DNA of 32,737 nucleotides from Gammaproteobacteria bacterium. Lineage in GTDB: Bacteria; Pseudomonadota; Gammaproteobacteria; SZUA-152. A program made the translations under genes and the position numbers. This document shows positions 1 through 32,737 of the stretch, piece by piece. The notes below the pieces were generated by a model. It ran no database searches, was not told the origin of the DNA, and worked only from the letters and a program-made list of their open reading frames with translations. Location of the stretch: the NCBI GenBank assembly GCA_011321815.1, contig DROS01000075.1, positions 1 to 32,737 on the forward strand, given 5' to 3'. How positions within the stretch are numbered: position 1 is the stretch's first letter; each line of letters opens with the position of its first letter.

Positions 1-5
1 AAGCC

Positions 6-28
6 ACGATCCAACGGATTAATTCAGG
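6..28. repeat. Copy of a short repeat end also found near 9.4 kb
   Basis: Bases 6-28 read acgatccaac-gg-attaattcagg. The same sequence with only the two middle bases changed occurs at 9372-9394, beside the PII gene. A related sequence in the opposite orientation lies at about 9282-9306. This looks like one end of a small dispersed element whose other part lies outside the window. It is not part of any coding region here. Confidence 0.45.
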
Positions 29-188
29 GTAACTGTAAATTATGGGTAATCAGGAAATGTACGGGCTCTCCTTGATATACCCCCATCTCCATATGAATAC
101 TGGTAAAATTCCTCTAATATACGCCGCCTTTTAATAACGAAATTTCGCAGCCGGGCGCCATTTCCGGCCTGCCTCAGAGAGCCGACAC

Positions 189-3083
189 ATGCATGACATC
201 GCCCCCGGACAACGCTGGATCAGTGATACCGAACTGGACATGGGATTGGGCATTGTGCTCACCACAGAACATCGCACCATCAGCATTCTTTTTCCAGCCA
301 CTGGCGAACAGCGCACCTATGCCTACCAAACGGCTCCCCTGACCCGTGTGGTATTTGCCCCTGGTGACACCATTAAAAACCAGCAAAATGAAACACTGCG
401 GGTCAGCTCGGTGGAGGAACAGGACGGCCTGTTGTTTTACTGTGGAAAAACATCCGAAGGGAAAACAACAGTATGGCCCGAAGGGCAGCTGGATCATTGT
501 ATTCAATTAAACCGGCCACGGGAACGATTGCTGGCTGCACAGATTGATGCCAACAAATGGTTTGAATTGCGCTACCAAACCCTCCAACACACCAACCGCC
601 TGGCACACTCCGATTTGTACGGTCTGGTCGGCGTACGCACCAGCCTGATCCCACACCAGTTGTTTATCGCCCATGAAGTGGCCAAACGTTATGCGCCTCG
701 CGTATTACTGGCCGACGAGGTGGGACTGGGGAAAACCATTGAAGCAGGTTTGATACTGCACCAGCAATTGTTAACCGAACGTGCCAGACGTGTACTGATT
801 GTGGTGCCGGAAGCACTGGTACATCAATGGCTGGTGGAAATGCTACGGCGCTTTAATCTTCGCTTCAGTGTGTTCGATGAAGAACGTTGTGCAGAATTTG
901 AAGAGGAAAACCCTTTTCATTCCGAACAACTCATTTTATGCAGTCTGGATTTTTTATATAAAAGCAACAAACGCCGTCAACAAGTGCTGGCCGGTGAATG
1001 GGATTTTCTGGTTGTGGATGAAGCACACCATTTACAATGGTCGCCCACACAAAGCAGTGAGGAATATCAACTCATCGAGGCATTGGCAGAAAAAACCAAG
1101 GGTGTATTACTGTTAACAGCAACACCGGAACAACTGGGTAAAGAAAGCCATTTTGCACGCTTGCGTTTGCTGGACCCGGACCGTTTCCCTGACTTTGACT
1201 TGTTTCTGGAGGAAGAGGCCAATTACCGCCCCGTGGCCGAAGCAGTAGAAGAGCTGTTGAACTCAAACGACAATGATCAGCTGTCGGCACACACCCTCAA
1301 CACACTGCGGGCAACGCTGGCGGAAACCGAAAATCTGTCATTGATCGATTCCCTCGTGGCGGAAAGCGGTGAAAATGCAGAAAAAATCAAACAACAGCTC
1401 ATTGAACGATTACTGGACCGACACGGTACCGGCCGCGTATTGTTTCGTAACACCCGCGCCACAGTAAAAGGCTTTCCTGCGCGACAGGTAAATGCTTATC
1501 CATTGCCCCTGCCCCAGGAATATGCGGATGCCTATGAAGATTTCACACAGACTCATACTGAAACAACCCTGTCCAGCGTAAAAAACCTGCTTTGCCCGGA
1601 ACAGATCGTCCCCCAAACCCCACATTGCCCGGCCTGGACATCGTTTGACGCCAGAGTGGAGTGGCTGATTGACACACTCGACACACTCAAACCACAAAAG
1701 GTTCTGGTTATCGCGGCTAATACAAAAACCGCCCTCGACATCGCACAAGCCATCAAAGCAAAAACAGGCGCACATGTACCTGTATTCCATGAACAACTCA
1801 GCATCATTGAACGCGACCGGGCAGCCGCCTATTTTGCCGACACTGACAATGGTGGACAGACCCTGATTTGCTCCGAGATTGGCAGCGAAGGCCGCAATTT
1901 CCAGTTCGCACACCACTTGGTGTTATTTGACCTGCCTTTGAATCCAGACCTGCTGGAGCAGCGCATCGGACGCCTGGACCGTATCGGACAAACAGACATT
2001 ATCCAGATTCATGTACCCCACTTTGGCCGCAGTCCGCAATCTGTATTATTTGACTGGTATCAACTGGGGTTGTCTGCCTTTGAACATACCAGCCCCGCAG
2101 GCGCCAGCGTCTTTGCAAAAGTCAAAGAACAACTGCTGACGGCATTAACTGCCTTTGACAACACAAAGGTACATCAGGCATTAATCAATACCACGCAACA
2201 ACTGGCAAAAACACTCAATGAACAATTACACAAAGGCCGTGACATTCTGTTGGAGTACAACTCCTGCCTGCCAACCGTTGCCCATGCCTTGCAGGAAAAA
2301 GCCCGTAAAGAGGATACAAATACGGACATAGAACATTACCTCAACAATGTGTTTGATTGTTTTGGTGTTGATACAGAAATTCACAGCACCAATTGCTACA
2401 TTGTAAAACCTGGCGAACACATGCACACACATTTTCCCGGGCTTGAAAGTGATGGCATGAAAGTCACATTTGACAGAGCACTTGCACTATCAAATGAAGA
2501 TATGCAGTTTATTACCTGGGAACACCCCATTGCCACAGGGGCCCTGGAACTGATTCTCAGCAATGAAACAGGTAATACCGCCCTGATCGCCATCAAACAC
2601 CCCGGACTGAATGCGGGCGCAATATACCTGGAATGTGTATATGTGCTTGAACCAATCGCACAAAAAGAATTGCAATCAAAACGCTATCTGCCTCCTACCA
2701 CCATTCATCTGGTCACAAATCAAAATGGGACAAATATCAGTAGCACACTACGCCACGAGCTGATCAATCAACTGCTGATCCCTGTTGATACCGATACCGC
2801 AAAAAATGTAGTGCGTTCTCAAACCAGCGAAATCAAGGCAATGATCGAAACCAGCGAAAGACTGGCAAATGAGAAAAAACCTCAACTGATTGCCAAGGCC
2901 CACCAACAGGCGCTAAGCACCCTTGAAACCGAAATAGAACGTTTGCAGGCATTAAAAGCCCACAACCCCAATGTGCGCGAAGAGGAAATTCAGTTTTTCC
3001 AGGGCCAGCGGACAGCCATCAACATGGCGCTTTCAGCAGCAACAATACGCCTTGATTCAATCAGAATTATTGTCGCAACATAA
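189..3083 (+). CDS. rapA: RNA polymerase-associated ATPase RapA (Swi2/Snf2 family)
   Basis: RapA is a Swi2/Snf2 ATPase that binds RNA polymerase and helps recycle it after transcription. The N-terminus has the family's GQRWISDTE signature and the Tudor-like region. Walker A (ADEVGLGKT) lies near residue 175 and the VVDEAHHL Walker B near residue 277. The helicase C-terminal lobe shows SEIGSEGRNFQF and QRIGRLDRIGQ, the arginine-finger motif. At 964 aa the length matches the family, so the gene appears intact. The ATG at 189 puts GQRWISD at the position expected from E. coli RapA, and a GAGAG stretch lies about nine bases upstream. It stands alone, with the next gene 127 bases downstream, and has no obvious link to the metal genes. 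Its presence is the best taxonomic pointer in the window, towards Gammaproteobacteria. Confidence 0.96.
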   Translation: MHDIAPGQRWISDTELDMGLGIVLTTEHRTISILFPATGEQRTYAYQTAPLTRVVFAPGDTIKNQQNETLRVSSVEEQDGLLFYCGKTSEGKTTVWPEGQLDHCIQLNRPRERLLAAQIDANKWFELRYQTLQHTNRLAHSDLYGLVGVRTSLIPHQLFIAHEVAKRYAPRVLLADEVGLGKTIEAGLILHQQLLTERARRVLIVVPEALVHQWLVEMLRRFNLRFSVFDEERCAEFEEENPFHSEQLILCSLDFLYKSNKRRQQVLAGEWDFLVVDEAHHLQWSPTQSSEEYQLIEALAEKTKGVLLLTATPEQLGKESHFARLRLLDPDRFPDFDLFLEEEANYRPVAEAVEELLNSNDNDQLSAHTLNTLRATLAETENLSLIDSLVAESGENAEKIKQQLIERLLDRHGTGRVLFRNTRATVKGFPARQVNAYPLPLPQEYADAYEDFTQTHTETTLSSVKNLLCPEQIVPQTPHCPAWTSFDARVEWLIDTLDTLKPQKVLVIAANTKTALDIAQAIKAKTGAHVPVFHEQLSIIERDRAAAYFADTDNGGQTLICSEIGSEGRNFQFAHHLVLFDLPLNPDLLEQRIGRLDRIGQTDIIQIHVPHFGRSPQSVLFDWYQLGLSAFEHTSPAGASVFAKVKEQLLTALTAFDNTKVHQALINTTQQLAKTLNEQLHKGRDILLEYNSCLPTVAHALQEKARKEDTNTDIEHYLNNVFDCFGVDTEIHSTNCYIVKPGEHMHTHFPGLESDGMKVTFDRALALSNEDMQFITWEHPIATGALELILSNETGNTALIAIKHPGLNAGAIYLECVYVLEPIAQKELQSKRYLPPTTIHLVTNQNGTNISSTLRHELINQLLIPVDTDTAKNVVRSQTSEIKAMIETSERLANEKKPQLIAKAHQQALSTLETEIERLQALKAHNPNVREEEIQFFQGQRTAINMALSAATIRLDSIRIIVAT

Positions 3084-3210
3084 TAACAAACGGGAACCCG
3101 TGAATACGCCATTGACTAAAGCCGGATCAAGGGGAGGGAATAAAAGCAACCAAACCGTCTAAAGTCATGGGTTTTCACACCCCCTATTGAAAAACTTTAA
3201 AGGAGAATCT

Positions 3211-4092
3211 ATGAATAAAAAAATATGTTTTTTCCTGCTGGCTACCATTTTCCTCACAGCCTGTTCAATAAAACAACAACTCCATTCCTTCCCCAAAGAA
3301 GCAGGCAGGATGATAAAAAATGAATCCTGCGATTGTGACACCATTACATTTTTTGAAGATTTAAACTCCGCCACCGGGTATATAAAACCCAGTTATGGCA
3401 ACCGGCAGCCCTATTCATTTACAACAAGTGCTTTATATGTAGATGAAGAGTGGAGCCTGTTGAATTTTAATAACGTAGTGGATTTTGTCGTAAGCTTTAT
3501 CAACGAGGAGATTCTGCAAGTCTCCAGCACGTTTCATGGTGTGGAACAAACGGGTGAACTGCTAAACCCCTTTGATGGAAAAACATATTTCCTGTTCGCA
3601 AAGTTTGATGGAAAATCCTTCAGTCTGGACATTTCATCAACACCGAAAACATCGGCAGAAGCTGTCGGATATTTGAAAGACACCTATTCCGCGAAGATTT
3701 ACAATCGCAACTACCAAATGAAAGTGGTGCGCCAATGGGAGGGTGTAACGGAAGGTGTGAAAACAAATGGTGAAAAAATATGGCACCAATATCCAGACGG
3801 AGCCTATACCATCATCTCCAACGACAGCGGCGATAAAATCAAAATCTTCCAGGGAGCAACGCTGGGGAATTTTATGGGCATAGACACCTTCACTGGTTAT
3901 AAATCCATAGCCTATGTCCCCAAAGGGGCTGGCAATGACATCAAACGGGATGCGTTTCTGTTCTTATACGCCAGTGAGTTTTCCCAGAGATTTATTAACG
4001 ACGTGCAAAATCTGCCTGACTGCCTCGACTCTCCCAAAAGGCAGGACCAGGATACAACAGAAGCGTGTAATCTCAATATTGTATCGAAGTAA
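3211..4092 (+). CDS. Predicted lipoprotein of unknown function
   Basis: I do not recognise this family. The 293-aa product starts with a lipoprotein signal peptide: a lysine-rich start, a hydrophobic stretch, then the lipobox LTAC with the lipidated cysteine at residue 18. It is therefore probably anchored in the outer or inner membrane facing the periplasm. A CDCD motif follows shortly after the signal. The rest is a soluble, beta-rich-looking domain rich in Phe, Tyr and Asn. The ATG at 3211 is preceded by a strong AAAGGAGA site at correct spacing, so I prefer it to an in-frame TTG at 3187. The gene is monocistronic and convergent with the cytochrome peroxidase, with a shared terminator between them. 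Confidence 0.8.
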   Translation: MNKKICFFLLATIFLTACSIKQQLHSFPKEAGRMIKNESCDCDTITFFEDLNSATGYIKPSYGNRQPYSFTTSALYVDEEWSLLNFNNVVDFVVSFINEEILQVSSTFHGVEQTGELLNPFDGKTYFLFAKFDGKSFSLDISSTPKTSAEAVGYLKDTYSAKIYNRNYQMKVVRQWEGVTEGVKTNGEKIWHQYPDGAYTIISNDSGDKIKIFQGATLGNFMGIDTFTGYKSIAYVPKGAGNDIKRDAFLFLYASEFSQRFINDVQNLPDCLDSPKRQDQDTTEACNLNIVSK

Positions 4093-4100
4093 TAAAAGCC

Positions 4101-4140
4101 GGTGGCAACATTTACACGGAGAAGTGTGAATGCTGCCACC
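4101..4140. terminator. Bidirectional Rho-independent terminator
   Basis: A 17-bp stem (left arm 4101-4117, right arm 4124-4140, loop ggagaa) has one T-G wobble and one A-C mismatch. On the minus strand it is followed by cttttatt, a T-rich tract suited to ending the peroxidase transcript. It lies between two convergent genes and probably serves both. Confidence 0.75.
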
Positions 4141-4162
4141 GACGCCTGACGGTTATGCGCGA

Positions 4163-5530
4163 CTAATCAGCAAGAGGCAAACCGCTTGGCACCCTTTTCG
4201 GAACATTTTTTCGGATATCGACACTGTCTGGATCGGTCAAAGCATGCAAAAAGTCCATCAGGTACGCGATTTTCTTTTCACTGAGGTGTGTTTTTTCCAG
4301 CTCATTGGCATCCTTGATGTTCATCACCAACGCCGGATCATTCATGACAAGGCAATCAAGTGCATCAAGATCCGCCCGCGAAGGTAACCTGGGCTCCGTG
4401 CTGCAATCATACTCATCCAGTGATGCTTTCGGGTTAAGATGGTGACGCACTATGCCTTCCAATGTATCAAAAGCACCAGAATGACCCCAAGGCCCGGTCA
4501 AAGCAACATTCCTTAAAGGAGGTGTACGGAATTGATATCTTTGGTGGGCATCACCCGTCACCGCAGCACGCCCCATGTCTTCATACCCGCCTGATCCATG
4601 TCCTTTGCCCGGTCCGATCTGCGGCATCGCTATTGCGTGAAACGCCATATCAGTGAGATATGTACCACTATGGCAACCTGAGCACCCGGCTTTACCATAA
4701 AACAGTTGCATACCTTTTTTGGCTGATTTGCTCATGGCGTGTCTATCTCCCCGGAGAAAACGATCAAAAGGAGTGTTGTCGGCACGCCAGGCCACTCGCT
4801 CAAATGCCGATATTGCATTGGCTGCATGTGCATAGGTAATTTGATCGGCCGTAATGCCAAATGCCTCATTAAACATTGAAATATATTCCGGTATCTCTCG
4901 CAAACGATCAGCAAGCAGCTCCCAGACGCCGCCGGCACCGGCAAGATTCTCCATCGCCGCAGCATCAGCAACCGGGTTCTCCCCTGCCTGGCCTGCCATT
5001 TCAGCGGCGGAAGTCACAGGAAACATGGCCTGTGCCGCCAGAACGTTCTCAAGAATCAAAGGCAGATCATCACCGGCCGGGGTATCAAAACCGCTGGGCC
5101 GTGTGGCATCTATCTGCACACGTCCATCATGAAACAGCTTATCCATTTCAAGAGCACCCAGTGTAAATAACGGTGGCGCATTGCGCGGAACCCGTTCATG
5201 CACGGCATCCGCTCCCGACCCGGTGTCCCGAGCAACACCGAGACCACGTCCACCTTCACCCACAGGCAAAGACAAACCATCGCCAGTGTCAGTCAGGCCA
5301 TGATGACATGTTGCACAGGCAATATTTTTATTACCACTTAGAATCTTATCGAAAAAAAGAAACTTTCCCAGTGCAACCTTGGCCGCTGACGGGTTGCCAT
5401 TATCATAAAAATTACTGTCTACCGATGGACCTGGAAAATTATCCAGGTTATTTGCAATTACAGACTCACTCAACAAAACCAGACCTGTTATTGGGACGAT
5501 AAATGACACAATTGTTTTTTTAACTTTCAT
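4163..5530 (-). CDS. Di-heme cytochrome c peroxidase / MauG-family protein
   Basis: This is a periplasmic di-heme c-type cytochrome of the CCP/MauG family, which reduces hydrogen peroxide or carries out related oxidations. Residues 1-26 form a Sec signal peptide. The first heme site CATCH is at residues 72-76 and the second, CSGCH, near residue 281. The C-terminal stretch GPWGHSGAFDTLEGIVRHH is typical of the family. Length (455 aa) is normal. The ATG at 5530 has a GAGGGG ribosome site about eight bases upstream. The alternative ATG at 5536 would sit too close to it. The gene is transcribed alone towards the terminator at 4101-4140. The exact substrate cannot be told: classical CcpA, MauG and broader methylotroph or sulfur-oxidiser relatives share these motifs. 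Confidence 0.9.
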   Translation of the reverse strand: MKVKKTIVSFIVPITGLVLLSESVIANNLDNFPGPSVDSNFYDNGNPSAAKVALGKFLFFDKILSGNKNIACATCHHGLTDTGDGLSLPVGEGGRGLGVARDTGSGADAVHERVPRNAPPLFTLGALEMDKLFHDGRVQIDATRPSGFDTPAGDDLPLILENVLAAQAMFPVTSAAEMAGQAGENPVADAAAMENLAGAGGVWELLADRLREIPEYISMFNEAFGITADQITYAHAANAISAFERVAWRADNTPFDRFLRGDRHAMSKSAKKGMQLFYGKAGCSGCHSGTYLTDMAFHAIAMPQIGPGKGHGSGGYEDMGRAAVTGDAHQRYQFRTPPLRNVALTGPWGHSGAFDTLEGIVRHHLNPKASLDEYDCSTEPRLPSRADLDALDCLVMNDPALVMNIKDANELEKTHLSEKKIAYLMDFLHALTDPDSVDIRKNVPKRVPSGLPLAD

Positions 5531-5576
5531 TCCCATACCCCTCTATTATTATAAATTCAACAAATACCGCATAAAT

Positions 5577-5879
5577 ATGATCAAGTACTATTTATTGTTA
5601 CTTTTTATAACCTACAGCCTACCGACACCAGCTCACTGGCAATCTGAAAATTTAATGGCCAATACCCGTTTGGTTAAACCTTATCACAACAATTATTACT
5701 GGCAGCTGAATTGGTCACATTGTTTTTACACCTTAAAATATAATTATGGATTAAAATATACCCGTAACATTTGGGATTTAGGCTTAAGCGTGCGTCATAT
5801 TTTCTTCATGCGAGGCGAAATGGCGCGTAATCGTTATTCTATGGCAAGGACAACTTCATACCCTGCCTCATGGAAATGA
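5577..5879 (+). CDS. Doubtful small secreted protein
   Basis: This 100-codon ATG frame starts with a plausible signal peptide (MIKYYLLLLFITYSLPTPA) and continues with a Tyr/Asn/Trp-rich segment that resembles nothing I know. There is no recognisable ribosome binding site and composition is AT-rich like the surrounding non-coding DNA. It lies divergent from the peroxidase gene, in its presumed promoter region. It could be a real small protein, a gene remnant or a chance frame. Confidence 0.25.
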   Translation: MIKYYLLLLFITYSLPTPAHWQSENLMANTRLVKPYHNNYYWQLNWSHCFYTLKYNYGLKYTRNIWDLGLSVRHIFFMRGEMARNRYSMARTTSYPASWK

Positions 5880-6915
5880 CGGTAATACATTGCCGATATC
5901 CATGAGATCAATATGTTTAAACACTCACCCCTGAGCACACCACAACGGTAAAAACAAGTTCACATTAACAGGGTGCATTATTGGCGCGTACATTTATTCA
6001 GGCATTTTCATCTTGATCCTCCTCATGATTTATCGAATATTATGCGCAACGGAAGGCCGCCGGGATACACACGGGGCACCCTTCATCTAACATAATCTAG
6101 TACTCTTTCAAGGTAATAAATTATGGATTGTTATGACTTAAAATTATATTGACAGAACACTGTCAAATTTTATTATTATTCATAATTTTTCAGTGGCTCC
6201 TCTCCCTATCCTCCTGTGTATGCTATCCATAATTGAAAAATACGCAATCCATCCTACTTGTCCATTCTTGCTCTTTTTTAATACACAACACGGCTACCCC
6301 ATTAACGTTATTTTGTTTTTCTTCAATAGATTTACCGGGACAAGCAGATCCGTTGATTTCATCAGGGACACGAATTTACACCCGTCCATAATCGGAATCA
6401 TTCCTTCTCCTTTCGGAAGAAGATCAGAATAAGGGTACGGCGAAATCAATGTGTTGTTTCCAAAATGCCTTTCACCCAAAGAGAGTCAATGGGATAGCCG
6501 CTACACATGCATAAATAACAGATAAGCATATATTGAAAAACAATGATGGGATGCCACTCAGAATAAAGAGACATGAAAAAAGCGCTGTTTAATTTTTTGG
6601 GGAAACCGCCATACCTTTTCTATTTCTTGTCGATATTTTTTACACATTAACGGATCTGCGCACACAACAATTACAAATAGACAATAAAAAATATAATAAT
6701 TTCATAACATATTAATAACTTAGACAGATTCAAAATATCTTGGCATAAAAGTTGGATAAAACCCGCTGATCGCTGATCTTCTGTCTGATTGCCTTTCGAT
6801 CGTTTCTTTAAGATTTCACTAATTAGAATTTCCACGAGGTTGCCCTGAGCTTTTACAGGCACGTCTGGAATTCTGTAAATACACGAAAGACTGTACTAGT
6901 GAGGGTTAAAAGAAA
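5880..6915. other. AT-rich stretch of about 1 kb without a credible gene
   Basis: I see no convincing coding region here. Frames of 60-80 codons exist on both strands (for example 6193-6432 plus and 6671-6862 minus), but they lack ribosome sites and family-like sequence. The stretch contains the inverted repeat at 6149-6166 and presumably the promoter for the dockerin gene. It may hold decayed genes: the minus frame at 6671-6862 has protein-like stretches rich in Lys, Glu and Leu. Confidence 0.6.
6149..6166. promoter_or_regulatory. Perfect inverted repeat TTGACAG-N4-CTGTCAA
   Basis: Two perfectly complementary 7-base arms (6149-6155 and 6160-6166) are separated by aaca and set in AT-rich DNA, with attttattattatt following. 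It could be a regulator binding site, or a short hairpin terminator reading rightward. No adjacent gene decides between these. Confidence 0.35.
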
Positions 6916-8352
6916 ATGTTAAAAAAAACGTTAATATTGTGGGTATCAGCATTTTTATCAGCTTTGTTTATCGCATCATCAGCACAAGCGACTCACTTTC
7001 GCTATGGACATATAACATGGACATCCGGCACGACAGCAAACGCTGTCAATGTGAGATTACTCAATGCATGGCGCGGAAATGCCTATAACAACCGGTGCGT
7101 GAATCCGGTTTCCATGACGAGCGGAGCATGCTCAGGCCCGGGTGGCAGAGCCGGTGTAGGCGACATCATTATCGAATATGTAGGTTTTTCACAATTCACC
7201 TGGGGCGATGGTTCTGCCAGGGTGGGATCATCATTCGGGCCGTTGTTATACCTGGTAACATCCATTGATCCGGCGAATAACTGGTTATCCGGTGTCGCCG
7301 TTGACCCCACGAGCTTACCCATAGCCAATTCAGGAGATCCTATTGATACAGTATTGAACCATACATATAACAGTACAGGCGCTTATACGGCATCACTCAG
7401 CAGTTGTTGTCGTATTTCCGGCCTGGCATTCCCTAACAGACATGTAAACAATCCCAGCGGGTCCTATCGTACAGAGACGATAATTGATTTAAGCGCAGGC
7501 AACAGCTCGCCATCAAGCGTGCAAGACCCGGTCGTTTTATGCCCAATAAATGCCATCTGTAATTTTGCAATTCCGGCCACTGACGTGGATGGCGACACGA
7601 TATCATTTCGTTTATCCACATCAGCAGAAGCAGGCGGGTTCAGACAGCCCGGCAGCCCGGGAAGTGGTGCGCCCAATCCGGCAAACATCGATCCATTAAC
7701 GGGTATTTATACATGGGATACTGCGGGTGCAGTTCTGGCGGCCAGCGGGCAGAATACATTGTACTCCACCCAGGTAATGATCGAGGACGGTACCACGAAA
7801 GTGCCTTTGGACTTTTTCATACAATTAACCACAGTGGACCCTACACCACCAGTGATACAGCCCCCGTCAAACTCACCGCCAATTTGTAATACAACCCAGG
7901 TTATTACTCTGGGTGATACATTCACATTTGATGTTGTTGCTTCAGATACGGATATTGCTGATACGGTCACGCTGAACAGCGCAGGTCTGCCATCGGGTGC
8001 TTTCATGGCGCCGGTCTTGCCTATTACAGGAAACCCCGTATCCAGTACGTTCAGCTGGACACCTGATGCAACTCAGGCCGGTAATTTCCTGGTAAGTTTC
8101 AGCGCCACCAGTTCGAGCGGTGGATTTACCCAATGCCCGGTCACGTTACAGGTGTCGGCCATGCAAAAATGTGATGCTGACGGCGACACCAATATTGACA
8201 CCGATGATATTTCGCTTATTTTTGCTGCGCGAAACACATCAGCAACAGGTGTAAATGACCCGCGTGACGTGGATAACGACGGTGAAATCACTATTCTGGA
8301 TGCACGCCAATGTACACTTCAGTGCGACTTGATGAATTGCCAGACTCTTTAA
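6916..8352 (+). CDS. Secreted protein with Ig/cadherin-like domains and C-terminal dockerin-like module
   Basis: The 478-aa product has a Sec signal peptide ending near SSAQA. A Cys-containing beta-rich region follows, starting THFRYGHITWT. Then come two cadherin/Ig-like segments with calcium-type motifs: ATDVDGDTISFRL near residue 220 and VASDTDIADTVTL near 340. The C-terminus from about residue 418 carries two EF-hand-like repeats, DADGDTNIDTDDISLI and DVDNDGEITILDARQC, the hallmark of a dockerin. Extra cysteines near both ends of this module (KCDADGD, QCTLQCDLMNC) suggest disulfides. GAGGG lies upstream of the ATG. The next gene on the same strand encodes a cohesin-like domain, so the two products may bind each other outside the cell. 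The function of the N-terminal domain is unknown. Confidence 0.75.
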   Translation: MLKKTLILWVSAFLSALFIASSAQATHFRYGHITWTSGTTANAVNVRLLNAWRGNAYNNRCVNPVSMTSGACSGPGGRAGVGDIIIEYVGFSQFTWGDGSARVGSSFGPLLYLVTSIDPANNWLSGVAVDPTSLPIANSGDPIDTVLNHTYNSTGAYTASLSSCCRISGLAFPNRHVNNPSGSYRTETIIDLSAGNSSPSSVQDPVVLCPINAICNFAIPATDVDGDTISFRLSTSAEAGGFRQPGSPGSGAPNPANIDPLTGIYTWDTAGAVLAASGQNTLYSTQVMIEDGTTKVPLDFFIQLTTVDPTPPVIQPPSNSPPICNTTQVITLGDTFTFDVVASDTDIADTVTLNSAGLPSGAFMAPVLPITGNPVSSTFSWTPDATQAGNFLVSFSATSSSGGFTQCPVTLQVSAMQKCDADGDTNIDTDDISLIFAARNTSATGVNDPRDVDNDGEITILDARQCTLQCDLMNCQTL

Positions 8353-8453
8353 GAAACAGTTAATGACATGGGCCGGCCCTTGTTTTGGAAAAAAACCGGG
8401 GCCAGCTCACAAAAAATAATTCTTTAACTTAATATAAAACAGGAGTTCAGATA

Positions 8454-9080
8454 ATGTTTAAAAAATCAATTCTGCCAAGCATCGTACTGCCCTTGTTGCT
8501 CATAAGCAGTCCGTCGGCATTTGCAACAGTGATTCTGGATTTTTCACCATCTGCACAAACCGTTCCGTTATCCGGGCAAGCCTCTGTTGACATCACAGCA
8601 AGTAATTTACAAAACGAATATATTGGTGCATTCGATTTTGATGTCAGTTGGGACAGCAGCATCTTATCGCTTGCCAGCGTTTCCTTTGGCAATGCACTGG
8701 GCGGCGGCTTATTATCTTTTCAAGCCGAAAACACCAACAACAGTATGGGGACATCAAGCTTGACGGAATTATCATTCCTTTCCAATTTGACTTCGTTGCA
8801 AACAGGTAACACCAATATTATTCTGGCAACATTGATTTTTGATACCTTGAGCACTGGCCAGTCGGCCCTGGCCCTGGCGGGAAACATTTCTGGCGGAGGA
8901 TTTTTGAGTGATGAAAATGGCAACTTGTTGGCTGCAAGTGCTAACTCGGGGCTAATCAATGTAGTGACGGTTTCTGCGCCTGAAACCTTGTTTCTGATGG
9001 GAATTGGGCTACTGATGATTTTTGGCATTCGCCGGCGCAACGAATCAGACGATAATTCAGTTTCTCAGCACTATCTGTAA
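8454..9080 (+). CDS. Cohesin-like domain protein with PEP-CTERM-like sorting signal
   Basis: The 208-aa protein has a signal peptide ending near PSAFA. A beta-sandwich follows with cohesin-like features: VILDFSPSAQTV at the start and AFDFDVSWDSSILSLASV, then a run of beta strands to GLINVV. The C-terminus SAPETLFLMGIGLLMIFGIRRR resembles a PEP-CTERM signal: a short P-E motif, a single membrane segment and an arginine cluster. Such tails are processed by an exosortase and direct proteins to the cell surface or matrix. The motif is APET rather than the usual PEP-AT, and a 14-residue extension follows the arginines, so it is a variant. AGGAG lies upstream of the start. No exosortase gene is in the window. 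It is probably the anchoring partner of the preceding dockerin protein. Confidence 0.72.
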   Translation: MFKKSILPSIVLPLLLISSPSAFATVILDFSPSAQTVPLSGQASVDITASNLQNEYIGAFDFDVSWDSSILSLASVSFGNALGGGLLSFQAENTNNSMGTSSLTELSFLSNLTSLQTGNTNIILATLIFDTLSTGQSALALAGNISGGGFLSDENGNLLAASANSGLINVVTVSAPETLFLMGIGLLMIFGIRRRNESDDNSVSQHYL

Positions 9081-9084
9081 GCCG

Positions 9085-9120
9085 CCCCACGCGACTCAGC
9101 GCGGGTTGTTTGCATTGTTT
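9085..9120 (+). terminator. Probable terminator of the cohesin gene
   Basis: A stem of cccacgc (9086-9092) with gcgcggg (9099-9105), containing one A-C mismatch, is followed by ttgtttgcattgttt. It starts five bases after the stop codon. Confidence 0.5.
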
Positions 9121-9126
9121 GTTTCT

Positions 9127-9278
9127 GGTTCCCATGGCCTCTTTCGTGGGAACCCCTAAATTAAAAACGCAGGGCAGGCCCCCGTGCATGCCCTGCCTAA
9201 CCCATGCATTCGCTGTGTCTGTCCAAATGCGTGGGTACTACAAAAACAGGGTAATCACGGGAGTCGCCCCCTACCCAC
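9127..9278. other. Cluster of hairpins, possible structured RNA
   Basis: Three stems follow each other. ggttccca/tgggaacc pairs 9127-9134 with 9147-9154. gcagggca/tgccctgc pairs 9169-9176 with 9189-9196. cccatgcatt/aatgcgtggg pairs 9201-9210 with 9226-9235, with one mismatch. In addition gtgggta (9231-9237) is perfectly complementary to tacccac (9272-9278), which would compete with the third stem. No protein frame fits this stretch. It may be a structured 3' UTR, a small RNA or remnants of repeats. Confidence 0.35.
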
Positions 9279-9281
9279 ATT

Positions 9282-9396
9282 TATCCTAAATCAATCCGTT
9301 GAATCCACTGCGAATGCCTATGGCACAGAATCTAAAAGATTTTTATCTTCAGCACTATAGTCGCTCTCGCTACGATCCAACCAATTAATTCAGGAT
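9282..9396. mobile_element. Small MITE-like element with imperfect inverted ends
   Basis: The left end, starting tcctaaatcaatccgttgaatc at 9282, and the reverse complement of the right end at 9372-9396, starting tcctgaattaattggttggatc, agree at about 18 of 25 positions. This gives a 115-bp unit with terminal inverted repeats. The right end also matches bases 6-28 of the window. It abuts the PII stop codon. There is no coding capacity. It could also be a long hairpin-forming repeat. Confidence 0.35.
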
Positions 9397-9722
9397 TATG
9401 CTTCACCGGGTTTGAATTCACTGCGCGTGCGAATCCGGAACAGTTTTTCAACCGGTAACACGGCAATAATCCCATCACCTTCCAGGCCGACATGTGCAGC
9501 CTCCATGATGGCCTCGGCAATTTCCTCTGCCTTGGATGCTTCGGTAAATATCTCAATACGTGCATGGGTCACCAGCCAGTCATTGCTGTAAAGGTCTGCA
9601 TATTCTCCATAACCCCTGACCTTGCTGATACTAAAACCATGTACACCGAGCTTTTGCAGTTTCTGTTCAACCTTTTCACAGGATTCACAGCGGACAATGG
9701 CCGTTACTTTTCTAAAATCCAT
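9396..9722 (-). CDS. PII-family protein of the metal-efflux-associated type, with CxxC
   Basis: The 108-aa product has the PII fold pattern: an N-terminal strand, KVRGYGEYADLYSNDW in the T-loop region with a Tyr at the usual modification site, GLEGDGIIAVLPVEKLFRIRT as the B-loop and C-terminal strand. Classical GlnB/GlnK proteins sense ATP/ADP and 2-oxoglutarate. A separate PII group is known to be encoded beside heavy-metal RND pumps, and this position, last gene of the cusCBA cluster, fits that group. The T-loop is shorter than in GlnB. Residues 12-15 form a CESC motif at the start of the first helix, which is not typical of nitrogen-sensing PII and could bind metal. The start is supported by a GGGGGTG stretch upstream. 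The ligand and partner are unknown. Confidence 0.8.
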   Translation of the reverse strand: MDFRKVTAIVRCESCEKVEQKLQKLGVHGFSISKVRGYGEYADLYSNDWLVTHARIEIFTEASKAEEIAEAIMEAAHVGLEGDGIIAVLPVEKLFRIRTRSEFKPGEA

Positions 9723-9791
9723 GAGTCACCCCCAAATACAGGGTGCAAGACAACCAAAAAATGCGTTGCCCCACACCCGGATTATATTGAG

Positions 9792-10280
9792 TTAATAATA
9801 AATTCCGGCTTTATGCTTTTGACCATCTTTGGTTTTAAAGAGAATCATCATCTGATGCTTTCCTTTATGACCCAGGTCATAACCAGCCATGTACCAGTCA
9901 CCCATTTTCATCACTTTTTTGGTTTCTTCTTTACCATTGGGATGCACTACTTTGGTATTCATGGTGATATCTCCCAATGCTTTTCCGTCTTTTTCCACCT
10001 TGATCATAAAGTCATGGCTGCCACCCATTTCCTTACCGGCTTTGGCTTTCATGATATGAAAGCTGACGTTATAACCATCGACTTCTTTTTCCACCAGAAA
10101 CATGCCGCCTTTTTTGTGGGACATACCCTTGTCATCGTGACCGGCTGAGCCATGATCATCATGTTTCATTCCATTCATGCTGCTGTGGTTGTCATCATGG
10201 CCATGGCCTTCTGATGCCTGGATAGTACCCATGGAAACCAACAAGGTGGCAAGAACCGGGATAAATGTAATTTTTTTCAT
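9792..10280 (-). CDS. His/Met-rich periplasmic protein of the Cus cluster
   Basis: The 162-aa product has a signal peptide ending at IQASEG. A His/Asp/Met-rich segment follows at about residues 24-58 (GHGHDDNHSSMNGMKHDDHG), which looks like a metal-binding leader. The remaining domain (about 60-162) is a beta-rich fold with FMIKVEKDGKALGDITM and GDWYMAGYDLGHKGKHQMMI. It resembles small periplasmic YtkA/FixH-like domains often found with copper efflux genes, though I cannot assign a named family with certainty. A CAGGAGA ribosome site lies upstream. It sits 79 bases after cusA and 69 before the PII gene, in the same direction. A likely role is binding or delivering copper or silver to the CusCBA pump. 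Confidence 0.7.
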   Translation of the reverse strand: MKKITFIPVLATLLVSMGTIQASEGHGHDDNHSSMNGMKHDDHGSAGHDDKGMSHKKGGMFLVEKEVDGYNVSFHIMKAKAGKEMGGSHDFMIKVEKDGKALGDITMNTKVVHPNGKEETKKVMKMGDWYMAGYDLGHKGKHQMMILFKTKDGQKHKAGIYY

Positions 10281-10359
10281 CTTTTTTTCTCCTGTTTATA
10301 TCGTTAAATAATTATTCAAAATGCGATAATCAAAGTTATGTTGCACACAGACTTAACGC

Positions 10360-13300
10360 TCAGGCCACATCACTTTTCGCCGTCTGTCGTCGCAATTGTC
10401 GTTCCTGGAGCTGCAATACCAGCCCATAGATCACGGGCAACACCAACAGACTTAAAATAGTGACGGTGGCCATCCCCCCCACCATGGGCGCAGCAATACG
10501 CTGCATAACACCAGAGCCGGTGCCACTGCCCCACATGATTGGCAGCAGGCCGGCGATGATGGCGGTAGCAGTCATCACAATGGGCCGCACACGTTCCGAG
10601 GTACCTGCATGCACCGCCTCCATGATTTCCATCGAACTCAGCTGGCCACCTTTTTCACGCCGTCGACGCGCGATTTCATGGTCAATAAAAGTCAGCACCA
10701 GCACGCCGATTTCTGCCGCCACACCTGCCAGGGCGATAAACCCCACGGCCACCGCCACCGACATATTGAACCCCAGCCAGTGGATCAGCCAAAAACCGCC
10801 GATCAATCCAAAGGGAATGGATAGCATGACGACCAGCGGCTCCACGACGTTGCGGAAATTGAAAAACAGCAGCAGGAAAATAACCAACAGTGTCACCGGC
10901 ACCACGATACGAAGACGCTCGGCGGCACGCTCCATGTATTCGAATTGCCCGGACCACACCAGGGTATAACCGGCCGGAATATTCACCTGAGCCTTCATCA
11001 CTTCCTTGGCGTCGGCGACATAACCACCGATATCTGAGGTTTTGATATCCACATACACCCAGGCATTGGGACGCGAATTTTCACTCTTGATGGCGGGCGG
11101 CCCACGCCGCAATTTCAGCTCAGCCACCAATGCCAGCGGGATCTGGGTTCCCGTCGGTGTGGGGATCAGCACCCGCTTCAATTGCTCCATGTTGTCACGC
11201 AGTTCACGCGGATAGCGCAGATTAACCGGATAACGTTCCAGCCCTTCCACGGTCTGTGTGATGTTCATGCCACCGATAGCGCTCTGAATAATGTCCTGCA
11301 CATCACCCACAGTAAGGCCATAACGCGATGCTGCGACACGGTCTATATCGAAATCCAGATAATAACCACCGGCCGCTTTGTCACCAAAGGCCGACAACGT
11401 ATCCGGCATGGTTTTCAAGGCCCGTTCAATGTCGCCAGCCACTGTTTCCAGCACATTAAGGTCCGGTCCGCTGACCTTGATACCAATCGGTGTTTTAATC
11501 CCGGTGGACAACATGTCAATGCGGGTCTTGATGGGCATCGTCCAGGCATTGGCGACACCCGGAAACTTGATGGCAGCATCCATTTCGTCCATCAGCTGTT
11601 TGGTGGTCTTGTCTGGGTCCGGCCAGTCGGCGCGGGGTTTAAGCCGTACCGTGGTTTCGATCATCGCCAGTGGCGCCGGATCGGTGGCAGTCTCAGCACG
11701 CCCGACCTTGCCAAATACCTGCTGCACCTCAGGGAAGGTGTAAAGAATTTTATCCGTCTGCTGCAATATCTCCTTGGCCTTGGTGATGGACAATCCCGGA
11801 TAGGTGGTCGGCATGTACAGGATATCGCCTTCGTCCAGCGGCGGCATGAACTCACTACCGAGGTTGTTCACCGGCCAAGCCGTTACCAGTAACAATGCCC
11901 CTGCCACAATCAGCGTTAACCAACGCCAGTGGATGGCCCCTTTCAGGACTGGCGCATGGATTGCGTGCAGAAAACGATTTACCGGATTCCTGGCCTCGGG
12001 CAGAATTCTGCCACGGATGAAATACCCCATTAATACCGGCACCAACGTAATCGCAAGAATCGCTGCCGCCGCCATGGCATAGGTTTTGGTAAACGCCAAA
12101 GGTGCGAACAAGCGACCTTCCTGGGCCTGAAGCGTAAACACCGGCAGGAAGGATACGGTGATGATCAACAATGAGAAAAACAGCGCAGGTCCCACCTCAC
12201 GCGATGCCGAAGCCACCGCTTCCCAGCGTTCGGGCAGGGTCAAGTCGCGTCCTTTTTTATTACCCGCCTGTTCCAGATGTTTATGCGCATTTTCGATCAT
12301 CACAATGGCGCCATCCACCATGGCGCCAATGGCGATGGCGATGCCGCCGAGCGACATGATGTTGGCATTGATACCCTGCCACTTCATAACAATAAACGCC
12401 ATCAGGATACCAATAGGCAAAGTAACAACGGCCACCAGTGCCGAGCGGGCATGCAACAGAAACAGAATACAGATAAGACTCACCACAATGGATTCTTCGA
12501 TGAGTTTCTCCACCAGATTGTCCACCGCACGCCCGATAAGATCACCACGGTCATAGACCGGTATAATCTCCACACCTTCCGGCAGGCCGGTCTTAAGCTC
12601 CTCCAGTTTTTCCCGCACGCGCTCAATAGTGGCCAGGGCATTTTCACCGAAGCGCATAATCACCACACCACCGACAACTTCACCTTCACCATTAAGCTCT
12701 GCCACACCACGTCGCAACTCAGGCCCAAGTTGAATATTGGCCACATCCATCAAACGTATCGGAGTACCATTGGCATCAACCCCCACCGGAATCACCTCCA
12801 GGTCTGCGATGGAGCGAATGTAGCCCTTGCCACGCACCATGTATTCGGTCTCGGCCATCTCCACCAGCTTACCGCCCACATCATTATTGGAACGCTGAAT
12901 GGCACGTTTCACCTTGGACAGCGGAATGCCGTAGGCCAACAAGGCATTGGGATCAACCTCTACCTGATACTGTTTGACATAACCACCTACCGAAGCCACT
13001 TCGGAAACACCTTGCACCGTCTGCAAGGGATAACGCAAATACCAGTCCTGCAAAGAACGCAGCTGTGCCAGATCATGTTTGCCTGTGCGATCCACCAGCG
13101 CATATTCATAAACCCAACCGACGCCGGTGGCATCCGGCCCCAGCGAAGGTGACAGCCCATTCGGCAACCGGGAGCTAACGTAATTTAGATACTCCAGAAC
13201 CCGCGAGCGGGCCCAGTACATATCCGTGCCATCTTCAAAAATAATATAGACAAAGGAAAAACCAAAGAAAGAATAACCACGCACCACCTTGGCATTGGGT

Positions 13301-13530
13301 ACCGCCAACATCGCTGTGGTCAATGGATAGGTCACCTGATCTTCCACCACCTGTGGCGCCTGTCCCGGATATTCGGTAAACACAATAACCTGAACATCGG
13401 AAAGATCCGGGATGGCATCCAATGGTGTGTTTTTAACCGCAAACACACCTGCCGCCACCACGATTACGGTGGCAATCAGTACCAGGAATTTATCACGCAA
13501 CGAGGCGTTAATAATGTTCTGAATCATCAT
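10360..13530 (-). CDS. cusA: Heavy-metal RND efflux pump, CusA type (Cu+/Ag+)
   Basis: This is the inner-membrane proton-driven subunit of a tripartite pump that moves metal from the periplasm or membrane to the outside. It is full length (1056 aa) with the usual 12-helix, two-large-loop plan. The helix 4 motif AIGAMVDGAIVMIEN (about residues 395-409) is of the Cu/Ag class, with Gly replacing the more common Ala after the Asp. The three methionines that bind Cu(I) in E. coli CusA (573, 623, 672) are all present: in ILYMP near 572, LAMIE near 622 and IDMLSTG near 672. Monovalent Cu/Ag is therefore the probable substrate. An AGGGG site favours translation from either of two adjacent ATGs (13530 or 13527). 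It starts six bases after the cusB stop. Confidence 0.95.
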   Translation of the reverse strand: MMIQNIINASLRDKFLVLIATVIVVAAGVFAVKNTPLDAIPDLSDVQVIVFTEYPGQAPQVVEDQVTYPLTTAMLAVPNAKVVRGYSFFGFSFVYIIFEDGTDMYWARSRVLEYLNYVSSRLPNGLSPSLGPDATGVGWVYEYALVDRTGKHDLAQLRSLQDWYLRYPLQTVQGVSEVASVGGYVKQYQVEVDPNALLAYGIPLSKVKRAIQRSNNDVGGKLVEMAETEYMVRGKGYIRSIADLEVIPVGVDANGTPIRLMDVANIQLGPELRRGVAELNGEGEVVGGVVIMRFGENALATIERVREKLEELKTGLPEGVEIIPVYDRGDLIGRAVDNLVEKLIEESIVVSLICILFLLHARSALVAVVTLPIGILMAFIVMKWQGINANIMSLGGIAIAIGAMVDGAIVMIENAHKHLEQAGNKKGRDLTLPERWEAVASASREVGPALFFSLLIITVSFLPVFTLQAQEGRLFAPLAFTKTYAMAAAAILAITLVPVLMGYFIRGRILPEARNPVNRFLHAIHAPVLKGAIHWRWLTLIVAGALLLVTAWPVNNLGSEFMPPLDEGDILYMPTTYPGLSITKAKEILQQTDKILYTFPEVQQVFGKVGRAETATDPAPLAMIETTVRLKPRADWPDPDKTTKQLMDEMDAAIKFPGVANAWTMPIKTRIDMLSTGIKTPIGIKVSGPDLNVLETVAGDIERALKTMPDTLSAFGDKAAGGYYLDFDIDRVAASRYGLTVGDVQDIIQSAIGGMNITQTVEGLERYPVNLRYPRELRDNMEQLKRVLIPTPTGTQIPLALVAELKLRRGPPAIKSENSRPNAWVYVDIKTSDIGGYVADAKEVMKAQVNIPAGYTLVWSGQFEYMERAAERLRIVVPVTLLVIFLLLFFNFRNVVEPLVVMLSIPFGLIGGFWLIHWLGFNMSVAVAVGFIALAGVAAEIGVLVLTFIDHEIARRRREKGGQLSSMEIMEAVHAGTSERVRPIVMTATAIIAGLLPIMWGSGTGSGVMQRIAAPMVGGMATVTILSLLVLPVIYGLVLQLQERQLRRQTAKSDVA

Positions 13531-13536
13531 ATGCCC

Positions 13537-15081
13537 CTATTTTACTTTTTCCGATGACAAGCCATCCGCCGATAGTTCATCCATACTCATGTCATCCATA
13601 CTCATGTCATCCATGCCCATGTCATCCATGTTCATGTCGTCCATAGTCATATCATCGGATGTGCTGTCAGCATTATTACCGCCCTGTTCTGCACTCAATG
13701 CTTCCATCATTTTTGCCGTTGCTTCACGCAATTTGGATTCGGAATCAATGAGGAACTGAGCCGAGGTCACAACTTCTTCGCCTGCTGCCAAACCTGACAG
13801 AATCTGGGTAACGCCATCCGTCGTGATGCCCAGCTTGACTTCACGTGGCTCAAACTTTCCGGCCCCACGCACCACGAATACCTGTTCACGCGTACCTGAA
13901 CGCACCACAGCCTCAGCAGGCACTACCACGGCATCAATCTGCCGACTCGCCGCAATGCTGACTTCGGCAAACATGTCGGGCTTCAATAACAACTCTTTGT
14001 TGTCAAAAACCAGGCGCACCCTGACCGTGCGAGTCCGGGCCTCGGCATAGGGATAAATATAAGCAAGACGGCCTAGAAAGGTTTTACCAGGCACACCGGT
14101 CAACGTCATCTCGACCTGGTCACCCACCGTAATCCAGGGCAACTCATATTCGTACACATCAACATACACCCACACCTTGGACAGGTCAGCCAACATATAT
14201 AACTCGGTTTTAGGCGTAACATACTGCCCTTCGCGCACACCAACCTTCATTGCAATACCGTTAAATGGTGAATGGATATGCAGATACTTATTGATCTCGT
14301 GTGTGCGCTCCAGCTCACGAATCTGATGTTCGGCAACATCCAGCAACTCCAAACGTTCGCGTGCGGTTTTTGCCAGATCAATAGCACCCTGGCGAATGTC
14401 GTCAAAGGGGCTGTTTTCCAAGACCTCTTTGTTTTTCAGCGCCAACAGATACTCTTCCTGACTGGCAACCAGTTGCGGTGCATAAATACTCAACAGAATG
14501 TCACCTTTTTTAACCGGTGACCCTGTTTTGTCAATACGTAATTCCTTAATCCAGCCTTCGGTCTTGGGATGCAGGCGGGACAGGCGTTCTTCGTTATATG
14601 CAACCCGGCCTACGGCACGGATATGCCGGCTCAAAGTACGTTGCTCCACAATGGCGGTACGCACGCCGATATTTTGTATGGTGACAGGATCAATTTTAAC
14701 CGTGCCCGCAGAGGCGTCACCCGCGTTATCATCGTCAGCATAAACCGGAATATAATCCATACCCATCTCATCCTGGGCAGGTACTGGCGAGGTAATCGCC
14801 GGGTTCATGGGATTCCGGTAAAACAGTACCTTGCGTTCCTTGGGTTTATCATCATCGGCATAGACCGGAATATAATCCATGCCCATTTCATCCTGAGCAG
14901 GCACCGGAGACGTAATCGCCGGGTTCATGGGGTTCCGGTAAAATAAGGGCTTGCGAGCCTGCTCAGTACTGCCGGTTACATCAACAGCGTCAGAAGCTGT
15001 ACGTGATGCCAACCAGTATCCACCACCAATGCCTGCGGCCAATGCGACCAATATTGCAACCGTTAAGGTTTGCTTGTTCAT
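13537..15081 (-). CDS. cusB: CusB-type periplasmic adaptor with doubled metal-binding domain and Met-rich tail
   Basis: This is the membrane-fusion subunit linking CusA to the outer-membrane channel. Residues 1-26 form an N-terminal signal/anchor. A heavy-metal-binding domain with core YRNPMNP and MGMDYIPVY then occurs twice, at residues 46-78 and 86-118. The two copies are identical in protein sequence. The barrel-sandwich and helical hairpin region follows (IGVRTAIVEQRTLSRHIRAVG onward), then beta-barrel and membrane-proximal domains. The C-terminus adds five consecutive DDMxM pentapeptides at residues 476-500, a likely metal-binding tail. E. coli CusB has neither the doubled domain nor this tail. 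GAGGTG precedes the ATG. The stop is six bases before cusA, so the two are co-transcribed. Confidence 0.93.
   Translation of the reverse strand: MNKQTLTVAILVALAAGIGGGYWLASRTASDAVDVTGSTEQARKPLFYRNPMNPAITSPVPAQDEMGMDYIPVYADDDKPKERKVLFYRNPMNPAITSPVPAQDEMGMDYIPVYADDDNAGDASAGTVKIDPVTIQNIGVRTAIVEQRTLSRHIRAVGRVAYNEERLSRLHPKTEGWIKELRIDKTGSPVKKGDILLSIYAPQLVASQEEYLLALKNKEVLENSPFDDIRQGAIDLAKTARERLELLDVAEHQIRELERTHEINKYLHIHSPFNGIAMKVGVREGQYVTPKTELYMLADLSKVWVYVDVYEYELPWITVGDQVEMTLTGVPGKTFLGRLAYIYPYAEARTRTVRVRLVFDNKELLLKPDMFAEVSIAASRQIDAVVVPAEAVVRSGTREQVFVVRGAGKFEPREVKLGITTDGVTQILSGLAAGEEVVTSAQFLIDSESKLREATAKMMEALSAEQGGNNADSTSDDMTMDDMNMDDMGMDDMSMDDMSMDELSADGLSSEKVK
13582..13656 (-). repeat. Five 15-bp tandem repeats encoding DDMxM
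   Basis: Near-identical 15-base units inside cusB encode five DDMxM pentapeptides with x = T, N, G, S, S. The last two units are nearly identical at DNA level, so copy number may vary between strains. Confidence 0.8.
14728..14946 (-). repeat. Tandem duplication of the CusB metal-binding domain
   Basis: Two 99-bp copies (14848-14946 and 14728-14826) start 120 bases apart. They encode the same 33 residues but differ at several synonymous positions, so the duplication is not recent and the protein sequence has been conserved. Confidence 0.8.
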
Positions 15082-15131
15082 GGGTTCACCTCAAAATTTT
15101 TCATGCAAATCTGTTAGCATTATTATTAACA

Positions 15132-16451
15132 CTAATTCCAGTTATTCTTTCCATTATCATCAAACAGATTTTGTTTTCCGGTGGCCGCTGTTAACCGTGC
15201 CAACGCCTGATTACCCTGGGACAAAGCCTTCCAGTAACGGGTCTCATAATTGAACAGGGTAATTTGCGCACGCACCAGATTGAGAAAATCCACTTTGTTC
15301 ACCTGATAAGCGGCCAACATGGAGGCAACAGTTTGCGCCGCCTGGGGGATGATACCCTGCTTGAACAGACTGGCCTGTTCACGGGATCGCTGGTAATCAG
15401 CCAGGGCACGTGATACCTCGGCAGCCACTTTGCTATGCGCATCATCCAGTTGATACTGATTTTGAAGCACTTGGGAAGTGCGTTGATCCACCGCCTTGTC
15501 TTGCCGTGCTCCGGCATAAATAGGCAGATTCATGCTGAACATTACAGAAAGAAAATCTGCACGACTGCTGCCATCCAGGTTTTCCCCGCCGCGATAACCA
15601 TACACAGCGCCTAACTTGAAATCGGGGGAATAGCTCTTCTTTGCCAAACTCAGACGGGCGCGGGCTGCATCAATCTTGCTTTGGCTGGCAGCCAGCACAG
15701 GGCGGGTTTTCCTGGCATGCGCCAGCAAACCTTTTTCGTCGGTGATTTCCACCAGCGTTTCCATTATGCGTTGAGGCAATTGCAACGGACTGTCTGTGGG
15801 CTCATCCAACAAGGCATTGAGTTGCGCCACCTGATTGCGCCGCAGGCCACGTAAATTGATGGTCTGATCATGCAGTTTGGACAATTCCAGTTGCGCAAGC
15901 AGAACATCCTGTTGCAATCCCTTGCCCACCTTGTATTTGGTTTGTGCAACATCGACAAACTGGCGCAGCAATTCCACATTGCGCGCCACTATCTCCAATG
16001 CACGGTCTGTGAAATACAAATTCCACCACACCGTTTTTACATCACGTACCAGCTTCAAACGTAGTTCTTCGACCTGCCAACGGGCCGCCGTACTTTCATG
16101 TACAGCAGCGGCTTCACGCAACGCCAGCTTTCCGGGGAATGGCAGCATCTGGCTGAACCCGACTTGCAGTTGCGTCATCCCCTCCTGGGTCAAGTCAAAA
16201 CTGTCCAGGGGCAAGTTCACCATATTCAGTGACAAGCGGGGGTCAGGCAACGAACCCTGCTGTGATGGAACCGCAGCAAGCGCCTCAGCCCGGGTTTTCA
16301 TCGCTGCCAGTCCGGGATTGTCAGCCAGGGCGATGGCAACAGCATCCTCCAACAACAGCTTTGGTTCCGGTGCTGCCAGCACAACGCTTGCATTGCCGAC
16401 GACAAACAAACCGCTGAGCATCACCAAAAAAAATAATTGCTTAAACTGCAT
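15132..16451 (-). CDS. cusC: CusC/TolC-like outer-membrane efflux channel
   Basis: This is the outer-membrane channel of the tripartite pump. The 439-aa product has a signal peptide ending near VVLAA and the two repeated helical outer-membrane-efflux segments (about residues 35-220 and 235-430). KTVWWNLYFTDRALEIV occurs in the first and DAHSKVAAEVSRALADYQRS in the second. No lipobox is visible, unlike E. coli CusC. The ATG at 16451 follows a GGAGGG site, so I prefer it to the upstream in-frame ATG at 16484. It lies 50 bases before cusB and about 195 bases after the Cys-rich small gene. The order channel-adaptor-pump is typical of Cus/Czc operons. Confidence 0.92.
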   Translation of the reverse strand: MQFKQLFFLVMLSGLFVVGNASVVLAAPEPKLLLEDAVAIALADNPGLAAMKTRAEALAAVPSQQGSLPDPRLSLNMVNLPLDSFDLTQEGMTQLQVGFSQMLPFPGKLALREAAAVHESTAARWQVEELRLKLVRDVKTVWWNLYFTDRALEIVARNVELLRQFVDVAQTKYKVGKGLQQDVLLAQLELSKLHDQTINLRGLRRNQVAQLNALLDEPTDSPLQLPQRIMETLVEITDEKGLLAHARKTRPVLAASQSKIDAARARLSLAKKSYSPDFKLGAVYGYRGGENLDGSSRADFLSVMFSMNLPIYAGARQDKAVDQRTSQVLQNQYQLDDAHSKVAAEVSRALADYQRSREQASLFKQGIIPQAAQTVASMLAAYQVNKVDFLNLVRAQITLFNYETRYWKALSQGNQALARLTAATGKQNLFDDNGKNNWN

Positions 16452-16529
16452 ACCACCCTCCTTCCATGCAATGGGCAGCACCAACAGGGTGTTGAAATAC
16501 TGCGACCGATCCTGAAAATAATTTAACGT

Positions 16530-16546
16530 CGGCCGCTTCCCGGCCG
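16530..16546. other. GC-rich hairpin in the gap before cusC
   Basis: cggccg (16530-16535) pairs with cggccg (16541-16546) across a five-base loop. It lies between the Cys-rich gene and cusC. There is no clear T-run in the minus direction, so it may be a weak attenuator or only a chance structure. Confidence 0.25.
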
Positions 16547-16646
16547 GGGGTTTTCAAGTGAGAAAGAATCATCAGATTCTCCTGAAATATTCATAACAAA
16601 TGCGCACAAACGCAACCATACAGGTAAATCCCGCAGGTCGAACAAA

Positions 16647-17036
16647 TCAGAAGTGACGTGGAGGCCGGTAATCCGGTAAAAGATCAGCGCTATGGATTGA
16701 GACGTCCGGGACAATAAGTTGAATCTGTGTACCCAGCTCAATGCGCTTCGATGTAATTTGAGGAATTCCCAGTGACAAGGGGCAACTGCTACAGTGACTG
16801 GCACCCAGACAATTGCTGCACTTTCCCTGTTTGTTACAGTCTTCACCCAACATTTGTGACACATCATTCTGATGGGATACATTGTCTTGGGCAATATCAC
16901 TTATGGCGGTAGTGACCATTACGTCCATCAGCAGCGCTGTCGAATCGTCGTTGGGCATAGCAAACAACGGCTGTACAGGCGACAGCACAATTGCGATGAT
17001 TAACAACAGACGGAGGTGTTGGGTAAGGGTAGCCAT
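16647..17036 (-). CDS. Small Cys-rich periplasmic protein upstream of cusCBA
   Basis: The 129-aa product has a signal peptide (LRLLLIIAIVLSPVQPLFA). A central cysteine cluster, CNKQGKCSNCLGASHCSSC, holds five cysteines in CxxC-type spacing, and the C-terminus is LLPDYRPPRHF. Small proteins of this plan, with Cys in the middle and a Pro/Arg-rich end, are common just upstream of Cus/Czc operons and are usually annotated as unknown or DUF2946-like. A role in metal binding or sensing in the periplasm is an inference from cysteines and position. I use the ATG at 17036 because it directly precedes the signal peptide and lies downstream of the promoter at 17048-17077. A longer frame from 17111 would start upstream of that promoter. 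Confidence 0.65.
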   Translation of the reverse strand: MATLTQHLRLLLIIAIVLSPVQPLFAMPNDDSTALLMDVMVTTAISDIAQDNVSHQNDVSQMLGEDCNKQGKCSNCLGASHCSSCPLSLGIPQITSKRIELGTQIQLIVPDVSIHSADLLPDYRPPRHF

Positions 17037-17047
17037 AACAGGTTCAA

Positions 17048-17077
17048 AGTGTAGGTGCCAATAAGTGATTTTGTCAA
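17048..17077 (-). promoter_or_regulatory. Probable sigma-70 promoter of the Cys-rich/cusCBA operon
   Basis: On the minus strand a TTGACA -35 box (17072-17077) and a TACACT -10 box (17048-17053) are 18 bases apart. The expected transcript start would be only a few bases before the ATG at 17036, giving a very short leader. I see no MerR-type dyad in the spacer. Confidence 0.45.
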
Positions 17078-17176
17078 CAATTGTCCATAATTGAATGCCG
17101 TATACACGCACTCGGTACCGTCCCGGTTCGACCTGACAACAGGGTATTAAAATTCCCCTGCGCTATGTGCACCTGT

Positions 17177-17209
17177 GATGCACTACATGCATCATTTTGA
17201 CGATATAAT
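17177..17209 (+). promoter_or_regulatory. Inverted repeat next to a TATAAT box before the cytochrome genes
   Basis: gatgca (17177-17182) and tgcatc (17188-17193) form a perfect 6-5-6 inverted repeat. A TATAAT box at 17204-17209 follows, about 50 bases before the first cytochrome gene. There is no good -35 box at normal spacing, so an activator bound at the repeat would make sense. Confidence 0.35.
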
Positions 17210-17260
17210 GCCGTATGATAACACCGATAACCCCATTTTTTTTAACATTACAAAAAGGTA

Positions 17261-17662
17261 ATGATGATGAAATTCCGTTTTTTGTTTTTTAGCCTGTTTG
17301 TACAATCCATTTTAGTACTGGCGCCACTGTCAACTGTTACCGCTGCGGGCAAATATACCGTCGACAATCCACCGAAGGTACCGTACAAATATGCGCTGGG
17401 CATGGAAAAGTTCAGAGACCTGTGTTCCCGGTGTCATGGAAAATGGGGTAACGGCACTACCCAGGGCCCACCGCTGATGCACGGGTTTTACAAGCCCTCG
17501 CATCATGGTGATCCCGCATTTTACCGGGCCGTGCTTAATGGCGTGCAAGCCCACCACTGGCGCTTTGGAAATATGCCTCCGGTACCCGGCGCAACCCGAA
17601 AAGATGTTGACCTGCTCTTGCCTTTTATTCGCTGGTTACAGCGCGAAAACGGCATTTATTAA
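17261..17662 (+). CDS. Periplasmic monoheme cytochrome c
   Basis: This small class I-type cytochrome c probably carries electrons in the periplasm. The 133-aa product has a signal peptide ending near TVTAA, a CSRCH heme site at residues 55-59 and a likely axial methionine (M105) in FGNMPPVPG. It is clearly paralogous to the lipoprotein cytochrome at 19362-19760: both share GPPL, HH-D, NGV and HHW-FG-MPP in the same order. It heads a plus-strand group with a second cytochrome 26 bases downstream and a TVP38-type membrane protein. An AAAAGG site precedes the start. The redox partner is unknown. The shared neighbourhood suggests the FAD oxidoreductase or a membrane oxidase elsewhere. Confidence 0.88.
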   Translation: MMMKFRFLFFSLFVQSILVLAPLSTVTAAGKYTVDNPPKVPYKYALGMEKFRDLCSRCHGKWGNGTTQGPPLMHGFYKPSHHGDPAFYRAVLNGVQAHHWRFGNMPPVPGATRKDVDLLLPFIRWLQRENGIY

Positions 17663-17688
17663 TCGCATTGCACAGGGAAACTTCGCCC

Positions 17689-18186
17689 ATGCCCCCCAGA
17701 ATAAAAAAAACGCAACGGTTGTACACAGCCCTGGAAAACCCGGCCGGGTTTTCCAGGGTGATCTTGTTCTGCATTGTGCTGGTTGCACCCATTGCCGCAC
17801 AGGCAGAAAACACCGCAAATGATCAACTCAAACGTGGTGAACTTGTCTATCAGCGCTTTTGCTCACTGTGTCACGGGGTCAACCTGGAGGGACAGAAAAA
17901 CTGGCGCATACGAAAACCCGATGGCAAATTACCCGCGCCCCCTCACGATGAAACCGGGCATACCTGGCATCATGCTGATGAATTATTATTTGGCATCACC
18001 AAACAGGGGCTGGTGCCACCCTACGCCCCACCCGACTATAAAAGTGATATGCCAGCCTGGGGAAACACCCTCAGTGATGATGACATATGGGCGGTTATTG
18101 CCTATATAAAAAGTCGTTGGCCTGAAGAAACCCGTAAAATCCAGGCAGACATCAACAATGAAGCCCTGCAACGCCAGCGTAAATGA
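17689..18186 (+). CDS. Periplasmic or membrane-anchored monoheme cytochrome c
   Basis: The 165-aa product carries a CSLCH heme site at residues 58-62 and a C-terminal SDMPAWG segment with the likely axial methionine, followed by the WAVIAYIKSRW helix of cytochrome c domains. The signal segment (VILFCIVLVAPIAAQA) is preceded by an unusually long, basic N-region. I use the ATG at 17689, after an AGGGAA site. A TTG at 17668 and a GTG at 17758 are alternatives, the latter placing the start at the very end of the palindrome. The 30-bp palindrome at 17729-17758 sits between ribosome site and hydrophobic core. The gene follows the first cytochrome closely and is probably in the same transcript. Confidence 0.87.
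   Translation: MPPRIKKTQRLYTALENPAGFSRVILFCIVLVAPIAAQAENTANDQLKRGELVYQRFCSLCHGVNLEGQKNWRIRKPDGKLPAPPHDETGHTWHHADELLFGITKQGLVPPYAPPDYKSDMPAWGNTLSDDDIWAVIAYIKSRWPEETRKIQADINNEALQRQRK
17729..17758. repeat. Perfect 30-bp palindrome within a cytochrome c gene
   Basis: The 15-base arm ccctggaaaacccgg is followed directly by its exact reverse complement, ending at 17758. It encodes ALENPAGFSRV in frame near the start of the second cytochrome. In RNA it would form a long GC-rich hairpin with an internal gggtttt step, like a terminator, early in the message. Confidence 0.9.
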
Positions 18187-18203
18187 CCACGGGAGGATAA
18201 CCT

Positions 18204-18890
18204 GTGGCAACATCAATCACCGACGGCCAGCAACGGTTGATAAAACTTGTCGCTGTCATTGCATTGATTATCGCGGGATACTTTGTGCTTTCGCACAAAG
18301 GCATCATTGATTTCCTGGCTGATGGCGCCGCGCTCAAAGCCTGGATAGAACAGCTGGGTTTATTTGGTCCGCTGGTGATTATTGGCCTGCTGGCGCTGGC
18401 CATTGTGATGAGCCCAATCCCCAGCGCCCCTATCGCCTTAGTATCAGGTGCTGTTTATGGTCATTACCTGGGAACCCTGTACGTGGTGCTGGGTGCAGAG
18501 TTGGGCGCAATTATTGCTTTTTTTACGGCGCGCCTGTTAGGCGCTGACACCCTCAAAGGCTGGCTGGGGGATCGGTATGATAAATATATGCTGGGTTCAC
18601 AAACAACCTTGATGGGCATTGTATTTTTATCCCGTTTATTACCATTTGTTTCTTTTGATATGGTGAGTTACGCCGCTGGCGTGACCGCACTGACCTTTTG
18701 GCGATTTGCCCTGGCAACGCTTGCTGGCGTGATTCCCAGCAGTTTTTTACTGGCTCACTTTGGCAGTGAACTGGCCTCAGCCGAGGCCAGTAATATTGCT
18801 GTCACACTGTTGTTATTTGGTGCGCTCTCACTGGGAATCATACTCATCAAAAAAATATTTCCCGCTGCCTTTCGCCCAAAAAATCATTGA
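18204..18890 (+). CDS. TVP38/TMEM64-family (DedA-like, VTT domain) membrane protein
   Basis: The 228-aa polytopic membrane protein has the VTT/SNARE-associated Golgi domain: SPIPSAPIALVSGAVYGHYLGTL near residues 70-92, then ELGAIIAFFTARLLG, FLSRLLPFVSFDMVSYAAGV and LAGVIPSSFLLAHFG. Members of this superfamily are lipid scramblase-like or transport proteins. In bacteria TVP38 proteins often sit beside mercury or other metal-handling genes, but the function is not settled. The start is GTG at 18204, eight bases after a GGGAGG site. It is 17 bases downstream of the second cytochrome and its last seven bases overlap the end of the convergent HExxH gene, with no terminator between them. Confidence 0.85.
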   Translation: MATSITDGQQRLIKLVAVIALIIAGYFVLSHKGIIDFLADGAALKAWIEQLGLFGPLVIIGLLALAIVMSPIPSAPIALVSGAVYGHYLGTLYVVLGAELGAIIAFFTARLLGADTLKGWLGDRYDKYMLGSQTTLMGIVFLSRLLPFVSFDMVSYAAGVTALTFWRFALATLAGVIPSSFLLAHFGSELASAEASNIAVTLLLFGALSLGIILIKKIFPAAFRPKNH

Positions 18891-19378
18891 ATAAAAGTAT
18901 GACGAAAAACATAGACCCAGCCGCCCAACACCAGAAAAAGAGCAATGCCCCAGAAAATACTGCGGGGAATAAGGGAAATATCACGATACAGGCACTGATA
19001 GCCGGATTGCACGTGGCGAATGGTATGTATTTCTGCCAGTATTTCCCAGGCAGCAAAACTGCTGGCGACCACCCATAACCAGCCGATGACATCATTGGTT
19101 TCATTATGTATCATCACCAAAACAAGTATCACGCTGTACAAAGCCTCAAATGGCAATGCCTGCAAATGACCCATTTCGTGTTCGCTACATAACTTTTTAT
19201 AGGCATCCCGCGCCAATCCACGCCGCAGCAACCAATTGACAACCGGGGGATGCGGCAACAGAAAACGTCCAAAACCTGCGCGATGAAAATGCCCTGGTTC
19301 AACCTCCACGACAGCATCCAGGAAAAACCAGGTACGTTTTTTTATGCGGGCAGCCTGGTTTCTATTGAATACCGGCAT
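18884..19378 (-). CDS. Membrane protein with an HExxH motif, function unknown
   Basis: I do not recognise this family. The 164-aa protein has a soluble N-terminal part (about 1-70) and three hydrophobic segments (about 80-90, 98-113 and 138-158). Right before the first membrane segment lies CSEHEMGHLQALP, an HExxH zinc-protease signature at residues 67-71. E112, E116 and H118 in WEILAEIHTI could supply a third metal ligand. It might be a small membrane metalloprotease or a metal- or heme-binding protein. The motif alone does not prove protease activity. Its start overlaps the upstream lipoprotein cytochrome by 17 bases, which implies translational coupling, and its end overlaps the convergent TVP38 gene by seven bases. 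Confidence 0.75.
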   Translation of the reverse strand: MPVFNRNQAARIKKRTWFFLDAVVEVEPGHFHRAGFGRFLLPHPPVVNWLLRRGLARDAYKKLCSEHEMGHLQALPFEALYSVILVLVMIHNETNDVIGWLWVVASSFAAWEILAEIHTIRHVQSGYQCLYRDISLIPRSIFWGIALFLVLGGWVYVFRHTFIQ

Positions 19379-19760
19379 TACGCTGTTGTTGGCGGATATA
19401 AGCGATTATATGCCCAACATCCTCTGGAGAGACATTGCCGATGGGGGGCATATCCCCAAACCCCCAATGATGTTGCTTGACACCGTTTTTTACTGCCCAA
19501 TGAAACGTGATATCCGCATGGTGTGCGGCACGGTATATTTTGTCCACCAGCGGCGGCCCCTGCCCGGTTCCATGCCCTGCCGGGCCATGACACTGTGAGC
19601 AATTTGCCACAAACAGCGCCCTACCCTGTTGCGCATCGGCAACAAAATTCTTCCCGGGAAAATGCTGGCGTTGACGAATCTCTTCCGGGTCCAGGTTGTC
19701 GCAACTGACCAAAAACAGACTTACGGAAACCAGCAGGACAACATAATATTTTTTCAACAT
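19362..19760 (-). CDS. Lipoprotein monoheme cytochrome c
   Basis: The 132-aa product starts with a lipoprotein signal (lipobox LVSC, lipidated Cys20). It carries a CSQCH heme site at residues 54-58 and a likely axial methionine M104 in GFGDMPPIG. It is a membrane-tethered paralogue of the soluble cytochrome at 17261-17662, with the same order of conserved residues around heme and methionine. The gene is 12 bases after the HMA-like gene and overlaps the HExxH gene, within the apparent operon starting at 22167. A lipid-anchored and a soluble version of the same cytochrome could form a short electron relay. The ribosome site is weak. Confidence 0.88.
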   Translation of the reverse strand: MLKKYYVVLLVSVSLFLVSCDNLDPEEIRQRQHFPGKNFVADAQQGRALFVANCSQCHGPAGHGTGQGPPLVDKIYRAAHHADITFHWAVKNGVKQHHWGFGDMPPIGNVSPEDVGHIIAYIRQQQRNAGIQ

Positions 19761-19772
19761 AAAAATGAATTC

Positions 19773-20162
19773 TCATTTTCGACGGTTTGCATAAATATCA
19801 CTGGGGTTGCTACAGCAGGCCCCACCTTTGGATCTGGCATTGGTTTGGGCGTTTTCATCAAGATAACGATACCAGCCGGATTTTAACCCTGACCACCAGC
19901 CAGTGCCAGGTGGATAACCGGCATCAGTCAGCACTTTTTCAATGACACCAAAACCAATCTGCGCCGCATTATATGTTATCTTCAAACGCGCCCGTTTCAC
20001 ATCAACATTACTATTTTTTATGCCTTTCTGTTTTGCAAGGCAACGCTGCACTGCCTGCACATCATCCTGGTGATGTACCCCCTGTATCCGCAACGAACGA
20101 TGCACGATAAAAGCATCATCAAGCGCGTCAACGCCGGTTTTATTGGATGCTGTTTCGTTCAT
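19773..20162 (-). CDS. HMA-like ferredoxin-fold protein lacking CxxC, with Cys-Cys tail
   Basis: The 129-aa product contains a heavy-metal-associated-like fold at about residues 20-84: HRSLRIQGVHHQDD, VQRCLAKQKGIKNSNVDV, ARLKITYNA, IEKVLTDAGYPP. The usual metal site CxxC of the first loop is absent; GVHH (residues 29-31) stands there, so histidines may replace it. The C-terminal tail SKGGACCSNP carries adjacent cysteines (116-117). Proteins of this type occur next to cytochromes and flavoproteins in several sulfur-oxidising and metal-resistant bacteria, as far as I recall, without a proven function. It is preceded by the FAD oxidoreductase (42-base gap) and followed by the lipoprotein cytochrome (12 bases). 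A chaperone or regulatory partner role is an inference. Confidence 0.7.
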   Translation of the reverse strand: MNETASNKTGVDALDDAFIVHRSLRIQGVHHQDDVQAVQRCLAKQKGIKNSNVDVKRARLKITYNAAQIGFGVIEKVLTDAGYPPGTGWWSGLKSGWYRYLDENAQTNARSKGGACCSNPSDIYANRRK

Positions 20163-20204
20163 TGCCTTTGTATCCTGATTGTGACGCCTAAGGAGCGCGC
20201 ATAA

Positions 20205-21383
20205 CTATGTGACCGTTTTTCCACACCGGCATTGCACACAAACACATGTTTCGTCTTTACAGTATAGTTCGTCATAACGGCTTTTATAATACCGGTTTAA
20301 CCAAGGCAGGCTCAGGCGTTTGAAAAGAGAAAAGGCATAAAACCGATGTAAAAATTCACGTATATCTTCCTGTTGTGTTGCATAACGCAAAAACCAGCGA
20401 TACCCCCAGTTGGGAATGTGTCCGTAAAAAACCCGATTGACTACTGATGCCAGCAGTTGCTTGCTCAGGGCACTACGCCATTGCTGATTATAATCATTAC
20501 CATTCAATAAACTTTGCGCCGCCAGCACTCCTGACGTTATCGCATGGCGCATACCAAAGCCCCACAAGGTATCCTGAAATCCGGCCTGCTCACCCACTAC
20601 GGGATGTTGCCCATGCAACGCACTCATGGGAATACGAAAATTACCGACGCCGCCGTGCGGACGTAGGTTGCGCATACGCAATCCAACCTGTTTTTCAAAC
20701 GCGTCGACGGTGCGCTGTACATAAACATGCTGCCGTTTGAAATCAGTGAACATACAGCTTTTGACGGTGCCAATACCGTTCATGATGAGCAAATACGCAT
20801 AACCCTTGGGCGCCAGATTGTTGTCACAAATAACCCAAAAACCATTTTCCATATCAGTCTCAAAATGAAACCCCACCGCCATCGCATCAGCGGCCTGGGG
20901 ACCGGCGGCCAGTATTCCGGCCCCGTCAAGTTGTCTCAGGCGGCTGTTGAAGCGCACTTCAACACCCAGTTCCCGGGCCTGGTTTAACAGAGCGGTGTCC
21001 AGCGTGTCTGGCCCCGGGCCCCGTTCAACAGTATAAAACAAGGGCTTTTTGCTTTGAATTTTATAGGCCTTGCCCCAGGCATCAAAGGCTGTTCCATTAA
21101 TGCCGGGAAACATGGCAAATTCGGTAGTGATCCCCTGCCCACGCAGAACCTCCAGAACATCCTGCCTGTGGGACCAGTTTTCCAACCCCTGTAAATCGCC
21201 CTGAAAACGATACCCTACGCTTGGCTTGGCCTCATGCACAATAACAGTCCGCCCCGCTCGCGCAAGAGTAATGGCGGCTGCCAGCCCGGCAGGGCCTGCA
21301 CCGGCAATTTGCAAGGGTTCTTCCACAGGCAATGGATCGGTTGTGAAAGTCCGGGTATCAGCTTGTGCGTCAATCACCTTCAT
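20205..21383 (-). CDS. FAD-dependent oxidoreductase, geranylgeranyl-reductase-like, with Cys-rich tail
   Basis: The 392-aa flavoprotein begins with an FAD/NAD(P)-binding Rossmann motif, IAGAGPAGLAAAITLARAGR (about residues 26-45), followed by the VIVHEAK strand end. LLNQARELGVEVRFNSR and PVVGEQAGFQDTLWGFGMRHAITSG match the group-2 flavin monooxygenase / geranylgeranyl reductase architecture. The C-terminus adds a tail with five cysteines, CKDETCVCVQCRCGK, likely to bind a metal or iron-sulfur centre. This is unusual for the family. The start follows GATGAGG. It is second in the operon, 37 bases after the HD-GYP gene. The substrate is unknown: a polyprenyl or quinone double bond is suggested by the family, a cytochrome or metal partner by the context. 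Confidence 0.82.
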   Translation of the reverse strand: MKVIDAQADTRTFTTDPLPVEEPLQIAGAGPAGLAAAITLARAGRTVIVHEAKPSVGYRFQGDLQGLENWSHRQDVLEVLRGQGITTEFAMFPGINGTAFDAWGKAYKIQSKKPLFYTVERGPGPDTLDTALLNQARELGVEVRFNSRLRQLDGAGILAAGPQAADAMAVGFHFETDMENGFWVICDNNLAPKGYAYLLIMNGIGTVKSCMFTDFKRQHVYVQRTVDAFEKQVGLRMRNLRPHGGVGNFRIPMSALHGQHPVVGEQAGFQDTLWGFGMRHAITSGVLAAQSLLNGNDYNQQWRSALSKQLLASVVNRVFYGHIPNWGYRWFLRYATQQEDIREFLHRFYAFSLFKRLSLPWLNRYYKSRYDELYCKDETCVCVQCRCGKTVT

Positions 21384-21420
21384 ATCCTCATCCTTCTTTA
21401 TCCTTGGTTTCGACGGCGCA

Positions 21421-22167
21421 TTACGCTTGCGTCATCAGTGTGCATTTCACTTCAACCATCCCACGTAAAATATCCTCTTCAGCCAGAAAGGCCTCCACTC
21501 CCTGTGGGTCAAACTGCTGGCCACTCATGTTGATAATTTCTTTTTTGGCAACATCAAAAGACTGGGCTTTTCGATAGGGACGATCAGAGGTAATAGCATC
21601 CAATGTGTCAATAATGGCGAATAACCTTGCCCCCCAGGGAATGGCTTTTCCTTTCAGGCCTTGCGGATAGCCACCCCCGTCCCAGCGCTCCTCGTGGCAT
21701 AACACGATATCTGCGGCCTCACTCATAAACGGAATATCACGGATAATATCGTACCCACGTTGTGGGTGGCTGCGCATAATTTCCCATTCTTCTTTATTCA
21801 ATGACCGGGGATTCAACAAAATAAAATCGGGAATGGCGATTTTGCCAATATCGTGTAACAGTGAGCCCCAGTAGACTTGCTGGAGTGTGCTTTTATCTTT
21901 GCTGAATTGCCGCGCCAATACCTGGGTATGGCATGCAACCCGTTGTGAGTGCATTCCTGTTTCATGCTCACGGGCGTCCAGGGCTGCCGCCAGGGCTTCA
22001 ACCAGTGACAACTGGATTTCATCACGCTCGTGCTGAAAACGTTGGCCTGCCATATACCCCAGATAACACCCTTCACAGCAAAAAGCATCGTTATTATCCG
22101 TGATATGCACACCGTCAGTGATCGGTTTGCCACACCATAAACAATCCTTTTCAGTCTTAACCGCCAT
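21421..22167 (-). CDS. HD-GYP-type phosphodiesterase with N-terminal metal-binding zinc-ribbon-like domain
   Basis: The 248-aa product joins two parts. Residues 9-34 have CLWCG...FCCEGC, a four/five-cysteine module resembling the metal-binding domain at the N-terminus of some heavy-metal P-type ATPases. Residues about 50-235 are an HD-GYP domain: AREHETGMHSQRV, LLHDIGK (H105, D106), HPQRG and HEERWDGGGYPQGL (158-171), ending with DTLDAITSDRPYR. Such domains hydrolyse cyclic di-GMP or related dinucleotides using a metal centre. I choose the ATG at 22167, seven bases after GGGAG, over a TTG at 22170. It is the first gene after a MerR-type promoter at 22249-22280. I infer that metal level changes the enzyme's activity as well as its synthesis. 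Confidence 0.85.
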   Translation of the reverse strand: MAVKTEKDCLWCGKPITDGVHITDNNDAFCCEGCYLGYMAGQRFQHERDEIQLSLVEALAAALDAREHETGMHSQRVACHTQVLARQFSKDKSTLQQVYWGSLLHDIGKIAIPDFILLNPRSLNKEEWEIMRSHPQRGYDIIRDIPFMSEAADIVLCHEERWDGGGYPQGLKGKAIPWGARLFAIIDTLDAITSDRPYRKAQSFDVAKKEIINMSGQQFDPQGVEAFLAEEDILRGMVEVKCTLMTQA

Positions 22168-22202
22168 CAAAGGCTCCCGTTCAAAAACTTCGCGGACTTG
22201 TT

Positions 22203-22223
22203 GCCGGTAATAAATTTACCGGC
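22203..22223 (-). other. Leader hairpin ahead of the HD-GYP gene
   Basis: gccggtaa (22203-22210) and ttaccggc (22216-22223) form a perfect 8-bp stem with a five-base loop, about 35 bases before the start codon and inside the predicted leader of the MerR-controlled transcript. It could stabilise the message or affect ribosome access. Confidence 0.45.
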
Positions 22224-22248
22224 CCGGGTATACTCTCTTCGTGCGCAA

Positions 22249-22280
22249 AGTATATGACCTATGTGCTGATCACAGGTCAA
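22249..22280 (-). promoter_or_regulatory. MerR-type promoter/operator of the HD-GYP/FAD oxidoreductase operon
   Basis: On the minus strand TTGACC (-35, 22275-22280) and TATACT (-10, 22249-22254) are 20 bases apart, longer than normal and typical of MerR-activated promoters. Within lies ACCTGTG-N7-CATAGGT (22257-22277), a 7-7-7 dyad with one mismatch. It nearly equals the dyad of the merR/ATPase promoter at 30384-30404. It lies just after the stop codon of the membrane cytochrome gene and points at the HD-GYP gene. Confidence 0.75.
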
Positions 22281-22285
22281 GACCA

Positions 22286-23053
22286 TCATTCTCGGGTGTC
22301 AGGGCGGCATTTTAAAAACCAGATCTGGTAGAGAGAAATACTTATTTGAGCCCCCCACGCCACCCCCAGAAAGGCGCCAGCGATAACAACAATATAAGCA
22401 TAATGCGGGTCCCACTTGGTAAAAAACCAGGCCAGAATGTCGGTAAAAATAGCAATAAAAGGCACCAGGGTCAGCGTGTGTTGAAGCCAGGCGGGTAACA
22501 AAGCGAAGCGAAAAACAAGACCAATACCCAAGGCCACCAATCCAATGCCAAACAAGTGGATATGGGAAACTTTCATTAGGCTGTGTAATGAAACACCGGT
22601 ATCCACATTGGCAACAGGTTTGATTCCCTCGTAACTGGTAAAGTCGGGAACGGGCAACCCTGAAGCCGCGCTATGGCAGCCAAAACAACGTTCAGCGAGA
22701 ATCGGACGAATCTTACTGTCATAACCACTTTCCGGTGCGCCCGACTTCAACCACTCAACCACATGATGACGTTGTTCAATATCAATGTAGCTGGCCATGG
22801 GTCCACGCAGCGCCGACTCCAGGCGCGTACCACTGCGGTTACCATAATAATTTTCAGCAATATCATCCACCGATAGACCCGGCTTGCCGTCAATACCTTC
22901 AAAACTGGAATAAAGATAACTCAGGGCCATCAGATAGGCCACCCCCGCCAGCAATAAGAACGCGGTGTAAAGCAGCTTTTCATTGAGCGTACAATCATAG
23001 AACCGGCGCGGCCGGGTGGCTGGACAGACTTCCGTTTTTTGCTGTTCGCTCAT
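22286..23053 (-). CDS. Membrane protein with a c-type heme site
   Basis: The 255-aa protein has an N-terminal membrane segment (about 27-49). A periplasmic domain follows with one heme site CFGCH (residues 123-127) in KIRPILAERCFGCHSAASG, like the single-heme domains of planctomycete-type cytochromes. Three or four further membrane segments (about 160-245) follow, containing a His pair, KVSHIHLFGIG, that could bind heme or quinone. It may connect membrane quinols to periplasmic cytochromes. That is inference; I do not know a named family. It begins 110 bases after the lycopene-cyclase-domain gene, with an AGGAGA site, and its stop lies six bases before the MerR-type promoter on the same strand. 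Confidence 0.78.
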   Translation of the reverse strand: MSEQQKTEVCPATRPRRFYDCTLNEKLLYTAFLLLAGVAYLMALSYLYSSFEGIDGKPGLSVDDIAENYYGNRSGTRLESALRGPMASYIDIEQRHHVVEWLKSGAPESGYDSKIRPILAERCFGCHSAASGLPVPDFTSYEGIKPVANVDTGVSLHSLMKVSHIHLFGIGLVALGIGLVFRFALLPAWLQHTLTLVPFIAIFTDILAWFFTKWDPHYAYIVVIAGAFLGVAWGAQISISLYQIWFLKCRPDTRE

Positions 23054-23162
23054 TGTTTATCTCCTGTTGCCGCTTTCATTGCAGCTGGTTGCAACACAAA
23101 TACATATCCGTAGCGCTTGGGGCTTATGTTATGTCTGGTTGATGTTGATACTCTTTCAATCA

Positions 23163-23846
23163 TCATTTCCGCCATGTGATGTGTTCATAAACACCTGCCC
23201 AATACATGCCAAAGCTGATGGCAAAAAGCAATTCCTCCAGGGGCATGAACGCAATATTGATGCCGCTCAATGCCGACAGGTTCCAAACACGGTCAATGTA
23301 ACCTGGCGCAGTCCATTCCAGCCCGGCAAGAAACAGTGCGTAATAAACCAGAAATAACAGGCCGCCAATCCATGTCTTCCGTTTTAAATCCGGACGGCAA
23401 AGCACATTCGCCACGGCGCCAATAGCCATGGCGACAATAGAAGGATAAATGGGATTCCAGGGCAGAAAATACAATGGCACAAATGTGACAAAGGGTGCGG
23501 CCAATGCCTTGTAATGATGACGGTGCAAAGGTTGTTTGCGTTCATTTGCCGGTACGGCAACGGGGACCCGATGCGTCAGCAGATTGTACATCACGGCTGC
23601 TATACCGCCGATGCCAAAACAAAAAATCAGGCTTTCAATATCAAAGCCCGTGCGCAAAGCCAGATCAAACAGGCTGGGAGGGCTCCAGTATGCCGGCACA
23701 AATAACGGCTCACTTAAACCAAAGGGTGTTGTGAACAAGCTTGCCCATAACATGGCTCTCCGATGTTCTGGAAAACCGATATAGATTATTATCCACGGAA
23801 TCAGAAAAGCACTTGACCATAAAAGCCATACATATTGGTCATTCAT
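23163..23846 (-). CDS. Lycopene-cyclase-domain membrane protein
   Basis: The 227-aa polytopic protein carries the lycopene cyclase domain known from heterodimeric bacterial and archaeal/fungal carotenoid cyclases. The most telling segment is MPLEELLFAISFGMYWAGVYEH near the C-terminus, matching the P-(I/L)-E-E motif of those enzymes; an earlier copy-like segment is FDIESLIFCFGIGGIAAVMYN. No carotenoid genes such as crtB or crtI are present in the window, so carotene cyclisation is doubtful and a different isoprenoid or purely structural role is possible. The start is ATG at 23846 or GTG at 23852; an AAGGGG site fits either. The next gene encodes the membrane cytochrome, so the two may act together. 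Confidence 0.75.
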   Translation of the reverse strand: MNDQYVWLLWSSAFLIPWIIIYIGFPEHRRAMLWASLFTTPFGLSEPLFVPAYWSPPSLFDLALRTGFDIESLIFCFGIGGIAAVMYNLLTHRVPVAVPANERKQPLHRHHYKALAAPFVTFVPLYFLPWNPIYPSIVAMAIGAVANVLCRPDLKRKTWIGGLLFLVYYALFLAGLEWTAPGYIDRVWNLSALSGINIAFMPLEELLFAISFGMYWAGVYEHITWRK

Positions 23847-23875
23847 TCCCACAAAAACCCCTTGTTATTGTTACA

Positions 23876-23925
23876 TGTGAATCAAACACTAAAAATGCCC
23901 GGCCAAACAAGATTAATGATTCACA
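23876..23925. promoter_or_regulatory. Distant 9-bp inverted repeat upstream of the lycopene-cyclase-domain gene
   Basis: tgtgaatca (23876-23884) and tgattcaca (23917-23925) are perfectly complementary and 32 bases apart. They start about 30 bases before the gene at 23846. They could be paired operator half-sites or a hairpin in the leader. No clear promoter boxes were identified. Confidence 0.3.
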
Positions 23926-23995
23926 CAATTACGCATTGCGGCACTTCAATTATTTTCACGGCAAAACGAACAGGCCATCCCACCATTTCTGCTAG

Positions 23996-24023
23996 CGTCA
24001 TTCCGGCGAAGGCCGGAATCCAG
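23996..24023. repeat. REP-like palindromic repeat
   Basis: cgtcattccggc-gaag-gccggaatccag contains perfect 8-base arms (24000-24007 and 24012-24019). Units of this kind, related to the sequence attccc/gggaat, are dispersed through many proteobacterial genomes between genes. It lies in the gap between the patatin and lycopene-cyclase-domain genes and could act as a weak terminator for the patatin operon. Confidence 0.7.
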
Positions 24024-24081
24024 CAAGCTATCCAACCCCTCTGACGCCAGGTCTTCACCAGGATGAAGGCACGGATTCAGG

Positions 24082-25059
24082 TCACACTGAATCACTGTCA
24101 TCACACGCTTTGACAATCTTTGGAAACATTCCCCGGGGGTCAGTTTGCAAGGAATCCTGAAAGGGTGTCAGTAGATTTGTAGTTTGTTGTTGCGCTTCAC
24201 GCAATACCCGGTTACCCCCTTTCGTCATTGGCCAGGTCAATTCGGGTAACTCAGGTTCTATGACAATGATTATCGCACCACAACCACAGGGACAGCGTTG
24301 TGATGAAATCCGTTGTGAGGAGGCGCCTTCATCCGACAAATACCACGGGCGGTTCCGATAAAGCAGGCGGTCCATGATTTTCAGCAGTGTCCACGGCTCA
24401 ACCACTGCGTGGTCAATGCTTTTGTTTTTATCAAAACGTTGTGATACGTGATGCACAATAACCACATCCAGGTTATGTAAACAACAAATTGCATCAGTGG
24501 GTGCAAAATCCACCACGGCTCCATCACAAAAATATTCACCATCAATTTTTACCGGTTGATACACAACAGGAATTGCTGCACTGGCCATAATACGGGGGGC
24601 CAGTTCTCCTTCTGAAAATATAATTTTTTCACCACTATCGAGGTTGATGGCCAGAGCATAAAAAGGAAACTGACACTCTTCAAAGGATTCTACGCTGAGG
24701 TTTTTCCGGCAAAATTCTATTGCCCATTTGGTGTCTGAAACCCCGGTAATACCGCGTCCTTTATGCAGCAACATGCGCCAGAGCAGTCCGGGCAGAAAGC
24801 TTGGCTTCCAGAATTCTTTTCGTTGTACCTTACTGAGTGCATCAACCCAGTCCGGCAAGGAAGTGCCACTGGCGACAATCCCCCCCACCAATGCACCTGC
24901 ACTGCAACCTGCGAGTGCCGTAATGGGCAGCTTTAATGCCTCCAGTGCCATAAGGAAGCCGGTATGCGCATAAACGCCACGCCCTCCTCCCGAACTTAAT
25001 ACCACTCCAATTCGGGGGTATTTTGGAAGGGCGTTGTTACCATGATTGATATTCATCAT
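24082..25059 (-). CDS. Patatin-like phospholipase
   Basis: The 325-aa protein is a patatin/RssA-type lipid acyl hydrolase. It shows the oxyanion loop SSGGGRGVY near residue 22, the nucleophile elbow GCSAG (Ser near residue 53) and the catalytic DGA motif in YFCDGAVVDFAP near residue 177, so it should be active. It has no signal peptide, so it probably works at the cytoplasmic membrane face. A CPCGCG segment near residue 261 is an unusual cysteine cluster for the family and may bind metal. It begins six bases after the RquA-like gene and is the last of the minus-strand group. The ribosome site is weak, which suggests coupling to the upstream gene. Substrate lipids are unknown. Confidence 0.88.
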   Translation of the reverse strand: MMNINHGNNALPKYPRIGVVLSSGGGRGVYAHTGFLMALEALKLPITALAGCSAGALVGGIVASGTSLPDWVDALSKVQRKEFWKPSFLPGLLWRMLLHKGRGITGVSDTKWAIEFCRKNLSVESFEECQFPFYALAINLDSGEKIIFSEGELAPRIMASAAIPVVYQPVKIDGEYFCDGAVVDFAPTDAICCLHNLDVVIVHHVSQRFDKNKSIDHAVVEPWTLLKIMDRLLYRNRPWYLSDEGASSQRISSQRCPCGCGAIIIVIEPELPELTWPMTKGGNRVLREAQQQTTNLLTPFQDSLQTDPRGMFPKIVKACDDSDSV

Positions 25060-25065
25060 GTTATT

Positions 25066-25851
25066 TTATCTGTCATCCGGGCCTTCCACTTCAAATACAC
25101 ATACCCGGTAAAAATGGGAAAAACAGTGAAACTCATCTACCTGCCGGAGTGTTTTATTGTATGTCTTTGCATGACGCCGCAACACGGCAAACAGATCCTG
25201 GCGCCAGAAATTACCCAAAAAGGGTTCCAGATGTAATAACAAAATACGTATAGGCCACCAGCGACACAAAAAATGCTGGCGAGGGTATTGACCATATTCG
25301 GTAATCACCAGGCGCCCACCAGGCTGTAACACCCGCAGGGTCTCATCAAGCGTGTGTTCACGCGCCGCAGGTGGCAACTCATGCAACAGGAAAAACAGCA
25401 AAACAGTGGAAAATGCATCGTTGGAATAGGCAAGATATTCTGCATTCATACGTGCCGCCAGCAATCGGCTTTTTTCCTTATCGCCCAGTTTTTGACGGGT
25501 TGCACCCAGCTGTACATCCGCAACATCCATCAGATAGAGTTCATCGTCCTTCAATGATTTCATCAGCGAGGGTGTAAGACTCCCATACACACAGGTAAGC
25601 TGTAACAATCGACCCTTTGGCCGGTTTGTCATGCAGGCGCGCAGTGCCTGTGTTTTAAGTGTTTGGTACTGTCCAAAAAGAATGGCATTGATAATGGGCT
25701 GATGATCAAAGAACCATACGCCAAACCGCCACAGATAGGCCCACCAATAATGCCGGGCCAGATACTCCGGATGCGCATCAAGAAAATGCTGCCAGATTCC
25801 AGTAAGCGCAGATCTTTTTACCTTGTTGTTTTTGCGGTATCCCGGCGACAT
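25066..25851 (-). CDS. RquA-like SAM-dependent methyltransferase (rhodoquinone biosynthesis type)
   Basis: The 261-aa product is a class I methyltransferase-fold protein. HYWWAYLWRFGVWFFDHQPIINAILFG (about residues 34-60), RLLQLTCVYGSLTP (81-94), LYLMDVADVQL (105-115), VLLFFLLHELP (150-160) and VLQPGGRLVITEYG (174-187) match the pattern I know for RquA. RquA converts ubiquinone to rhodoquinone and replaces the normal Gly-rich SAM loop with a CVYG-type one. Rhodoquinone supports anaerobic fumarate respiration. The assignment rests on motif recognition; a general methyltransferase is the alternative. The ATG at 25851 follows GGAGG closely. It lies between a DUF5676 membrane protein and a patatin in the copper island, an unexpected place for a quinone enzyme. 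Confidence 0.6.
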   Translation of the reverse strand: MSPGYRKNNKVKRSALTGIWQHFLDAHPEYLARHYWWAYLWRFGVWFFDHQPIINAILFGQYQTLKTQALRACMTNRPKGRLLQLTCVYGSLTPSLMKSLKDDELYLMDVADVQLGATRQKLGDKEKSRLLAARMNAEYLAYSNDAFSTVLLFFLLHELPPAAREHTLDETLRVLQPGGRLVITEYGQYPRQHFLCRWWPIRILLLHLEPFLGNFWRQDLFAVLRRHAKTYNKTLRQVDEFHCFSHFYRVCVFEVEGPDDR

Positions 25852-25901
25852 CTTGCCTCCCTACAGCTCAGGAGTGTGTATGGAATAATCGTACACGTTC
25901 C

Positions 25902-26204
25902 TCAATGTCTTTCTTGCCCACCCCGTAACGTCACAAAATTATAGATCGGCACCCAGATCAATGCGAAAAACCAACCATACCCATAAGCTTCAATTAACCC
26001 CAGGAAAAAACTTTTCCAGCTAAGCCATTCAAAGCCCGGCAACAGTTTCTGCCAGGTTCCGTACATGGCGTGTTCGGGTAGAAGCAGGTCAAAACCGACA
26101 CACAGCGCAAAACTGATCGCAAGCAGCAGGCTGGTGGCATGGCCAACACCCAGCAATGAAATTCCCTGTGCTTGATAACGGGTTGGCAACGTCTTAGTGG
26201 TCAT
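25902..26204 (-). CDS. DUF5676-family small membrane protein
   Basis: The 100-aa protein has two hydrophobic segments (about residues 18-40 and 65-92) and the family's conserved stretch LLPGFEWLSWKSFFLGLIEAYGYGWFFALIWVPIYNF. DUF5676 proteins are regularly encoded next to YHS proteins and copper/heavy-metal ATPases, so a role in metal handling in the membrane is likely, but the mechanism is unknown. Its ATG overlaps the 3' end of the YHS gene by 11 bases, implying translational coupling. Confidence 0.78.
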   Translation of the reverse strand: MTTKTLPTRYQAQGISLLGVGHATSLLLAISFALCVGFDLLLPEHAMYGTWQKLLPGFEWLSWKSFFLGLIEAYGYGWFFALIWVPIYNFVTLRGGQERH

Positions 26205-26502
26205 TGTGTTTCCCCTCGGTCATCGTTTGTTGTTTATTGAGATAACGCTCAGGCTCATCGTCAAATTTGTCCAGACAGCTTTTGGAACAAAAACGGTAGA
26301 GTGTGCCCCGATACATTTTTCCGTAACCTTGTTCAGTTTCGACTTCCATATCACAAACAGGATCAACGTACTTGCTTCCTCCGTCATCATGGCCAGAAGC
26401 ATTGCCTTTGGAGTGCCCATGCATCATGTGTGAACCACAACCGAAGCGCATCATGAAATAAAAAAGTGCGGCAAACAATAAAAACGAGCCCAAACCTTCC
26501 AT
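26194..26502 (-). CDS. Membrane-anchored YHS-domain metal-binding protein
   Basis: The 102-aa protein starts with one membrane segment (residues 3-18), followed by a His-rich linker (SHMMHGHSKGNASGHDDGG) and a C-terminal YHS domain: YVDPVCDMEV...RGTLYRFCSKSCLDKFDDEPERYL (about 45-88). Cysteines in DPVC and FCSKSC form the metal site. It probably binds copper at the membrane and may pass it to, or accept it from, the ATPase at 27282-29843, which carries two YHS domains. A strong GGAGGTGA ribosome site lies upstream, and the stop overlaps the DUF5676 start. Confidence 0.88.
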   Translation of the reverse strand: MEGLGSFLLFAALFYFMMRFGCGSHMMHGHSKGNASGHDDGGSKYVDPVCDMEVETEQGYGKMYRGTLYRFCSKSCLDKFDDEPERYLNKQQTMTEGKHNDH

Positions 26503-26527
26503 ATGTCACCTCCTGCGTTAATACCAA

Positions 26528-27199
26528 TTACGGCGTTTCTTCATCCGCAACGTTTACCGTTAAAAATGCTTTCCATTGATTCAGCGGCGGAAAAAAGGCC
26601 GGTGTTTTACGCACGTATGCGTCATATTCCATACCAAACGCTGTTCTGGCCCGCCGTTCTTCAACCCTTGCCAGATGCACATAAGCAAACAGCAGAACAG
26701 GGGCCATTATTACCGTGAGTATTGTGGGCCATTGCACGAGAAAACCAATGATGACCAGAAAGAGCCCCGTGTATTGTGGGTGGCGGGCATAGGCGTAAAT
26801 ACCATCAGTGACCAAGTCGCCGCGAGCGGCATGAATCTGTGTCCAGCCTTTTGAAAGCAGCGTGTACCCCATGAGCATTAATGTCAGACTCAAGGCCATT
26901 ACCACAGCCCAGGCCAGGGTTGACCCTCCAAGCACCACTACCCACAGGTGTCCAAGCTTGTGGCTAAAGGGTTCCAGTGCGGGATAGGCGTCGCCTAACC
27001 AGCCGGTGAGCAAGTAGATAGTCAGCGGGAAACCATACATCTCGGCAAACAGGGCGACAAAAAAGGCCGTCACCACACCCATGCTGCGCCACTCCTGGCT
27101 CCCTCTCGGTTTCAAAAAGCTCAGGGTAAAAAAGAGGAACAGGCCAACGTTAAACGCCACGACCACCCACATACCATATGCATATCCACCGCCATGCAT
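26528..27199 (-). CDS. ICMT/PEMT-like membrane methyltransferase
   Basis: The 223-aa polytopic protein belongs to the isoprenylcysteine carboxyl methyltransferase / phospholipid methyltransferase superfamily. The SAM-binding end has GIYAYARHPQYTGLFLVIIGF (about residues 144-164) and the family's E-E-R segment ARVEERRARTAFGMEYDAYVRKTPAF (about 187-212). Five or six hydrophobic helices precede and surround it. Bacterial members near metal resistance genes are common, but their substrates are not known. A GGGGAA site lies seven bases before the ATG. It lies 82 bases downstream of the copper ATPase and 25 before the YHS gene, in one direction. Confidence 0.85.
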   Translation of the reverse strand: MHGGGYAYGMWVVVAFNVGLFLFFTLSFLKPRGSQEWRSMGVVTAFFVALFAEMYGFPLTIYLLTGWLGDAYPALEPFSHKLGHLWVVVLGGSTLAWAVVMALSLTLMLMGYTLLSKGWTQIHAARGDLVTDGIYAYARHPQYTGLFLVIIGFLVQWPTILTVIMAPVLLFAYVHLARVEERRARTAFGMEYDAYVRKTPAFFPPLNQWKAFLTVNVADEETP

Positions 27200-27281
27200 T
27201 TTGAGTTCCCCGTTTTTATTTACTTCCGGCTTTTCATCTAAAACCTGTCAAATTCCTCTTTTTGCTGTATCTGAATCTGGT

Positions 27282-29843
<2,562 letters not shown>

Positions 29844-29902
29844 TGTCTTGCTCCTGCTGCCTGCTTTTATTGTTATAAGTCAGTGAAATCACCCTCAAAA
29901 AA

Positions 29903-30316
29903 CTATTTCTCCGTGTCCATTATCATGGATTGCTGTTTCAGCATTTGCTCCATCATGCCCTGCATCATGTCCATACGTTTCGACATCATTTCCTGACATT
30001 GTTCCGCGCTCATATTGTCCGGCATGCTGTCGCCCATCATGCCCTTCATCTTGCCCATCATGTCCTTCATCTTCGCCATGTGTTTGCGCATCAGCTCATG
30101 GCGCTTGTTTATGTCTTTTGTGGCATGGGCCTCTTCCATCATTTTTGACATGTCACCCATTTGACCCTGCATATCGCTCATGTCCATCATCGGGTTATCA
30201 TGCTGTCCAGCCATACCTTTGGCATGTTGTTCCCCTGAATACGCCAGAGGAACTGCCACCAATGCAAGCAGTAAAATGGACGTACCTAAAACAACCGGTT
30301 TGATTGCAAGCTTCAT
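29903..30316 (-). CDS. Small Met-rich periplasmic protein, probable copper binder
   Basis: The 137-aa product has a signal peptide (about residues 1-27, ending AYSG). The mature part is extremely methionine-rich: about 30 of 137 residues are Met, mostly in MxxM and MM pairs such as MMDMSDMQGQMGDMSKMM and MMEQMLKQQSMIM. One Cys occurs (SAEQCQEM). It is probably a helical copper buffer in the periplasm; similar unnamed proteins accompany copper ATPases. I place the start at the ATG at 30316, after AAAAGGAG, rather than at the upstream in-frame ATG at 30385, which would lie at the promoter. It is the first gene downstream of the MerR-type promoter and 59 bases before copA. Confidence 0.82.
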   Translation of the reverse strand: MKLAIKPVVLGTSILLLALVAVPLAYSGEQHAKGMAGQHDNPMMDMSDMQGQMGDMSKMMEEAHATKDINKRHELMRKHMAKMKDMMGKMKGMMGDSMPDNMSAEQCQEMMSKRMDMMQGMMEQMLKQQSMIMDTEK

Positions 30317-30376
30317 GACCTGATCTCCTTTTAATCTGCTTAAGAACATTTGACGTTTATTTATTTTCCACTGACG

Positions 30377-30407
30377 AGTGTACACCTATGGGCTGCTCAT
30401 AGGTCAA
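30377..30407 (-). promoter_or_regulatory. MerR-type promoter/operator of the copper ATPase genes
   Basis: On the minus strand TTGACC (-35, 30402-30407) and TACACT (-10, 30377-30382) are separated by 19 bases, the lengthened spacer typical of MerR-activated promoters. The spacer region holds a perfect dyad ACCTATG-N7-CATAGGT (30384-30404). The -35 box and half the dyad lie in the last codons and stop of merR itself, so the promoter is embedded at the end of the regulator gene. It drives the Met-rich protein and copA, with a leader of about 55 bases. Confidence 0.88.
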
Positions 30408-30825
30408 CCTTTGACGCTGACAAAGTCACCGATTCAATAAGATGACAAACCGAATCGCCATCGGGTTGTCCATTGGGCATGTTTTCCCAGAGCGACAGCG
30501 CATCTTCCATACGTTTTTGCAACGTATTCAACGCATCCAGCTTGGTTTTATTTTCGACAATCCGGCGCTGCATCAGCTCACGCACCTGAGGGCAGGGGGA
30601 GCCCCCCGCCATGGAGTGATTAAGAATTTCACCAATTTCCGCCAGGGTAAAGCCCAGGCTCTGCGCCTGACGAATGAAACGCAACTTGGTAACGTCCTCA
30701 CCGGTAAATAATTTGTACCCATTATGGGGATTCCGCTCGGGCTTCAGCATACCAATGTGCACGTAATGACGTACCGTATCAGGCGTGACACTTGTCCGCT
30801 TCGCCAATTCACTGACTGTAAACAT
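30397..30825 (-). CDS. MerR-family metal-responsive regulator
   Basis: The 142-aa regulator has the MerR winged-helix N-terminus (FTVSELAKRTSVTPDTVRHYVHIGMLKP, residues 2-29; NGYKLFTGEDVTKLRFIRQAQSLGFTLAEI) and a long dimerisation helix (about 78-115). C78 stands at the start of that helix, where Zn/Hg/Pb sensors have Cys and CueR has Ser. The metal loop has C127 (DSVCHLIE) but no second loop Cys, so the sensing site is not a plain CueR one. Context (copper ATPase, CopB) argues for copper, the residues leave this open. It starts ten bases after the propeller gene with an AGGAG site and probably controls the dyads at 30384 and 22257. I give no symbol for that reason. Confidence 0.88.
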   Translation of the reverse strand: MFTVSELAKRTSVTPDTVRHYVHIGMLKPERNPHNGYKLFTGEDVTKLRFIRQAQSLGFTLAEIGEILNHSMAGGSPCPQVRELMQRRIVENKTKLDALNTLQKRMEDALSLWENMPNGQPDGDSVCHLIESVTLSASKVDL

Positions 30826-30834
30826 AGGTGACTC

Positions 30835-31893
30835 CTATTTATCTAAACGAATAACCATCTGATGTGCCACGCCCTTACCCAAGTCAATTTCATTTTCTAC
30901 TTGCAGGGTTTGTGCGTTAAGCACCCGGATTTTTGGTTCCTTGCGACTGGAAACATAAAGCTTGTTCAGCCCGGAAATAAATGCAACATGGTATGGAGCA
31001 GGCGGTAAATCGACCGTGGTGATTTTGCCGTTGGAAAGATTGATCCGGCTCAACGTGTCAGTGCCTTTACTGGCAACAAACAGCCAACGGCCATCATCCG
31101 ACAAATCAATACCATGCACTTTTTTACCCACAGACCAGGTTTTTGTCGCCTTGCCAGCGGCCAGGTCAACAACAGAAACTGATCCATCGGCCTTGTTGGC
31201 AACATAAAGGAACTTGTTATCGGCACTGATAACCATGTGCTCCGGCTCTTTGCCAACAGCTATTTCCCGCGTGATCTGCCATGTTCGCGTGTCAATTTCA
31301 CTTACCATGCCCGCCCCGGCATTGCTGATATAAAGAAAGTTTCCATCACTGGTAAACGCAGCATAATTGGGCCACATCCCGGTTTGCAGTGTTTTGACAA
31401 CCGCCATTTTATCCAGGTCGATAACAGAAATACCGCCCGCTCCTGAATGTACGGCAATGGCGGTTTTCCCGTCGGCTGATACCGCTGTGTGATGTGTCAA
31501 AGCCCGCACGGCGATACGCCGCATGACGTGCTTGCGCTTGGCATGAATAATCGAAACATAACTCTGAGTAGAAGACGCTCCAGCCTTTTCCCCGGCTCCC
31601 GCATGGTGTGCCGCATGTTCTGCCTCACTCATTTGCGCCGGTTTGGCTGCCTTGCCCTTTTTTGTATCGGGCGCCTGCATACTGCCAGCAACCAGATACT
31701 CAGTTTGATGGCTGCTCGACAGGCCGTGAGCATTTTCCAGCTCAGCTATGCGCCCAACAATTTTGTCTGTGTTGATATCAATAATGACAACATCATTGGT
31801 ATTGCCTGTGGGAACGTACAGCAAAGGCTGTGCATTTGAGATGAGGGGAAATAACAACGTGAAGAGTGATAAATGTATCCGCATATTTTTCAT
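30835..31893 (-). CDS. Secreted YVTN-type beta-propeller protein
   Basis: The 352-aa product has a signal peptide (ending LISNAQ). A seven-bladed-type propeller follows with repeats such as LYVPTGNTNDVVIIDINTD, YISNAGAGMVSEIDTRTW, YVANKADGSVSVVDLAAGK and FVASKGTDTLSRINLSNGK. An insert near residues 83-110 is His/Met/Ala-rich (MSEAEHAAHHAGAG) and could bind metal. Such propellers often sit beside copper proteins; the ligand is unknown. I use the ATG at 31893, nine bases after GAGG, instead of an upstream frame to 31977 or an ATG inside the ribosome site. Downstream, merR begins ten bases after its stop, so the two may be co-transcribed. Confidence 0.8.
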   Translation of the reverse strand: MKNMRIHLSLFTLLFPLISNAQPLLYVPTGNTNDVVIIDINTDKIVGRIAELENAHGLSSSHQTEYLVAGSMQAPDTKKGKAAKPAQMSEAEHAAHHAGAGEKAGASSTQSYVSIIHAKRKHVMRRIAVRALTHHTAVSADGKTAIAVHSGAGGISVIDLDKMAVVKTLQTGMWPNYAAFTSDGNFLYISNAGAGMVSEIDTRTWQITREIAVGKEPEHMVISADNKFLYVANKADGSVSVVDLAAGKATKTWSVGKKVHGIDLSDDGRWLFVASKGTDTLSRINLSNGKITTVDLPPAPYHVAFISGLNKLYVSSRKEPKIRVLNAQTLQVENEIDLGKGVAHQMVIRLDK

Positions 31894-31986
31894 TGCTAAC
31901 ATCCTCGGTATATGTGAAAAACCATGTGCCCGGTGACGACACCAGGGAACATGTATTCCCTCGCCGCGCACCAACACGCTATCGAC

Positions 31987-32737
31987 TCAAAACCAGAATC
32001 GAAGCCCCGCTACGGCACGTGTTTCACGGGCATCAAGTCCCGCTGCGCGCGCATAATCAGCCGTATCACCATACGTGCCAGCCCATTCAACACCGACATA
32101 AGGCGCAAATTCCCGCCTGATTTCGTAACGCAAACGCAGTCCCGCAGAAAGTTCAGACAACCCGGAACCAATGCCACGCTCAGTATCGTCTTTACCATAA
32201 GCACTTGCCTCGATACGTGGCGTCAGAATCAGTTTTTGCGTAAACAGTATTTCGTATTCAGCCTCCAGGCCCAGAGCCGTACGGCCTTCTTCACCCACAT
32301 AACCTGTAATGTCCAGCTCAAACCAATAAGGCGCCAGCCCCTGTACACCAAATGCCACCCAGGTACGACTGGGGTCTTCACCACTGTCATAACGAAGACC
32401 TAACTGACCATCCCAATAAGTTGCCAAAGCGTGACCCCATAACAATTCGGTGCTGGCCTCCTCTACTTTGCCATTGTCCACATTACCTTCAGCCTTGATC
32501 ACCAGGCGGTCATAATCCCGTCCATACCAAGCTTGCAGATCATAAGTTACCAAACTGTTATCCGAAGTCCGCACCATTTCCAACCTGTCCATCAGCAGTG
32601 ATGCAAAGTTATATTCATCAGCCAGCTTTAATATCCGTGGTCCAGGTAAAGCATACTTGCCGGACTCGATGGAATAACCGCCTGAATAGGCATGTGGGTC
32701 GCGGGCATCCGCCGGTGCGGACCCACCTTGCGCCCGG
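31987..32737 (-). CDS. copB: Copper resistance protein CopB, 5' end outside the window
   Basis: The frame stays open to the right edge of the window, so only the C-terminal 249 or so residues are visible. Recognisable CopB features are DPHAYSGGYS at the start of the visible part, LADEYNFASLLMDRLE, YDLQAWYGRDYDRLVIKAEG and the C-terminal beta-barrel strands RLRYEIRREFAPYVGVEW, ending in GLRFWF with the terminal aromatic residue typical of outer-membrane proteins. CopB is an outer-membrane beta-barrel involved in copper binding/resistance, usually encoded after a periplasmic multicopper oxidase CopA, which would lie beyond the window. The beta-propeller gene follows after about 93 bases. Confidence 0.93.
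   Translation of the reverse strand, partial: RAQGGSAPADARDPHAYSGGYSIESGKYALPGPRILKLADEYNFASLLMDRLEMVRTSDNSLVTYDLQAWYGRDYDRLVIKAEGNVDNGKVEEASTELLWGHALATYWDGQLGLRYDSGEDPSRTWVAFGVQGLAPYWFELDITGYVGEEGRTALGLEAEYEILFTQKLILTPRIEASAYGKDDTERGIGSGLSELSAGLRLRYEIRREFAPYVGVEWAGTYGDTADYARAAGLDARETRAVAGLRFWF

Follow-up and report, generated by a model that had tools for sequence, protein, structure and literature searches.

A MerR-type operator ahead of HD-GYP, flavoprotein and HMA-like genes in a bacterial copper-resistance island

The window, a stretch of 32,737 nucleotides (contig DROS01000075.1) from a gammaproteobacterium, carries five genes on the minus strand (Table 1) that are surrounded by a copper-resistance island with CopB, MerR, CopA, and CusCBA. 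Gaps of 37, 42, 12, and −17 bases separate the five genes, in agreement with the first-pass annotation. A scan listed no terminator-like sites in these gaps, and matches to sigma-70-type promoters in the operon region gave no signal above chance (8 seen, 10.3 expected). We infer that the five are transcribed together, as one unit of the island that yields a single transcript. Gene order, operator, protein families, and folds are established by sequence or by model.

Table 1 Features of the window discussed in the text; gene positions are those of its ORF list
Feature	Positions	Strand	Basis or remark
Operon promoter and operator, MerR-type: TTGACC-20-TATACT, dyad ACCTGTGATCAGCACATAGGT	22249..22280	-	pattern scan and reading by eye
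HD-GYP phosphodiesterase, N-terminal Cys-rich metal-binding-like domain (CxxC...FCCEGC)	21421..22170	-	PF13487; start codon TTG or ATG
FAD protein with a fold like geranylgeranyl reductase and a C-terminal tail CX4CXCX2CXC	20205..21383	-	fold comparison and sequence
CxxC-less HMA-fold protein with C-terminal tail GGACCSNPSDIYANRRK	19773..20162	-	PF00403 near cut-off and model
Mono-haem cytochrome c, lipobox-like signal	19362..19760	-	PF13442 and CSQCH
Small hydrophobic membrane protein, HEMGH motif, near-orphan	18884..19378	-	start codon uncertain; G009 match begins at residue 12
Copper-type P-type ATPase (copA; YHS, HMBD), partner gene of the HD-GYP family	27282..29843	-	domain content
Second MerR operator, before 29903-30385 and copA, behind merR: TTGACC-19-TACACT, dyad ACCTATGAGCAGCCCATAGGT	30377..30407	-	operator pattern match
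MerR-family regulator (Cys79, Cys127) presumed to act on both operators	30397..30825	-	

The sequence before the HD-GYP gene has the form of a MerR-type promoter, as had been claimed: a 20-base spacer, within the 19 to 20 bases expected, and a dyad between −35 and −10. It is identical to the operator behind merR in 18 of 21 bases and differs in three. A pattern derived from these same two sites and covering both recovered just the two in the draft genome with up to three mismatches, and the reversed control gave none. When 11 genomes were read by eye, 10 had an operator of this form at the 3′ end of merR, and the 11th (G008) had it before merR. The −35, the −10, and the 20-base spacer before the HD-GYP gene are likewise kept by eye in six of the seven genus genomes with the same upstream gene (own genome included). 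A strict scan found the dyad clear in four of these six; of the 10 genomes with the operator behind merR, it recovered that operator in only four. Where it missed, the dyad or the −10 is weaker. The second FAD contig of G000 has, at up to three mismatches, no MerR-type operator of the kind found before the FAD gene in G003.

Against the curated ZntR, MerR, CueR, and CadR-PbrR models, every score of the MerR protein lies under the cut-off. Because no metal-specific cut-off is passed, copper as the likely inducing metal is read from the neighbouring genes. Since the operator is common to both sites, the MerR protein presumably binds before the operon as well. The predicted control of the operon by metal through the island's own MerR is well supported, and the earlier label "metal-responsive" draws support from the operator common to the operon and the copA side and by the copper island around them.

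The HD-GYP protein matches PF13487 (E 3.8e-36, 124.8 bits, cut-off 27.2), and HDIGK and GYP are invariant across 13 aligned family members. The metal-binding domain described earlier is recognizable at the N-terminus, where the Cys pattern is like that of PF12156 (CcoI/FixI-type metal-binding) at a score under the cut-off (E 0.0033, 18.6 bits, cut-off 27). The best NCBIfam model is the NosR family, also under its cut-off. Eight metal ligands are described for the HD-GYP protein PmGH (PMC4159591). Mapped by eye on the family, seven of the ligands given there are kept (E68, H72, H104, D105, H133, H157, and D186 in A4 numbering), and the second His of HHE (H277) is Glu in 14/14 members, i.e., HEE for HHE. 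In 13 of 14 loci, the HD-GYP orthologue lies downstream of copA on the same strand within about 6 kb; in the 14th, the contig ends just upstream of the gene. HD-GYP fragments at the ends of contigs in G005 and G007, two in all, are omitted from the count. The proposed dinucleotide signalling stands at the sequence level through the orthologues after copA, and the exchanged His in all members speaks against it.

The FAD protein ends in the five Cys reported earlier, CKDETCVCVQCRC. Among the 72 full-length family members (7 partial proteins left out), a Cys-rich tail is present in 51 with strict spacing and in 58 with looser spacings, and three of the 14 counted as tail-less (L033, L034, L072) carry Cys in a different spacing. 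In fold comparisons of the predicted model, the best neighbour is 3oz2 (Z 31.9, rmsd 3.1 over 326 residues), and 3atq and relatives score Z 29.4-29.7. The reductases are followed by FixC (7koe, Z 27.8), which is an electron-transfer flavoprotein-quinone oxidoreductase, and halogenases reach a Z of about 24. Foldseek's own ranking interleaves the reductases with the halogenases. The best 50 matches listed for each comparison are geranylgeranyl-type reductases, FixC, halogenases, and flavin hydroxylases/monooxygenases; no MerA-like reductase is among the best 50 listed in the second comparison, which was restricted to Foldseek's top 1000 chains. The top-scoring NCBIfam model is TIGR02032, with 44.4 bits against a cut-off of 158.8.

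For geranylgeranyl reductase, the catalytic motif PxxYxWxFP and a catalytic Cys47 are described (PMC10821996). Residues 192-199 of the FAD protein read PxGYAYLL, in which the P and Y of the motif as given there are present and W, F, and P are absent. Across 16 aligned FAD members, the first 200 residues hold no invariant or nearly invariant Cys that could be equivalent to that Cys47; C210, C380, and C385 are invariant. Alignment A1 omits L019 and uses shortened ranges for L011 and L013, and alignment A2 omits L113, which has a stop within its range. No signal peptide was seen by eye. Selenocysteine was considered and rejected: the TGA codons in G015, G019, and G022 fall upstream of the conserved start, and the in-gene TGA of G021 looks like a broken copy.

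The FAD family is widespread and often sits in metal islands, in several phyla. Neighbourhoods were counted at 63 loci, after 44 of 107 non-redundant genes with a flank shorter than 4 kb had been dropped, with neighbour profiles trained on the FAD loci themselves. At a distance of at most 10 kb from the FAD gene, copA is found at 34/63 loci (1/20 control regions); an ICMT-type methyltransferase at 27/63 (0/20), DUF5676 at 26/63 (0/20), and a cyclopropane synthase at 18/63 (1/20) also lie near it, each nearly always on the same strand. Control region L268, which by chance has copA, HD-GYP, and cyclopropane synthase, was retained among the 20. At 16 of the 63 loci, there is no metal marker at all. 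Relatives are also present on seven plasmid records, in four of which the annotated neighbours were inspected. Hyphomonas, Novosphingobium, and Halomonas sp. KO116 are among the cultured bacteria from the environment that have a FAD relative.

The HMA-like protein falls just under the PF00403 cut-off (24.4 vs 24.8 bits) and has a C-terminal Cys pair. Its model (pLDDT 77) has the HMA fold, with 1osd, 2qif, and 6ff2 at TMt 0.87, 0.92, and 0.94. The description as a CxxC-less HMA-like protein is confirmed, as CxxC is absent from the window protein, its nine closest relatives, and 30/30 profile loci. The gene is present in 16/24 FAD genomes vs 14/250 others with a profile threshold of 1e-20 that was picked after the list had been inspected; the preset 1e-6 gives 18/24 vs 64/250. 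Without the set genomes that fed the profile, the counts are 13/21 vs 12/248. Both genes lie on one contig, at most 17.5 kb apart, in 12 of the 16 genomes with both. The family-level Fisher test of this pairing used a total of 158 families, the highest number seen.

The remaining two proteins also agree with their first description. The cytochrome c matches PF13442 (E 4.5e-13, 49.8 bits, cut-off 27), has the haem motif CSQCH, and by eye carries a signal with a lipobox-like LFLVSC. The HExxH gene, whose small hydrophobic product contains HEMGH, is coding in G009 too (40 synonymous vs 32 non-synonymous codon changes over 147 codons). HEMGH is its sole peptidase feature, and no peptidase or other curated family was found in Pfam and NCBIfam. 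The gene occurs in 2/96 genomes, and a search across 274 genomes of the class returned the window's own copy only.

HD-GYP, FAD, HMA-like, and cytochrome c genes follow in this order in four genomes, own included. In G002, G003, G009, and G023, the cytochrome c gene comes after the HD-GYP gene, and the FAD and HMA-like genes are missing between them; a FAD gene does follow in G003, about 4 kb beyond the pair. We therefore gave up the idea of one undescribed, conserved five-gene module, as the order breaks up within the genus and the HExxH gene is so rare. Judged from sequence, the operon parts have separate histories: gene pairs recur in other copper islands, and the exact five-gene set does not.

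Our preferred reading, held with moderate confidence, is an accessory operon under MerR control that would lower c-di-GMP and modify the membrane as metal rises. Rising metal would cause the island's MerR to turn on the operon through the second copy of the operator. At high metal, c-di-GMP is probably degraded by the HD-GYP protein, whose Cys-rich N-terminus may bind the metal. The FAD protein, as a member of the geranylgeranyl-reductase superfamily, probably acts as a reductase on membrane lipids or isoprenoids, and the CxxC-less HMA protein probably serves it as an adaptor or regulator that binds metal. Both the lipoprotein cytochrome c and the HExxH protein would be local additions to the envelope proteins. 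Each enzyme activity, and the joint action of the five proteins, is predicted from sequence. A more far-reaching proposal, which we consider possible and rather doubtful, is that the FAD proteins are an undescribed flavoenzyme family of bacterial metal islands, within the geranylgeranyl-reductase superfamily, which, controlled by metal through the Cys tail and the CxxC-less HMA partner, would remodel membrane lipids or quinones as copper rises, while the copper-switched HD-GYP protein would simultaneously reset c-di-GMP.

The five genes could also be unrelated cargo of a mobile metal island with no common function past shared transcription. The separable FAD and HMA-like genes, the rare HExxH gene, and the plasmid-borne FAD relatives fit such a history, but the pairs of copA with HD-GYP and of FAD with HMA-like are conserved in several families and the operator is retained, which argues for selection and makes pure chance unlikely. 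Slightly less probable still is an FAD protein that, by analogy with MerA, a metal reductase with an HMA domain, would reduce a metal ion carried on its own Cys tail or on the HMA protein. The joint travel of the two genes and the frequent tail are consistent with it, whereas the best 50 fold matches listed are of the other kinds named above and the HMA partner has CxxC at 0/30 loci.

The redox chain proposed at first, from the flavoprotein through the lipoprotein cytochrome c to a respiratory or metal-reducing chain, appears the least probable of these and quite improbable in itself. FixC as the next fold after the reductases and several cytochromes close by in the window point towards it. 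However, a cytochrome of the window's kind, to which the count was limited, stands 10 kb or less from the FAD gene at only 6/63 loci, and in four genomes, the HD-GYP and cytochrome c genes have no FAD gene between them. As the FAD protein has no signal peptide and the cytochrome has one (both by eye), the two should sit on opposite sides of the membrane. The fold nearest to geranylgeranyl reductases, together with neighbours that are metal pumps and lipid enzymes, likewise disfavours electron flow to cytochromes.

The usual view of copper islands is one of pumps and chaperones. To the customary pumps, the MerR-controlled accessory operon would add an enzyme of signalling, a flavoprotein resembling lipid enzymes, and partners that bind metal, and it would connect c-di-GMP to a metal-sensing MerR switch in a way that can be tested. 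That lipid enzymes often stand beside the FAD gene suggests that membrane change belongs to copper defence. In titles and abstract openings, we found nothing describing the five-gene set, the flavoprotein family, or a copA-linked HD-GYP protein, nor was an assigned reaction found for the FAD family.

Compared with known MerR/CueR-controlled copA and Cus copper-resistance islands, the window has in common the MerR-type operator whose spacer is 19 or 20 bases long, the CopA-type ATPase, CusCBA, and CopB; it differs by an extra operator, predicted to drive the five genes from HD-GYP to HExxH, and by a regulator that fits no single metal. Like the HD-GYP c-di-GMP phosphodiesterases represented by PmGH, the window protein keeps HD, GYP, Lys, and, as mapped by eye, seven of the eight metal ligands, but it has Glu at the second His of HHE and a CcoI-like N-terminal Cys domain in place of a receiver. 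The HMA-like protein shares the predicted fold with the CopZ/MerP chaperones (about 1 Å rmsd over 67-68 residues) and differs by the absent CxxC, an extra C-terminal helix with the Cys pair, and an N-terminal YHS-like stretch in 20 of the 30 relatives seen. With the archaeal geranylgeranyl and digeranylgeranylglycerophospholipid reductases (3oz2, 3atq), the FAD protein has in common the fold over residues 19-367, the FAD GxGxxG, and the P and Y of PxxYxWxFP; unlike these archaeal enzymes, it has no catalytic Cys, none of the motif's W, F, and P, and a C-terminal Cys tail in addition, and it belongs to a family that sits mostly in bacterial metal islands.

The best-supported reading of the five genes is an accessory operon of a copper island, switched by a MerR-type regulator. 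The five open reading frames were recovered where the first-pass annotation had placed them, with gaps of 37, 42, 12 and −17 bases, and its family assignments were borne out: an HD-GYP protein with a Cys-rich start, an FAD protein with five C-terminal Cys residues, an HMA-like protein without CxxC, a lipoprotein-like cytochrome c and a HEMGH (HExxH) membrane protein. A scan detected no terminator-like sites in the gaps between the five genes, and in the same scan the number of sigma-70-type sites was no higher than chance. The HExxH frame is real, as its sole relative (genome G009) shares 78% identity across 147 codons and synonymous changes (40) outnumber non-synonymous ones (32). In genome G003, a 267-residue HEFAH protein (locus L061, 12670-13473) follows the cytochrome at the place of the HEMGH protein. 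A literature search at listing level in one library found no description of this gene set.

The window makes up contig 75 of a draft genome of 3.58 Mb, and the window's annotation places the operon within the copper island. The order is CopB, a beta-propeller protein, MerR, a 160-residue protein, a CopA-type ATPase, an ICMT-type methyltransferase, YHS, DUF5676, an RquA-like methyltransferase, a patatin, a lycopene-cyclase-like protein, a CxxCH membrane protein and the five genes, which are convergent with a VTT protein and two cytochromes; CusCBA comes next. Relatives of the RquA-like protein score 178.6 (G003) and 176.2 bits (G005), and in 4 of the 57 genomes a match exceeds the cut-off. The CxxCH protein (74-79%) and the RquA-like gene (66-68%) are also paired in islands around 2-oxoacid:ferredoxin oxidoreductase and FAD genes.

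Features of the window and their positions
Feature	Position	Strand	Description
MauG-like di-haem protein	4163-5536		TIGR03981 267 bits, cut-off 340
TTGAC-type site	6149-6179		Dyad unrelated
TTGAC-type site	17077-17048		Without dyad
Five-gene operon	18884-22170	minus	HD-GYP, FAD, HMA-like, cytochrome c, HExxH
Operon operator	22280-22249		TTGACC, 20-base spacer, TATACT; dyad ACCTGTGATCAGCACATAGGT
CxxCH membrane protein	22286-23053		No curated family
RquA-like methyltransferase	25066-25851		Near rhodoquinone enzyme RquA; NF038261 168.7 bits, cut-off 175
copA	27282-29843	minus	Copper-type P-type ATPase
160-residue protein	29903-30385		Between merR and copA; no curated family passes cut-off; relatives (34-70%) at same position
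copA-side operator	30407-30377		TTGAC-type, 19-base spacer, TACACT; dyad ACCTATGAGCAGCCCATAGGT; at merR end, before copA genes
merR	30397-30825	minus	MerR-family regulator

Scanning the window for TTGAC-type sites with a long spacer gave four, two of which have a common dyad and are identical at 18 of 21 bases (counted by hand). A pattern covering both sites with up to three mismatches found no third site in the draft genome, the one further hit being the copA-side operator on the opposite strand, and its reversed control gave no hits; the pattern was built from the two sites themselves, and the result is therefore to be read as the absence of others. When the ends of merR were read by eye in 11 genomes, 10 had an operator of this form at the 3' end of the gene, and the eleventh, G008, had it before merR. 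The strict scan placed it behind merR in G000 (the window's own genome), G003, G004 and G009 and before merR in G008, with a weaker dyad or −10 in the others. Upstream of HD-GYP, the −35, the −10 and the 20-base spacer are retained in G000, G002, G003, G005, G006 and G007, with a clear dyad in G000, G002, G005 and G007 and a worn one in G003 and G006; G009 has other sequence in its place. In G004, G015, G019, G020, G021 and G023, HD-GYP lies behind copA without the window's seven intervening genes, and no such operator was seen in the 190 bases upstream of it. Most simply, the HD-GYP operon would stay under MerR through the second operator where genes have intervened between HD-GYP and copA. 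Cys79 and Cys127 are present in the MerR protein, which scores below every metal-specific cut-off of the curated models. A third form of MerR-type promoter (TTGACCTGTAGGCTRCATTCAGGT) occurs in G003 about 0.8 kb upstream of FAD (L061, 15712) and in G002 ahead of a gene for a ferredoxin-oxidoreductase subunit (locus L053, 1359).

Full-length HD-GYP orthologues (61-92%) are present in 13 of the 24 genomes of the order, own included, with end pieces in two more. Class-wide (274 genomes, E 1e-60), only G000, G013 and G144 have the full-length protein, and the G084 copy is without the N-terminus. copA lies upstream on the same strand within about 6 kb in 13 of 14 HD-GYP loci, namely 12 of the 13 order-level orthologues and G144; in the exception, G013, the contig ends about 600 bases upstream of HD-GYP. 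The order HD-GYP, FAD, HMA-like, cytochrome c is found in G000, G004, G006 and G015, in G006 across two contigs whose ends have 151 identical bases in common. HD-GYP is followed by cytochrome c with no FAD or HMA-like gene between in G002, G003, G009 and G023. Because the four-gene order occurs in four genomes and the HExxH gene in only two of 96 (G000 and G009), conservation of order, the test set in the first-pass annotation, holds for pairs of genes but fails for the five together.

Strong relatives of the FAD protein (best E 1.1e-42 or lower) occur in 23 of 96 genomes, counting the window's own. Of 106 confirmed loci, 80 named ones were kept, from Proteobacteria and other phyla, with identity down to 33% in the alignment A2; seven plasmid records also carry relatives. 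Of 72 full-length members, 51 have the tail CX3-5CXCX2C, rising to 58 when looser spacings are allowed. Copies L010 (G021) and L235 (G153) have an in-frame TGA and are apparently broken. We counted neighbours within 10 kb of FAD in 63 non-redundant loci, each flanked by 4 kb or more on either side, versus 20 control regions: copper-type P-ATPase 34, ICMT 27, DUF5676 26, YHS 24, cyclopropane synthase 18, HMA-like 16, CusA 13 and any HD-GYP 4, versus P-ATPase 1, cyclopropane synthase 1, HD-GYP 2 and 0 for the remaining markers. Any metal marker is near FAD in 47 of 63 loci and any of four lipid markers in 41. In the four plasmid records examined, FAD adjoins cyclopropane synthase, FabI or cardiolipin-synthase-like genes. 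The proposed electron flow from the flavoprotein to cytochromes finds little behind it, as a cytochrome of the window's kind is near FAD in 6 of the 63 loci. Among 79 loci, 5 to 9 have 2-oxoacid:ferredoxin oxidoreductase subunits and a GltD-like protein near FAD; reduced ferredoxin would fit as the donor.

The HMA-like protein has the HMA fold by model comparison and lacks CxxC, which is absent from the domain in all 30 loci of the E 1e-20 set. Close relatives retain its tail GACCSNPSDIYA with minor changes; distant ones start with a YHS domain and carry His or Cys at the C-terminus, and a YHS-like start is present in 20 of the 30 loci. At E 1e-20 (274 genomes), it occurs in 16 of 24 FAD genomes versus 14 of the 250 genomes without FAD (Fisher p 2.3e-12), and by family in 12 of 19 families with FAD (p 2.4e-7). 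Relaxing the threshold to 1e-6 gives 18 of 24 versus 64 of 250 (p 2.3e-6). Some profile rows are named FAD loci, possibly overlapping the genomes counted; leaving out the profile-donor genomes of the set gives 13 of 21 versus 12 of 248 (p 1.6e-10). These p values overstate the association because the species are related. The two genes lie on one contig within 17.5 kb in 12 of the 16 genomes and on separate contigs in the other 4.

A c-di-GMP step would follow from the HD-GYP site, a membrane step is suggested by the predicted fold and gene neighbours of the FAD protein, and the HMA-like protein may serve as a metal adaptor, given its fold and co-occurrence. The FAD model (pLDDT 90) is nearest to the archaeal digeranylgeranylglycerophospholipid reductase 3oz2 (Z 31.9), followed by geranylgeranyl reductases (29.4-29.7), FixC (27.8) and halogenases (about 24); Foldseek's own ranking has reductases on top with halogenases interspersed. 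The motif PxxYxWxFP of the archaeal enzymes (PMC10821996) reads PxGYAYLL here, and their catalytic Cys is absent. The modelled protein thus has a geranylgeranyl-reductase scaffold, and since the motif is altered and the Cys absent, the protein is only a candidate member of that family.

Compared with PmGH, a known c-di-GMP phosphodiesterase with eight metal ligands (PMC4159591), HD-GYP keeps seven (mapped by eye). The second His of the HHE motif is Glu in all 14 members; two further HD-GYP copies in the window's genome do have HHE. In PmGH, replacing that His with Ala abolished activity (PMC4159591). Hence, with seven ligands kept and this one exchanged, the protein is likely, though not surely, an active phosphodiesterase.
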